The notes beneath the pieces were generated by a model. That model saw nothing but the letters and a program-made list of their open reading frames with translations, did no database searches and had not been told where the DNA came from. A stretch of DNA of 64,000 nucleotides from an uncultured Clostridia bacterium (lineage in GTDB: Bacteria > Bacillota > Clostridia > Christensenellales > CAG-314), in contig CANQGO010000001.1 in NCBI GenBank assembly GCA_947623225.1, positions 1-64,000 on the forward strand, written 5' to 3'. The translations under genes were made by a program, and so were the position numbers. The stretch's first letter is position 1, and every line of letters starts with the position of its first letter. This document shows positions 1-64,000 of the stretch, piece by piece.

Positions 1-96
1 AAACAAGTTGCGAATTCTTTAATATGTAAGTGTGATGTGTGGTGGTAGGGTGTTCTAACAGGGTTAAATAGAGGTGCCTTCTATGGCTGTACGAAT

Positions 97-918
97 TTGC
101 AAAGGGTAGTATTCTCTTCAGAGCTGACGGAGATAGACGACAGTGCCTTTGAAGGGTGCACGTCGTTGACGGCATGCGAGGACTTCACCGACAATCTTTT
201 GCGGATAGGCAACCGTGCCTTCTACGGTTGTACCAATTTCCAAGGTTGGTCATATATTCCCAGAACGATAACGGAGATAGGTGACTATGCCTTTTACAAT
301 TGCACAATGTTGGGTTGGCAGTGTGATGAGGGGGTATACCTGCCGGACTGCGTGGTCAAAATAGGTAACGGCGCATTTCAGAATTGCACTTCGTTGAGAA
401 TATTGCTTTGCAACAATTACCAATCGAGCGGCAGACTGACAATAGGTAGCTATGCCTTTGCCGGGTGCACGGAACTCTGGAGAGTAGAGATCGTCAGCGG
501 CGGCGAAAGTACCTCAACGGTCGAGCTGGGCACGCATTGCTTTGAGAACTGCTCCGAGTTGAGTAATTGCTACATTGATGTGTATGGCACCATTCCCCAA
601 TACGCTTTCGCCAACTGTACCAAGCTCGCTTATTTTGAAGATATAAATTGGTATTCCAGAGGTTTTAAGTATGTAACAACTATCGAAAGTTGGGCTTTCC
701 AGAATTGCAAGGTGCTGGGAAACATGGATTTTCTGTCGCTTACAACTATAAAACCAAACGCTTTTGCCGGCTGTGACGAGGTTGAGTTGGATGTCTCCTA
801 TAAAAAGTGGTCGGTAACAAAAGGAGAATATACAACAAACGTAGAAAACAACGGTCCCTATCTGTTCCACAGCGACATCTCGTCTTTTGTAGATTTCACC
901 TGGACTGCAGTGACATAG
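97..918 (+). pseudogene. BspA-like leucine-rich repeat (LRR_5) protein fragment, 5'-truncated
   Basis: Repeated IGxxAFxxCTxL motifs. LRR-like residues (NRGAFYGCTNL) begin at about nt 73 and an in-frame TAG lies at 46-48. No RBS or signal peptide. Confidence 0.65.
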
Positions 919-1079
919 GGTTTGACGGCTGAGCAATCAGTCTGACATGAGTCGTATCGGGTGCTGACCCGAAAAAAGTTTCGCAAACGCATGCGCGCCT
1001 CCGATATTATTCGGACGGCGCGCAATTAACTATTTTGCCCGGTGCGGCATATACTATTCCGTAACGCAAGGAGATAAAT

Positions 1080-2846
1080 ATGTGCGGAATATTCGGGATG
1101 ATAGGACAAAACGCCGTGAGCAACACGCTTAGAGCATTGAAGTATCTGGAGTATCGCGGCTACGACTCTGCGGGGATAGCGTTGAGACGGAATGACGGTA
1201 TACAGGTATACAAGACGGAAGGTCGCATAGCGGCTTTGGAGCGATTGACGGAGAATGTGCAAGAAGCGAATATGGCGATAGGTCATACGCGCTGGGCAAC
1301 GCACGGCAAAGTGTGTACAGCCAATGCCCACCCATTTCTTTCTGCAGACGGTAAGTTTGCCATCGTGCACAATGGTATCATCGAAAACTACGCCGAATTG
1401 CGCGAGGGGCTCGGCGACGTTTTTTCTTCCGACACAGATAGCGAGACGGTGGCGCACTTGCTGCAACACAACTATCAAGGAAACATGCTGGAAGCAATGC
1501 TGGACACGGCGCACATGCTCAGGGGTTCTTACGCCATAGCCGTGCTGTCGGTGTACGAATGTAAACTGTATGCCGTCAAGCACAAAAGCCCGCTGGTGGT
1601 AGGGGTGTCGGATAGCGGTGTATATCTGTGCTCAGACATACGCTGCGCATCGCATTGGGCGGAGAGTGTAGCGGTCACGCCCGATGATACCGTTGTGGAA
1701 GTGTCTCCGGACGGCGTTCACTTTTACGACATGACGGGAAGCGAAAGGCAGGTGCCGTTCTTCCGCCCCGAGCAAGCGGAGACGGACAGTTCTGGTGGAG
1801 ATCTCATGTACAGAGAGATACTTGAGATACCGGATAGACTGCGTCGCGCCAAAGAGTACTATTTCCGTCAGGGCGGCTTGACTTTGACCGAGAGAGAAGT
1901 AGTCGGACTTCGACGCATCTATCTGATAGGCTGCGGCACCGCCTATCATAGCGGGTTGCAGTCGGCTACCGTTGCACGCAATTGGTTGGATATAGATCTC
2001 CTGCCTGTCATTGCCAGCGAGTTTTTGTACGGACATTACCCTGTGGACGAGGATACTCTGGCTATACTTATCAGCCAGAGCGGCGAGACGGCGGACACTA
2101 TCCGCGCCGCCGAGCGAGTGACTGAGATGGGTGGAATGACATATGCCGTGACCAATACGGACAGTTCGTCGCTGACATTTGCCTGTGCACGCCGCATAAA
2201 TATATGCGCCGGTGCGGAGTACGCCGTTGCCAGTACCAAAGCCTACAATTGTCAATTGCTTACACTGATATTGTTGCTCATGGATATAGGCGTTCTGCGC
2301 GGTACTCTCGACAGATCGGTGTACGATCGTACCGTAGCGGATATGGACGCTCTTCCCCGAGCGATAGAAGAGGTGCTCGCTTTGCGAGACAAGATAGCCG
2401 CTATAGCCACTCGGCTCAAAGACTGTACCGCGGTGTTCTACATAGGTCGCGATGCCGACTATCCAACTGCATGCGAAGGCAGCCTGAAACTTAAAGAGAT
2501 CAGCTATATTCACAGCGAGGCATATCCCGCCGGAGAACTCAAACACGGTACTCTGGCACTTATGGATCCGACTGTTGCGGTCGTGGCTGTATCCTGCGGC
2601 ACTGCCTTGCATGACAAAACGGCTTCTTCCGTCACCGAGGTGCATTCGCGCGGTGCCTGGACGCTGAGTGTGTCCGATCGTACATTTGCAGGAGCGGAAC
2701 CCATTATTCTGCCGGAAATTCATCCGTATCTGTATGGCATAGTGTCGGTGGTGCCTTTGCAACTGCTCGCCTACTATACCGCACGCGCACTGGGCAGAGA
2801 CGTGGATAAGCCCAGACACCTTGCCAAGTCGGTAACGGTGGAATAA
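1080..2846 (+). CDS. glmS: Glutamine--fructose-6-phosphate aminotransferase (isomerizing)
   Basis: Starts MCGIFGMIG (N-terminal Cys GATase II); SIS domains; C-term DVDKPRHLAKSVTVE; RBS aaggag upstream. Confidence 0.97.
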   Translation: MCGIFGMIGQNAVSNTLRALKYLEYRGYDSAGIALRRNDGIQVYKTEGRIAALERLTENVQEANMAIGHTRWATHGKVCTANAHPFLSADGKFAIVHNGIIENYAELREGLGDVFSSDTDSETVAHLLQHNYQGNMLEAMLDTAHMLRGSYAIAVLSVYECKLYAVKHKSPLVVGVSDSGVYLCSDIRCASHWAESVAVTPDDTVVEVSPDGVHFYDMTGSERQVPFFRPEQAETDSSGGDLMYREILEIPDRLRRAKEYYFRQGGLTLTEREVVGLRRIYLIGCGTAYHSGLQSATVARNWLDIDLLPVIASEFLYGHYPVDEDTLAILISQSGETADTIRAAERVTEMGGMTYAVTNTDSSSLTFACARRINICAGAEYAVASTKAYNCQLLTLILLLMDIGVLRGTLDRSVYDRTVADMDALPRAIEEVLALRDKIAAIATRLKDCTAVFYIGRDADYPTACEGSLKLKEISYIHSEAYPAGELKHGTLALMDPTVAVVAVSCGTALHDKTASSVTEVHSRGAWTLSVSDRTFAGAEPIILPEIHPYLYGIVSVVPLQLLAYYTARALGRDVDKPRHLAKSVTVE

Positions 2847-3059
2847 TATTTACTTTCGTAAAACAATTGACAAATAATGACAAGTGTAATATTATATTAA
2901 CGTAAAGTAACGAGTAGGCACTCTGCATTGAGGTAATGGATATAAGGTCGAGAGATGAAACACAAACTCAATTTTACCGAAACATACAGTACCTTTCTGC
3001 AATCGTCAATTTTGACGGATTTTTGTGCGCATATTCGTTTCCATATTTTGTGATGCATG

Positions 3060-3090
3060 CAAGCGGCCCATTACGGGACGCTTGTTTTTA
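3060..3090 (+). terminator. Rho-independent terminator after glmS
   Basis: caagcggcccattacgggacgcttg followed by ttttta. Confidence 0.7.
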
Positions 3091-3206
3091 TATATGCTGA
3101 CAATATGACAGATATATGTCCTATATATGTTTCAAATATGGTCGGATAGTGCGCATGAGATATATGTAAATGTATTTTACGGTCATGAAAATACAAAAAA
3201 TGGGTA

Positions 3207-3235
3207 TTGACTTGACCCACCTGCAATGGTATAAT
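3207..3235 (+). promoter_or_regulatory. Sigma-A-type promoter for the ABC operon
   Basis: TTGACT (3207-3212), 17-nt spacer, TATAAT (3230-3235). Confidence 0.7.
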
Positions 3236-3304
3236 ATTTTGTGCGATAGTATGTTTTGCGATTTTGTTTATTATCTGTCGAATAACTGATTTTCGGAGGA
3301 ACAC

Positions 3305-3580
3305 ATGCTAACACTGACAGCGAAATTGAATGAACTCCCCTTAACGGACATAATTCTGTTTATCGTGCTGGCGGCGATCATAGTTATAGCGATAGCTATA
3401 TACTTCCTGATCCCCGTATTCAACAAGAAACAATACCAAGAGCAACGCGACAATCTGCGCAAACGCGAAGCGGCATTCCACTCCAATAGGGGTGAGACTG
3501 TCGCGCCTGCCGAGCAGCCTGCTGCGCCGACCGAAGAGCACATAGAGCCGCAAGAAGGCACGGAGACGGAAGAAAAGTAA
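3305..3580 (+). CDS. Small single-pass membrane protein
   Basis: RBS ggagg; hydrophobic TM segment then charged tail; first gene of operon. Confidence 0.7.
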   Translation: MLTLTAKLNELPLTDIILFIVLAAIIVIAIAIYFLIPVFNKKQYQEQRDNLRKREAAFHSNRGETVAPAEQPAAPTEEHIEPQEGTETEEK

Positions 3581-3586
3581 CCGATT

Positions 3587-5005
3587 ATGAAGAGAGGTAG
3601 ATTATTTGCGAAAATAATTTATTATGCCTTTACTTTTCTGTTCGGTATAGTGCTCGCGATAGGATTGCCTTCCTATTATGCCACATTCGATGTGCCCACG
3701 CGCTATATAGGCGAATGTATGCAGCAGGGCAGATTCCTCGAGGCTATGGCTATTACGGCTCCATGCTTCGATACGGACGCTTGTATTTTCCACGACGGCG
3801 ACGACTTCGCTGTCAGGATATACGAGGGCGTGGTGAATCTGGACAAGAAAGCGAACGAGGAAGACGACCAGTCTCCCACCGTGACGCTCCTGTACAAGAG
3901 TTTCATCGGCTATGTGTACGCTCCCGCATACGAGACCTTTTCGCAGGGCGACAATCGTACCGCAGTACAGGTGACGCAGGTAGACGGCATAGTACGGACG
4001 ATCCCGTTGCCCGATTACGACAGCGATGGGAATGGCACCTTCGACGGGATATCCACCGTCACTCAGAACGGCTATATAGTGCTGGATCTGAATACGGACA
4101 AGGTGTCCTCGATAGATCGTATGGCACTCATAGACTGCAACGGTGCCGTCTATTGGGAGTCCGAGCCGGATCTGGGACTGCGTTTCGATGACGAGTTCTT
4201 CTCCTGTTTTGCGGAGATAGATGAGTACAACAACCTCGTGCGCGCATATCCCACGCAGACGGACAAGACGTCTGTGGAGAGCAGTATGAAGACGCTCTTC
4301 GATACCTTCCGCTCCCGCGTATTGGCACATGAAGGCTACTATTTCGCTAATGACTCCGAGTTGTACGTCTCCGTACAGCGCGAGGTGCGCAAGGCGGCGG
4401 ACAAAAAGGCTGTACCCATCATCATAGTGTACTTCGTGGGTATTTACATAGTCGGCGACTTCCTGCTGGGCAATTTCTACATAGTCAAGTTCTTCCGTTG
4501 GTTCCTCTTCAAGGTGTGCAAAATCCCGCACAAGGAGAAAAAGGGTCCCAAGAAGGAAGAAGTGTTCGGTCACGACTATTACAGCATGGTGACGGTCAGC
4601 CTGGACGTCTCTCAAGTGCCCGAGTTCAACGGCAGTGTGGAGATCAGGTATACCAATACCGACTCCGAAGCGAGATTTATTCTGCTGAAGGCGGACAACT
4701 ATACCGCCACTCAGCGCATCAAGGCGGGCGTGTATGTAAACCCGTATATAGACATCAACAGAGCCTACGCTCCCATAGATCTGCCGGACAACCTCGAGGT
4801 CGAGGGCTACCGCGTGGACAAGATCGTAACTATCACCCGAGTCGCCAGACCCGAGCAAGAATTAGACGATGCGGAGCAAAGCGAGCAAGTAAGCCGTGAG
4901 TGCGATGACGCTCCGACACAGCAACAGGCGTCCGACGAGGCGCATACGGATCCCGCCGTACAGGCAGAGGAGCAGACGGCGGATCCGGATCAAAGCGAAA
5001 AATAA
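3587..5005 (+). CDS. Membrane protein of unknown function, operon-associated
   Basis: N-terminal and internal TM segments, acidic C-terminus, 6-nt gap from previous gene. Confidence 0.75.
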   Translation: MKRGRLFAKIIYYAFTFLFGIVLAIGLPSYYATFDVPTRYIGECMQQGRFLEAMAITAPCFDTDACIFHDGDDFAVRIYEGVVNLDKKANEEDDQSPTVTLLYKSFIGYVYAPAYETFSQGDNRTAVQVTQVDGIVRTIPLPDYDSDGNGTFDGISTVTQNGYIVLDLNTDKVSSIDRMALIDCNGAVYWESEPDLGLRFDDEFFSCFAEIDEYNNLVRAYPTQTDKTSVESSMKTLFDTFRSRVLAHEGYYFANDSELYVSVQREVRKAADKKAVPIIIVYFVGIYIVGDFLLGNFYIVKFFRWFLFKVCKIPHKEKKGPKKEEVFGHDYYSMVTVSLDVSQVPEFNGSVEIRYTNTDSEARFILLKADNYTATQRIKAGVYVNPYIDINRAYAPIDLPDNLEVEGYRVDKIVTITRVARPEQELDDAEQSEQVSRECDDAPTQQQASDEAHTDPAVQAEEQTADPDQSEK

Positions 5006-5027
5006 AAAAGCGAGAGGTAGTACGCTT

Positions 5028-6101
5028 ATGAGAATATCTATTCAACACCTGACCAAGATTTTCCCCAGTCGCACGAAGGGCGGGGCAGCGGTGCACGCCG
5101 TAGAGGATATGTGCATCGAGATTCCATCCGGCAAGCTTGTCGGATTGCTGGGACCCTCCGGTTGCGGAAAATCGACCACTCTGTTCATGCTGAGCGGTCT
5201 CGAGAGTCCGTCGTCCGGCAAGATTTTGTTCGACGATCAGGACGTAACCACGCTTGCGGCAGAGAAGCGCGGCATAGGGCTGGTATTCCAGAACTACGCA
5301 CTGTATCCCCATATGACGGTGGAGCAAAATATCCGCTTCCCGTTGGACAACATGCGTATCAAGAAGGAAGAAGGCAACGCCCGTGCGCTCGACGCAGCAC
5401 GTCTGGTCCAGATAGAGGACCTGATGGCGCGCAAGCCTAACGAACTGTCCGGCGGCCAGCAACAGCGCGTGGCTATAGCCCGCGCATTGGTCAAGATGCC
5501 CAATGTGTTGCTGCTGGACGAGCCTCTGTCCAACCTCGACGCCCGTCTGAGACTGCAGACGCGTGAAGAGATCAAGCGCATCCAGCGCGAGACGGGTATC
5601 ACGACGGTATTCGTCACCCACGACCAGGAAGAGGCTATGAGTATCTGCGATATCATGGTCGTCATGAAGCTGGGCGTAGTCCAGCAGATAGGCGAGCCGC
5701 AGAGTATCTACGACGATCCGAATAACCTCTTCGTCGCCAACTTCCTCGGTACTCCCCCCATCAATATCTTCAAGGGCCGTATCGAAGGCGGCAGAGTGTA
5801 CATAGGCGGCGAAGTGGTGGCACAGACTAACTATGACGACCGCGAAGTTTATGTCGGTATCCGCCCCGAGGGCTTCATCTATGACGCCGAGGGCGCACTG
5901 ACCCTGCCTGTGGACCATATAGAGGTCATGGGCAGAGACAAGTCCGTCGTCGCTACTCACGAAAGCTCCACCAAGCCCACCGTCCGCTGCATCATCGACA
6001 GCGATGTCATGTTGCCCGCAGGTGCTACGGAGCTGAAGTTCAATATCAAACCCTACAAACTATTCCTGTTTGACGCAGAGACGGAAGAGAGGTTGAGATA
6101 A
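5028..6101 (+). CDS. Carbohydrate-type ABC transporter ATP-binding protein (MalK/UgpC/MsmX-like)
   Basis: Walker A GPSGCGKST, LSGGQQQRVAIARAL, TOBE-like C-terminus. Start placed at ATG 5028 rather than 4896 (RBS gagagg). Confidence 0.93.
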   Translation: MRISIQHLTKIFPSRTKGGAAVHAVEDMCIEIPSGKLVGLLGPSGCGKSTTLFMLSGLESPSSGKILFDDQDVTTLAAEKRGIGLVFQNYALYPHMTVEQNIRFPLDNMRIKKEEGNARALDAARLVQIEDLMARKPNELSGGQQQRVAIARALVKMPNVLLLDEPLSNLDARLRLQTREEIKRIQRETGITTVFVTHDQEEAMSICDIMVVMKLGVVQQIGEPQSIYDDPNNLFVANFLGTPPINIFKGRIEGGRVYIGGEVVAQTNYDDREVYVGIRPEGFIYDAEGALTLPVDHIEVMGRDKSVVATHESSTKPTVRCIIDSDVMLPAGATELKFNIKPYKLFLFDAETEERLR

Positions 6102-7276
6102 TGGCAAATAAAAAGGACGTCGGTCCCTCCACGCCCAAAAGGCACAACAGGTTCGTCCGGTATTGGATTAACCTTGGTGCGCGTATCAAGGGTTGGTTCG
6201 TGGACAAATGGACCGCTATCAAGGATTTCTTCGGCGGTTTCCGCAATAGGAACCCCAAGCAGGTAGAGGCGGACTTGGTCCTCAATGACGGTCCGCAGCT
6301 CACACGCGGCGAGAAGTTCCGCCGCGGCATGAAGGCACAGAGCGGTTGGCTCTTCGTGGCTCCGGCACTCATACTCATGCTGGTATTCACATTCTGGCCC
6401 ATCCTCGCCGCCTTCATCAATGCTTTCAAGCAAAACTACAACAGCCTGTCCGGCACCTACGAGGGCATCGGCTTCGAGAACTTCGTCCGCGTCATTCGCG
6501 GCGATACCGGCACCGGCGGCGCGAGTTTCAACCAATGCTTGGTGAATACTTTGCTTTTCACCATCATTTCCGTGCCTTTGAGCACTCTGCTCGCACTCAT
6601 CATCTCCGTCGCGCTCAATTCCATCAAGGCATTGCAGAAGGCTTACCAGACCATACTGTTCCTGCCCTACCTCACCAACTCCCTTGCTATGGGCGCGGTG
6701 TTCGCGACATTCTTCACCATCATCGGTACTGAGAAAAATATCGAAACGGTCGGCTTGGTCAATAACGTCCTTCAGGGTCTCGGTCTGGCTCCGGTGGAGT
6801 GGATCAAGGCAAGCAGCCCCGTGTGGAATCTCGGTGCTATCAAGATCCCCTGGGCAAAATACATAGTCGTGATAGTGTACGAGGTCTGGTCGGGACTTCC
6901 CTTCAAGATCCTGATACTCTTCAGTGCTATGCAGTCTATCAACAAGCAATACTACGACGCAGCGAAGGTCGACGGTGCCAGCCGCAATACCATTCTGTGG
7001 CGTATCACCGCCCCGATGGTGTCTCCGCAGATCAGCTACCTGCTCGTCACCGGTATCATGGGCGGTATGAAACAATACACCGCCATCGTGGGTATTTTCG
7101 GCGAACAGATGGGTACCAACTACGATATGGGTACCGTCGTCGGCTATATCTACCGCTACGTTGACAACGGCCAATACGGCTACGCCTTCGCAGGGTCGAT
7201 ACTGCTCTTCCTGATAATCATGGTGATCACCTGGATCAACAACAAGGTTACCAAGAAGCACACTACATATAGATAA
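6101..7276 (+). CDS. Carbohydrate ABC transporter permease (MalF/UgpA-like)
   Basis: Multiple TM segments and EAA-like loop (YYDAAKVDGASRNTILWRITAPM); overlaps the ATPase stop. Confidence 0.9.
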   Translation: MANKKDVGPSTPKRHNRFVRYWINLGARIKGWFVDKWTAIKDFFGGFRNRNPKQVEADLVLNDGPQLTRGEKFRRGMKAQSGWLFVAPALILMLVFTFWPILAAFINAFKQNYNSLSGTYEGIGFENFVRVIRGDTGTGGASFNQCLVNTLLFTIISVPLSTLLALIISVALNSIKALQKAYQTILFLPYLTNSLAMGAVFATFFTIIGTEKNIETVGLVNNVLQGLGLAPVEWIKASSPVWNLGAIKIPWAKYIVVIVYEVWSGLPFKILILFSAMQSINKQYYDAAKVDGASRNTILWRITAPMVSPQISYLLVTGIMGGMKQYTAIVGIFGEQMGTNYDMGTVVGYIYRYVDNGQYGYAFAGSILLFLIIMVITWINNKVTKKHTTYR

Positions 7277-7289
7277 GGGGGTACAGAAT

Positions 7290-8387
7290 ATGCAAGAATT
7301 ACTTCTTCTCAGTTCCAAAGCCGTAGGTTGGCTCGTTGCCCTCTTGATCATCGTCATTCTCGTAGAAGTGGGCCTGATCGTCTGGCTCATCCTGCGCCGC
7401 CGCGCCCAGCGCAATGCTAAGTCCGCCGCTTCCGTCATAGGCAAGTGGGACCTGTCCGCAGGCGACGAGGGCTTCGACGTGGAAAAGGTCCAGCGTCGTG
7501 AGCGCACCAAGACCGTCATCAAGGATATCTTTGTGTACGTGTTCCTGACGGCTTGCGCAGTGCTGGCTTTCCTTCCCTTCTATTGGATGATCATGTCCTC
7601 GTTCAAAAACGAAGACGAATACCGCCAGTCCGTGCCCACTTTCTGGCCTACTCAGGGCTTTATGTGGCGCAACTACTCATCCGTGCTCGCTCAGGCAGAC
7701 AGCAACGGTGCGTCCTTCTGGCAGATACTTATCAATACCCTCGTTGTCGGTATACTCTCCACGTCCATAGGCGTCATCATCACCGTAGTCACGGCGTACG
7801 CTCTCGCCCGTATGGATTTCAAGGGCAAAAACGCACTCTTCGCTATCATGCTGGCTACCATGATGATCCCCGGCGAACTGTATACCATCAGCAACTACCT
7901 GACCGTGCTCAAGCTGAACTGGGAAAATACCTTCACGGTCATGATCATCCCCTTCCTCGTGAGCGTGTACTACATATATCTGCTCAGAAACAACTTCATG
8001 CAGATCCCCAACTCGCTCTATCAGGCAGCAAAGGTAGACGGACTGAGCGACTTCGGCTACCTTATCAAGGTCATGGTGCCGCTGACCGCACCTACCCTTA
8101 TCAGTATCACCCTGCTCAAGTTCATCGGCACTTGGAACAGTTACATATGGCCGCGCCTGGTCAATACTACCAACTGGCAGATGATCACCAACTGGGTGAC
8201 GCGCGGCTTCTCGGACAAGGTCGAGCCTTACCTCTATCCCGCAGGCAGCCAGTGGTACAAGGGCGAGTCCCTCAATACCCTCAAGATGGCAGCCGTCTGT
8301 ATGGTCAGTATGCCCTTGTTCGTACTGTTCATCTTCTGCCGCAAGTATATCATGCGCGGCGTGTCCAAGAGCGGTACCAAGGGCTGA
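7290..8387 (+). CDS. Carbohydrate ABC transporter permease (MalG/UgpE-like)
   Basis: EAA-like loop (YQAAKVDGLSDFGYLIKVMVPLTAP); TM segments. Confidence 0.9.
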   Translation: MQELLLLSSKAVGWLVALLIIVILVEVGLIVWLILRRRAQRNAKSAASVIGKWDLSAGDEGFDVEKVQRRERTKTVIKDIFVYVFLTACAVLAFLPFYWMIMSSFKNEDEYRQSVPTFWPTQGFMWRNYSSVLAQADSNGASFWQILINTLVVGILSTSIGVIITVVTAYALARMDFKGKNALFAIMLATMMIPGELYTISNYLTVLKLNWENTFTVMIIPFLVSVYYIYLLRNNFMQIPNSLYQAAKVDGLSDFGYLIKVMVPLTAPTLISITLLKFIGTWNSYIWPRLVNTTNWQMITNWVTRGFSDKVEPYLYPAGSQWYKGESLNTLKMAAVCMVSMPLFVLFIFCRKYIMRGVSKSGTKG

Positions 8388-8457
8388 GCACACAGTCGCC
8401 TATTCATTTCAGGCTTTTCCCCGCAAGGGTGAAGTAAATAAAAATAAGGAGAACACT

Positions 8458-9903
8458 ATGAAGAAAAAACTAATCACGAGTCTGCTTGTTATCGTTTTGG
8501 TTTTAGCGTGCTGTCTGACGGTATTCGCCGCCTGCGACAAGCGTGACTACGACTACACTATAACATTCTATACTCAGCAAAATGACGAATTGCAGAAGAT
8601 CACGGCGGCAGCGATAGCGACCTTCGAGGAAGCATATCCCGGCTGGCATATCGACCACCAGATCATCTCCAACGGCTACGACGGCATCCGCGACAAGGTA
8701 GTCGCAGATATCTCCGGTAGCAAGCAACCCGACCTGGCTTACTGCTACGCCGACCACGTGTCTCTGTACATGCAGTCCGGCAAAGTGGTGGACGTGTCCA
8801 AGTTCATCAACGACACCTCCAAGGCCTCCTATGTCAATGCCGACGGCGAGACCGTCAATACCGACACAGTGGTAGGCTATACCGCAGAGGAACTCAGCCA
8901 CTTTATCCCCGCTTACTACAACGAGGGCAAGGGTGTCAACTTCACCGACTATGACAAGTGGGGCTTCCAGGCTGACTCTATGCTCATGATGCCCTTCGCT
9001 AAGTCCACCGAGGCTATGTTCTACAACAAGGACGCTCTGGACGCTTGCGGACTCAAACCCGCCGAGACTTGGGACGAGATGTGGACGCAGATCGAGGCCA
9101 TTGAGAAGAAGTACTCCAAGGCTACATTGCTTGGCTACGACAGCGAGGCTAACTGGTTCATCACCGAGAGCGAACGTCAGGGCTGGGGCTATACCAGCAC
9201 CGATGCCAACAATCACTACCTCTTCAATAACACAACAGCGGCTGCTTGGTTGGATACTCTGGGTGAGAAACGCGCTATGATCACTTCTCAGAACAAGTAC
9301 GGTTCCTACACCTCCAACCTCTTCAAGTTGGGTGCTGCCGACGGCGGCGTTATCTACTGCATCGGCTCCACCGGTGGTGCCAAGAACCAATATCCCGGCG
9401 ACGGTACATTCCAGATGGGCGTGACTCACGTTCCGTATAGCACAGACAGCGAAGGCAACGTTCTCGAAAAGGGCGACCTGTGCATATCTCAGGGTCCCTC
9501 CCTCGTCATGCTGCGCAGCGACAAGGCGAAAAACCCCGATCAGAAAGCCATGATGACCTGGATGTTCATGAAGATATTGTACAGCCCCACGGTGCTCGCG
9601 TCCGTTGCTAAGTTGCAAGGTTACTGCAGCCCCATGGACAACACAGCCGAGCTGAACCCCGAGTACAAGGCGTTCCTCGAGGGTGCCAGCGAGTTCCCGA
9701 AGGACGCCGACGCGGCTATCGCCAGCGCGACCAAACTCGCCGAGCAACTTTCCAGAGACGGCAAACTCTTCACCTCTCCCGCATTCGTAGGTTCTTCCGA
9801 AGCACGTACTCAGGTAGGTAACGCACTCCAGTTCGTCATCGAGGGCTTGTCCACCGGTACAGAGGCACTCCAGACCGCTTACAACAACTGCGGCGGTAAA
9901 TAA
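8458..9903 (+). CDS. Extracellular solute-binding lipoprotein
   Basis: Lipobox-like FAACD; family 1 SBP-like features (MLMMPFAKSTEAMFYNKDAL). Confidence 0.88.
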   Translation: MKKKLITSLLVIVLVLACCLTVFAACDKRDYDYTITFYTQQNDELQKITAAAIATFEEAYPGWHIDHQIISNGYDGIRDKVVADISGSKQPDLAYCYADHVSLYMQSGKVVDVSKFINDTSKASYVNADGETVNTDTVVGYTAEELSHFIPAYYNEGKGVNFTDYDKWGFQADSMLMMPFAKSTEAMFYNKDALDACGLKPAETWDEMWTQIEAIEKKYSKATLLGYDSEANWFITESERQGWGYTSTDANNHYLFNNTTAAAWLDTLGEKRAMITSQNKYGSYTSNLFKLGAADGGVIYCIGSTGGAKNQYPGDGTFQMGVTHVPYSTDSEGNVLEKGDLCISQGPSLVMLRSDKAKNPDQKAMMTWMFMKILYSPTVLASVAKLQGYCSPMDNTAELNPEYKAFLEGASEFPKDADAAIASATKLAEQLSRDGKLFTSPAFVGSSEARTQVGNALQFVIEGLSTGTEALQTAYNNCGGK

Positions 9904-9938
9904 CTCTCTCATACTCAGCAAGTAGACATATAGAAGGA

Positions 9939-11276
9939 ATGAATATGAAAAGAAAACTTATATGCCTGTTACTTGTCGTAGTACTTGCGGCGTCCTGTCT
10001 TGCTATGCTTGCCGCATGCAAGACAGACCCCGACAAGGTCTATGACAAAGTGACCAAAAAACTCAAGTTGACCAAGGACTTCGAGGACAAGGACTTCATA
10101 TCCGACGGTATAGGCAGAGCCACGCTCAACCGCTGCACCGACGGCGACACGACCAATTTCCGTCTCGCCAGCGGCAAGGTCATAGCGGTGCGCTACTACC
10201 AGATAGATACCCCCGAGTCCACCGGCGGCGTGGAGAAGTGGGGCAAGAAGGCAAGCAACTTCACCAAGAAGATCCTTGAGGCGGCTACCGAGATAGTTCT
10301 CGAGGCTACCGCCACCCCCGCCAAGAAGGACGCCTACGGCACCCGCTACCTCGGATACGTATGGTATCGCAATAGCGAGTCCGAAAGTTTCAAGTGCCTC
10401 AACCTCCAGATAGTGGAGAACGGCTTCAGCAAAAATACCGGTACCGTCACCGCCGCCGATTACCCGTACAACGACTACTTCACCCAGGCTGAAGAGGCGG
10501 CATCGCGCAACGCACTGCATATCTGGAGCAACGACGAGGACAGTCTGTACAACGACAGCCCCATCGATATCACCATCAAGCAGTTCTACGCTACCATCAT
10601 GGACGAGGCCAATGAGGAAAACGGCGGCTACAACGAGGAGTTGTACAACGCCGCGGAAAACAGCGGTGCCAAGATCCGTTTCGAGGCATACCTGTCCGAC
10701 TTGACCGTCTCTGACAACGGCAACGGCACCTACACCTTCGTCGCTACCCAGTACGACCCCGATGAGGACAAGTACTACAGCCTGAACCTGTACTGCATGT
10801 ACGTCACCTATCCCCAGGCTAAGCTCCGCCTCGGCGAACTGTATACCATCATCGGCTCCATACAGCGTCACGGCGAGGGCAGCAGAGAGGATTGGCAGAT
10901 CTCCGGTCTCACCTACAACGAGATGGGTCTGACTATGAAGGACGGCACCACAGTCAAGCAGTCCGGCTACTACCTCTTCTTCGACAGAGGTGTCAAGTGG
11001 TACTCCGGCAAAAACGCCGCGCTCAATGTCTACGACAAGGTGACCGTCGGCGACGTGACCAAGACCGACACCGAGATCACATTCAAGGGCACGGCTAAGA
11101 AACGCACGGGTGATACCACCTACGCCGAGCAGGCGACCGAGTTCACCTTCACCGTCCCTGCTGACCATCCCGACGCGAGCAAGATCGTCAAGGGAAAGAC
11201 CCTGACCCTCCACGGGTTCCAATTTGAGGCAAATTCGGGCAATATCACTGTTCCCGTTTCGCAATCTATAGGCTGA
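9939..11276 (+). CDS. Thermonuclease (SNase-fold) lipoprotein
   Basis: Lipobox LAACK; SNase-like TDGDTTNFRL, VRYYQIDTPES, KKDAYGTRYLGYVW. Confidence 0.85.
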   Translation: MNMKRKLICLLLVVVLAASCLAMLAACKTDPDKVYDKVTKKLKLTKDFEDKDFISDGIGRATLNRCTDGDTTNFRLASGKVIAVRYYQIDTPESTGGVEKWGKKASNFTKKILEAATEIVLEATATPAKKDAYGTRYLGYVWYRNSESESFKCLNLQIVENGFSKNTGTVTAADYPYNDYFTQAEEAASRNALHIWSNDEDSLYNDSPIDITIKQFYATIMDEANEENGGYNEELYNAAENSGAKIRFEAYLSDLTVSDNGNGTYTFVATQYDPDEDKYYSLNLYCMYVTYPQAKLRLGELYTIIGSIQRHGEGSREDWQISGLTYNEMGLTMKDGTTVKQSGYYLFFDRGVKWYSGKNAALNVYDKVTVGDVTKTDTEITFKGTAKKRTGDTTYAEQATEFTFTVPADHPDASKIVKGKTLTLHGFQFEANSGNITVPVSQSIG

Positions 11277-11306
11277 TAAGCCAAAAATCTAAAAAGGAGA
11301 AAATGT

Positions 11307-14300
11307 ATGAAAAAGACAAATAGGATCATCTGTTTGGCTATCCTGATGGTGCTTTTGCTTACGTCCGTCATCGCACTCGCCGCTTGCGGCAAGTCGAAGA
11401 CCGCTCTTGAGAGCTATATGCCCTCGTTCGCAAACTCCTCCGTCAAGGACGACTTCGAGCTTCCCCGTACCATCGGCGACGGTGTCAAGGTGAAGTGGAA
11501 GTCCAACAATGAGGACGCTATCGAGATCGAAAAGCGCGGCTCCAAGGAGAGTTATATCGCGCACGTCCATCTCGGCGACCAGGTGCAGGCTGTCACTCTG
11601 ACCGTCAGCGCGACCGGCGCAGGCAAAAAGGACTTCATCGTCAACGTACAGGCTCTGAACGCTATGCTCATTGCCCAAGAGTACGAGTTTAAACAAAAAG
11701 GAGCAGAAGTCTCCGCTGACTTCGAACTTCCCACTGAGGTCACCGTCCGCGGCGTCACCGCGACCGTCACTTGGTCCGTAGACGCTCAGTACAGCGAGTG
11801 GCTCTCTGTCAGTGGTACTACCTGCCACGTCACCGTACCCGCTGAGACCACCAGAGTCGAGATCAAGGCTACATTCAGCTACAAAGGCAATACGGCTACC
11901 ATGCCCTATACCTTCTACGTCGCTCAGCCCAAGACTCAGCGTGAGATCATCAACAACTGGTACAACAACACCGACGTCTCTATGCCCGAGTTCGACGGCT
12001 ATATCGTAGGTATCGCCGGCGCATACGACGAGAGTTACGGCAACGGCAGCTACTACGTAGTCAGCGAAAACCTTGAGTTCGGTATGTACCTGTATCAGGC
12101 TACCCCCAGTGGCAACCTCGACAAGGCTGTCCCCGGTACCCATATCACCGTCACCAAGGCGATCAGTACCAGCTATAGCGGACTGTGGGAGACCACCGGC
12201 AAGGGTGCCGCTACCTTCACTATCAACGAAGACAAACCCGCTAAGGACGTCAGCGAGTTGGTGTACGCCCTCGACGGCGACGCCATCAGCGGCTCCCCCG
12301 CTCTCAAGTGGCACACTAGCGCACTTGTCAGCCTGACCAACTGGACGGTCGACTCCGTAGCAAAAGACTCTACAGACGCTACCGCGACCACCCTCACCAT
12401 CAGCAAAGACGGTGCTAAGTTGACCGTGGCTTACAGCAAGTACATGGCAGGCTTCTATGACTCTACCAACGCCAACGACGCTACATTCGTCGCTATCAAG
12501 GACAAGTGCAAGACCTTCAAGGCAGGCGACGGCATCTCCGTTACCGGTATCTTGACCTACTACGGCGACGGCAAGACCTTCCAGGTCCTTCCTCGTAGCG
12601 CAGACGATATCAAGACCGGCACCGCAGAGTCCGGCAGCGACGGCAGCAAGGTCAAGGCTGCTATGAACGCAGTCGATACCGCCCTCAAGACCGGCGGCTA
12701 CACCGCAGGCGCACTCATCACCGCAGCGAAGGAATTCAACCTTCCCACGAGTGAGCAGGGCGTTGCTATCAAGTACACTCCGTGCTTCGCAGGCGACTCC
12801 GTTGCCATCGACGGCGGCAAGATCAATGTAACCCCCAAGGACAAGTTGCAAAATGTCAACATAGAAGTAGAGTACTCCATCGGCAACTACAAGACCTGGA
12901 CCTACTTCAACCTTCGCTCTCAGGACCTCGACGATCAGGGCAAGGTCGACTATGTCGCCAGCCTGATCAACGCATTCGACGCGATAGAGGTCAAGAAGGA
13001 CGGCGAGGTAGAACTTCCCGCATTCGAGACTCTCGGCACGACCGTCACCTGGTCTATGAAGGAAGGTACTCAACCCGACTGGCTGACCCTCGGCACGACC
13101 ATATCTGTCGTATTGCCCGATGAGGCTACTTCCCTCATGCTGCGCGCTACAGTCAAGTTGAATGACAAGACCGCTACCGCAGACGTAGTGTTCAACTTCA
13201 GAGCCTCCTCAGGCGGACTTGCATTTGTCGCATTTGACGAACCCGCAGAGGGTGACTTCATCTTCTCTGCTATCAAGGGCGAAACTAGACTGTATGCATC
13301 CAGCCTGACTCTTGACAGCGGCAACGAAGGATATATCGTTACATCTGATGACCCCAGTGAAGCAGTAGAGTTCACTCTTGTGAAACACGGCGATACCGGT
13401 TGGTATATCAAGATGGGCGATAAGTATCTTGAGATCAACCCGTATGTGAACAAAGAAAAGACTTCTTACAAACTGAAACTTGTTGATGAGGCTACTGCAG
13501 AATGGAAGTGGCACGCTGAGACGAAGGTATTCTATCAGGCAGCAACTGAATTGACCGGAGACTCGCCCGCCACAAACGACTTCTATATTGGAACATACAA
13601 CACCAGTAGCTATACAACACTTAGCCCCAGCAATATGACCTATATTTGGGAAAATAATGAGGCAAAAGAAGCACTGGATACCACTCAACACCCCGGTCGT
13701 TTCGGTACTATGGAGAAGGTAGCCCTTGCATTCAAGGCTATCGACGAACCCGCAGAGGGTGACTTCATCTTCTCTGCTATCAAGGGCGAAACTAGACTGT
13801 ATGCATCCAGCCTGACTCTTGACAGCGGCAACGAAGGATATATCGTTACATCTGATGACCCCAGTGAAGCAGTAGAGTTCACTCTTGTGAAACACGGCGA
13901 TACCGGTTGGTATATCAAGATGGGCGATAAGTATCTTGAGATCAACCCGTATGTGAACAAAGAAAAGACTTCTTACAAACTGAAACTTGTTGATGAGGCT
14001 ACTGCAGAATGGAAGTGGCACGCTGAGACGAAGGTATTCTATCAGGCAGCAACTGAATTGACCGGAGACTCGCCCGCCACAAACGACTTCTATATTGGAA
14101 CATACAACACCAGTAGCTATACAACACTTAGCCCCAGCAATATGACCTATATTTGGGAAAATAATGAGGCAAAAGAAGCACTGGATACTACTCAACACCC
14201 CGGTCGTTTCGGCACTATGGTTCCCGAGACTGAGATTGAGCAACCCGAACCTGAACCGGAGCCTGAACTGCCTGAGTTTGAGTTCACCAAGTGGACAGAA

Positions 14301-15860
14301 GGCAAAGCAGGCGAAGCCTATATCAAAGTTACTGTACAAGACAAGACGTATTTCCTCACGGGTCAAATTAGTGGTTATTACTATGCTACTTCTCAAGACG
14401 CTTCCAAGGCAGGCGTGTTCACTATTGAGCAGGTAGAGGACGGTTACACTATAAAAAATGCTGAAGGCAAGTACCTTGAGATCCTCTTCGCACCCAACTC
14501 TGATAACCCTTCAAATCCGTATAGCAATGTCAAACTCAATGCTACGCAGACGGAGGGATGCATTTGGAAGTTCGATACAGATATCAACACTTTCACCATG
14601 CAGGGTATAGGTGAGTACTCCGGGCTGACGGCTTATCTTGGAATGTATATTAAGAGTGATGGTAACCTTGCACGTGAAACGGTTGGCGCGTCCAACGTGT
14701 CTTATGTAAAAGGTGACAATCCTTCTTCGACCAACTTCATCGCCGAATTCGGTGACTTGACAGTCACCGGCGAAGGCGGCGGTGACGTTGGGGGGGGCGA
14801 TGAGCCTAGTGAAAAAGCACCTCTCGATACCGATTTTAACACAACCAATTTTGATGAACTCAATGAAAAAGGCTTGGCTGGTGCCGATGGCAAGTTTTAT
14901 GCGATAGGTTATGTAAAAACTATCACAGATGCATATAACAGCACGATAGTGCTTGAAGACGCCGAAGGCAAAACATTCCAAATTTACGGTGTGTTTAACG
15001 AAGATGGTACATCACGCAATCAAACTCCCAGTTCGACTTTGAAAGAAGGAGATGTGGTTGTTTTCTATGGCTCTGTTACTTCGTATGCAGGTACAGCACA
15101 AATGGCTAATGGTTGGTTGGTGCAAGTGGGAACAGAAGCAAAAACTAATGCCGCCGAAATTTATCTTGCGGAACTTATTGTTCCTCAAGAGGTTAGAGCC
15201 GATTTCACTCTGCCCGAAGGGGTTACATGGACTGTAAAATCAGGAGAGGGCATTGAGATTTCTGGAACAAACGCGACCGTAAAAAGGACCGCGGAGGCAC
15301 AAACAGTTGTCATCACAGGTACTTATTCAATAGGCGACAAAGAAGGCACAAAAGACTACACTGTTGTGGTAAGAGCTAAACCGGAAGGCGGCGATACTAT
15401 CATAATCAATTTCAAAGAATTAGGTAGAGGTTTGCACGAGATAATAGGTTTCCAGACAGATACTACTGCTACCACTTTCACAGTAGATACACTTGCTCTT
15501 CAATGCTACAACTGCAAGAAAGGAACTGAGACAACAGAGAACCCTTATTTGATGCTTAACAAAAAGTCTCCTGCAAATGCTTATCTCGCAAATACGGTAG
15601 CGGTACCTGGAGCTATCACCAAGATTGAAGTGGAGATTCCAAGTGGTGCATCGGGTAAAACAACATATTACATTGCACTTTCTAAGACTGCACAGCTTGC
15701 AAATCAATCAACAGGTACAAGTTATACGGGTAATGGTCAAACATTTACAGTAAATGCAACTGCCGAAGATGATTTCCGATTCTTCAATATTTCTCTTGGT
15801 AATAACAACAATGGACAAATCGCAAAGATTACCATAACCTATGCTGATGCGGCTGAATAA
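11307..15860 (+). CDS. Large repeat-containing lipoprotein with atrophied bacterial Ig-like domains
   Basis: Lipobox ALAACG; several DFELPxx...TWS modules; two near-identical 169-aa repeats; Pro/Glu linker. Confidence 0.8.
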   Translation: MKKTNRIICLAILMVLLLTSVIALAACGKSKTALESYMPSFANSSVKDDFELPRTIGDGVKVKWKSNNEDAIEIEKRGSKESYIAHVHLGDQVQAVTLTVSATGAGKKDFIVNVQALNAMLIAQEYEFKQKGAEVSADFELPTEVTVRGVTATVTWSVDAQYSEWLSVSGTTCHVTVPAETTRVEIKATFSYKGNTATMPYTFYVAQPKTQREIINNWYNNTDVSMPEFDGYIVGIAGAYDESYGNGSYYVVSENLEFGMYLYQATPSGNLDKAVPGTHITVTKAISTSYSGLWETTGKGAATFTINEDKPAKDVSELVYALDGDAISGSPALKWHTSALVSLTNWTVDSVAKDSTDATATTLTISKDGAKLTVAYSKYMAGFYDSTNANDATFVAIKDKCKTFKAGDGISVTGILTYYGDGKTFQVLPRSADDIKTGTAESGSDGSKVKAAMNAVDTALKTGGYTAGALITAAKEFNLPTSEQGVAIKYTPCFAGDSVAIDGGKINVTPKDKLQNVNIEVEYSIGNYKTWTYFNLRSQDLDDQGKVDYVASLINAFDAIEVKKDGEVELPAFETLGTTVTWSMKEGTQPDWLTLGTTISVVLPDEATSLMLRATVKLNDKTATADVVFNFRASSGGLAFVAFDEPAEGDFIFSAIKGETRLYASSLTLDSGNEGYIVTSDDPSEAVEFTLVKHGDTGWYIKMGDKYLEINPYVNKEKTSYKLKLVDEATAEWKWHAETKVFYQAATELTGDSPATNDFYIGTYNTSSYTTLSPSNMTYIWENNEAKEALDTTQHPGRFGTMEKVALAFKAIDEPAEGDFIFSAIKGETRLYASSLTLDSGNEGYIVTSDDPSEAVEFTLVKHGDTGWYIKMGDKYLEINPYVNKEKTSYKLKLVDEATAEWKWHAETKVFYQAATELTGDSPATNDFYIGTYNTSSYTTLSPSNMTYIWENNEAKEALDTTQHPGRFGTMVPETEIEQPEPEPEPELPEFEFTKWTEGKAGEAYIKVTVQDKTYFLTGQISGYYYATSQDASKAGVFTIEQVEDGYTIKNAEGKYLEILFAPNSDNPSNPYSNVKLNATQTEGCIWKFDTDINTFTMQGIGEYSGLTAYLGMYIKSDGNLARETVGASNVSYVKGDNPSSTNFIAEFGDLTVTGEGGGDVGGGDEPSEKAPLDTDFNTTNFDELNEKGLAGADGKFYAIGYVKTITDAYNSTIVLEDAEGKTFQIYGVFNEDGTSRNQTPSSTLKEGDVVVFYGSVTSYAGTAQMANGWLVQVGTEAKTNAAEIYLAELIVPQEVRADFTLPEGVTWTVKSGEGIEISGTNATVKRTAEAQTVVITGTYSIGDKEGTKDYTVVVRAKPEGGDTIIINFKELGRGLHEIIGFQTDTTATTFTVDTLALQCYNCKKGTETTENPYLMLNKKSPANAYLANTVAVPGAITKIEVEIPSGASGKTTYYIALSKTAQLANQSTGTSYTGNGQTFTVNATAEDDFRFFNISLGNNNNGQIAKITITYADAAE
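13236..13712 (+). repeat. Copy 1 of near-identical in-frame tandem repeat (period 507 bp)
   Basis: gacgaacccgcagagggtgacttc... repeated at 13743; the only differences I see are near the 3' end. Confidence 0.95.
13743..14219 (+). repeat. Copy 2 of near-identical in-frame tandem repeat (period 507 bp)
   Basis: Same 477-bp core as 13236-13712, differing at gatacTactc and ggCactatgg. Confidence 0.95.
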
Positions 15861-15920
15861 GAATTTTTGACGGATTTTGCATAAGTAAAACCAAGCAGGC
15901 GTGATCACGCCGAGTCAAGG

Positions 15921-15947
15921 GTCCCCGACAATAGTCGGGGACTTTTT
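15921..15947 (+). terminator. Rho-independent terminator
   Basis: gtccccgacaatagtcggggac followed by ttttt. Confidence 0.9.
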
Positions 15948-16143
15948 GCATGCTCTGTATAAGGGCAATGACTGGTAACCATGGCAAGAAAAGTTTAGAA
16001 ACATTAATCAAAATGTTTGACAATACTTAGCGTTTACTATATACTGTACTCGTTGCCCGAGGCAAACAAAAATTATTTATGCATAGCGGTAAATAACTTT
16101 GAGTGTTTGTGACTCGGGTTTTTTGTGTATAGAGGTGACGAAT

Positions 16144-16680
16144 TTGGTAGAGATAGGTCGAAAGATAAGACAATACCGACAGCAGTTGGACCTGACGCAG
16201 GAGGAGTTGGCGCAGAGGACGGAGTTGACCAAGGGGTTCATATCCCAGTTGGAGAACGATCTGTGTTCGCCCTCCATAGCCACATTGGAGGACATACTGA
16301 GTGTACTGGGAGTATCGTTGCAGGAGTTTTTTGCGGAGCCGAGGAGGGACAAGGTGGTATATGGCGAGAGCGACTACTTTGTATCCGACTGTGGGAGCGG
16401 GCAGAGCACCTGGCTCATCACCGACTCGCAGAGCAAGCAGATGGAGCCCATCATCCTGACGCTGAGGCAGGGGGAGCAGAGTGTGGAGAGATATCCCTTT
16501 GAGGGGGAGGAGTTCGGTTATGTGATAGCCGGCAGTGCCGAGTTGGTGATAGGAGAGGAGGTATACCGAGTGCAGGCGGGAGAGAGTTTCTCGCTGAGCG
16601 GAGACCGGCAGCACCTGTTGCGCAACGTGGACAGTATAGAGTGTAGGATATTGTGGGTGACGACCCCGTCGAATTTTTAG
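16144..16680 (+). CDS. XRE-family regulator with C-terminal cupin domain
   Basis: HTH VEIGRKIRQYRQQLDLTQEELAQRTELTKGFISQLEN; cupin-like C-terminal half; overlaps potA region. Confidence 0.85.
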   Translation: MVEIGRKIRQYRQQLDLTQEELAQRTELTKGFISQLENDLCSPSIATLEDILSVLGVSLQEFFAEPRRDKVVYGESDYFVSDCGSGQSTWLITDSQSKQMEPIILTLRQGEQSVERYPFEGEEFGYVIAGSAELVIGEEVYRVQAGESFSLSGDRQHLLRNVDSIECRILWVTTPSNF

Positions 16681-16688
16681 GAGGAAGT

Positions 16689-18143
16689 ATGGACGACAAG
16701 ATCATCGAGATACGCAATGTATACAAGGCATACGGGGACAAGCCCGTAGTGAAGAATATCTCTCTGAGCATACGGCGAGGGGAGTTTGTGACGCTGCTGG
16801 GGCCGTCTGGGTGCGGCAAGACCACTACGCTGCGCATGATAGCGGGGTTCGAGCAGCCCACGAGCGGAGCGATACTCTTCAACGGGGAAGACATAACCGC
16901 CCTGCCGCCGCACAAGCGGAATATCAACACGGTATTCCAGAAGTACGCGCTCTTTCCTCATCTGAATGTATTCGGCAATATCGCCTTTGGGTTGAAGATG
17001 AAGACTGTCCCCGTAGGGGAGCCTGTGACGGACAAGCGCGGCAACCGTGTGCAGAAGATGCGCCACCTGACCAAGCAGGAGATCGCGGACAAGGTGAATG
17101 CCGCTCTCAGGATGGTGGACCTGGAGGACTACGGACACCGTGCGGTGAACTCGCTCTCCGGCGGACAGCAGCAGCGCGTCGCCATAGCGCGCGCGTTGGT
17201 CAATGAGCCTCAGGTGCTGTTGCTGGACGAGCCGCTGGGTGCGCTGGACCTGAAGATGCGCAAGGACATGCAGTTGGAGCTTATGCAGATGCACAAGCAG
17301 TTGGGCATTACCTTTGTATACGTGACGCACGACCAGGAAGAGGCACTGACCATGTCGGACACCATCGTAGTGATGAAGGACGGCGAGATACAGCAGATAG
17401 GCAACCCCACCAAGGTATACGACGAGCCGGCTAACGCCTTCGTCGCCGACTTCATCGGCGAGTCCAATATCCTCTCCGGCACTATGGTCAAGGACTGCTG
17501 TGTGGAGATATCCGGGCACAGATTCGAGTGCGTGGACAAGGGATTCAAGTACAACGAGCCGATAGACGTCATAGTTCGTCCCGAGGACATACGTATAGTG
17601 CCGGCAGACGCCGACAATTGCCTCGTGGAGGCGGAAGTGCTCAGTTGCGTATTCAAGGGGGATCACTATCAGGTGACGGCTCTGACGTACGGCGACGAGC
17701 GCAACGAGATCATCATCCACGACAATGTGGAAGTGAGCGTCGGCGACGTGATAGGGATATATATCAAGCCCTTTGACTTCCATATCATGCACAAGTCCCG
17801 CCTCATCAACGAGTTGGACGGGGAGATATGGGAAGAGAACGTGGTGTATATGTGCGAAGGCAAGTTCCCCTGCGTGAGCGCGCTGCCCGAGGGCACGAAG
17901 GTGCACGTGAAGGTAGACTTTGACGACGTGGAGTTGACGGACGACGAGGAGGACGGCGTGATAGGCGCGACGGTGATATCCTCCATATACAAGGGAAGTT
18001 ACTGGCAGTACATAGTGCGCACGGACACATACTATGACTTTTTCGTGGACAACGACTACGAGTGGAGCATAGGCGACCGGGTGGGCATACGCATAGCCCC
18101 CGACAAGATCATCATAGAGGAGGGCGAGCATGAAGAAGCATAG
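16689..18143 (+). CDS. potA: Spermidine/putrescine ABC transporter ATP-binding protein
   Basis: GPSGCGKTTTLRMIAGFEQPTSG, LSGGQQQRVAIARAL; potBCD follow. Extended C-terminus. Confidence 0.9.
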   Translation: MDDKIIEIRNVYKAYGDKPVVKNISLSIRRGEFVTLLGPSGCGKTTTLRMIAGFEQPTSGAILFNGEDITALPPHKRNINTVFQKYALFPHLNVFGNIAFGLKMKTVPVGEPVTDKRGNRVQKMRHLTKQEIADKVNAALRMVDLEDYGHRAVNSLSGGQQQRVAIARALVNEPQVLLLDEPLGALDLKMRKDMQLELMQMHKQLGITFVYVTHDQEEALTMSDTIVVMKDGEIQQIGNPTKVYDEPANAFVADFIGESNILSGTMVKDCCVEISGHRFECVDKGFKYNEPIDVIVRPEDIRIVPADADNCLVEAEVLSCVFKGDHYQVTALTYGDERNEIIIHDNVEVSVGDVIGIYIKPFDFHIMHKSRLINELDGEIWEENVVYMCEGKFPCVSALPEGTKVHVKVDFDDVELTDDEEDGVIGATVISSIYKGSYWQYIVRTDTYYDFFVDNDYEWSIGDRVGIRIAPDKIIIEEGEHEEA

Positions 18144-18927
18144 GTTTCGTTTTTCACGCAAAGCGTTTGCCTATCCGTATATGATATTCTTGCTGCTGTT
18201 CGTCGTGGTGCCGTTGGTGATCATACTCATCAATGCGTTTCTCGACGACGCCAACAAGTTCACCTTTGCCAACTTTGCCGAGTTCTTTTCCGACGCGGGC
18301 GGCGGCTTGACCGTGCTGGGCAATTCGCTCATCATAGGGCTGGTGACCACCGTGATATGTCTGGTGATAGGCTATCCCTGCGCATATTTGCTTGCCAAGT
18401 ACCACGCGAGCAGCAAGGTATTGGTATTGCTGTTCATCCTGCCCATGTGGGTGAATTTCCTCATTCGCACGCTGTCCACCAAGGCGATATTCATGGCACT
18501 GGACGTGAAGTTGGGCATGGGCACGGTGCTGTTCGGCATGGTATACAACTATCTGCCCTATATGATACTGCCCTTGCATACCACGCTGGTGAGCATAGAT
18601 CACAGTTACATAGAGGCGGCGGAGGACCTGGGCGCGGATCGCATGACGGTATTTCTCCGCACGGTGCTGCCGCTGTCCACCTCCGGTATAGTGAGCGGAG
18701 TGACAATGACCTTCATCCCGGCTATAAGCACTTTTGCCATATCCGAGATACTCTCCTCCAGCAAGATATTCCTGTTCGGCGACGCCATCAATATGCACTT
18801 CAGCAAGACCACCAACAGCTTCGGAGTGGGAAGCGTGATGAGTCTGGTCATGTTGGTATTGGTGATCGTGGCTAATGTGATAGTCAATCTGACAAGCAAG
18901 GACGACGAGGGGGTGAGCGCGCTATGA
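18130..18927 (+). CDS. potB: Polyamine ABC transporter permease
   Basis: TM protein; EAAEDLGADRMTVFLRTVLPLSTSGI EAA loop; operon position. Confidence 0.9.
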   Translation: MKKHRFRFSRKAFAYPYMIFLLLFVVVPLVIILINAFLDDANKFTFANFAEFFSDAGGGLTVLGNSLIIGLVTTVICLVIGYPCAYLLAKYHASSKVLVLLFILPMWVNFLIRTLSTKAIFMALDVKLGMGTVLFGMVYNYLPYMILPLHTTLVSIDHSYIEAAEDLGADRMTVFLRTVLPLSTSGIVSGVTMTFIPAISTFAISEILSSSKIFLFGDAINMHFSKTTNSFGVGSVMSLVMLVLVIVANVIVNLTSKDDEGVSAL

Positions 18928-19739
18928 AGAGAAAGGGGCTCATCGGGCGTATATGCGCCGACGGATACCTCGGGCTGGTGCTGGCTCTGCTGTATCTGCC
19001 CATATTGCTCATCATCATATTCAGTTTCAGCGGCACGAGCAGGTTTTCCTTCTCAGACGGCGTCACGCTGGACAGTTACAGGCAACTCTTCGACCCGGAA
19101 CTGAATGCGGGACTGTTGTCCGCGCTGAAATATACCGCCATACTTGCCGTCTCCGCCAGCGTCATATCCACCATACTGGGTGCGTTTTCCACCATAGGCA
19201 TATACGCGCTGGGGCGCAGGATGAAGAAGATCACGCTCACGGTCAACCAACTGCCCATGATCAACAGCGAAGTGGTGATGGCAGTGAGTCTGATGGTATT
19301 TTTCGCGGCGTTCAGTTTCATATTCCCTCAGGGAATGACGAGGCTCATCATATCCCACGTGGCGTTTTGCACGCCCTACGTGATACTGTCCATATTGCCG
19401 AGACTGCAGCGCATGGACCCGAATATGTACGAGGCGGCGTTGGACCTGGGAGCCAATCCCTTCTCCGCCATGATCAAGGTGGTATTTCCCTATATCATGC
19501 CGGGGATCGTGTCGGGCTTTGCCATGGCGTTCACGCTCAGTCTGGACGACTTCATCATCACCCAATTCAACAAGGGTGACACGGGCATAGAGACGCTGTC
19601 CACATACATATACGAGGACGCGCGCGTGAAGAGTCTGGAACCCTTCTGGTTTGCCGTGTTCAGCATATTCTTTGTGGTCATGTTCACGCTGTTGCTGCTG
19701 ATGAATATCCGCAAGACCTCCAAGGAGGTGCACCAATGA
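18924..19739 (+). CDS. potC: Polyamine ABC transporter permease
   Basis: EAALDLGANPFSAMIKVVFPYIMPGI EAA loop; LSLDDFIITQF; overlaps potB. Confidence 0.9.
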   Translation: MKRKGLIGRICADGYLGLVLALLYLPILLIIIFSFSGTSRFSFSDGVTLDSYRQLFDPELNAGLLSALKYTAILAVSASVISTILGAFSTIGIYALGRRMKKITLTVNQLPMINSEVVMAVSLMVFFAAFSFIFPQGMTRLIISHVAFCTPYVILSILPRLQRMDPNMYEAALDLGANPFSAMIKVVFPYIMPGIVSGFAMAFTLSLDDFIITQFNKGDTGIETLSTYIYEDARVKSLEPFWFAVFSIFFVVMFTLLLLMNIRKTSKEVHQ

Positions 19740-21336
19740 AGAGATTCGCGTATATCTGCGTAGTCATATTGCTGTTGGCTGCCATGCTCTCCACGCTTGC
19801 CGCGTGCAAGGAGGATGAGAGGGACAGTCTGGTCATATACAACTGGGCGGACTACATGTTCGACGAGGACCTGACGGACTTCAGAGACTACTACCGCGAT
19901 ATGACGGGCAAGAATATAGACATTACCTATGTCACATTTGACACCAACGAGACCATGCTGACGCGACTGACCAAGGGAGACAGCAATGTAGACGTGGTCT
20001 GTCCGAGCGAGTACGCCATACAGAAGCTCATCGAGATGGACATGCTGGTACCTATGCATTACTTCGACGAGGAGGCGTACAGAGACGCGTTCTCCTCCGC
20101 CGTGGACCTTGAGCAATACGAGCACTACGGTGCGAATGTGGAGCAGGGTATCATAGGCAAGGTGAGCGAGACCTTCGGCGATATTGAGATCGCTCAGGGC
20201 GCGGACGTCGGCAAGCATGTGTCTATGACGGACTATTTCGTGCCGTATATGTATGGTACGCTGGGTATCCTGTACAACAAGTACGCCTTTATGGATCTGG
20301 GCATATACGACGAAGAGATACTCAACCGCGCCAATTGGGGCATACTCTTCAACAACAACGGCGAAGGCTGACGGGCAATATCCTGATGAAGGACAGCATC
20401 CGTGACAGTTATGCCGCGACGGTATTTTACCTGCTGGAGAGCGGCAAGTTGGACGGCATGGTGAATGACGACGGGCGCAAGTACACGGATATGGAACCGG
20501 GCGTACTCATCAACGAAGTGGACGACAATCTGCTTGCGGCGGTCAAGGACGCGCTGACCGAGCAGAAGGAGCAACTTTTCGGCTATGAGGTGGACTTCGG
20601 CAAGGACGATCTGCTGAGCGGCAACGCCATGGTGGACCTTGCCTGGAGCGGAGACGCCATGTACGCGGTGGAAGAGAGTTGGTCGGACGAGTTGGAGGAC
20701 TACGAGTTGGGCTATTACCTGCCGCACTCGACGGGTAATATCTGGTTCGACGGGTGGGTGGTGCCCAAGACGCACGATCCGGCGCACCTCGACGCCATCA
20801 AGCTTTTCATCAACTACCTCAACCGTCCCGACGTGGCGGCAGCCAATCTGTTGGAGATAGGATACTCCTCCGCTGTCAAAGCGGACGTGATACGTGACGA
20901 CGTCGACGCCAACGCGGTGCTCGCCGAGGGGTACAACGTGTACGCACCCGAGTTGTGGGAGGTAGAAGGCAGCGCGGAGGAGTGCGACTTCGCCGACTGG
21001 GATGAGTTCGAGTTGTATTTCTTCGAAAATGCCTATCTTGACGGCGACGAGACAGTCAGCTACGACGAGATCAGCCACAGCAACTGGCGTTACCCCTTCA
21101 GCGCGGCGGAATTGCCCGCGGACGATACGCGCTACATAGATACTCTGGGCGTTATGCGCGACTTCGGCGACAAAAACCACGACGTGGTGACGGCATGGAA
21201 CTACTCGCGTTCGGCAGGAGTGAATGCCTTGCCCGTGCTGGGCTGGACGGCACTTGCCATCGCCGTAGCGGCGGGCGCGGTGTGCCTTGTGATATGGCTC
21301 AAGAGGGTCAGAAGCCACAATGTACGCCTGAAATAG
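19736..21336 (+). pseudogene. potD: Polyamine-binding lipoprotein PotD, split by a frameshift near 20360
   Basis: ORF 19736-20371 (LVIYNWADYMFDEDL) ends NNNGEG*; ORF 20335-21336 continues LTGNILMKDSIRDSYA in the -1 frame. Confidence 0.85.
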
Positions 21337-21367
21337 ACACGTGTAGCGGAAAATTGACTCAATAGGG

Positions 21368-21396
21368 TTGTACAAACGGCGCATTTGTGTTACAAT
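21368..21396 (+). promoter_or_regulatory. Promoter for GH20 gene
   Basis: TTGTAC, 17-nt spacer, TACAAT. Confidence 0.6.
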
Positions 21397-21460
21397 ATCA
21401 AGAGTAACTACCTCATACTCACACAATGCGCAAAGCGTTAAGCATCATTGAGAGGCAGCA

Positions 21461-22978
21461 ATGAAGATATTACCCAATGCTCTTAAATCGGAAAATATAA
21501 ACGGCAGTTTTTGTATCGACGGCGACGCGAAGATATACTCTGAGGAGGAATTTACTTCGCAGGCACGACGTTTCGGCGACCTCGTATACGAAAACTGCGG
21601 TTTTCGTTTGCAGGACACGGCGGACATACAGGAGGCGCAGATCATCTTCGCCAAAGACGCCGCGTTGGCGGATGAAGGCTATGTCATCATGATAAGTCAA
21701 GGCGTGGCGACGGTGACTGCCGCTACGGACAAGGGCGCATTTTACGCGGTGGAGAGTCTGCGCCAGATACTCGACCTGCACGCAGGGCAGGAGCGTATAT
21801 ATTGCAACGACGGCTATGTCGAGGACAGCCCGAGGTTCCCGTATAGGGGGTTCATGCTGGATATAGCGCGGCATTACTTCGATCTGCCCCTTCTCAAGCA
21901 GGTAGTTGAGTTGATGTCGCAGGTCAAGTTGAATGTATTGCACCTTCATCTGACGGACGACCAGGGATTTCGCTTGCAGATAGACAAGTACCCGTTGCTC
22001 ACCGAGATAGGCGGCAAACGCGCCGGTAGCGAAGTGACCGGTGAAGACGGCGAGAGCTACATAGACGACATACCTCACGCGGGATACCTGACCAAGAATG
22101 ACGTGCGCGAACTGGTGGCATACGCCGCCGAGCGCAAGGTGGAGATCGTTCCGGAGATAGACCTACCGGGACACATAGCCGCCGCGCTGGCTGCCTATCC
22201 CGAGTACAGTTGCACGGGCGCAGTGACTGAGGTGCGGCGCAAGTGGTCTGCCGCCAAGGACATACTGTGCGCAGGCAATGACGGCGTGTATACATTCGTA
22301 GAGGATATACTGGACGAGGTATGCGAACTGTTCCCGTCGAGATATATCCATCTGGGCGGTGAGGATACAGCCAAGGACAGATGGTGCAATTGCAAACTGT
22401 GCCGTGAGCGCATGTCCGAGCTGAAACTGGACTCCTTCGAGCAGTTGCAGACGTATATGATAGAGGTATTTCGCAAGCACCTCGAGAGTAAGGGCAAGAC
22501 GGTCATCATACGCAATGACGGCGTGACTCAAGACACAGACGAGCGCGTTGTCAGTCAGGTGTGGACGCCTGTCAAGTTGCGGCGTGCCGCGCGTGAGGCG
22601 CATGTCGGTAGACAGATAATAGTCTCGCCGCGCAGCAGGGTGCACTTCAATCACGGATACAATATTATCCCGCTCAAGCGCACTTTGCGCGTCAATCCGT
22701 ACCGCTCGGTCAAGAAAGCCGACCACAACCTCGTGCTGGGCATAGAGGGTGCGCTCTGGACGCAGCATGTGGACAGCGAAGAGCAACTCTTTTTCCACCT
22801 GCTTCCGCGCTTGGATGCATTGGCGGAGTGCGCCTGGAGCAAGCGGCACAAGGACTTTTTGCCGAGATTGCAGAAGCGGCTTGCCTACTATGAGCAGGAA
22901 GGATTGAACTACAACAGAAAATTCGTGCGGAAGGCGGTAAAAAAGCCCGTCGAACCGCAACAGGGAGATACATTATGA
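21461..22978 (+). CDS. Beta-N-acetylhexosaminidase (GH20)
   Basis: RFPYRGFMLDIARHYF, LHLHLTDDQGFRLQI, PEIDLPGH, HLGGEDT. Confidence 0.92.
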   Translation: MKILPNALKSENINGSFCIDGDAKIYSEEEFTSQARRFGDLVYENCGFRLQDTADIQEAQIIFAKDAALADEGYVIMISQGVATVTAATDKGAFYAVESLRQILDLHAGQERIYCNDGYVEDSPRFPYRGFMLDIARHYFDLPLLKQVVELMSQVKLNVLHLHLTDDQGFRLQIDKYPLLTEIGGKRAGSEVTGEDGESYIDDIPHAGYLTKNDVRELVAYAAERKVEIVPEIDLPGHIAAALAAYPEYSCTGAVTEVRRKWSAAKDILCAGNDGVYTFVEDILDEVCELFPSRYIHLGGEDTAKDRWCNCKLCRERMSELKLDSFEQLQTYMIEVFRKHLESKGKTVIIRNDGVTQDTDERVVSQVWTPVKLRRAAREAHVGRQIIVSPRSRVHFNHGYNIIPLKRTLRVNPYRSVKKADHNLVLGIEGALWTQHVDSEEQLFFHLLPRLDALAECAWSKRHKDFLPRLQKRLAYYEQEGLNYNRKFVRKAVKKPVEPQQGDTL

Positions 22979-23970
22979 AGAAAATCGGAGTACTGACAAG
23001 CGGCGGTGACAGTCAGGGAATGAACGCCGCGATATACGCTGTAGTGCGCAGTGCGCTCGGCAGCGGACTCACGGTATACGGCATACGCAACGGTTATAGT
23101 GGACTTATCGCCGGTCAGGCGGAGTTGATGGACGCCAAGTCTGTCGAAGGGATCATCCATCGCGGCGGTACGGTACTGGGTACTGCGCGTTGCCCCGAGA
23201 TGATGACGGACGCAGGCAAGCAAGCGGCGGCAGACAGTATATCTCGGTTGGGGATAGAGGGCCTCGTAGTCATAGGCGGAGACGGAAGTTTTCAGGGCGC
23301 GAAGGCACTGAGTACCGGTTACGGCGTGAAGGTGATAGGTATTCCGGGCACTATAGACAATGACTTGGGATATACCGACTATACGCTGGGCTTTGACAGT
23401 GCTGTTGCGGTCGTGGTCAACAGCATCAACATGCTGCGTGATACCATGTCTTGCAATGACCGCACATGCGTAGTGGAAGTCATGGGACGCGACTGCGGAG
23501 ATATAGCGGTATTTGCCTCTGTGGCTTGCGGAGCGGAAGCGGTGTGTATACCGGAGAAAGGATACGATCCGCATGCGCTCGCTACGCTCATAGAACGCAA
23601 CGCGCTTGTCGGAAAGAAGGACAATATCATCATTGTGGCGGAGGGTATACGCTCGGACGGTACTCTGGACAAGGGACACGAGGCGGACAAGGTGATGAAT
23701 GGAATACTGCATTACCTGCCCGACTTGAATATTCGCAGTATATCGCTCGGACACCTGCAACGCAGCGGTGACGCCACGGTATATGATCGCAAATTGGGTA
23801 TACTGATGGGCGATCACGCTGTCAAGTGTCTGCTGGAAGGCAAGACGGACAGAGTGATAGGCATACGACATGACGTCGTATTCGACGAGGATATGTTGAC
23901 TGCGTTGGCAATACCCAAGACCTTTAACGAAGCCATGTATGCCCTTGCCAACAGCCTTGTACGTTACTGA
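22975..23970 (+). CDS. pfkA: 6-phosphofructokinase (ATP-type)
   Basis: IGVLTSGGDSQGMNAAI, GGDGSFQGA, PGTIDND, EVMGRDCGDIA. Confidence 0.95.
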   Translation: MKKIGVLTSGGDSQGMNAAIYAVVRSALGSGLTVYGIRNGYSGLIAGQAELMDAKSVEGIIHRGGTVLGTARCPEMMTDAGKQAAADSISRLGIEGLVVIGGDGSFQGAKALSTGYGVKVIGIPGTIDNDLGYTDYTLGFDSAVAVVVNSINMLRDTMSCNDRTCVVEVMGRDCGDIAVFASVACGAEAVCIPEKGYDPHALATLIERNALVGKKDNIIIVAEGIRSDGTLDKGHEADKVMNGILHYLPDLNIRSISLGHLQRSGDATVYDRKLGILMGDHAVKCLLEGKTDRVIGIRHDVVFDEDMLTALAIPKTFNEAMYALANSLVRY

Positions 23971-24040
23971 GTGGAAAATATGCACTCAAACGGTTGCCAA
24001 ACGGCTCCGTGCGGTGCTATAATATAATCAACAACAAATT

Positions 24041-24152
24041 CTTTGGGGCGTGGTGAGATTCCACACCGATAGTTACAGCCTATGAACACCTGAGTAAGGT
24101 GCCGATCGGGTGAAATTCCCGAGCCGACGGTATAGTCCGGATGAGAAAAGAA
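24041..24152 (+). ncRNA. FMN riboswitch (RFN element)
   Basis: ctttggggcgtggtgagattccacaccgatagt...gccgatcgggtgaaattcccgagccgacggtatagtccggatgagaaaagaa matches the RFN consensus. Confidence 0.93.
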
Positions 24153-24177
24153 TGCTAGATACTTTTCGTATGTATTT

Positions 24178-24207
24178 ACGCCCTGAGATCGCTCGGGCGT
24201 ATTTTTT
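24178..24207 (+). terminator. Terminator (FMN riboswitch expression platform)
   Basis: acgccctgagatcgctcgggcgt then attttttt. Confidence 0.8.
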
Positions 24208-24267
24208 TGCCCGAACTCGGGGTACGTCCCTGAGATACGTCGTCGAAAAAATTTTAAGGAGGTATCT

Positions 24268-25053
24268 ATGGTGACTGATTTGTTGTGTTTGAGTGAGATA
24301 GGGGCGCAGTGGCTGGTGGCCTGCCTCTACATTGTGGTCGGGTTGCTCCTGGGAGCAGCCATATACCTCGCCGTCAAACGGCGCAAGGGCGTTAAGTCCG
24401 AGAAGGTGAGCGCGAAGGAATTTACATTCCGTTCTGTGACATATCTCAGCAAGATAGCACTATTTTCGGCAATGGGAGTTGTGTTGCTGTATATAGAATT
24501 CCCGATATTGCCGGCAGTGTCCCACCTGAAACTGAATGTGTCCGACGTCCCGAGTCTGCTGGCGGCATTTATGTTCGGACCCATCAGCGGAGTGACGGTG
24601 AATGCTGTCAAGGTGGGCGTATGCCTGCTGATACGCGGCACTTCGACGGGATTCGTCGGAGACCTGTCCAACTTGATAAGCGGCACCGTGTACGCTGCCG
24701 TGGCAGGATTCATCTATCTCATCGCGCGCAATAAGAAAGGCGCGATAGCAGCGTTGGCGGTGAGCAGCGGTATATTCTGCGCCGTTATGTGGGTATGCAA
24801 CCAATATATGCTTATACCGCTTTTCGGTCTGCCTGAGGAGATGGTGACGCCGACGTTATGGTGGACTCTTTTGTTCAATGTGATCAAGACTACACTTACT
24901 TGCGTACTGACATTCTTCGTATACAAGCCACTGTCTCGTGCGCTGCATTGGCAGATACAGCCGTCAAAGAAAACGACGAAGCAGTCCGAGTCCGACGAGG
25001 CAAAAGCCGCGACACAGGAACCTACGCAAGCGGAGTCGGATGAACGGGCGTGA
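24268..25053 (+). CDS. ribU: ECF transporter S component, RibU-like (riboflavin)
   Basis: Multi-TM ECF S-component sequence (GVVLLYIEFPILP...LKLNVSDVPSLLAAFMFGP) downstream of FMN riboswitch. Confidence 0.88.
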   Translation: MVTDLLCLSEIGAQWLVACLYIVVGLLLGAAIYLAVKRRKGVKSEKVSAKEFTFRSVTYLSKIALFSAMGVVLLYIEFPILPAVSHLKLNVSDVPSLLAAFMFGPISGVTVNAVKVGVCLLIRGTSTGFVGDLSNLISGTVYAAVAGFIYLIARNKKGAIAALAVSSGIFCAVMWVCNQYMLIPLFGLPEEMVTPTLWWTLLFNVIKTTLTCVLTFFVYKPLSRALHWQIQPSKKTTKQSESDEAKAATQEPTQAESDERA

Positions 25054-25064
25054 CATTCAAGTAC

Positions 25065-25093
25065 TTGCAATGGCGGGCGAAGTGTAGTACAAT
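25065..25093 (+). promoter_or_regulatory. Promoter for tsaE operon
   Basis: TTGCAA, 17-nt spacer, TACAAT. Confidence 0.55.
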
Positions 25094-25099
25094 AGTAGT

Positions 25100-25522
25100 A
25101 TGAATAAGTCAACGACTATCACAACGAGTACAGACGAGACAGAGGCCTTTGCCGAGGAGTTCGCCTCGACGCTCAGCGGCGGTGAGACGATACTGCTGTA
25201 CGGGGAGCTGGGCGCAGGTAAGACCTACTTTGTCAAGGGCCTTGCGCGCGGATTGGGCGTCACGGATGAGGTGACAAGCCCGACATTTGCTTTGCACAAT
25301 GTGTACGAAGGCAGGTTGCGCCTCAATCATTTCGATTTCTACCGCATAGAGAACAGCGAAGAGGTGGTCGTGCTGGGACTGGACGAGATATTCGCTCAAC
25401 CCGGTGCGGTGTCCGCCATAGAGTGGAGCGAGCGTGTGACGGAGCTGCTTCCGTCGCATTGTATAAGTATACGTCTGACCAAGCTTGGTGATGATACACG
25501 TCGGATAGAGGTGGAAAGATGA
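25100..25522 (+). CDS. tsaE: tRNA t6A biosynthesis ATPase TsaE
   Basis: GELGAGKTYFVKGLARGLGV; VTSPTFALHNVYEG; followed by tsaB and rimI. Confidence 0.93.
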   Translation: MNKSTTITTSTDETEAFAEEFASTLSGGETILLYGELGAGKTYFVKGLARGLGVTDEVTSPTFALHNVYEGRLRLNHFDFYRIENSEEVVVLGLDEIFAQPGAVSAIEWSERVTELLPSHCISIRLTKLGDDTRRIEVER

Positions 25523-26076
25523 ATATACTGTATACGGACGCTACCACAAGCGATATAGTGGCGGCAGTCATAACAGATAGCGACTTGTATGTTGCTCCGC
25601 CAACGGAGGGTAGCAGTATGCGCGGAGATATGCTGTGCGTCAGGGTGCAAGAGGCACTGGACATAGCAGGGTTGACTTTCGAGGACATTGACTGCTATGC
25701 CTGTTGTGTAGGACCGGGCAGTTTCACCGGTATACGTATAGCGATAGCAACTATGAAGGGCTACCATACAGTGCATCCGAAAGGGTACCTCTCCGTCACT
25801 TCGTTAGAAGCGATCGCTTGCTCGGACGTGTGCGGCAACAGACAGCGTGCCGTCGTGGACGCCGGCAATGGCTTTTATTACTACGACAGTGAGACAGGAG
25901 TGTCGGATAAGGTCATTTCCTACGATGATCCGCGTACTGAGGATGCAGGACGCGGAAGCGGATTCCAATTTGTGGACGGTGCGGCGAAGATCTTGCGCCG
26001 CAAATCGGGCGAATGTGAGACTTCGCTCAAACCATTGTACATAAGACGCTCGCAGGCAGAGGAGAACCGCAAATGA
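25519..26076 (+). CDS. tsaB: tRNA t6A biosynthesis protein TsaB
   Basis: CVGPGSFTGIRIAIATMKG; overlaps tsaE. Confidence 0.92.
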   Translation: MNILYTDATTSDIVAAVITDSDLYVAPPTEGSSMRGDMLCVRVQEALDIAGLTFEDIDCYACCVGPGSFTGIRIAIATMKGYHTVHPKGYLSVTSLEAIACSDVCGNRQRAVVDAGNGFYYYDSETGVSDKVISYDDPRTEDAGRGSGFQFVDGAAKILRRKSGECETSLKPLYIRRSQAEENRK

Positions 26077-26546
26077 TTGTAGAAAAGTTGGATTTTTCCA
26101 TGCCTACGGTATTCCAATTGAACAAGATAGAAAAGGAGTGCTTCGGAAAGGACGCCTGGACGGTATCCAATCTTATCGGCGAATTTCACAATGAATTCTC
26201 GCATCTTTTTGCATATAAGGATGGAGATAGGATAGTGGGCTATATTTGTGTACGTATCATGTACGAAGAGGCACAGATATGCAATATTGCGGTGTTGCCG
26301 GATTATCGTAGGCAGGGTATAGCAACACAACTGTTGGCGACAGTAGAAGACTTTTCCAAGGTACAAGGCTGTGAGAGGATGGAATTGGAAGTCAATACCG
26401 AGAATGCCCCCGCAGTGGCAATGTACCGCAAGTGTGGTTTCCAAGTGGCGGGTACTCGTGCGAACTTCTATAGGCGTACCAAGCGTTACAGTAGCAGAGA
26501 TGCTTATACTATGATCAAGCCACTTACCGATGAACCATCTGAGTGA
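26073..26546 (+). CDS. rimI: Ribosomal protein S18-alanine N-acetyltransferase-like GNAT
   Basis: ICNIAVLPDYRRQGIATQLL; MELEVNTENAPAVAMYRKCGF; operon context. Confidence 0.9.
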   Translation: MIVEKLDFSMPTVFQLNKIEKECFGKDAWTVSNLIGEFHNEFSHLFAYKDGDRIVGYICVRIMYEEAQICNIAVLPDYRRQGIATQLLATVEDFSKVQGCERMELEVNTENAPAVAMYRKCGFQVAGTRANFYRRTKRYSSRDAYTMIKPLTDEPSE

Positions 26547-26691
26547 TTTCTTTGAAAGTACAAAGGTAATACGACTAATAAAATTCTTTCAATCAGGATC
26601 GTTGCAGACTTTATGATCGCGGCGGTCTTTTTTTTATGCAATGTGAACATTTGTCGGATCGTGGCATAAAATAGGTATGTAGCGACAGGAG

Positions 26692-27381
26692 GTGAGAGTG
26701 TACTACGTACAGAAAGGCACAAGCGGCGATGCGATACTGTGGCTGCATGGCTGGGGTTGTGACGGCAGTATATTCCTGCCTATAGCAGACAAAGTAGATG
26801 GACGAGTGCATTACCTTCCCGATCTCAGCGGATTCGGAAGAACACCCGCGCCACCTGTGCCGTATTCTGTAGCGGACTATGCCGATGAAGTGTACCGTTT
26901 AATACTTGCAAATAAGTTGACGGACGTACTCATCGTGGGACACAGTTTTGGGTGCCGTGTGGCTTTAGTCCTGGCGGCGAATCACCCCGAGTGTGTGTCG
27001 CGTATGCTTTTGGTATCACCTGCCGCGTTGCGCACATTTTCACTCAGGCGTTGGTGGCACGAGCGAGTATATAAGTGGAAGAAGCGGTTGGGACGGGTGG
27101 ATTGCTCTCACGCAGGGAGAGATTGGCTGGAATGCGACGGCGTCATGCGCGGTACTCTTGTACGGGTCGTGAATGAGGATTTGTCCCGCTATGCAAAGCG
27201 AGTGTGCTGTCCGGTAGTCATAGTCAATGGTGATAGTGATACCGCCACGCCGCTCGTCCATGCCAAGAAGCTTTGCCGACTTATACCGCATGCGTCGTTA
27301 GTAACTATAGTGGGCGGACATTTTGCTTTTTTTCGCACTCCGCAAGCATTTGCACGTACGGTGGAGTGTATGGGAGAATGA
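26692..27381 (+). CDS. Alpha/beta hydrolase
   Basis: ILWLHGWGCDGSIF, GHSFGCRVAL nucleophile elbow, GGHFAFF. Confidence 0.88.
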   Translation: MRVYYVQKGTSGDAILWLHGWGCDGSIFLPIADKVDGRVHYLPDLSGFGRTPAPPVPYSVADYADEVYRLILANKLTDVLIVGHSFGCRVALVLAANHPECVSRMLLVSPAALRTFSLRRWWHERVYKWKKRLGRVDCSHAGRDWLECDGVMRGTLVRVVNEDLSRYAKRVCCPVVIVNGDSDTATPLVHAKKLCRLIPHASLVTIVGGHFAFFRTPQAFARTVECMGE

Positions 27382-27385
27382 TTTT

Positions 27386-28858
27386 ATGAGAGCGATGGAC
27401 GTCGTGATGAGAATTATTGCAGCATTGGCACTGACGGTCGGTTCTGTAGAGTGTGTGCGAGTTTTGCAATTGGCAGGATATCGTCCAGAGAGGGGATACG
27501 CCAAAGTGCTGTTTTCTCCCTGCTATATTTTGTCATTGTTTGTACAGGGCGGCGCAGTGGCATTGGATCTGATTTTCAGATGGGGCGGATATGTTTCAGT
27601 AGGCTTGTATGCGGTGTACGCAGTTGCGTTGTGCTGTATCCGACGAAAAACTCCACTGCATATAACTAAGCGTGCAGTGCGTTTGTTCATGGCGGAAGGT
27701 GCCATTCTGTGCGTTCTATGTGTGTTCGTGTGTTGCACTTGGTGGCTGTGGCTGTTGCCGGTGATCGTATTGCTTGCTTGGCTTATTACTCTGCCTGTGG
27801 AGTATGCCATAGGTGAGTATTACATTCGCCGAGCGCAGCACAAACTTTCCGATAGCGGTGTGACGGTCATAGCGGTGACCGGCAGTTACGGCAAGACTTC
27901 CGTCAAGGATATGTTGGCAACTTTACTTGACGACTGTTTATGTCCCGAAGGCAGTTGCAATACTCCGCTGGGTATTGCGGCATATATCAACCGCACGCAG
28001 TTGAATAAGCGATATCTCGTGTTGGAATTCGGTGCGCGCAGGCGAAAAGATATAGCGCGATTGTGCAGACTGTATTCGCCGAGATACGGTATAGTGACGG
28101 GCGTATGTGCTCAGCATTTGGCAACCTTCGGAAGTCTTGAAAACGTGATCGCTGCCAAACGCGAACTGGTGGAGTGTCTGCCTGAGAATGGCCTATGTGT
28201 GCTCAATGCTGCAGATGAAATTGCTCGCGGATACATGCAGAGCGGGCAATGTGATAAAATCTTGTCTGATGCGGTACATATCGAGAGGCAAAGCGTAGAC
28301 CTTGACGGTACACAGTTGGTCGTTCATTGGGAAGGGACGCATTCTGTTGTACACTTACCGCAGATATCCGACTATATAGTTGACACGTTTGCCATTTGTA
28401 TCACGCTTACGCTTGGCTTGGGACAGAGTCTCAATCGGACGCTCGCTCGTGTGCCTTATATACGTCAGACACCGCACCGTATGGAAGTGCGACGTGCGGA
28501 CGGATTTCATATAGTGGACGACAGTTACAATGCGGGCGAAGCGGGAGTGCTCAGCTGCTGCAAAACGCTGGACGTATTTGACTGCCCAAAGGCTGTTATC
28601 ACACAGGGTATAGTGGAGTGCGGCAAAGCGCGACGCAACATGAATGTGTCATGCGGCAGGCTCTTGGGTGGTAGTTGTGATGTCGCGGTGGTCTTGGGGC
28701 GCAATGCGAGATATTTACGTGAGGGATTGGAGTCTGTGCACTGCAGGGTACTTTCTGCCCGTTCGCTTGATGAGGCAGTACGCTTGGCAGTACCCTTTGC
28801 TATGGGAGGTTTGTTGCTCTTTCAAAATGATTTGCCCGACAGCGTCGGGCTTAACTGA
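27386..28858 (+). CDS. MurF-like Mur ligase with N-terminal transmembrane region
   Basis: VTGSYGKTSVKD P-loop, LEFGARRRKDI, DDSYNAGE; N-terminal about 150 aa is hydrophobic TM sequence. Start at ATG 27386. Confidence 0.82.
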   Translation: MRAMDVVMRIIAALALTVGSVECVRVLQLAGYRPERGYAKVLFSPCYILSLFVQGGAVALDLIFRWGGYVSVGLYAVYAVALCCIRRKTPLHITKRAVRLFMAEGAILCVLCVFVCCTWWLWLLPVIVLLAWLITLPVEYAIGEYYIRRAQHKLSDSGVTVIAVTGSYGKTSVKDMLATLLDDCLCPEGSCNTPLGIAAYINRTQLNKRYLVLEFGARRRKDIARLCRLYSPRYGIVTGVCAQHLATFGSLENVIAAKRELVECLPENGLCVLNAADEIARGYMQSGQCDKILSDAVHIERQSVDLDGTQLVVHWEGTHSVVHLPQISDYIVDTFAICITLTLGLGQSLNRTLARVPYIRQTPHRMEVRRADGFHIVDDSYNAGEAGVLSCCKTLDVFDCPKAVITQGIVECGKARRNMNVSCGRLLGGSCDVAVVLGRNARYLREGLESVHCRVLSARSLDEAVRLAVPFAMGGLLLFQNDLPDSVGLN

Positions 28859-28877
28859 ACAAGACGAGGTGAATACA

Positions 28878-29960
28878 ATGAGTGGATCGATAAACCGCAC
28901 GGTAGCGGTCATATACGGCGGCAAAAGTTGCGAACATGATATATCTGTCATCACAGGATGCTTGGCGAAGGGATACTTTGGAACGGATATTGTGAGTATT
29001 TACATAGACAAAGATAACCGTTTTTATCTTGTCGGTAATGATTGGACTCCGAGAGCACATCTCGAACGCAAAGGTAAACCGCTTATTTTTTTGACGGGCG
29101 AAAGTTCAGTAGCGGTAGTACGACGCAGAAAGCTGGAAAAGATACCTATATATGCAGCAGTCAATTGCTGTCACGGTCTGAATGGTGAGGACGGTTGTAT
29201 TGCCGCACTTTGCAGACTTGCCGAGATACCGTTGGTGGGATCCGACTTGGCTGCCGGTGCAGTGGCGATGGATAAAGATCTTTGTAAGCGAGTGCTCTCT
29301 TCCTACGATTTTCCGACAGTAGAGGGAGTGACAGTGACAAGTGTGCAACCGGCATTTGAGTTCGCACGCACGCATTATCCGGTTATCGTCAAACCGACAT
29401 TGCTCGGATCCAGCATAGGTGTATCTGTAGCACGTGACGATGCGCAACTAGCTGCTGCCGTGGACAATGCTTTGCATTATTGTCCAAGAGTACTTGTTGA
29501 GCGATTTGTAGATTGTGTAGAGTACAATTGTGCTGTCATGCACGTCGGTGGTGAAGTAGTTACAAGTCGGGTGGAAATGCCCGTGACAGCGCACGAATTG
29601 CTTACATTTACAGACAAGTATATTGAGGGCGATGCTCCATCGAAAGAGGTGCCCAAGGATATTGCCAAAACCGTACAAGCCATGACGGCGGATATATATG
29701 AGACAATGAATTTCAAAGGAGTGGTGAGAGTGGACTTTCTTTATGATAAAAACAGCGGCAGACTATACGTCAATGAAATAAATACTACTCCGGGTTCTCT
29801 TGCCTTCGGACTGTGGCAGGGTGAATACTCGCGCACGCGTTTTGGCGAGGCACTAGTCGACCAGGCAGTGTCGGACTATCGTCAGATGCAGTCCTTCACC
29901 TATGTATTCCCTTCCTCCGTACTTGACGGCGGCACAGGGAATAAGCGCGGTACAAAATAA
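28878..29960 (+). CDS. ddl: D-alanine--D-alanine ligase
   Basis: VAVIYGGKSCEHDISVITG, VKPTLLGSSIGVSVA, YVNEINTTPGSLAF; RBS aggtg before ATG 28878. Confidence 0.93.
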   Translation: MSGSINRTVAVIYGGKSCEHDISVITGCLAKGYFGTDIVSIYIDKDNRFYLVGNDWTPRAHLERKGKPLIFLTGESSVAVVRRRKLEKIPIYAAVNCCHGLNGEDGCIAALCRLAEIPLVGSDLAAGAVAMDKDLCKRVLSSYDFPTVEGVTVTSVQPAFEFARTHYPVIVKPTLLGSSIGVSVARDDAQLAAAVDNALHYCPRVLVERFVDCVEYNCAVMHVGGEVVTSRVEMPVTAHELLTFTDKYIEGDAPSKEVPKDIAKTVQAMTADIYETMNFKGVVRVDFLYDKNSGRLYVNEINTTPGSLAFGLWQGEYSRTRFGEALVDQAVSDYRQMQSFTYVFPSSVLDGGTGNKRGTK

Positions 29961-30115
29961 CCTTTACTATGCTCTTGCAAAAGGGTACGCAGGCGTGTCA
30001 GGGTCAGGCGCGGATTGAAGAATTCACTTGCCGCCACCATTTGCGCCGGTACTCTTGACGTAAGTTTGTCGAATATGACTGATAAGTCGAATTCCTCTGT
30101 GCAGTCGTATTTCAC
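29900..30115 (-). CDS. Small protein divergent from WYL regulator
   Basis: GTG start preceded by strong SD (aagaggaggacaaacaagtg); overlaps ddl 3' end; two palindromes upstream. Confidence 0.45.
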   Translation of the reverse strand: MKYDCTEEFDLSVIFDKLTSRVPAQMVAASEFFNPRLTLTRLRTLLQEHSKGYFVPRLFPVPPSSTEEGNT

Positions 30116-30164
30116 TTGTTTGTCCTCCTCTTGTTTTTCTGGATATATTTTATCATACTATATA

Positions 30165-30180
30165 TGACAATATGCTGTCA
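30165..30180. promoter_or_regulatory. Palindromic operator copy 1
   Basis: TGACAATATGCTGTCA, followed by gtgtttt. Confidence 0.75.
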
Positions 30181-30218
30181 GTGTTTTTCAATTTTTTCGG
30201 AAAATTTTGTTTAAAACT

Positions 30219-30234
30219 TGACAATATATTGTCA
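30219..30234. promoter_or_regulatory. Palindromic operator copy 2
   Basis: TGACAATATATTGTCA perfect palindrome, followed by gtgtttt. Confidence 0.8.
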
Positions 30235-30362
30235 GTGTTTTATAATGTTTGCATTGAATAATATTCACTCGCGTCCGGATATATGCTACAATGACGATAG
30301 GTTCACTCAAAAGAAAAGATACCGTTGCGCAAAAGCCGATGCGAATAATTCAGGAGGAATAT

Positions 30363-31283
30363 ATGCAGATATCTGTATTGGTAGGCATGCTGTCCACGCT
30401 GTTGTCGGCGGACGATATTGTGACGGCTAATGAGTTGGCAAAGAAGTACGAAATATCCACTCGCTCTGTTTACCGATATATAAGCATACTGTCGGAGAGC
30501 GGTGTTCCCATAGAGAGTGTGCCGGGTAGAGGAGGCGGCTGGCGTGTGATGCAGAATTATAAGCTGAAAGCTACGTATTTCACCCCGGAGGAGTACGAAA
30601 GAGTCATGTTCAGCTTGCAAAGTTCTACATTGCAGGACGACGTTACCAGGCATGCAGTATTGAAATTGAGCGGATTGCAGCGTGCGCACAGGAGTGCCGC
30701 CATACTTAAAAGCGATCAATTTATCGTAGACGGAGGCGATAGTATATTGGGTGAACTGGTCAATATCGTTTCCGACTGCATCAGGCAGCATAAGTTGTGT
30801 CATATAGAGTACCACTCCAAGGAGGGAGTGGACTCTGTACGTGTTATCGAACCTTATTGTCTCATTCTCAAAGACGGTGCATGGTATGTATACGGATTTT
30901 GCCGTCTGCGTAGAGACTTTCGTTACTTCAAGATATCCCGCATAGTGAGGTTGGATGTCGGGGACAGATTCAGTCCGCGTCCCTACGATGGTGTGGACAG
31001 CAGCGTCATCAAGACGGACGTGTTGAAGGGTAAGGAAATGTGTGAAGTTTTGTTGTCGGTACAGAGCAGTTCCCTCGCCGATTGCGAAGAGTGGTTGGGC
31101 GTCAATTCTGTAGTGAAGTTGGGCGAAACGTTCCTTGCCAAGGCTACTCTTCCTTATGATGAGATGCTCATCAACAAGATACTCTCGCTTGGCGGTGGTG
31201 TGCGTGTCGAGAAGCCTCAACGCCTTCGTCGGGCGGTGATAGAGCGGTGCCACATTATAGAGGCTAATAACGCCGATGATTAG
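30363..31283 (+). CDS. HTH/WYL-domain transcriptional regulator (YafY-like)
   Basis: HTH ELAKKYEISTRSVYRYISILSESGVPIESVPGRGGGWRV; WYL-like region (CHIEYHSKEG...VIEPYCLILKDGAWYVYGFCRLRRDFRYFKISRI). Confidence 0.9.
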   Translation: MQISVLVGMLSTLLSADDIVTANELAKKYEISTRSVYRYISILSESGVPIESVPGRGGGWRVMQNYKLKATYFTPEEYERVMFSLQSSTLQDDVTRHAVLKLSGLQRAHRSAAILKSDQFIVDGGDSILGELVNIVSDCIRQHKLCHIEYHSKEGVDSVRVIEPYCLILKDGAWYVYGFCRLRRDFRYFKISRIVRLDVGDRFSPRPYDGVDSSVIKTDVLKGKEMCEVLLSVQSSSLADCEEWLGVNSVVKLGETFLAKATLPYDEMLINKILSLGGGVRVEKPQRLRRAVIERCHIIEANNADD

Positions 31284-32298
31284 GTGAATAACTCAAAAGT
31301 ATCTCTGCGGCTCTTTCCGTGCCGTAGAGATTTTTTTGTGCACGTTGATGCGTCCAAATGGCATTTCGATTGTCATAAGCGGCACATATCGCCGTATACA
31401 GTCCTGCAATATGTTCCTCATCCAGCGTGAAGCCGCAGCCGCGTGAAGCGAACCACGCGGCATTTTGGCGTTGCTCACCCCTGGAACCGTGGGTCAACGG
31501 TACTGCTACGAAAGGCACTCCGCACAACGTCAATTCTGCCAACGTCGTGCTACCTGCTCGTGTCAGGCATACGTCTGCCGCAGCCAGCAGATCAGCCATC
31601 GCGTCGGAATACTCCGCCTCATGCACATGTCGACATCCGGTACTTTTGCCTTTGCCTGTCAGCATGAATATGTCGAAACGTTCTGCCAATTTCGGGCAGG
31701 CGCATACCGCTTCATTCAGTGCGACGGCACCGAGACTGCCGCCCGTCACAAGCAGTATGGGCCTATTACCGTCAAACCCCATAGCGGCAAGTCCTCTTGC
31801 TCTGTCTCCGTGCAGCAACTCCTGACGTATGATGACGCCCGTCACTTCGGCGTGTTTATCACAAGGAAAAGCCGACAGGTAACGAGAAGCAAAATGAGAG
31901 GCTATTTTATTCGCCAAGCCCACCGAGAGGTCGCTTTCATGTATGACGGTGGGGATGCCGAGTTTGTGCGCTGCTAACACTACCGGAAGGCCGACATAGC
32001 CGCCTTTACTGAATACAACGTCAGGTTGTAAACGTCTAAGGTGCGTGCGTGCCTGTCGGACGCTTTTGATGAGGCGAAAAGGCAGAAGTAGGTGGGATAG
32101 CGACATGTTCCTGCGCAATTTGTAAGCATTGATGGTGCAGTATTCTCGTATTTTACCGCTATCTATCAGCGGCTGAATGAGTATGCGTTCAATTCCGTCT
32201 GTACCTATATAGTACATGTCCTCTTCCAGCATGTTTATGAGTGCAATATTTGGCGTCACGTGACCCGCCGTGCCGCCGCCTGCAAATACTATCTTCAT
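31264..32298 (-). CDS. murG: UDP-N-acetylglucosamine--N-acetylmuramyl-(pentapeptide) pyrophosphoryl-undecaprenol GlcNAc transferase
   Basis: MKIVFAGGGTAGHVTPN, SKGGYVGLPVVLAAH, PTVIHESD, RAGSTTLAEL. Start moved to 32298. Confidence 0.94.
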   Translation of the reverse strand: MKIVFAGGGTAGHVTPNIALINMLEEDMYYIGTDGIERILIQPLIDSGKIREYCTINAYKLRRNMSLSHLLLPFRLIKSVRQARTHLRRLQPDVVFSKGGYVGLPVVLAAHKLGIPTVIHESDLSVGLANKIASHFASRYLSAFPCDKHAEVTGVIIRQELLHGDRARGLAAMGFDGNRPILLVTGGSLGAVALNEAVCACPKLAERFDIFMLTGKGKSTGCRHVHEAEYSDAMADLLAAADVCLTRAGSTTLAELTLCGVPFVAVPLTHGSRGEQRQNAAWFASRGCGFTLDEEHIAGLYTAICAAYDNRNAIWTHQRAQKNLYGTERAAEILLSYSPNHRRY

Positions 32299-32341
32299 GG
32301 TCTTAGTATATGTCGTAGGGGTAAGATTATTTGCCTGTGTG

Positions 32342-32370
32342 TTGACTTTTTGACGTAAAGTGGGTACAAT
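32342..32370 (+). promoter_or_regulatory. Promoter for alpha/beta hydrolase gene
   Basis: TTGACT, 17-nt spacer, TACAAT. Confidence 0.65.
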
Positions 32371-32402
32371 AAATACATACATTACTCATGGGAGCAAGAT
32401 AT

Positions 32403-33344
32403 ATGAATATGAGTAGATTTACCTCGCATGACGGCAGAGAGGTACAATTGTATATATGGGACGAAGTGACGGCTCCGAGAGGCGTGGTCAAGATAGCGCA
32501 TGGCATGGCGGAACACTCAATGCGGTATGATGACTTTGCGCGTTTTCTCAATGAGCATGGCTATATAGTAGTTGCAAACGATCACCGCGGACACGGCTTG
32601 ACGGCAGAAGCCAACAGCCTCGGCTACGAAGAGGGGGATATGTTTGGCAACAATGTGCATGATCAACTGTGTATACTCGAGAATTTACGTAAGAAATATA
32701 ACTTGCCGTTGTACCTGATGGGACATAGTTACGGCAGTTTCGTGGTGCAGTCTGCGATGGAACAACATCCGGACGCCGACGGATTTATACTGTGCGGTAG
32801 CAACTACATCAAAGGCCTTAGTTTCACGGCATGCGGGGTGGTGGCGCGCAGTAATTGCCGTCATAAGGGCGGAAGGTATCCCGCCGCTCTCATAGAGAGA
32901 TTGTCCTTCGGCACGTACGGAAAGCGTTTCAGTGAGAGTAAAAATGCCTGGCTCAATCGTGATGCCCAGGAAGTAGCCAAGTACGATTCCGACAGCTATT
33001 GCGGATTCACCTGTTCGGCCAACTTTTATCGTAGTTTTATGGCGGGTATTGGACCTCTGTATAAGAAAGAAGCATATTCAGAGATAGATACGACCAAACC
33101 GTTGCTAATTATAGCGGGAAGTGATGATCCTGTGGGTAACTACGGCAAAGGCGTCAGAAAACTCGCCAAGTTTTACACCGAGCGCGTAGGCGTTTCCGAC
33201 GTCACGTTGCATCTGTACGACGGTGCGCGGCACGAGATACTCAATGAAACCAACAAAGAGCAAGTATACGACGATATCCTGCTCTGGTTGGATGCATATA
33301 CCGCTCCTGTGGATCAGACTCGAAACGGCAGGAAACGTCGGTAA
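32403..33344 (+). CDS. Alpha/beta hydrolase (lysophospholipase/monoacylglycerol lipase-like)
   Basis: GMAEHSMRYDDFARFLNEHGYIVVANDHRGHG; MGHSYGSF; DGARHEILNE. Confidence 0.9.
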   Translation: MNMSRFTSHDGREVQLYIWDEVTAPRGVVKIAHGMAEHSMRYDDFARFLNEHGYIVVANDHRGHGLTAEANSLGYEEGDMFGNNVHDQLCILENLRKKYNLPLYLMGHSYGSFVVQSAMEQHPDADGFILCGSNYIKGLSFTACGVVARSNCRHKGGRYPAALIERLSFGTYGKRFSESKNAWLNRDAQEVAKYDSDSYCGFTCSANFYRSFMAGIGPLYKKEAYSEIDTTKPLLIIAGSDDPVGNYGKGVRKLAKFYTERVGVSDVTLHLYDGARHEILNETNKEQVYDDILLWLDAYTAPVDQTRNGRKRR

Positions 33345-33408
33345 CTCTTCGACCGGTTTTATGCTTTTGTTTATGTAATATTCGGATAACGAGAATAATG
33401 TATTTGAT

Positions 33409-33448
33409 GGGCTGTCGCGTGGATAATATTCACTTACGACAGCCTTTT
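33409..33448 (+). terminator. Rho-independent terminator
   Basis: GGCTGTCG...CGACAGCC hairpin followed by tttt. Confidence 0.75.
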
Positions 33449-33761
33449 GCTTTATTTCAAAGTCATCATCCGAATGATATGCTTGGAAACTACGGCGTCA
33501 CAAAGGATCGGACCCTTGATTGACGCTGCGACCCTGTTTTTATGCATTTTCCTACAAAATATGCATAAATATACGACAGCTCTGAATAAAAATACTTTTC
33601 AACGTTTAATTATACAAAATATTCTGTATAAAGATATTTTCGTATATATTCGACGCCTTGAACGTGAATAAATATGAAAATATTCCTTGTATTCCGCGGC
33701 GGAATATGATATAATAAAAAAGTACGAGGCGACCCGTACAGTATACAGCGGAGGAAAACAA

Positions 33762-35720
33762 GTGAGCAAGACTTACGAAGCAAAAGACATACAAGTACTC
33801 GAAGGTTTGGACGCGGTGCGCATGCGTCCGGGCATGTACATAGGCACTACTGGACGGCAGGGGTTGCATCACCTGTTGTGGGAGATAGTAGACAATGCCG
33901 TCGACGAAGCAAGCAACGGATTCGCCGACAGAGTGGAAGTGACATTGCATACAGACGGCTCTGTGACTGTGACAGACAACGGCAGAGGTATACCGGTGGA
34001 CGAGCATCCGCAACTGAAGATATCCGGCGTGGAAGTGGTATTCACACAACTGCATGCGGGAGGTAAATTCAACAACGAAAATTATGCTTTTTCCGGCGGT
34101 TTGCATGGCGTGGGAGCCAGCGTCACTAATGCATTGTCCACTTGGTTGACCGTGACGGTCAAGAAGGACGGCTATGAATACGTTCAGCACTTCCACAGCC
34201 CTGAAGTAGACGGCAAGGTACTGTCCGGCATTCCGCAAGATCACTTGACCAAGGTAGGCAAGACGGACTTGCACGGTACTACAGTGACCTTCCTTGCCGA
34301 CGCACGTGTATTCAAAAATATACAGATGGACTATGAGGTCATACATAAGCGTATCAAGGAACTTGCTTTTTTGAACAAAGGTATTACCTTCGTGCTCACC
34401 GACGAGCGTGGCACGGACGATGAGGGCAATGTCAAAAGCGAAACGTTCTGCTATAACGGCGGACTCAAGGACTTCGTCATATACCTCAACGAAAACAAGG
34501 CTCCATTGCATTTGACGCCGTTGTATTGGAGTGGAAAAAACGAAACGCTGCAACTTGAGTTTGCATTTCAGTATACGACCAACTATACGGAAAACCTGAT
34601 AAGTTACGTGAACAACATACCCACAGGCGAAGGCGGCATGCACGAGACGGGACTGAAAACGGCAATGACGAAGGTATTCAACGACTATGCGCGCACGAAG
34701 GGATTTTTGAAGGCAAAAGAAGATAATCTCTTGGGCGAGGACTTCCGTGAGGGTATCACTCTGGTCATGTCGGTGAAGATGGCGAATGTACAATTCGAAG
34801 GGCAGACTAAGACCAAGCTGGGCAACGTTGAAGCGAAGGTGGCGTGCGAGGCGTTGGCTACGGAAGCGTTTACTCAATTGCTGAACAAGAACGGCTCCGA
34901 CGCCGAGACTATTATTAAGAAATCTATAGCCTCTGCCAAAGTGCGTGAAGCAGCTCGCAAAGCAAAAGAAGTGACGCGTCAAAAAAACAGTATATTCAAT
35001 AGTACACTGGTAGGCAAATTGGCTGCGTGCACCGGCAGAGACGCCTCAAAAAACGAACTTTTCATTGTCGAGGGTGATAGTGCCGGTGGCAGTGCCAAAC
35101 AGGCGAGAAACAGGCGTTTTCAGGCTATTTTGCCTCTGCGCGGCAAGCCGCTCAACGCCGAGCGCAAGCGCATAGACCAAGTATTGGCAAATGAAGAAAT
35201 ACGTTCGCTTATCAATGCACTGGATACGGGAATAGGAGAAGAAGACTTCAATATCGACGATCTGAAGTATGACAAGATCATCATCTTGTCCGATGCGGAT
35301 CAGGATGGTGCGCATATCCGTGCGATATTACTTACATTCTTTTTCCGCTATATGCGTCCGCTCATCACGGATGGGCATGTGTACATAGGTATGCCGCCAT
35401 TGTACAAGATATCCAAGAAGGACAAGGTGCGCTATGCATACGACGACTACGAATTGCAGGAGATAGTAGGAGAATTCGGCAGAGGGTACGATCTGCAACG
35501 TTACAAGGGCTTGGGCGAGATGAATGCGGAGCAGCTGTGGGAGACGACGATGAACCCTGAAACTCGTACGCTCATGCGCGTGACGATAGAGGACTTCTCG
35601 GAAGCCGAACGCATGGTTACTACCCTGATGGGAGATCAGATAGACGCGCGCAAAGCATACATTACGGATAACGCCGATTTCAACAAGGACAACGACGCCT
35701 TGTTCGACAAGTTGGTATAG
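33762..35720 (+). CDS. DNA topoisomerase (ATP-hydrolysing) subunit B (ParE/GyrB family)
   Basis: LEGLDAVRMRPGMYIG, EIVDNAVDEA, EGDSAGGSAKQARNRRFQAILPLRGKPLN; SD gcggagga before GTG 33762. Confidence 0.93.
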   Translation: MSKTYEAKDIQVLEGLDAVRMRPGMYIGTTGRQGLHHLLWEIVDNAVDEASNGFADRVEVTLHTDGSVTVTDNGRGIPVDEHPQLKISGVEVVFTQLHAGGKFNNENYAFSGGLHGVGASVTNALSTWLTVTVKKDGYEYVQHFHSPEVDGKVLSGIPQDHLTKVGKTDLHGTTVTFLADARVFKNIQMDYEVIHKRIKELAFLNKGITFVLTDERGTDDEGNVKSETFCYNGGLKDFVIYLNENKAPLHLTPLYWSGKNETLQLEFAFQYTTNYTENLISYVNNIPTGEGGMHETGLKTAMTKVFNDYARTKGFLKAKEDNLLGEDFREGITLVMSVKMANVQFEGQTKTKLGNVEAKVACEALATEAFTQLLNKNGSDAETIIKKSIASAKVREAARKAKEVTRQKNSIFNSTLVGKLAACTGRDASKNELFIVEGDSAGGSAKQARNRRFQAILPLRGKPLNAERKRIDQVLANEEIRSLINALDTGIGEEDFNIDDLKYDKIIILSDADQDGAHIRAILLTFFFRYMRPLITDGHVYIGMPPLYKISKKDKVRYAYDDYELQEIVGEFGRGYDLQRYKGLGEMNAEQLWETTMNPETRTLMRVTIEDFSEAERMVTTLMGDQIDARKAYITDNADFNKDNDALFDKLV

Positions 35721-35732
35721 CGAGGTACACAG

Positions 35733-38219
35733 ATGAGTCAGCAACAGGATATATTTGATCTGGAACACAGCGAGATAACCAAGATGGAGGATGGCAGCAA
35801 TCTGCTCACCAAGCCTATGGAAGTGGTGATGCACGAGTCCATGATGCCATACGCGGAGCACGTCATACTCGACCGCGCTCTTCCCCGTGTGGAGGATGGC
35901 TTGAAGCCTGTCCAACGGCGTATACTTTACTCTATGTACGAGCAGGGCAACACCCCCGACAAACCGACCCGCAAGTCGGCGCGCATTGTGGGTGACTGTA
36001 TGGGACGTTACCATCCGCACGGAGACAGCAGTATATACGATGCAATGGTGCGTATGGCTCAGCCTTTTGCCATGAATGTGCCGCTTATCATAGGACAAGG
36101 AAATTTCGGCAATATAGACGGCGACTCGGCAGCAGCGATGAGGTACACCGAAGCGAAGCTGTCCCCCTGTGCACTGGAATTACTGAGAGATATAGAAAAG
36201 GATACGGTGCGTTGGTCGCGAAACTTTGACGATACCACCAAGGAACCGGACATGCTACCGGGCAGGTTTCCTAACCTGCTTGTAAACGGTGCCACAGGTA
36301 TAGCGGTGGGCTTGGCTACCAATATTCCTCCGCACAACTTTGCCGAGGTCATAGATGGTACGATAGCATACATAGACAATCCTCGTATATCCCTTGCAAA
36401 TATGATGAAAATCATCAAAGGTCCCGATTTCCCTACGGGCGGACATATAATACCGGGCGATGGACTTCTGTCTGCATATGACACAGGCAAGGGCAAGATC
36501 ACGATTCGTGCACGCATGCACATAGAAACTGCACCCGGTGACAGGCGTAATATCGTCATTACCGAGATACCTTACGGACTGAGCAAGGCAGACATGCTTA
36601 TACGTATAGCCGCTCTCAAGGACGAGAAGAAGGAAATGTTCGCAGGGATCTCTGAGATAGTGGACGAGAGCGACAAGGAAGGAATGCGTGCTGTTATCAA
36701 GCTACGCAAGGATTGCGATGTGCAGCAAGTGATCAAAAACCTCTTCAAGTACTCGCAACTTGAGATGAGTTATGGTATCAATATGGTGGCGATAGCCGAT
36801 GGCAAACCGCAACTGATGGGCTTGTTGGATATTATAGCCTACTACGTAGCCTATCAGCGCGATGTTATACTCAAACGCAGCAAGTACGAACTGGAAGAAG
36901 CCAAAGAGCGTGCGCACATATTGCAGGGCTTGGTCATAGCGGTCAACAATATCGATGAGGTGGTGCGTATTATCAAGAATGCGGCTTCTACAACCGACGC
37001 GCGCAACAAACTTCGTGAACGTTTCGACCTGTCCGAGCGTCAGGCACAGGCTATACTCGATTTGCGTCTTGCGCGTCTCACGCGGTTGGAGGTCAACAAG
37101 CTTGAGAATGAACTGCGTGAATTGGAACGCACGATAGCACGGCTGAATGTCATCATCAACAGCCGTAGGGAGCAAATGGAACTGATCAAGACGGAAATGC
37201 TTGCGCTCAAACGAAATTACAAGTCTCCGCGCCTGTCGGAGATTTGCAAGAGTGAAGAAGATGCAGTCATACCCAGTGAGACGGATGAAAAACCGATAGA
37301 GACTGTAGTTGTAGGTATTGCTGCGGATTATACCATCAAGCGTATACCGAGCAAGAACTTCAATATGTCCCAAAAAGACGCCATAGGTAGCAGCACTGCC
37401 GAACTGCTCACTCGCGCCATAGAGACCAGAACAGACGTCAATGTTATGTTTTTCAGTAATCTCGGCAATTGCTTCCGTATCAAGGCGGGTGACCTGCCCG
37501 AGATACGTTACAGGGATAAGGGTGTGACGCTCAGCCATATTTTCCCGGAAGCACAGACGGGCGAGACGCCTGTAGCGGTATTTGCTCAAAACTCCGACGA
37601 AGTGAGCGGACAATTGCTCTTATTCTCGCGGCAGGGTATGATCAAGCGCAGCGATTGGAGTGAGTACCAACTGCTCAAATCGGTATTCCAAGGATACAAG
37701 GGTAAGGACGGCGACGAGATATTCCGCGTGGAGATCATGCGTGAAAATACCGACATATTCTACGTGACCAACCGCGGCGGCTGTACGCGTTTTGATCCAA
37801 ATGAGGTACCGGTGCAGGGTAGAGTAGCAGGCGGAGTGCACTGCATCAACCTGTCCGACGGAGAGTACGTCGTGTTTGCAGGTCAGGTGGACAAGGACAA
37901 GGGCGAAATGGTACTTGTTACCAATAAAGGCTTCATGAAACGCCTTCCTGTCACTGAGATAGCACGCCATGCGCGCAATTGCAAGGGTGCTAAGGGTATA
38001 GAGTTTGGTACCAACGGCAATCAGGTCGTATTTGCCGATTACGTGAATGGTGCACACTTCAAGATGGCAGTCTACGATCGTGCCAATACCTTGGTGGTAG
38101 ATAGTGCAGATGTCAGCGTGGAAAACAAAAATCATAAGGGACGTCTGCCCGGCGGCAAACGCGGCGGCATAGCGGTGGAACGAGTGATACGCTATTGCAC
38201 CGGATCGAGCAAACAATAA
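35733..38219 (+). CDS. DNA topoisomerase (ATP-hydrolysing) subunit A (ParC/GyrA family)
   Basis: [42 protein letters not shown]. No canonical GyrA box seen, so ParC-like is favoured. Confidence 0.92.
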
Positions 38220-38336
38220 ATCATTGACCTAAAACATAGGCAGAATATGCCGCTTTTCGCTCGATAGTTCGAAACCAGTGCGGACAGTGGTTTGTCCATC
38301 AAAACAGTTTTCGCTTTAATTTGATCAAAAACGAGT

Positions 38337-38380
38337 TCTCGCCACACTTTATCAAGTGTGGCGAGATCGTTATATTTTTT
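38337..38380. terminator. Terminator-like hairpin
   Basis: ctcgccacactttatcaagtgtggcgag followed shortly by a T-rich stretch. Confidence 0.65.
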
Positions 38381-38424
38381 AATAAAACATTTATTAAGTA
38401 ACTATCGACAGATCCGAGTACTTA

Positions 38425-39096
38425 TTACCGAGCGATGTGTGCGGATAAAGAGTAGATCGGTTTACCGTCGGCACGGAACTTGGTCTCATATTCTGTTGCG
38501 GGTTCTGTTTCGGACAGAGGTGTATCTGTATTGATTTCGCTAACTATGAAATTGTTTTCGAGGAAACTTTCTGCAGACCAGGTGATAAAGTCACAATTAT
38601 CTGTTTTTTGCGTCACATATCCGTCGTCCGTCAGCAGATCGCGATACAGCTCGAGAAAACGTGCGCTTGTAAGACGGCGATTGGCGTACGTTTTTTTTGG
38701 AAATGGACAACTGAAATTCAGCGCGATACGTTGTGCGCAGTGTTTCGGTAGCCAATAGCCCAGGTTTTCTGCGCGTACATTGGCAAAACGAAGATTGTTT
38801 ACGCCTGCGGCTTTGGCTTGTTCACCTGCCGCCACTATCACATTAGACAACTTCTCCACAGCGAGAAAGTTTGTGTAGGGATACATTTGCGCCATACCTA
38901 TCGACCAGGCTCCCTTGCCACAGCCCAATTCAAGTACTATGGGTCGATCGTTGCCGAATATGTTGTGTAAGTCCATACGCAACGCCTGTTTTTCTTTCTC
39001 CGACAATTTGTAAAAATAATCTCCCTCGCGTGCTACTATCAGGTCTGAAACCTGAGCGATACGCTCTTCGAGATGTTTTTTCAGTCTCATACGCAT
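38425..39096 (-). CDS. trmB: tRNA (guanine46-N7)-methyltransferase
   Basis: VLELGCGKGAWSIGMAQMYPYTNFLAVEK; FSCPFPKKTYANRRLTS. Confidence 0.92.
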   Translation of the reverse strand: MRMRLKKHLEERIAQVSDLIVAREGDYFYKLSEKEKQALRMDLHNIFGNDRPIVLELGCGKGAWSIGMAQMYPYTNFLAVEKLSNVIVAAGEQAKAAGVNNLRFANVRAENLGYWLPKHCAQRIALNFSCPFPKKTYANRRLTSARFLELYRDLLTDDGYVTQKTDNCDFITWSAESFLENNFIVSEINTDTPLSETEPATEYETKFRADGKPIYSLSAHIAR

Positions 39097-39137
39097 AGGT
39101 TTAGGTTCCTTTTATTTGCATAAGTACTATAATTGTT

Positions 39138-41258
39138 TCAGTTACGAGGGGCGAGAGAAGCAAGCCAGAGGTCCGGACACGCGTCGGAGGGCATACGTAG
39201 ACTGTACTTCGACAGATCTACCGAGCCCAGTCTTACACTGTCAGGGGTACAACTACGTTTGAATTGTTGCGAGAAGAATCGGCGAATGAAAAATTCCAAC
39301 CAATGTCTTATCGTCTCGGGAGAATATTTTCCCTCAAAGGAGAGACAAGCGAGTTGTAATACTTTGTATGGCGTGAAACCTTTGCGTACCATCATGAATA
39401 GGAAATAGTCGTGCAATTCGTACGGTCCTACGCTCTCTTCGGTGATCTGGGAGATATTGCCTTTACTGTCCGGCGGTAACAACTCGGGACTTACCGGCGT
39501 GTCTATGATATCCGTCAGCGTATTTGCAAGTGCTACGTTGGCACCGGCATTGTCGCGGCAGTAGCACAGCAACGTCTTTACCAATGTTTTCGGTACTGAG
39601 GAGATGACGCTATACATACTCATTTGATCGCCGTTGAAGGTGCTCCAACCCAGTGCCGCTTCGCTCATGTCTCCGGTGCCTATCACCAGCCCGCCTACGG
39701 CGTTGGCTATATCCATCAGTACCTGTGTACGTTCGCGCGCTTGAGCGTTTTCGTATGTCACGTCAGTGACGTCCAGCGGATGTCCTATGTCTTTCAGGTG
39801 TTGCGTGACAGCGGCAGATATGTCTATCGTCCTCAGCTCCGTTCCCAGTGCCTCGCACAATGCGACTGAGTTATGCAATGTACGCTTTCCCGTCCCAAAG
39901 CAGGGCATCGTTACGCCCAATATATCAGAGGTGGGGCGGCATGCCTTTTTTAATGCGCGTACACATACCAGTAGTGCCAGTGTGCTGTCGCTTCCGCCGG
40001 ATATGCCTATTACCAGCCGCTTGGCGTGTATATGCTCTATACGCTTGACCAGTCCATAGGCGAGTATGTCGAGAGCGCGTTCGCATACGCGCGCACGTTC
40101 CGACTTTGTGGGTACGAATGGCATAGGATCATACACGCGTTCTGCTTTGCCGTAAGTCAATGCAAAGTGTACTATCGTGTAGTCGGACACGGTAGAGTTG
40201 CCGGTGAGTCTTGCACGTTCATTTTGAATGAAATCAAAGTCGGCACAGCACTCGGCAAGTCCTTCGCCGAACGGCTCCGACTCGGCGATACATTCTCCGT
40301 TTTCGCATATCATATTGTGCGCAGAGTATACTGTAGCAGAAGTGGACTCGGACATCCCCGCCGAGCAATAGGCATATATTACGCCGCACTTAGCAGACTG
40401 TATCTCTACCATCTTCTTGCGGTAGTCCGCCTTTACTATGGTTTCGTTACTGGCGGACAGATTCAGTATAGCATTGGCACCTGCAGCAGAGTGAGATATG
40501 GATGGAGATCGCGCCACCCAAATATCTTCGCATAGTTCGACAGAGAAGGATACTTCCGGGTGTTGTGTGTCGGCGAAGAGCAACTTGTTGCCAAATGGCA
40601 CCTTTTGATCGTAGAATTCCACAAGAATATTTTCTCCGCTGTATGCGCAGAAGTAGCGTTTTTCCATGAATTCATTGTAGTTAGGCAGATTCTGTTTTGG
40701 TACAAAACCAAGTACGCGCCCCTTGTGTACGACGGCAGCGACGTTGTACAACTTACCTTCTGCACACAGAGGTAGCCCTACTGCGTACAGTATATCCAAC
40801 TCTTCCGTGCGTTCGCACAGCGTTCTCAGCCCTGCAATGGCACCGTTGCGCAATGTGTCCTGAAAGAATAGATCTCCGCATGTGTAGCCGGTGATGCACA
40901 ATTCGGGAAGTACGGCTATGCGTACGCCTCTTCTGTCTGCAGCGGCAAGCAAGCGAGCCGTTTCGGTGACATTGGATCCTATATCCCCGACACGTATATC
41001 AGGCGTGATACAAGCCATCTTAACTAAACCGCTGAAGTGTACGTCCTCCTCTATCTCGACGGGTTGCATAAGCCACTCCACGCTGACGTCCAGCGCACGA
41101 GCCAACTTCTCCAGCTTCTCCGGTTTGATGCTCTTCAGCTCTCCGCTCATGATTTTGTTCACAGTACCTGCGGACAGTCCGCTTGACTGGGCTAATTGCG
41201 ACAGAGTCATGCCTTTGCGTCTCTTTGCTTGGTTCAATCTGATTACAATGGGATCCAT
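39138..41258 (-). CDS. nadE: XRE-HTH / nitrilase amidase / NAD+ synthetase fusion (glutamine-dependent NadE)
   Basis: N-term HTH (MTLSQLAQSSGLSAGTVNKIMSGELKSIKPEKLEKLARALDVS); nitrilase domain (ELCITGYTCGDLF, VELCEDIW); SGGSDSTLAL PP-loop; GTGDMSE. SD aaggag before ATG. Confidence 0.93.
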   Translation of the reverse strand: MDPIVIRLNQAKRRKGMTLSQLAQSSGLSAGTVNKIMSGELKSIKPEKLEKLARALDVSVEWLMQPVEIEEDVHFSGLVKMACITPDIRVGDIGSNVTETARLLAAADRRGVRIAVLPELCITGYTCGDLFFQDTLRNGAIAGLRTLCERTEELDILYAVGLPLCAEGKLYNVAAVVHKGRVLGFVPKQNLPNYNEFMEKRYFCAYSGENILVEFYDQKVPFGNKLLFADTQHPEVSFSVELCEDIWVARSPSISHSAAGANAILNLSASNETIVKADYRKKMVEIQSAKCGVIYAYCSAGMSESTSATVYSAHNMICENGECIAESEPFGEGLAECCADFDFIQNERARLTGNSTVSDYTIVHFALTYGKAERVYDPMPFVPTKSERARVCERALDILAYGLVKRIEHIHAKRLVIGISGGSDSTLALLVCVRALKKACRPTSDILGVTMPCFGTGKRTLHNSVALCEALGTELRTIDISAAVTQHLKDIGHPLDVTDVTYENAQARERTQVLMDIANAVGGLVIGTGDMSEAALGWSTFNGDQMSMYSVISSVPKTLVKTLLCYCRDNAGANVALANTLTDIIDTPVSPELLPPDSKGNISQITEESVGPYELHDYFLFMMVRKGFTPYKVLQLACLSFEGKYSPETIRHWLEFFIRRFFSQQFKRSCTPDSVRLGSVDLSKYSLRMPSDACPDLWLASLAPRN

Positions 41259-41292
41259 ATATTTTCTCCTTGAATTATATGCTGTATATATT

Positions 41293-41321
41293 AGTTTACC
41301 ACTTTAGGGATTTAAAAGCAA
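41293..41321 (-). promoter_or_regulatory. Promoter of nadE fusion gene
   Basis: Minus strand TTGCTT, 17-nt spacer, TAAACT. Confidence 0.5.
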
Positions 41322-41421
41322 CAGAAAGTGTAGATAAAATTATAAAAAAAATTATAAATCAATTGTTCACTCCTGCTATTTTATAACAAAGTGGTACCCA
41401 AATACGGCACGGGGGGGGGTA

Positions 41422-41450
41422 TTGACAAATGAAACAGGAAGGTATAAAAT
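41422..41450 (+). promoter_or_regulatory. Promoter-like sequence for Sel1 gene abutting a G9 tract
   Basis: G9 at 41411-41419, then TTGACA at 41422 and TAAAAT/TATAAA about 15-17 nt later. Confidence 0.55.
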
Positions 41451-41478
41451 TGGGTATAGTTAATGACGCGGAGGCAGA

Positions 41479-42303
41479 GTGATGGATAGCAGCGATAGAC
41501 CCGTCAGGGACGGTGCGGCACTGTACAAGCGCGGAGTAGACATGATAGAAGGTAACGGCGTTGAAAGAGACGTCGAAAGGGGAGTGCATTGGCTCAAAGA
41601 AGCATCCCATCTGGGCAGTGCCGATGCACAATACTATATCGGACAGATGTATCTTGACGGCGTTTGGACCGTCGAGATGGAAGAGCAGGCTGAGGCAAGA
41701 CGCCGTGCAAAAAGGGAAGGCGTCGAATACGAAAATATCCCCTCCCTCGTTTCCGAAGAGAAGGATACGCACTTACAAAATACGGAACAAGCCATAAAGT
41801 GGCTCTTGAGAGCCTCGGAAAGAGGTCACGCCGGCGCGGCATATTGCTTGGGTAGGAGAATATACGGTGATCCGGACTCTCCATATTGCGACAGGCGCAG
41901 GGCGGCAAATCAGTATATTCGTGCGGCGAAGAGCGGACACGCCGAGTCGCAATATCAGGCAGGAGTGTGTTATTACACCGGAGACGGAGTGCGTCGTAAT
42001 CTGGCACAAGCCATGTGCATGTGGGCAAATGCCGCTGCCGCCGGGTATAAACTTGCAGAGATCATGCTACGTCAGATGGAAGAACATGCCGTGAGCATTA
42101 TGGAAGAGACGTCCGAGACGGCAAAGGAAAAGGTGGAGCGTATACGCTTCGAGCAGATGGTGGACAGAGCCATGGAGGGCGACGCACAAGCGCAACGTCG
42201 GCTTGCCGATTACTATCGCACAGGCGGGACCTTCGGAGTGATATCTATAGAACCGGACGATGAAATGAGTGCTTATTGGGACAGCAAGGTCAATAGTCAC
42301 TGA
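41479..42303 (+). CDS. Sel1-like repeat protein
   Basis: Sel1-type repeats (AxWLKEASHLGSADAQYYIGQMYLDG, WLLRASERGHAGAAYCLGR, YIRAAKSGHAESQYQAGVCYYTGDGV). Confidence 0.9.
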   Translation: MMDSSDRPVRDGAALYKRGVDMIEGNGVERDVERGVHWLKEASHLGSADAQYYIGQMYLDGVWTVEMEEQAEARRRAKREGVEYENIPSLVSEEKDTHLQNTEQAIKWLLRASERGHAGAAYCLGRRIYGDPDSPYCDRRRAANQYIRAAKSGHAESQYQAGVCYYTGDGVRRNLAQAMCMWANAAAAGYKLAEIMLRQMEEHAVSIMEETSETAKEKVERIRFEQMVDRAMEGDAQAQRRLADYYRTGGTFGVISIEPDDEMSAYWDSKVNSH

Positions 42304-42420
42304 GCGCACATTGTCTACACTTTTTATGGGCGATCGTCTGTCGAGTTATATACATTGCTTGACGACATCAGTAAAAATTTGAATAAACAAAAAGACGGGA
42401 GTGATCACTTCCGCCTTTTT

Positions 42421-42495
42421 TGGCTCCCCGTGTTGGGTTTGAACCAACGACCCTCCGGTTAACAGCCGGATGCTCTGCCGCTGAGCTAACGAGGA
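42421..42495 (-). tRNA. tRNA-Asn (GTT), CCA encoded
   Basis: Reverse complement tcctcgttagctcagcggcagagcatccggctGTTaaccggagggtcgttggttcaaacccaacacggggagcca; TTGACA-17-TAGGAT upstream. Confidence 0.96.
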
Positions 42496-42750
42496 ATATT
42501 TATTTGCTTTTATATCCTACCACTCTGTACGTCTTTTGTCAATTATTTTTAACTATTTTTTCATATTGTGGTGCAATTATTTTTTTGTTTTGATCAGTTG
42601 GCTTACTCGCACGTCGCCGTGTGGACAAAATATGCATATTTTAGAAAATTTTTCAATATTATACACCAATAATGCTTATTTTTCGACAAAAATGTTTCGT
42701 TTTTGTTCTGATATATGCGTTATAATATAATTGCCCGGTGAGGTGGAGAT

Positions 42751-43500
42751 ATCAAGCAGATCATAACTACGGCACTGGTTGTGGCGGTATGCGTCGCCGT
42801 GATATGCGGTATGGGAGGATACGCACAGGTATATGCCGGCAGCAAGGAAGTACCTATATACAGTGTAGAACGCTCCGACAAGCGTGTCTCTATATCTTTT
42901 GATGCCGCTTGGGGTGCGGACAAGACTCGGCAGATTATGGATGTGTGCGATGCATACGGGGTCAAAGCTACATTTTTCCTTGTCGGGTTTTGGGTGGATA
43001 AGTATCCCGATCTTGTGGCGGAGATAGCGGCTCGCGATTTTGAGATAGGCACACATAGTGCTACGCATCCCCAGATGAGCAAGCTGAGTGAAGTGCAATG
43101 CAGAGAAGAATTGACCGGCAGTTGTCGCAAGATAATGGATATCACAGGCAAGGCTGTAGAACTTTTCCGACCGCCATTCGGCGACTATGACAACCAACTT
43201 CTGGAAGTGGCACGAGGGTTGGGATTGTATACGGTGCAGTGGAGCGTAGACAGTTTGGACTGGAAAGGACTTTCCGCACGTGAAATAGTCGAGCGTGTGC
43301 GCTGTGCCGAGAGCGGAGATATTATTCTATGCCACAACAACAGCGATCACATAGTAGAGGCTTTGCCGATCATATTGGAGTCGTTGAGACTCAAAGGATT
43401 GACGGTGGGCACTGTAGGGGAACTCATATACAAGCAAAACTACCGCATAGACCGCACGGGCAGACAGATACCCGACGCGGATACGGGAAGCAAGATATAG
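42751..43500 (+). CDS. Polysaccharide deacetylase (NodB-like, PdaB type); N-terminus may start at a non-canonical ATC
   Basis: VSISFDAAWGADKT, FEIGTHSATHPQM, FRPPFGDYDN. ORF-track GTG at 42781 lacks the signal-peptide n-region; in-frame extension to ATC 42751 follows gaggtgg SD. Confidence 0.75.
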   Translation: MKQIITTALVVAVCVAVICGMGGYAQVYAGSKEVPIYSVERSDKRVSISFDAAWGADKTRQIMDVCDAYGVKATFFLVGFWVDKYPDLVAEIAARDFEIGTHSATHPQMSKLSEVQCREELTGSCRKIMDITGKAVELFRPPFGDYDNQLLEVARGLGLYTVQWSVDSLDWKGLSAREIVERVRCAESGDIILCHNNSDHIVEALPIILESLRLKGLTVGTVGELIYKQNYRIDRTGRQIPDADTGSKI

Positions 43501-43522
43501 ACTTACGATAGAGGTGTAGACC

Positions 43523-44209
43523 ATGAACGAAAGCATAGACATGAACAACAGAGTCACATTGGCAGGCAGAGTGGTGCAAGCACCGGAATATTCGCACGAC
43601 TTGCACGGAGACAGGTTTTACGACATGCGGCTGGCAGTGCCCAGACTGTCCGGACAGGAGGATGTCATCCCCGTGACGCTATATGAGGATCAACTCCGTT
43701 CCGGCGACTTCGATATTGACTGCAAAGTCGCAGTGCAGGGACAATTTCGCAGTTATAATAAGCCCGTAGACGTTCACAAAAGCAAACTCATGCTGACGGT
43801 ATTCGCGCGTAAGATACTGAGCTTTGATGAACACGTCAACGAGAATTCTCTCGAGATGACAGGTTATATCTGCAAACCGACAGTGTATCGCGTCACGCCT
43901 TTCAAGCGTGAGATCTGCGATATGTTTCTCGCAGTGAACAGACCCAACTACAACAGAAGCGACTACATACCCTGCATAGTGTGGGGACATGCTGCTCGCT
44001 TTGCCGCTAATCTGTCCATAGGTACATGTGTGCAGATCAATGGACGTATACAGTCGCGAGAATACCAGAAAAAACTTCCCGACGATACTATAGACATCCG
44101 CACAGCCTATGAAGTTTCCGTATTCAAAATTTCTACTTTGTCAGACGGACGGACTTTGACAAAGACAGATGAAAGTGCGGGAAATACGATAGATTTTCGT
44201 GTGAGGTAG
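43523..44209 (+). CDS. SSB-like protein with two OB-fold-like halves
   Basis: NNRVTLAGRVVQAPEYSHDLHGDRFYDMRLAVPR and NSLEMTGYICKPTVYRVTPFKREICDMFLAVNRPNYNRSDYIPCIVWG. Confidence 0.75.
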   Translation: MNESIDMNNRVTLAGRVVQAPEYSHDLHGDRFYDMRLAVPRLSGQEDVIPVTLYEDQLRSGDFDIDCKVAVQGQFRSYNKPVDVHKSKLMLTVFARKILSFDEHVNENSLEMTGYICKPTVYRVTPFKREICDMFLAVNRPNYNRSDYIPCIVWGHAARFAANLSIGTCVQINGRIQSREYQKKLPDDTIDIRTAYEVSVFKISTLSDGRTLTKTDESAGNTIDFRVR

Positions 44210-44419
44210 ATAGATATCCGGTGCAGTCGCCGACAAGACGCCGACTCCATCTGCTCGGTGTGCTTGCATTATGTCCAAGTAACTTACGATCCGGTAGGGT
44301 TCTGAGGCGAGTTTTGATCCTGCTCATGTTGTTTTGCGGAATTATACGCTTTGAACCGGCTTTATATTTGGTGAACTTAAAACGTTAAAACTATGTAATG
44401 AGAACGAAAAATCATCTCA

Positions 44420-44860
44420 TTATTCGATATTTTTATAACTGATCGTAATATGTCCTATTCCGAAAATCAAAGAAAATAATATAAGCGGGATTGACAGTAT
44501 CATAATACCGCTGAACATAAAAATAACGGTGGGCGTTATGGAGAGCCAAAGCATTCTTGCCTTGCCGCGTCCCTTTCTATAAATTACCCATCCCAGCAGA
44601 TACAAGGCGAGCAGCACTCCGTTTACAGATAAGTATACTATGAGCGCGTGCTCGAACCAAAAACCGAAGTAGGTGTGCGGGATATTGAAAATCATAAACG
44701 CCATGCAACCATAACGTCCGATTTGCTCTGCCGCAAGGATGACCTTATTGTCAAATCGATTTTCAAACGCGCCTTTATCGACTACCGCGATGATGATATT
44801 CGGTATCATGATGATTGCAACCGCAATCAAGCCGTAATAATTGAACCAACCCATAATCAC
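44420..44860 (-). CDS. Hypothetical 4-TM membrane protein
   Basis: Multiple hydrophobic segments. Confidence 0.6.
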   Translation of the reverse strand: MIMGWFNYYGLIAVAIIMIPNIIIAVVDKGAFENRFDNKVILAAEQIGRYGCMAFMIFNIPHTYFGFWFEHALIVYLSVNGVLLALYLLGWVIYRKGRGKARMLWLSITPTVIFMFSGIMILSIPLILFSLIFGIGHITISYKNIE

Positions 44861-44923
44861 TTTTTCCGGTGTGTGTCGCGCCTGCTATTAAAATTATCAT
44901 TAATTGTCTCCGCCAAATTGAAT

Positions 44924-45241
44924 TTACCGCTTTTTCACTTTCGGAATTGGCAGGTCGTCATACATTGCCTCAAACAAGCCTGTCAAAAAAGTCCTATCGT
45001 CCACATTGTCCACATTGAGCATCTCCTTTGCGCCTTCATACGGCAAGGAATACTCCGCTTGTGGCAAGTAGGATAGCGCGGATCTCACGGGTTTTACGAG
45101 CAATCTATCGTCGTAGATACCGCCGACAAGTTTACCGCGATAGTAGATCAGAAATTCACCCATCATAGGTTTGTAGGTTATGTCCTTTAAGTCGGATAGT
45201 TGCTCTAAAATGAAATTCAGATATTCTTTACTTGACGGCAT
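44924..45241 (-). CDS. TfoX N-terminal-domain protein
   Basis: ITYKPMMGEFLIYYRGKLVGGIYDDRLLVKPV motif. Confidence 0.85.
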   Translation of the reverse strand: MPSSKEYLNFILEQLSDLKDITYKPMMGEFLIYYRGKLVGGIYDDRLLVKPVRSALSYLPQAEYSLPYEGAKEMLNVDNVDDRTFLTGLFEAMYDDLPIPKVKKR

Positions 45242-45271
45242 GATCCCTCCGCTAAATCTTAATCTATTTTT

Positions 45272-45688
45272 CTATTTTTTTCCCAAAACAAACGAAAAAC
45301 TGCCGTCGCTGCATTTGCCGTCTGATTCAATTATTATGTAAATTGTTTTATTGCCTGTAAAAGTCTCGGTTTTTCCATCAACAGAACCGTTTGTTTCGAT
45401 TTCACATAAGTTCAGCTTTTCATCGTTAAAATCATAGTAAACTTTTATATTTCCTTCTCCCAACTTCGCTTCATAAGTTATAAATACTTCGTCTGAGCTA
45501 TTGTTTTTCAAATGCATTACTAATGTTCCGCTAAAACTATCAAATGAAACCGAAGCTTTATTTGAGGTATTTTCCCTTACCATCAACATAGCACTATAAT
45601 GGCTTACATATTTATTTTCGCAAGCAGATAATGTAAAACACGATACTAATATTACCATTGCAATGATTACACTTGCTAATTTTTTCAT
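45272..45688 (-). CDS. Putative lipoprotein
   Basis: Signal sequence plus lipobox-like TLSAC. Confidence 0.65.
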   Translation of the reverse strand: MKKLASVIIAMVILVSCFTLSACENKYVSHYSAMLMVRENTSNKASVSFDSFSGTLVMHLKNNSSDEVFITYEAKLGEGNIKVYYDFNDEKLNLCEIETNGSVDGKTETFTGNKTIYIIIESDGKCSDGSFSFVLGKK

Positions 45689-45991
45689 AAAAACTTCTCC
45701 TCTAAATTTGAATTTAGCGAATAGTATGTGCTGTTATAATTGTATAGCTATATGAGTTAATAGTTATTATTATATTTTCAATCTCACAATACCAATTTTT
45801 CCTTGTTAAATATATTACAGTTTTTTTTCTAAAATTTTACAATATTCTGCTACATCATGTGTATCTAGTTTTAGATTTTTTTAATTCTATCAATGCTCAT
45901 TTCAGTAGTATGAATTTTATCGATATTTGATAATAATATTTCTTTATTCATATAAGTTAAACCTTTTTCACAAAAATTGAAATTTATCATC

Positions 45992-46507
45992 TTACACCGA
46001 AAAGCGGCTTGCTCTTTGATTACGACGTTCTGTCGCCTCTTTGGAATTATCGATAAATTGATAAATTACTCCATATTCGAAAGAAAAATCTTTTTCAGCG
46101 GGCAGTTCCCACTCGTTTACGTCGATGATCTGCTGTCCTTTGATTTCGGTCTTTTTGCCCAGCCAAAGGTTGACGATCATAAATACGTCTTGTTTGAGAA
46201 GTTGTTTTTTTGCAAATGCTTTCAGCCATTTGAACTCTTCGAGCGCATTTGTCGCGTAGTTTTCCGATATAACAGAGCGATACCGCATTTCGTAATCAAG
46301 ACCAAACTCACTGTCTATGGCATAAAGGCAAAAGTCTTTAAAAACGTTGTGCAAACATTGTTTTTCCTGTTCGGTCAACTCTGTTCTGAACGCTATCCCG
46401 CCGTCGTACCACATATCACCGTTATGTATGGTCGGTAAAATGTCTTTGTATTTGTAAGTCGTCTTTTGCAGCGGTAGCTCTAAAGCCAAAAAACATTTCA
46501 TTGACAT
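45992..46507 (-). CDS. Hypothetical protein
   Basis: Uninterrupted 171-aa ORF with RBS-like ggag upstream. Confidence 0.55.
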   Translation of the reverse strand: MSMKCFLALELPLQKTTYKYKDILPTIHNGDMWYDGGIAFRTELTEQEKQCLHNVFKDFCLYAIDSEFGLDYEMRYRSVISENYATNALEEFKWLKAFAKKQLLKQDVFMIVNLWLGKKTEIKGQQIIDVNEWELPAEKDFSFEYGVIYQFIDNSKEATERRNQRASRFSV

Positions 46508-46782
46508 TGTTATTTTCTCCGCTAAATTCCTGCGTATAATCGCAATTCAGTCGTTTCGTAACGTTTCCATCTTACCATAAAAACAGAGGAAAAGCAAGTG
46601 GCAGGCGGTGTTCGCAAACAAAAATTGAAGGTTCTGTTATTTGTTGCTCTGCCTCGTAAATGTTTCCTTTGGGTAGATCGTTAGGTCAATTCCGATAGGG
46701 TATGCTACTCAAAAATGTTATAGTCACAAATATTGTACATAAAACAAAAGAAAGACCACAATTTTTTGTAGTCTTTCCGACT

Positions 46783-47032
46783 TGGTGCGGATGACAGGAC
46801 TTGTAAGGAGCACAACGTGCGACGGAATAGCGATCGCCACGCAGTCGATCGCGTCACCTGCATGATTTCTCACATGAACCTGAATCATGCGGTCTGCCAC
46901 TCAGCCGAGGATCGAAGAGCTGACCGCCACGAGCCGAAGGCGAGTATTTCGCCCCATATGTAAGGAACCGACCATTGCGGCTGTGGCGAATTGGCAAAAA
47001 AAAGAACGGAGACAAAAATTATGTCTCCGACC
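46783..47032 (-). repeat. 250-bp tRNA-Leu-derived interrupted unit 1
   Basis: Contains the tRNA-Leu(CAG) anticodon/variable/acceptor-3' segments split by inserts; direct tandem copy of 47033-47282. Confidence 0.92.
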
Positions 47033-47282
47033 TGGTGCGGATGACAGGACTTGTAAGGAGCGCAACGTGCGACGGAATAGCGATCGTTACGCTGTCGATC
47101 GCGTCACCTGCATGATTTCTCACATGAACCTGAATCATGCGCGTCTGCCACTCAGCCGAGGATCGAAGAGCCGACCGCCACGAGCCGAAGGCGAGTATTT
47201 CGCCCCATATGTAAGGAACCGACCATTGCGGATGTGGCGAATTGGCAAAAAAAGAACGGAGACAAAAATTATGTCTCCGACC
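47033..47282 (-). repeat. 250-bp tRNA-Leu-derived interrupted unit 2
   Basis: As unit 1, period exactly 250 bp; roughly ten differences by eye. Confidence 0.92.
47247..47279 (-). terminator. Terminator of tRNA-Leu(CAG)
   Basis: Minus strand CGGAGACA...TGTCTCCG hairpin then T-run; also present at the 3' end of unit 2 (47.0 kb). Confidence 0.85.
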
Positions 47283-47365
47283 TGGTGCGGATGACAGGAC
47301 TTGAACCTGCATGATTTCTCACATGAACCTGAATCATGCGCGTCTGCCAATTTCGCCACATCCGC
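47283..47365 (-). tRNA. tRNA-Leu (CAG), intact
   Basis: gcggatgtggcgaaattggcagacgcgcatgattCAGgttcatgtgagaaatcatgcaggttcaagtcctgtcatccgcacca; TTGCTA-17-TATAAT promoter upstream. Confidence 0.95.
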
Positions 47366-47497
47366 AAATTTCTTATTTATTATAACGTATCCAACGATAT
47401 TTAGCAAGTGTTTGGCGATAATTTCCACAGACTTTCTTTTGCGACATTTACAAGCAGGGATACGCACATATACCGGATATTCGTCATAGAGTATCGT

Positions 47498-48247
47498 ATG
47501 AAGAATATTGGCAGCGGATATGTATGCGTGATGGACAGCGGTATAGGCGGGTTGACGGTTTTGAATACGTTGAGAGTTCAGTATCCGCGTGTAGACTTTG
47601 TGTATTTTGCCGATGGTGCATTCTGTCCATATGGTACCAAACGTGCAAAGGATATCTATGAGCGACTGTGTTTGCTAATAAGGCATTTTATAGAAAATGG
47701 CGCGATGGCAGTGGTATTGGCTTGCAATACAGCGTCGATTCATGCCGACAGGTTGCGCGGGTTGTTCGATTTGCCCATATATGATGTCATAGAACCTACA
47801 TGCCGAGTCGTAGCGGCTACTACGGTCACTCGGCGCGTAGCCGTCCTTGCTACAGATGCTACTGTAGCGAGCGGCATATATCCTGCTAAACTTGCCGTGT
47901 ACGGTATACATACAGAGCAGTTCGCTTGCAGCGAGTTGGTTCCCTTCGTAGAACGCGGGGAACTCGATCGTCCTGCTTGTCTTGACGCCGTACGTGAGGC
48001 ACTTGTCGGTCTGGCGGGTGCCGATGCGGATACGGTGGTGCTTGGATGCACGCACTTCCCATTATTGCAGGGAGCGATCGAGTATTATACAGGTGACGCG
48101 CATATCGTACAATGCGTGACGGCTCCGTTACAGAGCCTCTGCTACGGTAGCGGCAAGACAGTATATCTGACGTCCGGTGATGTTGCAGCAGTGAACAGGG
48201 CTGCTCGGTGTTTAGGTAGAGTGTCTTTTGTGCATACAGATATCTGA
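47498..48247 (+). CDS. murI: Glutamate racemase
   Basis: VMDSGIGGLTVLNTLR, LACNTASI, VLGCTHFPLL. Start at ATG 47498. Confidence 0.93.
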   Translation: MKNIGSGYVCVMDSGIGGLTVLNTLRVQYPRVDFVYFADGAFCPYGTKRAKDIYERLCLLIRHFIENGAMAVVLACNTASIHADRLRGLFDLPIYDVIEPTCRVVAATTVTRRVAVLATDATVASGIYPAKLAVYGIHTEQFACSELVPFVERGELDRPACLDAVREALVGLAGADADTVVLGCTHFPLLQGAIEYYTGDAHIVQCVTAPLQSLCYGSGKTVYLTSGDVAAVNRAARCLGRVSFVHTDI

Positions 48248-48255
48248 ATGGGTTA

Positions 48256-48867
48256 TTAGTTGCTGTGCTGTTCCGATTCTGCTACAGGTTTTTTCTCTCG
48301 TATGCGTGCGATCAGGCGAGCTATGGTGCGGGACTCCTGCAATGCCGCTACGATGACGGCATTCACGGCGATATTGACTGCCGACATAGGCGCGCGTCCC
48401 GCAAGGTATAGCCAGAAAGTTTTGGTGACCCCGTCGTAGTTGCCACTGAAAAAATCCCATAGTCCCAGAGGAGAAGGACGTACGCCTACGCAATATTGCA
48501 GCCATAGTCCGAAGCTATTCAGACCGTATAGGCATACGATATAGCAGATGATCACCGATATACAGAGCGCAAGCAACCGGTGCATCTTCAGTCGGTATAT
48601 TATTGCGCATACCACGCCGTATAGCGTCACTGATAGCGCAAGGAACCAGTTGTAGTCTCCCAATGGATGGATGAGGTGAGCGATAAGGTCTCCTACGAAG
48701 CCAACGAGTGCAGCGGGTAATGCGCCGAAGTATATCCCCGTAAAGAAACAAACAGCCAATGTAAAAGAAACGGCATTGTTGCCGGGCAGAGGAATGGTGC
48801 AGAAATTGGCTACCACGCTGAGAGCCGACAACATTGCGATACAGCAGATCTTCAATGTCCTGTTCAA
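48256..48867 (-). CDS. folT: ECF transporter S component, folate-type (FolT-like)
   Basis: Multi-TM ECF S-component pattern; preceded by THF-riboswitch-like leader; TTG start. Confidence 0.8.
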   Translation of the reverse strand: MNRTLKICCIAMLSALSVVANFCTIPLPGNNAVSFTLAVCFFTGIYFGALPAALVGFVGDLIAHLIHPLGDYNWFLALSVTLYGVVCAIIYRLKMHRLLALCISVIICYIVCLYGLNSFGLWLQYCVGVRPSPLGLWDFFSGNYDGVTKTFWLYLAGRAPMSAVNIAVNAVIVAALQESRTIARLIARIREKKPVAESEQHSN

Positions 48868-48870
48868 AAT

Positions 48871-48901
48871 AAAAAATCCCCTTTTTGCAATTGCAAAAAA
48901 G
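48871..48901 (-). terminator. Terminator/SD-sequestering hairpin before folT
   Basis: Minus strand ccttttttgcaattgcaaaaagggg followed by attttttatttt; 3' arm contains the likely SD aagggg. Confidence 0.8.
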
Positions 48902-48977
48902 GTCCGAAGTGTGGAAAACCACTATGTCCAACACCGCGCACAAATGAGTCGCGGCTTAAACCGGCAACGGACCATAT

Positions 48978-49045
48978 GACGTACCGCAGAACGAATGAGC
49001 TCTTTCGTCCACGCTTTTTCCTAAACGTGGCACTTCACGCACGTC
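48978..49045 (-). ncRNA. Tetrahydrofolate (THF-I) riboswitch candidate
   Basis: Minus GACGUGCGUGAAGUGCCACGUUUAGGAAAAAGCGUGGACGAAAGAGCUCAUUCGUUCUGCGGUACGUC: P1 closing stem, GCGUxAAGUG, ACGAA, GCGGU elements recalled from the folT THF riboswitch. Confidence 0.75.
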
Positions 49046-49052
49046 ATTAACT

Positions 49053-49535
49053 TTGCTGTATATCATTATACACTCCGTCGCCGCAAATGTAAAGCGTATC
49101 AAGGCATATCTGTTATCCCGAGAAGGTAATGTGTTTTTTCATTGTTGTGGGCGCATAGGGTGTTTCTTCGCCGGCTGCTGTTATGGTAAGCCGACAGACG
49201 GTCCGCTTGGTATAGTATTCCCCGATCTTCCGGAAGCGGGTATTTTTCACAACGGTCAAGCCGTACTTCCGACACAACTTATCGAGGCGATAATGCTTCT
49301 TCTGTTGGCAATTGTTTTGATTTGTTTGGGTAAGCATCAATTTTTTATTTACGCATACGTTTATCCTGTATTCAGAATTGTAATAGAATTTTTTCGCGAC
49401 GACAATCGGGGCAGTTTCGTTGGCGTATTGTCACCGTCTCAATTCGTTTCCGTCTTGATTGTGGCGTTCATTACTGTCTATATTCTAACGCATGTGATCG
49501 TGAGACGAGTCGCTTTGAGCAAGAGCGGGGAGTAA
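49053..49535 (+). pseudogene. Prolipoprotein diacylglyceryl transferase C-terminal-like fragment
   Basis: GRIGCFFAGCCYGKPTDGPLGIVFP...PVFRIVIEFFRDDNRG resembles Lgt; N-terminal half missing and ORF start lies inside the folT promoter. Confidence 0.7.
49065..49093 (-). promoter_or_regulatory. Promoter of folT transcript
   Basis: Minus TTTACA, 17-nt spacer, TATAAT. Confidence 0.7.
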
Positions 49536-49542
49536 CGATTTA

Positions 49543-50253
49543 TTGAATATTTTCAGGGTGGTGCGACACACTACTTATATGATTATCATTTTTATTCGGG
49601 CAATAATACTTTTTGCAGTGCTGTTGTTTGTATTTCGGCTCATGGGCAAGAGGCAGATAGGCGAGATGGAACCTTTTGAATTAGTCATCACGCTGGTCAT
49701 CTCCGAATTGGCTTGTATTCCCATGTCGGACAGATCCATTCCCATTACTTTCGGCATAGTGGCTATACTCACAATGTTCGTTATACACCAGACCATCTTG
49801 GTGCTGTCTCATAGTGACAAGTTGCAAGGGATCATCAACGGAAAACCTGTCATGGTGGTGAACGGTGGGAACATCGATATGGCGGCTTTGCGCAGTCTCA
49901 ATATGCACGTCAACGATCTTCTGCAGGCGATGCGAGCGGCAGAATATTTTTCTCTCGAGGAGATAGTGTACGGCATCATGGAAACCAACGGGCAACTTAC
50001 CGTCGTGGCAAACAAGGACATGGAAGACCGTCAACAGACGCTGCCCGTGCCTGTCATACTCGAAGGCAAGTGGAATGAAGAAAATATCAAGGGCAACGGT
50101 TTCGATAAAGTGCAGTTGCAAAGACTGTTGGACAGAGAACATGTCAAAGTAAAGAATGTAATATTGTTTGCCATAGATGAAAACGGTCGTATGACATTAC
50201 AACGCCGCAATGCGCCCATCTGTTTCAAAGATACGGAGGTGACGAGATCATGA
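49543..50253 (+). CDS. DUF421 family membrane protein (YetF/YrbG-like)
   Basis: FRLMGKRQIGEMEPFELVITLVISELACIPMSD; LQGIINGKPVMVVNGG. Confidence 0.9.
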   Translation: MNIFRVVRHTTYMIIIFIRAIILFAVLLFVFRLMGKRQIGEMEPFELVITLVISELACIPMSDRSIPITFGIVAILTMFVIHQTILVLSHSDKLQGIINGKPVMVVNGGNIDMAALRSLNMHVNDLLQAMRAAEYFSLEEIVYGIMETNGQLTVVANKDMEDRQQTLPVPVILEGKWNEENIKGNGFDKVQLQRLLDREHVKVKNVILFAIDENGRMTLQRRNAPICFKDTEVTRS

Positions 50254-50627
50254 CAAAAAATATATGGGCAGGGTTGATTGCATTGGTATTGGTGATCACC
50301 TGCGGAGTGTTGGAAGTCGTCTTGCTCTCGCGAAGCTATGAGCGTCTTGCGACCGAGTGTGAACAAATTATGAACAAGTGTACAGATCAAACGCTTACTG
50401 TAGCAGAATACAACGAGTTCAGAGAAGACTGGGTGAGATTGCGCGAACAGAGTGAGATATTGCTGCCTCATGCGGATGTGTATGAGATCAATCTACGCGT
50501 AGCGGAGGGACAGGCATACGTCGAGCAGGGTGATTACGAGCAACTTCTTGCGCAGCTGTCCGTTGTAATAGAATTACTGGATTACGTCCCGCACCTTATG
50601 AAACCGTCTTTGAAGCACATAGTCTGA
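50250..50627 (+). CDS. DUF4363 family protein
   Basis: Short N-terminal TM plus helical region; translationally coupled to DUF421. Confidence 0.75.
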   Translation: MTKNIWAGLIALVLVITCGVLEVVLLSRSYERLATECEQIMNKCTDQTLTVAEYNEFREDWVRLREQSEILLPHADVYEINLRVAEGQAYVEQGDYEQLLAQLSVVIELLDYVPHLMKPSLKHIV

Positions 50628-50635
50628 CAGTAGTG

Positions 50636-53248
50636 TCAGTAACTTACTATGAGTTGGTTGTGTTCGTGCGTGAGTGATGGCGCATAGAATGGCGAAAAAC
50701 ATTGCTGACCGTTCAGGGTCATGCATTGTACCGTCGCTTTGGAAAATGTAGTGTCTATGCGCTTGCCGCATATATTCAGAGCAAACTGTTCGAGTACGTT
50801 GTCCGCCGTGACCTTCGGAGTTATAAGTAATTTGCCTGCCGATAGGTTCAATCCGTACAGATTTTCCAACTGTGAGACGTAGTACCAGCATTTTGGTATA
50901 CTGTATTTATTGCATAGGTCCTTCAGTCGCTCTTTGGAAGGATGGATCATAGATACTGCACCTATTGCTTGTGCATAAGCGTACAGATCGCTGTCGGAGC
51001 ATATTGCTTTCTTCAGGCGGTTGTATTCCACAAGACATTTGACCTTGTCGAAGTAGGGCAGCTTGGCGGCATTGAGCAATGCAAGTGCTCGGATGCACAT
51101 GTCTTTGCCTCGAAGCGTATCGTCCAGCAATGCGTCATATACCGTTTGTATCCATTCTTTAGGCAACTCGCCTACAAGGTTCAGATAGTATATGGTGGCA
51201 AGCGGTGCGGCAAGTTTGTCACAGAAGTCTTGCAATACTCCCGTGGAGTCATAGAAACAATGATCGTTTCGCTGCCCGCTGTAGATATCCGACAGATATT
51301 GCCGTATGAAAGCGGGATTGGTATAGCAGATGGCGGTCAATGTAAGACTATCTGCCTTTTTGAGCATATGGTTCAGGCAGAATACGTTTTTGTCATTGAC
51401 ATAGTTCAGGTAAGTGGATACGAGACTTTCCCGAATCATAGGGGACGACGCCGGTATCTCCTTAGCCGAATGCAATGTTACTGTGTGTACGCTCTGAGGC
51501 GCGAGACATACCGCGAGACAGTTGTCGCCGTGCAGACTATTACTGAGTTTGTAACGCAGTCTGTCTGCCGCACATTCCAGTGCATCTGTAGTGAAGCTTT
51601 CCACTTTGCCGTCGAAGCGTATCGAGTAGCGTCGCCTGCCGTCAGTGATATTGAAGGTGTTGGATCTATCAAAGGAGATATCCGAAACGCATTCCAAAGG
51701 AAAGTAAAACAGTATGCGCGAAGGAGACTCACTCTCTATACGGTAGATTTTATCTTTATCGTGGGTGATACATAGTGTTGTTCTTTTTTTCTTGTATATC
51801 AGAGCGTCTCCATCCAGTGAGAAATTGCCCTCGTTGATTTTGGTGAGTATACCTTGCCGCACGTTGAATATTTCTTCGCCGCCCACTCCGAATACAAACC
51901 CTCCCAAAAGAGTTGCGGAGTTGCCGACATTGTCTATAAATGTAGCGACGTCTTTTCCAAGTTGATAAGTGAAATGTAGTTGTTCTGTTCGGACGCTGTG
52001 TTGTCGAAAGCGCATATGTCCACCTACTGTCAGAGCGATAGGCTTATCGTCAGAGCATACGCGTGAACATGCACTGTCCCACAGGTACGGACAGCGTGTC
52101 TGCCCGAATCGTTGCAGGTCTGTCAACTGCTGCGCAAGTGCGGGCGTATTGTCTGCAAACAATGTCACAATGTCGAATCGGAAGCATTCGCCCTCATCCA
52201 GCACGATGTCGAATATGCGCGATCGCTCGCCATAGCACTCTATGGTATTGCAATCGTGCATTATTGCCGTGGCGGAGAATATATCCGAAGCAGAACATAG
52301 TGCGTCGCCCATCTTGAAATATTCCGGTCTTTTGTCCCTGCTTGAACAGCACACGGGTATCTCTACAGTGAATTTGCAACGCTTGCCTTTATTGTACAGC
52401 GTACAGTTGCGTACTTCGCCGTTGTCCGTTACGAAGTAGTGCATGAGCACCTTGATGGTACGTGTTTCAGCAGCAAATTCCGCGTGCCGCTCGCCGAATT
52501 TGCTCAGCACGAATGTGTCCAACACATTGCGTCCGGCAGAATATACGAAGAGTTTTGTACATACCTGAGTGGGCATAGTCCCCAGCCGCGTAGCGGATCG
52601 TCCCATACAGTCGACTACCGCCGCTACATTGGGCGATGAATATGCGCAACGGCTGTAACGCTTGTTGCTATTGAAGTCATGTTTAAGCAGACGTGGTTGC
52701 AAAAGTCCGGCAAGACGTCTCTCTGCACCCAATTGTTTTTGTGACATTGACATACACGCCGTGCAGTAGTATTTGATCCTGAAGAGTTTCACGGCGTCTT
52801 CGAGATAGCGCACTTCACGTTCCGTCATGGAAAGCGTGTCGATAGTCTTTTGTATAATATTTTCAAGCGTCTCATCGTCGAGAGCAAATTGCGTGCATTT
52901 GCTTATCAACTCGGCTATATGTTCTATACGCGTTGCCGTCGTATCGGCGGGGAAGTTCATGAAATCTTTTTGAAAAAGCGATCTCAGTCGGACGTATTGC
53001 GCCCAGTATTGCCTGAAGTAGCCCATGGCTACTTCGAAGCGGGGGTCGGATACGCGTGTGAGTGCCAGGCGATTGAGGCAGAATTCCGTATTTATAACTT
53101 CTACTTGGCGTTGCAGTGGATAGTATTTTTCTGCGATACGCTCCAGTTGCTCGAAGTACTGTTCTTCCGTCGTTGAAGGGGACAAAAGTAGTGCGAAGGG
53201 ATCTTTTCGGAAATTCCAACATATATTTTTGTACAGATAATCAAACAT
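50636..53248 (-). CDS. Large protein of unknown function; possible remote GH94/cyclic-glucan-synthase similarity
   Basis: Uninterrupted 870-aa ORF; SD gaggtg before ATG 53248; C-terminal pattern faintly like GH94-type proteins. Confidence 0.7.
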   Translation of the reverse strand: MFDYLYKNICWNFRKDPFALLLSPSTTEEQYFEQLERIAEKYYPLQRQVEVINTEFCLNRLALTRVSDPRFEVAMGYFRQYWAQYVRLRSLFQKDFMNFPADTTATRIEHIAELISKCTQFALDDETLENIIQKTIDTLSMTEREVRYLEDAVKLFRIKYYCTACMSMSQKQLGAERRLAGLLQPRLLKHDFNSNKRYSRCAYSSPNVAAVVDCMGRSATRLGTMPTQVCTKLFVYSAGRNVLDTFVLSKFGERHAEFAAETRTIKVLMHYFVTDNGEVRNCTLYNKGKRCKFTVEIPVCCSSRDKRPEYFKMGDALCSASDIFSATAIMHDCNTIECYGERSRIFDIVLDEGECFRFDIVTLFADNTPALAQQLTDLQRFGQTRCPYLWDSACSRVCSDDKPIALTVGGHMRFRQHSVRTEQLHFTYQLGKDVATFIDNVGNSATLLGGFVFGVGGEEIFNVRQGILTKINEGNFSLDGDALIYKKKRTTLCITHDKDKIYRIESESPSRILFYFPLECVSDISFDRSNTFNITDGRRRYSIRFDGKVESFTTDALECAADRLRYKLSNSLHGDNCLAVCLAPQSVHTVTLHSAKEIPASSPMIRESLVSTYLNYVNDKNVFCLNHMLKKADSLTLTAICYTNPAFIRQYLSDIYSGQRNDHCFYDSTGVLQDFCDKLAAPLATIYYLNLVGELPKEWIQTVYDALLDDTLRGKDMCIRALALLNAAKLPYFDKVKCLVEYNRLKKAICSDSDLYAYAQAIGAVSMIHPSKERLKDLCNKYSIPKCWYYVSQLENLYGLNLSAGKLLITPKVTADNVLEQFALNICGKRIDTTFSKATVQCMTLNGQQCFSPFYAPSLTHEHNQLIVSY

Positions 53249-53348
53249 ACCACACCTCGAGTATATTGTTGCCACTTTTCAGATAAGTTACACCGTATTT
53301 TCGTATAAAGAAAAACGCCGAACAGTCGGCGTTTCGCTTGGCTTTTTA

Positions 53349-54638
53349 TTATTTGCTTTTACGCGATTTATGGCAGTTTTCTTCTATGAGCGCGGCTTTA
53401 TTTTCGAGAATGTAGTCAAGATTTTCTATAGGCACATTATATTTGTGCAACGTAGCCAATAGATTCGAATCCAGTATGATATGTATGTCATTGCATACGT
53501 CGGGGTTTTCGGATAGCTTTCCGTCCGGAGAGAGGCGGCTCTTTATCACTACAAACAGCGATCTGTCTCGATTGCGGTAGTAGGGCACCGCTTCGAAGTT
53601 CAGTTCTTCATATGTCAACTCGCATACATATTCGTCGCTGAGACCTCCTTCGCCGAATACGTCTTCGGCAGAGGGTGCAGGACTCTCTTCCAGCGAGAGT
53701 CGTATGCCGTTTTCACCGAAATCGCAGAGAAATCCATTGCCTCCGTCGCCGTACCTGTCCGGAAATGCGGCGCGCTCTTCTTTCAGATCTTGTTGCAATT
53801 GTTCTTTTTGTTTCTTTCGCATTGTCACGTGGGATATATCTGTGAAATCGAATGGATAATTCTCAGCATAGAATTTTCGTTCTTGCCTGGGCAACCATAC
53901 GAAAAACAGATACAGATATATTGCCGTCATTGCTGCAACTAAAGATATGCTTACAACCAGTATGGCTATTTTGGCGGCAAGCGAGACATTTGGTCCATCT
54001 GCCAATCCGCAAGCGATGGCAGCGCACATCAGCACAATGAGATATACGGGCAGCAATATTCTGCTGTGTCGATACTGCGGACAACTTGGTTGTCGTTCAA
54101 GCGTGTATTCGCAATAGGCGTCAGTGAGATCCTTTTCCATGATTGCAGGAGTCTTTTTCTGCCAATAGTATATCGCGCTACTGGCTATTAGAAATGCTCC
54201 CGTCATCGATGCAAATATTGTTATAAGTATGCCGTTGTTTTTTCTCATATCGGCGATGGTGATGCGATAGTCTACTATTTCACGCCCGTCTTGTCGTATG
54301 CCCAATACCCATCTGTAAGTGCTTTTGAGTTGTGTCTGCGGCAAAATAAGCGTCATTTCTCCCGTAAGAGAGTATGGATCGGCAAGATATTCTCGCACGG
54401 GATTCGCCATATAAGTGTATTCGTTGTCCAATTCTATTATATATTGTCCGTCGTCGTTTAGCCCGGCAAATGTGACCGTGCCGGAAGTCTCGCTTATCTG
54501 CCCGTTGAGGTTTTTATTGTTTGTCAGACAGACAAATATAAGCATCACGGCAAATATCGCCGCAAGCAGAAACAGCAATAGCGTCGAGAGCCGCAGACGT
54601 GTGTATTTGGGGTTTGGAACAGTCACTTTATTGTACAT
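53349..54638 (-). CDS. Hypothetical membrane protein
   Basis: Four hydrophobic segments, long cytoplasmic tail. Confidence 0.7.
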   Translation of the reverse strand: MYNKVTVPNPKYTRLRLSTLLLFLLAAIFAVMLIFVCLTNNKNLNGQISETSGTVTFAGLNDDGQYIIELDNEYTYMANPVREYLADPYSLTGEMTLILPQTQLKSTYRWVLGIRQDGREIVDYRITIADMRKNNGILITIFASMTGAFLIASSAIYYWQKKTPAIMEKDLTDAYCEYTLERQPSCPQYRHSRILLPVYLIVLMCAAIACGLADGPNVSLAAKIAILVVSISLVAAMTAIYLYLFFVWLPRQERKFYAENYPFDFTDISHVTMRKKQKEQLQQDLKEERAAFPDRYGDGGNGFLCDFGENGIRLSLEESPAPSAEDVFGEGGLSDEYVCELTYEELNFEAVPYYRNRDRSLFVVIKSRLSPDGKLSENPDVCNDIHIILDSNLLATLHKYNVPIENLDYILENKAALIEENCHKSRKSK

Positions 54639-55324
54639 AGTTGGATCATCCTTTGTAATGACAGATTTTCGAAGTCATTTATGACCGGCATCGGTGGGGT
54701 GAATGAGGCGCGGACGCCTATGATGTGCATTCCGGCTCGGATTGCGGCGAGTATGCCGTTCGCAGAGTCCTCGAATACGACACACTCCGATGGTTGTACT
54801 ACGAGCAGTTTGGCGGTGTGCAGAAATATATCCGGTTGCGGTTTGCGCGGCAGTTGCGCTTCTCCGTCCACAAACAAGTCGAAAAGATCGTACAGTTGCA
54901 ATCTCTGGGCTACTATATGACTTGCCGTGCTTGCAGAGGCTACGGCACACTTGATGCCTTGATCCTTCAGACGTTTGATGCAGTCTATTATGCCCGGCAT
55001 TATATTTTCAGTCGTGATCGCCGATAGTTCGACGGCGGCATATTTTTCGCGTATACGGGAGTATTCCGCAAAGTCTCTCTCGGTAGCGATCCTGCCCGCC
55101 TTGCCGAATAGATACGGAATGATGGTCTGCCTACCGGAGCTCATGAATGGTCTGTATTCTTCGTATGTGAATTCTACCCCAAGTTCTGCCGCGATGCGCT
55201 GCCATGCTCTGTGGTGATACTTCTCACTGTCCACGATCACCCCGTCGAAATCGAATATGCACGCTTTCAACCGTATCTCGGTATTCTTTTTCATTTGATT
55301 ATTCATATATGCAGTTCTCGTCAA
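54623..55324 (-). CDS. HAD-family hydrolase (beta-phosphoglucomutase-like)
   Basis: ACIFDFDGVIVDSEKYHHRAW; AVASAS; VFEDSANGILAAIRAGM. Confidence 0.92.
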   Translation of the reverse strand: MTRTAYMNNQMKKNTEIRLKACIFDFDGVIVDSEKYHHRAWQRIAAELGVEFTYEEYRPFMSSGRQTIIPYLFGKAGRIATERDFAEYSRIREKYAAVELSAITTENIMPGIIDCIKRLKDQGIKCAVASASTASHIVAQRLQLYDLFDLFVDGEAQLPRKPQPDIFLHTAKLLVVQPSECVVFEDSANGILAAIRAGMHIIGVRASFTPPMPVINDFENLSLQRMIQLCTIK

Positions 55325-55851
55325 TTACCTGCTCGAGTGTTCTTATATCGACTGTTTTTATATATCGATTATATCATTAAAGCGTTGACTATGCAACCGT
55401 AGAACGCCACAAATCCAATGGTCGGATATACGCGTCCGTTTTACATTGTGCCGAGGTATCGGTAGATAAGATGATGACTTTTGTCGTTTCCTCGGAAATA
55501 TAGCACAACTGTATTGCATGTATTACTTGGAGCAAAGGTACAAATATAGTGATTACCGCAAATAACTATAAATTTAACGATCGCGCAATAATTTCTCGTA
55601 GCTTTATAATATTTTATTTGCAATTTTATAAGAAATATTGCCTTCGTACACGTTAAGTTCCCAATGGCAATCGGTCAGTGTCTGTTTTTGCGGAATTAGG
55701 CATACGCCCCGATTAACTTGGTCGACTTTTCTCACATTATCGAAAACGATTCATGAGAGTTATTGATTCAAAAAGAAAGTGTTTTGATGGCAATGTTACT
55801 CAAATATGTAAATATGTTATGTTCACAATATATTGCGCTTAAAACAAAGAA

Positions 55852-55875
55852 AAAACCACATTGTGTTGTGGTTTT
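55852..55875 (-). terminator. Terminator of tRNA-Leu
   Basis: AAAACCACA/TGTGGTTTT hairpin, T-rich on minus strand. Confidence 0.8.
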
Positions 55876-55882
55876 CTCTTAC

Positions 55883-55965
55883 TGGTGCGGGATGTGAGAC
55901 TTGAACTCACACGGTCTCCCATACGCCCCTTAAACGCACGCGTCTGCCGGTTCCGCCAATCCCGC
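55883..55965 (-). tRNA. tRNA-Leu, anticodon read as AAG from the fold
   Basis: gcgggattggcggaaccggcagacgcgtgcgttTAAGggggcgtatgggagaccgtgtgagttcaagtctcacatcccgcacca; TTGACA-17-TATTAT upstream. Anticodon assignment less certain than isotype. Confidence 0.85.
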
Positions 55966-56040
55966 ATTGCTATCATATAATAGTTTAAAGCCGCCTTTTT
56001 GTCAATTGTTTTTGTATAAAAAATTAAATTTTGCTTATTT

Positions 56041-57396
56041 TTATTTCTTCTGAGCGATGCCGACGAAGTCTATTTCGCAATACCAGAATGATTCGTCGTC
56101 GAATTTGTTTTCCAATTCGTTGAGGTATTGAGTTATATTCTGCAGATCTTTACGTTTCTTTTCGCTGAACGGATCTTTTTCCGCCAGACGTTGGAGATAG
56201 TTTTTGCGATATGAGAATCTTTCCAGGAACACGTCATATCTCTCGTCCAGTGTCAACCCGGACAGATCTTTGATATAACTTTTCATGATAACGTTTTTGT
56301 AGCCGGAAGTGATCAATTGGGAATATATCTTGCGCCCGTTCAACCTATCCGAAATTCCGTCTGCATTCAGATGCAGATCGAGTATTTTTTGAATGAGTCC
56401 GTCGTCGTTGCAGGAGATGATGGAACCGTCGTCCGAACCGCGTATCACGATGAAGCCTTCTTTGGAGAGGTATTTGCGAATACGGCGCAGTAGTTTATTC
56501 GGATTCTGCAAGTGGTGTATTACCAACGAAGCAAATACGATATCGAATTGTTCTATACCGTACTTGTCCATATACGTTTCCAACGTTTCTTCAAAGTCCT
56601 CGCTCTCAAGGTCCAGTACTTCATAGTGCGCACCTTCGAAGTCGTTGTTGATACGTGCGAAGTTGATGAGTTCTTCGCTTCTGTCCACTCCAAGCACTGT
56701 GGCTCCGGCATATCTGCGGAAGCGATCACGAGTCACAAATCCGTAAGCGCATCCCATATCGAGTATGCGTAACGCACTTGTATCGGGCAAATTGTCGGTT
56801 ACATATTTCAGCGCATTGAGATCGGCTTCGCGCGTATTGACTGCCTGTATCTTCAGCCGTTTGAATTCGGCTTTGGTCTCGGCAGAGTAGGTAGACATGT
56901 GTTTGCCGGTGACCAATGAGATCTCGTTGTTGGATTCGTCTTTGTTTGCGGCATTCTTTTGACTGAGGAAGTGTTTTATGAATTCGACTACTTCCTCTAC
57001 GGGACTTTGATCGATTCGGAAGGTCTGATAGTTTCTCAGAGAACGCGGCACGTCCAGGTCGAAAATGTTTTCCAGATACGGCACTATGCACGCACCCGTT
57101 TTACGACCGGACAGTATATCGTTGTGAAAACTCTCCCTTTCATATGATACCCACTTGGAGTTCAGATACTCGGTGGAAGTGGCGACAGCCACAAGCACTT
57201 TTGCTTCGTCCAGTGCCGACTCTATGGCACTCTTGTATGCAGCGGCACCCTGTTCCTGCAAGATGATATTAGAAAAAAATACGCGCATACCTTGCTCGGT
57301 CAGTTGTCTGTACAACTCCTTAGCGATAGCGACGTCTTTTGTTTCCAGACCATTTTGATCTGTATTCTTGAAGGATATGAATATTTCGTAAGCCAT
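56041..57396 (-). CDS. TIR domain fused to SAM-dependent methyltransferase
   Basis: TIR: YEIFISFKNTDQNG...STEYLNSKWVSYERESF (W-x-x-x-E); MTase: LRILDMGCAYGFVTRDRFRR...GVDRSEELINFAR...FDIVFASLVIHHLQNP. Confidence 0.9.
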   Translation of the reverse strand: MAYEIFISFKNTDQNGLETKDVAIAKELYRQLTEQGMRVFFSNIILQEQGAAAYKSAIESALDEAKVLVAVATSTEYLNSKWVSYERESFHNDILSGRKTGACIVPYLENIFDLDVPRSLRNYQTFRIDQSPVEEVVEFIKHFLSQKNAANKDESNNEISLVTGKHMSTYSAETKAEFKRLKIQAVNTREADLNALKYVTDNLPDTSALRILDMGCAYGFVTRDRFRRYAGATVLGVDRSEELINFARINNDFEGAHYEVLDLESEDFEETLETYMDKYGIEQFDIVFASLVIHHLQNPNKLLRRIRKYLSKEGFIVIRGSDDGSIISCNDDGLIQKILDLHLNADGISDRLNGRKIYSQLITSGYKNVIMKSYIKDLSGLTLDERYDVFLERFSYRKNYLQRLAEKDPFSEKKRKDLQNITQYLNELENKFDDESFWYCEIDFVGIAQKK

Positions 57397-57400
57397 ACTG

Positions 57401-57937
57401 TCAGTCTATCAGGTTATCGGATATTTTGCTGTATACTGTAGGTGCTTTCTCCGGCCAGGAACGTTCTATATGTTTGGCTATATTCCGCGTCATTACATTG
57501 AGTTTCACTTCGAGTGTGGTCTTTGTCGGTTCTACTATTTTAAGTATTACGTCGTAGCTACCGTCCGGACACTTCTCGTAGGTGGCGATATAGTCCTGAC
57601 GACGGCGGTAGTCGATGCGCTTATGCTTTATGTCGTCGGCTATGAGTTGGCGTACGCTGCTGGGTATGCGAGTGTAGAAATTTTTCAAACACCATCTGCC
57701 TTCTGAGGTCAGGTCGTACAGTTCGTCTCCGCCGCCCATGGGTACGCTTTTATATACGAAGCCGTTTTGTACCACGTCATATAGCGTCTGTTTGCAATTT
57801 GTGAAGTCTATCCAATTATTTTTGTAACTGCAAAGATCCAGAATGGTAGCTTCCGTCAAAGCCGTTTCCATCTTGTCGAAAACGAACAATAGTATCAGTT
57901 TGTTTAGCGTGCTATCTTGTGTGATACCTGCTTGCAT
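57401..57937 (-). CDS. DUF4364 family protein (winged-helix-like)
   Basis: LNKLILLFVFDKMETALTEATILDLC...YKNNWIDFTNCKQTLYDVVQNGFV; 4 nt from TIR gene. Confidence 0.8.
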   Translation of the reverse strand: MQAGITQDSTLNKLILLFVFDKMETALTEATILDLCSYKNNWIDFTNCKQTLYDVVQNGFVYKSVPMGGGDELYDLTSEGRWCLKNFYTRIPSSVRQLIADDIKHKRIDYRRRQDYIATYEKCPDGSYDVILKIVEPTKTTLEVKLNVMTRNIAKHIERSWPEKAPTVYSKISDNLID

Positions 57938-58111
57938 ACTCGCTCCTCTCTTTGCTGACTTATTCAGTATACACTAAAACTCTGTTTTCTACAAGAGTTT
58001 TCAACGTTTTTACGCAAAAATACTTCCATAAATATCCTACTTGTGGTAATATATAATCTATACCGATAGATGAGCAGTAGTGCATCTTTCGGTAAAACGG
58101 GGAGAAGTATC

Positions 58112-58861
58112 ATGAGCAGAAATGAAATTGCCGATTTCACCGACAGCGTCAATACACTTATCGAAGGGCAACTTATACTTATAGATAAGCATATCGCTCA
58201 GGTACTCAGATGTATTGCAATTTCACCCACGTTGTGCAAAGTATTGTCCGAAACCGTTCAGACCATGTCGTACGCGACGGAGTTTTCCCGCGCCAGAGTG
58301 ACGGTGACGCGCGCTGACGGAACGGTGGAGTGCTCGTTGAAATTGCCCACCGATCGCAACAGATTGTTTACATTCGTGGTGTGCCTGCTTACGGAAGTGG
58401 ACTCCGGTCGGCGCAATATTCTGGAATTCTTGAAAGAGTACTATTATGCCGGAAGCAATGACAGCTGCTATGCGAGGTTCGTGAAGGAAGTACTCAAGCC
58501 TTTCAAACAAGCGGGCGAGGCGTTGCTGAGCAGTATAGATCCTGAAGGGCTGAATTCTCAATATGTAGATCAGGCGGAGGGTTTCTTTCACGCCGAGAAG
58601 ATATATATCGGCACGAGTATGATGTCTCGTATATTGGCAGAGACGGAAGCCATACGACAGACCGTGATACATGTCAATCCGAACAATAGCGCGATAGTGG
58701 AATACAATACGGTGTCGGAATATTTTGTTAATTCGCTGTATCTCAAGAATCCGAAAATCATATTTATATCCTTTTTGGCATACAAATATGTCGCCCTCAA
58801 GTATCCCGACGCGGTAGAGCATGTGAACGCACTTTCCGCATTGCTGGACAAGGTACTTTGA
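58112..58861 (+). CDS. Hypothetical protein
   Basis: SD ggggagaag before ATG 58112; continuous ORF. Confidence 0.7.
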   Translation: MSRNEIADFTDSVNTLIEGQLILIDKHIAQVLRCIAISPTLCKVLSETVQTMSYATEFSRARVTVTRADGTVECSLKLPTDRNRLFTFVVCLLTEVDSGRRNILEFLKEYYYAGSNDSCYARFVKEVLKPFKQAGEALLSSIDPEGLNSQYVDQAEGFFHAEKIYIGTSMMSRILAETEAIRQTVIHVNPNNSAIVEYNTVSEYFVNSLYLKNPKIIFISFLAYKYVALKYPDAVEHVNALSALLDKVL

Positions 58862-58884
58862 AATAATTTGCGCAAGGTGACGTC

Positions 58885-59466
58885 ATGAAGAAAACAGGTT
58901 TTTTTAAGTCCATCAAGATGCGTGACCCTGCAGCAAAGAGTTCTCTTGAGATACTGCTATTGTATCCCGGCGTACATGCTTTGATCAGATACAGGATCGC
59001 TCACTTTTTCTACAGGATCAAGTTCGGTTTCATTGCTCGATGGATCACGCAGATCAACCGTCGGCGTACAGGCATCGAGATACACCCTGCCGCCACCATA
59101 GGCAAAAATCTTTTTATCGATCATGGCATGGGTGTTGTCATAGGTGAAACGGCGGTCATAGGAGATAACTGTACCATATATCAAGGCGTAACGTTGGGCG
59201 GTACCGGCAAGGAACACAGTAAGCGGCATCCTACAGTGAAGAACAATGTCGTTATAGGTGCCGGAGCCAAGGTGCTTGGAAACATTACCGTAGGAAACAA
59301 TGTGAAGATCGGAGCAAACTCCATCGTATTGAAAGACGTACCCGACGACTGTACCGTAGTGGGAATAGGACGGATCGTCAATGCAAAAGAACCTGCGCAC
59401 GATTGCTCCGACTGCGCGGACTTTGATAAGTGTTGTGATACAGCCAATTCGGAGCAAATCAACTAA
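58885..59466 (+). CDS. cysE: Serine O-acetyltransferase
   Basis: Hexapeptide repeats; [46 protein letters not shown]. Confidence 0.93.
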
Positions 59467-59504
59467 AAAAAACCGTAAGGACAACTAATAACAGGAGAAA
59501 AATA

Positions 59505-60359
59505 ATGAAAGTAAAAATCAGCGCGGACAGTACAGTGGATCTGTCAAGGGAATTGGTACAAGAGTACAATGTGGCGATCATGCCTTTGCATGTGAGTCTC
59601 GGGGACAAGGACTGCCTCGACGGCGTTACCATTCAGCCGGAAGATATATACCAATATTATGCCGATACCAAGAAACTTCCCAAGTCCGGTGCGCGTAGTG
59701 CGGAAGAGTATAAGGAGTTCTTTGAGCAACAGTTGCAAGAAGGATATGACGCGATAGTGCATTTTTGCATATCCGCGGAGATGTCTGCCTCTTACCAAAA
59801 TGCCAAGATCGCAGCCGATCAGATGGAGGAAGTATACGTGGTGGACAGTAGGCAACTGTCTACAGGCATAGGATTGCTGGTGCTGGATGCTTGCGATATG
59901 GTAAAAGAGGGTATGACTGCCAAGCAGATATACGAGCGCGCCCTGTCGCGTTGCGACCAAGCCAAGTCCTCATTTATTGTGGACACATTGGAGTTTTTGT
60001 ATAAGGGCGGCAGATGCTCTGCATTGAAATATTTCGGTGCCAACTTGCTATCCATCAAGCCCTGTCTGGAAGTCAAGGACGGACGTATAGGCGTGGAAGG
60101 TAAGCCTATGGGACGCTATCGTCACTGCGTGGCGAAGTATTGCGACAATATCCGCAAGAAGATAACCGATCCGGATCCGAAGCGTGTGTTCGTAACTCAT
60201 ACGCGTATGGATGACGGTATTGTCGAGGAAGTGGTAGAGTGTGTCAAGTCCTGGGGCATATTCGAAGAAGTGTTGGAAACCACAGCGGGTTGTACTGTTA
60301 CTACACATTGCGGAGCCAATACCATAGGTATTCTGTACTTCAACGATGGCAAGCACTGA
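59505..60359 (+). CDS. DegV family protein
   Basis: ISADSTVDLSRELVQEYNVAIMPLHVSLGD; DSRQLSTGIGLLVL. Confidence 0.93.
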   Translation: MKVKISADSTVDLSRELVQEYNVAIMPLHVSLGDKDCLDGVTIQPEDIYQYYADTKKLPKSGARSAEEYKEFFEQQLQEGYDAIVHFCISAEMSASYQNAKIAADQMEEVYVVDSRQLSTGIGLLVLDACDMVKEGMTAKQIYERALSRCDQAKSSFIVDTLEFLYKGGRCSALKYFGANLLSIKPCLEVKDGRIGVEGKPMGRYRHCVAKYCDNIRKKITDPDPKRVFVTHTRMDDGIVEEVVECVKSWGIFEEVLETTAGCTVTTHCGANTIGILYFNDGKH

Positions 60360-60372
60360 TTACCGTCGACAG

Positions 60373-60732
60373 TCAAGTCAGTAATTTGTTCAATATGTCT
60401 TTTATTTCCTTTTCTGTAAGGCCTATACTTTTGCAGTAGTCGATCACCTCGCGCAGTTTATCCTGCGCGAGGTTTGATTTGCGGTTGTCCGTGTGTAATT
60501 CGTTTACAAAGCAACCTTTGCCCTGTATCGTGTATATGTAACCGTCCGCTTCCAATCTCTCATAAGCGGCTTTGACGGGTATCACGGATATGCCGAGTTC
60601 CCGTGCCACTACGCGTATAGATGGTAAGCAATAGTGAGCCTCTATCTTGTGCGCAAGAATTTGCGCAGATATCTGCTTGTACAGTTGCTCATACAGAGGT
60701 ATTTCGCTTTTAGGATAAACAGTCAGTTGCAT
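60373..60732 (-). CDS. GntR-family regulator (YtrA subfamily)
   Basis: IPLYEQLYKQISAQILAHKIEAHYCLPSIRVVARELGISVIPVKAAYERLEADGYI. Confidence 0.92.
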   Translation of the reverse strand: MQLTVYPKSEIPLYEQLYKQISAQILAHKIEAHYCLPSIRVVARELGISVIPVKAAYERLEADGYIYTIQGKGCFVNELHTDNRKSNLAQDKLREVIDYCKSIGLTEKEIKDILNKLLT

Positions 60733-60766
60733 ATTTGTTTTATTATAAAATATTTTTCACGATTTT

Positions 60767-61432
60767 TTAAGTGAAAATGTCATTTTGTTTAGCGAAATTA
60801 TTCAGCGTGTGTTTTGACAATATAAATATCGACAGTATATAGAAGAGTAACCCTACTGCAAGTGCCGTGAGACGTATCCAAAGGTATTGCGATCCATAGC
60901 CGTTCGTATATTCGTCCAGGCAACGCACAGCGATCAAATTGATACACACGGGTAAAATGTACGCTACGGCTATACTTGTGCAATTGTATACGACACGTCT
61001 CGCGTCGGACGAAGTTTGTATTCCGCTCAGCATGTTGTGCACGCCCATCGTCAGCAACAATATCCCGAGTTGTGTACAGTTCATTCTCAAATTCCAGTCG
61101 CCGAAAGCATTGACTGTCGGGTCATGAAGCAAGTAACTTATCAACATACCTATACAGAAACTACCGACAAGTATCGTTTGCCATAGCAGCAGATATATTA
61201 TATAGCTTTTTGCCAAGTCCCTACGTCTGACAGGCAATGTCAAGTACATTTCCGTCGCTCGCGTCGACTTTGTTGTGATGTGCATGTACAGAAGTAGGTT
61301 GCACGCGCTCCATATTGCAATTATGGGCGCGGTGAAACAAAAAATGGGTATGATTATCCAGGGTATAAATATTTTGGATTCCAAACGCAGTTTGATTCGT
61401 ATCAATTTCTTTAACATATTCGATAGTGCCAT
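60767..61432 (-). CDS. ABC-2-like membrane protein
   Basis: Six hydrophobic segments; operon with ABC ATPase. Confidence 0.75.
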   Translation of the reverse strand: MALSNMLKKLIRIKLRLESKIFIPWIIIPIFCFTAPIIAIWSACNLLLYMHITTKSTRATEMYLTLPVRRRDLAKSYIIYLLLWQTILVGSFCIGMLISYLLHDPTVNAFGDWNLRMNCTQLGILLLTMGVHNMLSGIQTSSDARRVVYNCTSIAVAYILPVCINLIAVRCLDEYTNGYGSQYLWIRLTALAVGLLFYILSIFILSKHTLNNFAKQNDIFT

Positions 61433-61450
61433 GATCGCGTGGCAGAGCGA

Positions 61451-62101
61451 TCATATATTTTCTTTTTTGAATTTTTTATAGGAGATGATATATCCGCAAT
61501 ATGTCAATATAGCCATGAGTACTATGCCCGTGGCAAATACTATGACTCGTATCCAAAGCCATTCGGTTTCATATCCGTTCAGAATTTCCACTCCAGCCAC
61601 TCGTATGAAACTTAGCGGAACAAATATTGCCGCAAATACAAATGAATACAACAGACACAGCAACGCGAATACCCACTGAGGCAAATTCTTGGATGTGTTG
61701 AAAACAAAGGGAAGGGATGTTATGTTGATTACGCCGAATGCGACGCATGTCACTCCCAACGCAACAAAGTTCAGCACGAATGCGTGCTCATCGCCTGAGA
61801 AAAACAGGCGTGCGATGATGGTGGCAAAGGCAAATTCGAGCAGTTGCAGTGTTTCTAACAGAATTGTCACGCAGGTCACGGCAAGCACTTGAGCGGAACG
61901 TTTCACCGGTAGTGCGGAGTAGAATTTCAGACCGTTTCCGTATCGCATATTTGTAAGATATATAAATGGCATAAAGAATCCCATCATGAAGAACATAGCC
62001 GTATTGCTTAGTGCGGCAATTACGGTAAATACGGACGCAACGACTATTGAGGCAGCACTTAAATTCAGACGAAATTCCGAACGTATCATTTTATTAAGCA
62101 T
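61451..62101 (-). CDS. ABC-2-like membrane protein
   Basis: Six hydrophobic segments; overlaps ATPase gene. Confidence 0.75.
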   Translation of the reverse strand: MLNKMIRSEFRLNLSAASIVVASVFTVIAALSNTAMFFMMGFFMPFIYLTNMRYGNGLKFYSALPVKRSAQVLAVTCVTILLETLQLLEFAFATIIARLFFSGDEHAFVLNFVALGVTCVAFGVINITSLPFVFNTSKNLPQWVFALLCLLYSFVFAAIFVPLSFIRVAGVEILNGYETEWLWIRVIVFATGIVLMAILTYCGYIISYKKFKKENI

Positions 62102-62951
62102 TGTATTTATCCTCGTGCAATTCTTTGTTGTAGAAAACCATCACGTCCTCCACGGTGGGCTTTTCTGTAATGTAACGGTTCGCAGGTAAGTCGCCACGTC
62201 TCACGAGTGCCACAAAGCCAAACTCGTTACGTTTGACCGCAATGGCACGTTGGGTTATGATAGCCTCATCGTCCGCTCCTCCACGCACTATGGCATGGCT
62301 GTCCAGTAGTTCGTCTTTGCCGCAGTCCAGTATGATGCGCCCGTCGTCTATATATACTATACGATCGGCGCATTTGTCCAGATCGCTTGTGATATGTGTG
62401 GAGAAGAGTATGCTTTTCTCCCCGTCCGACACGATTTCTCTGAATAGAGTAAGCACTTCATCTCTCGCTATCGGGTCGAGTCCGCTCGTCGGTTCGTCGA
62501 ATAGATACAACTCCGCATCGTGACTGAGTGCCAGTGCCAATGCAAACTTGACTTTCATCCCCTGGCTTAGCTCCGATATTCGCTTGTTGGTATCCAGTCC
62601 GAATTTGGCGCAGTATTCGTTGAACAGTGCTCCGTTCCACTTGTAGTAGAAGTCGGAGTAGGCACGAACGATCTTACTCAATTTCAATTGCGGAAAGTAT
62701 TCAAATGCTCCCGCGGCATAGCCTATGCGTTGTTTGACTTGCTCTTCATGGTCGGCTACATCCATTCCGAATGCGACGATGCTGCCGCTGTCCGGTACGA
62801 AAGAATTTATCACGCACTTCAGCGTTGAACTCTTGCCTGCCCCGTTAGCCCCCACGAAACCAACAATCATACCTTTCGGTACTTCGAAACTTATGTCTGT
62901 GAGCGAGAAATTCTCGTTGATTTTCTTGCTTAAATTTTTAATTTTCAGCAT
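62094..62951 (-). CDS. ABC transporter ATP-binding protein
   Basis: VGANGAGKSSTLK, ELSQGMKVKFALALALSHDAELYLFDEPTSGLDP. Confidence 0.93.
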   Translation of the reverse strand: MLKIKNLSKKINENFSLTDISFEVPKGMIVGFVGANGAGKSSTLKCVINSFVPDSGSIVAFGMDVADHEEQVKQRIGYAAGAFEYFPQLKLSKIVRAYSDFYYKWNGALFNEYCAKFGLDTNKRISELSQGMKVKFALALALSHDAELYLFDEPTSGLDPIARDEVLTLFREIVSDGEKSILFSTHITSDLDKCADRIVYIDDGRIILDCGKDELLDSHAIVRGGADDEAIITQRAIAVKRNEFGFVALVRRGDLPANRYITEKPTVEDVMVFYNKELHEDKYNA

Positions 62952-62967
62952 GTTTCCTCCCTACGCA

Positions 62968-62992
62968 ACTGTGTATATCAGATATACACAGT
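62968..62992. promoter_or_regulatory. Perfect 25-bp palindromic operator upstream of ABC/GntR operon
   Basis: ACTGTGTATATC-A-GATATACACAGT. Confidence 0.85.
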
Positions 62993-63110
62993 ATAGCGAT
63001 AGCTGAAAGCCTTGTCAATAGTTTTAAGCAAAAATTTTCGTTAAATTTTCTTAACGAGAGATTCGCGCGGGCAGTCACATAGAAAAACAGATGGATACAT
63101 ATAATTATGT

Positions 63111-63599
63111 ATGCTTAAAACTACATTGAAAAGCGTAGCGGTGGCTTTGTCCATTCTTGCCGCCGTCATTATAATATTGACGGCGGTCGACGGCGTGAAA
63201 AATGTAAGCAAAACACTCGAGGACACTTGTATCAAAGTAACGGTGGTGGATCTGGATGGATCGCCCGTACACAATGCAATTGTCACCATAGACGGACAGA
63301 GTTTTTATACGGATAATAAAGGTTCGTCTCCATCCATATCTTTGAAGCAATTGACTAATTGTTATGATCGGTCTATTGCCGAATGGGGCACAGTCACAGT
63401 GCGTATAGACAAGGAAAACTATTCTCCAGCTTTCGTGTTCCATTGCGTGGTGTATCGCCTCGATACGAGGTATCTGACCGTCAAAATTTATCCCGCGGAC
63501 AATAGCGATCTGCCTTATGTCAGTTACGTAGAGTCTCCGCCGGACGAGTATATACAAGGCTTGCTGGATACGTCGGATTTATCTTCTCCATCGGGATGA
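63111..63599 (+). CDS. Membrane-anchored extracytoplasmic protein
   Basis: N-terminal TM; VTVVDLDGSPVHNAIVTIDGQSFYTDNKG resembles carboxypeptidase-regulatory-like beta-sandwich. Confidence 0.65.
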   Translation: MLKTTLKSVAVALSILAAVIIILTAVDGVKNVSKTLEDTCIKVTVVDLDGSPVHNAIVTIDGQSFYTDNKGSSPSISLKQLTNCYDRSIAEWGTVTVRIDKENYSPAFVFHCVVYRLDTRYLTVKIYPADNSDLPYVSYVESPPDEYIQGLLDTSDLSSPSG

Positions 63600-63691
63600 G
63601 TATTCATGAATGTATATGAATGAGTTTTTTTGTCGATTTTATATAATACTACGTCACGCATAGCATACGTATTTTATATTAAAAACACATT

Positions 63692-63736
63692 AAAAAGTCC
63701 CTTTTCGTCAAAAATGCGATATGACAGGGACTTTTT
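63692..63736. terminator. Bidirectional terminator
   Basis: AAAAAGTCCC...GGGACTTTTT. Confidence 0.75.
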
Positions 63737-63865
63737 ATGTATAATTTCAAGTGGCGCAAAATTTTTACTTTTTTTGGTGCGCAACAGTACACAAGTAATA
63801 TATTTTGTGTTAAAATATTATTCATATATGACAGAATTATAGACTGGGAGTTCGTGTGGAAGTTT

Positions 63866-64000
63866 ATGGATGAAAGTTTTGTCAAGCAGTTGACATTATC
63901 GCAAAAGGTGCGTCTTGTGCATGGAGACGGCAATTGGCACACTCATTCAGAGAACGGACTGCCTGTTGTTATGATGACGGACGGCCCGCACGGGCTTAGA
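63866..64000 (+). CDS. GH3 beta-glucosidase-like protein, N-terminus only (runs off window)
   Basis: LTLSQKVRLVHGDGNWHTHSENGLPVVMMTDGPHGLR. Confidence 0.85.
   Translation, partial: MDESFVKQLTLSQKVRLVHGDGNWHTHSENGLPVVMMTDGPHGLR

Follow-up and report, generated by a model that had tools for sequence, protein, structure and literature searches.

A large family of small hairpin-rich DNA units, probably mobile, at tRNA genes of Christensenellales-like gut bacteria

Here, we describe a large family of small hairpin-rich DNA units that lie beside tRNA genes in Christensenellales-like gut bacteria and are apparently undescribed; a literature search returned no account of them. The starting point is a window of 64,000 nt (contig CANQGO010000001.1, positions 1 to 64,000) from an uncultured Clostridia bacterium, in which two such units follow an intact tRNA-Leu(CAG) gene. 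Units of this kind recur across genomes, end in exact 21-nt copies of the local tRNA, resemble one another in their cores even at different tRNAs, are present or absent at orthologous loci, and contain a spacer stem whose strands covary. We lean, by a small margin over even odds, toward the view that they are small (about 120–350 bp), mostly non-coding, non-autonomous integrative elements that target tRNA genes.

On the minus strand of the window, the tRNA gene (47365–47283) precedes two 250-bp units. The preliminary description reported direct repeats of this period next to an intact tRNA-Leu(CAG), and these are real: TRF finds a tandem repeat at 46776–47303 (period 250, 2.1 copies, 96% matches), while ARAGORN and Rfam find a single intact tRNA and call none in either repeat unit. 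Read 5′ to 3′, each unit opens with a spacer that holds a terminator; next come the 5′ half of the tRNA in inverted copy and a degenerate 5′ segment that terminates in GGCGAA. A hairpin module (A) follows, then the tRNA body (D-loop through T-stem 5′ strand), a second module (B, the 53-nt insert) and the last 21 nt, an exact copy of C56–A76 of the tRNA including CCA. Module A thus stands where the 5′ acceptor half would be, and the inverted copy of that half lies upstream. The features are as follows.

47283..47365, minus strand: intact tRNA-Leu(CAG), anchor of the array (ARAGORN; Rfam RF00005, 54.2 bits)
47247..47282, minus strand: spacer with the terminator hairpin after the intact tRNA (GGAGACATAATTTTTGTCTCCG plus a T run; from the sequence)
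47228..47246, plus strand: unit 2, tRNA 5′ half in inverted copy (GCGGATGTGGCGAATTGGC as read on the plus strand; the tRNA lies on the minus strand; from the sequence)
47151..47199, minus strand: unit 2, module A, at the D-loop position in place of the 5′ acceptor half (the module recurs in relatives and elsewhere in this genome, on contigs C28 and C38)
47107..47150, minus strand: unit 2, tRNA body (3′ side of the D-loop, anticodon CAG, variable arm, 5′ strand of the T-stem; from the sequence)
47054..47106, minus strand: unit 2, module B (GTGACG..CTATTCCGTCGC..GCTCCTTAC type), in the T-loop (R1 match, E 5.6e-12)
47033..47053, minus strand: unit 2, exact copy of tRNA nt 56–76 (CAAGTCCTGTCATCCGCACCA; from the sequence and the 21-nt rule)
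46996..47032, minus strand: spacer and terminator between units 2 and 1, with the same hairpin as after the intact gene (from the sequence)
46977..46995, plus strand: unit 1, tRNA 5′ half in inverted copy, with one substitution (from the sequence)
46900..46948, minus strand: unit 1, module A (from the sequence)
46857..46899, minus strand: unit 1, tRNA body, 1-nt deletion (from the sequence)
46804..46856, minus strand: unit 1, module B (R1 match, E 8.3e-11)
46783..46803, minus strand: unit 1, copy of tRNA nt 56–76, then a different terminator (from the sequence)

Much of the preliminary description agrees with this layout. The CCA end, anticodon and variable part are kept in the units, together with the 5′ part of the T-stem; the GCGATCG/CGATCGC stem of module B is present in both, with differing loops; and the terminator GGAGACA..TGTCTCCG follows the intact gene and unit 2 alike. 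The 53-nt insert exists, but its coordinates needed a shift of one (46804–46856 and 47054–47106, not 46803–46855 and 47053–47105), and the "about ten" differences between the units come to 6 substitutions and two 1-nt indels. The tRNA is interrupted in the T-loop, as proposed, but the units also lack the 5′ acceptor strand and contain module A and the inverted copy. A functional tRNA has a full cloverleaf with a paired acceptor stem; with the 5′ acceptor strand missing and no tRNA called, "decayed" is a partly correct label for the units. We conclude that the window units are tRNA-gene duplicates bearing both modules, with the tRNA body between them. The earlier phrase "tRNA array carrying a short repeat element" was right in essence, except that the element belongs to a widespread family and is no local oddity. 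Folding of a single unit shows only a mild excess of structure over shuffled sequences (z = −1.77); the case that the units are more than chance therefore comes from their recurrence in other genomes. The flanks of the other two tRNAs of the window, Asn (42421) and Leu(AAG) (55883), are ordinary. Four successive small ORFs, one with a TfoX N-terminal domain, occupy 44420–46507 on the same strand as the tRNA.

A covariance model of module B (R1) detects 125 sites in 29 of 61 related genomes; they extend across genera of the family and into two more families within the order. DNA searches of 60 relatives give many further module matches, often at contig ends, and nearly all matches listed in a pattern scan of GTDB genomes are labelled Clostridia or Christensenellaceae. 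Absence from close relatives had been named beforehand as grounds for dismissing the array; the insert in fact recurs in many of them. An assembly artefact was rejected because the two units differ, as the preliminary description had argued, and because the same modules occur at many loci of independent assemblies. The B pattern has no match in IMG/VR, and a phage-borne element was rejected on this ground. Within the genome of the window (G000), which was searched and read in stretches, modules lie beside tRNA-Leu(TAA) (contig C28) and near a tRNA-Ser end (C20), and C34 has B2-type units in tandem. Three tandem 172-bp repeats at positions 1–480 of C38 (L009) combine modules with a tRNA-Arg(ACG)-like body lacking the 5′ acceptor strand, and ARAGORN recognizes none of them as a tRNA. 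One locus, L285 (JAMPAB010000025.1, 21801 bp), is titled Corallococcus sp. and has the same size as contig C17 of G001, a genome of this Clostridia genus; it is probably mislabelled.

We collected 188 non-redundant sites, 145 of them with a tRNA within the fetched locus. Of the 145, 140 lie downstream of their nearest tRNA and on its strand; the tRNAs concerned belong to about 30 species. In 73 cases the 3′ end of the tRNA agrees with the site at 17/17 positions, against mostly 8–10/17 for random other tRNAs. Leftward from A76, the identity covers exactly 21 nt (nt 56–76) in 70 of 79 tRNA/site pairs; rightward, it ends 0–3 nt beyond A76 in 50 of the 79. The stop at exactly 21 nt means that module B ends in ..CTTAC where the tRNA reads ..GTTC, whichever the tRNA. 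The border is C56 or R57, which the invariance of C56 makes inseparable. tRNA genes are classic landing sites for mobile DNA, and duplication of the 3′ end up to CCA, found here as 21 nt in those 70 pairs, is a trait of integrative elements that target them. By analogy, the units would work like such an element, with a crossover in the T-loop, the tRNA restored and a 3′-end copy left behind; they carry no integrase.

The distance from tRNA to site clusters at about 98–112 nt. In the 46 units with about 105 nt, the 5′ strand of a stem, P1, marks the start of the spacer at or near CCA; a long terminator-like hairpin comes next, and the 3′ strand of P1 closes the spacer shortly before the site. 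The mean perfect Watson–Crick helix of P1 is 7.6 bp, compared with 4.7 when strands are paired across units. Weaker excesses over the cross-unit null are seen for the inner hairpin of B (3.9 versus 2.7) and for pairing between left arm and tRNA end (4.4 versus 3.5). On the tRNA-sense strand, 134 of 153 sites have T-G at position 2 of the B outer stem and 18 have T-A. In the comparison of G-T with A-C mismatches, meant to tell RNA from DNA, the B outer stem alone is informative, P1 and P2 having too few internal mismatches. Its asymmetry points to folding of the tRNA-sense strand, in the form of either RNA or single-stranded DNA. The modules are combined in several ways. A is joined straight to B, with no tRNA body, in L093 and L076; a tRNA body precedes B at the tRNA-Thr and initiator-Met loci of G008, and lies between A and B in the window; and A-type modules can also be found 5′ of tRNA-Leu(CAG). 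At other tRNA genes B mostly occurs with no tRNA body; what the units have in common is therefore not a tRNA-like fold, and the earlier suggestion of a tRNA-like read-through RNA is not supported.

Several observations bear on movement. For 50 of 104 cores the nearest neighbour is in the same genome, and for 45 of these it is at another tRNA species; shuffling of labels gives a mean of 7.3 same-genome neighbours and a maximum of 18 in 1000 shuffles. In G022, for example, the elements at tRNA-Ser(gct) and tRNA-Ser(tga) are 90% identical, and each ends in the 3′ end of its own tRNA. The tRNA-Ser(gct) gene has a unit in G022 and none in G016, with upstream sequence conserved and 134 nt downstream 89% identical; because the terminators of the filled and empty loci differ, this pair falls short of a base-exact empty site. 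Among congeners, tRNA-Pro(ggg) has no unit, a whole one or the left part only. Same-genome resemblance together with presence and absence is, as read from sequence, the signature expected of dispersal between tRNA loci, although recombination between units, by changing them in concert, would produce some of the same pattern. Two further observations concern tRNA flanks. The terminator GTGTCGGTCGCATTCTAAAATGCGGCCGAC is nearly the same after tRNA-Ser(gct) of G016 (L440) and after tRNA-Ser(gga) in different genomes (L142, L157), as if downstream flanks had been exchanged between different tRNAs. A stretch beginning AGTCAGTATAATCCGAACC.. follows the tRNA-Leu(CAG) 3′ end in four genomes (L011 5555–5620, on contig C40 of G000; L047; L061; L064), and is probably one attachment junction of a shared mobile element.

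Most of the 114 intervals between tRNA-end copies are 120–350 bp and gene-free, and those without genes cluster at about 140 and 185 bp. About five contain a substantial gene: GmrSD (L207), AbiEii with a partner (L210), a zinc-ribbon protein (L058), a transposase-like gene (L274), and what we read from its sequence as an LRR-type lipoprotein (L049). One site of G005, at a locus with no tRNA, is preceded by AbiE-like genes and a type I restriction system. The sample is too small to claim that defence genes are enriched.

No integrase was seen inside the intervals. None of the candidates for the cognate enzyme, whether Cas1, IntI or an Xer-like gene in the neighbourhood, follows the distribution of the sites. 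That gene, for a recombinase of XerC/D type and about 300 aa, is found close to tRNA-Leu(CAG) or to a thioesterase-like gene in about ten congeners (loci L170, L171, L173, L175, L179 and others). It has a close homologue in about 11 congeners, confined to part of the genus, and is missing from G034, G030, G038, G022, G027 and G000; an integron-like arrangement of this recombinase next to attI was rejected, the gene being absent from the most site-rich genomes. IntI (TIGR02249) has no match over cut-off in 41 genomes, and G030, which is 97% complete, has 11 sites and zero PF00589 matches. A housekeeping XerS-like recombinase (L065) was set aside as uninformative: genes of similar size occur in nearly all site-bearing genomes, as expected in any genome. 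A 408-aa phage-type integrase directly adjoins tRNA-Pro(ggg) on contig C24 of G000 (L390, L068), with similar sequence by tRNA-Pro in several congeners; we read it as part of an ordinary integrated element.

How might integration give rise to these units? Insertion would be anchored in the T-loop at C56/R57 and would leave the last 20–21 nt of the tRNA, to CCA, on both sides, such that the tRNA stays intact. Tandem arrays may form by repeated insertion or by unequal crossing-over between the 21-nt repeats, and genes would sometimes be carried between the tRNA and the distal copy. We infer that the units move or have moved, that a site-specific recombinase supplied in trans did the moving, and that a folded single strand is what it recognizes. 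Against integration stand the lack of any enzyme that tracks the sites, the predominance of gene-free intervals, the inexact empty site at tRNA-Ser(gct) and the lack of IMG/VR matches. A canonical T-loop integrase, moreover, needs a matching 3′ end beforehand in each element, which badly fits similar cores at different tRNAs. It is possible, though we would wager against it, that the units form a cassette system in which a near-universal T-loop motif serves as attachment site: an enzyme would insert hairpin-ended units at any tRNA, regenerating nt 56–76 exactly, and arrays would occasionally capture genes, some of them anti-phage. We file the units as a variant of tRNA-anchored insertion; a new class is possible if an enzyme reads the T-loop of all tRNAs.

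Explanations without integration must also be weighed. The tRNA trailer and B hairpin could be transcribed from the tRNA promoter into an RNA that is processed or regulates in cis, with the 3′-end copy serving as a decoy or as a signal for processing. This is favoured by the compensatory pairing of the spacer stem, by the T-G wobble (rather than A-C) on the tRNA-sense strand of B and by the clustered tRNA-to-site spacing. Still, we consider it unlikely: a terminator hairpin separates tRNA from site in the units read, module A also occurs upstream of a tRNA, and presence differs between relatives. Only tRNA reaches the Rfam gathering score, and a known structured RNA was rejected since the units match no other family. 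Somewhat more doubtful is local duplication and decay of tRNA genes, with hairpin repeats in pseudo-tRNAs whose 3′ ends are kept alike by gene conversion with the neighbouring tRNA. This would account for the tRNA bodies retained in the window and in the G008 units, and tandem copies are common. Many other units, however, have no tRNA body and only the 21 nt, cores are alike across different tRNAs, and conversion tracts are not expected to end exactly at nt 56 in 70 of 79 pairs from all tRNA species.

The two remaining explanations invoke known enzymes. Tyrosine integrases that target tRNAs usually cross over in the T-loop and duplicate the 3′ end of the tRNA, and each 21-nt copy could be the leftover attR of a larger phage or ICE. 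An integrase gene adjoins tRNA-Pro(ggg) in this genome, with similar sequence in congeners. Such relics are improbable as a general account, given the same B at about 30 tRNA species where one integrase normally serves one tRNA, gene-free intervals of about 140 and 185 bp, and the lack of B sites in IMG/VR. Integration of Cas1/casposase type, with the target duplicated beside the T-loop, has a precedent in the A. boonei enzyme, which recognizes TCAAATC upstream of a 14–15-bp target duplication at a tRNA-Pro 3′ end (PMC6614799). Here the duplication is 21 nt, and Cas1 is found in 5 of 16 site-bearing genomes tested and absent from the other 11, including G000, G034, G038, G030 and G022. This distribution largely refutes a casposase, and we give it almost no credence.

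The nearest published parallel we found is the additive flexible genomic island at tRNA-Lys in Ca. Methylopumilus, where the last 20 nt of that tRNA are repeated (PMC10872708). Both systems involve additive insertions at one site; that island, however, concerns one tRNA and gene islands of 330 bp–42 kb, whereas here there are about 30 tRNA species, mostly 120–350 bp of non-coding DNA, and a conserved hairpin beside each tRNA-end copy. Tycheposons, as described in the same paper, are also anchored at tRNAs, but are 4–200 kb in size and use a XerD-type tyrosine recombinase. Family 2 casposons resemble the units in targeting, and duplicating, the tRNA 3′ end near the T-loop; they differ in encoding Cas1, in having TIRs and in a 14–15-bp duplication, in contrast to 21 nt and mostly no Cas1 here (PMC6614799). 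Like integron cassettes, the units are tandem, end in an imperfect-hairpin site (attC in integrons) and sometimes carry a gene. Integrons, though, rely on an attI anchor and IntI, as opposed to a tRNA T-loop anchor, no IntI above cut-off in 41 genomes and mostly gene-free units. When compared by eye with the attC boxes RYYYAAC/GTTRRRY, the left box, of GTTGAAA type, seems not to match GTTRRRY, nor do the R″/R′ motifs seem to fit. With about five of 114 intervals holding a substantial gene, the arrays are not cassette arrays. REP/MITE-type repeats are short, non-coding, palindromic, multi-copy and non-autonomous. The units share these traits, but differ in lying strictly downstream of tRNA genes and in carrying a precise copy of the local 3′ end.

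If integration at tRNA genes is the correct reading, what would be new is a single type of element serving about 30 tRNA species, with a duplication set by tRNA structure and not by sequence. This would imply an enzyme that reads a universal feature of tRNA. It would also help to explain why contigs of these genomes so frequently break at tRNA genes. Finally, hairpin plus 21-nt tRNA tail would be a simple signature by which to locate cargo, including defence genes, in uncultured Clostridia.
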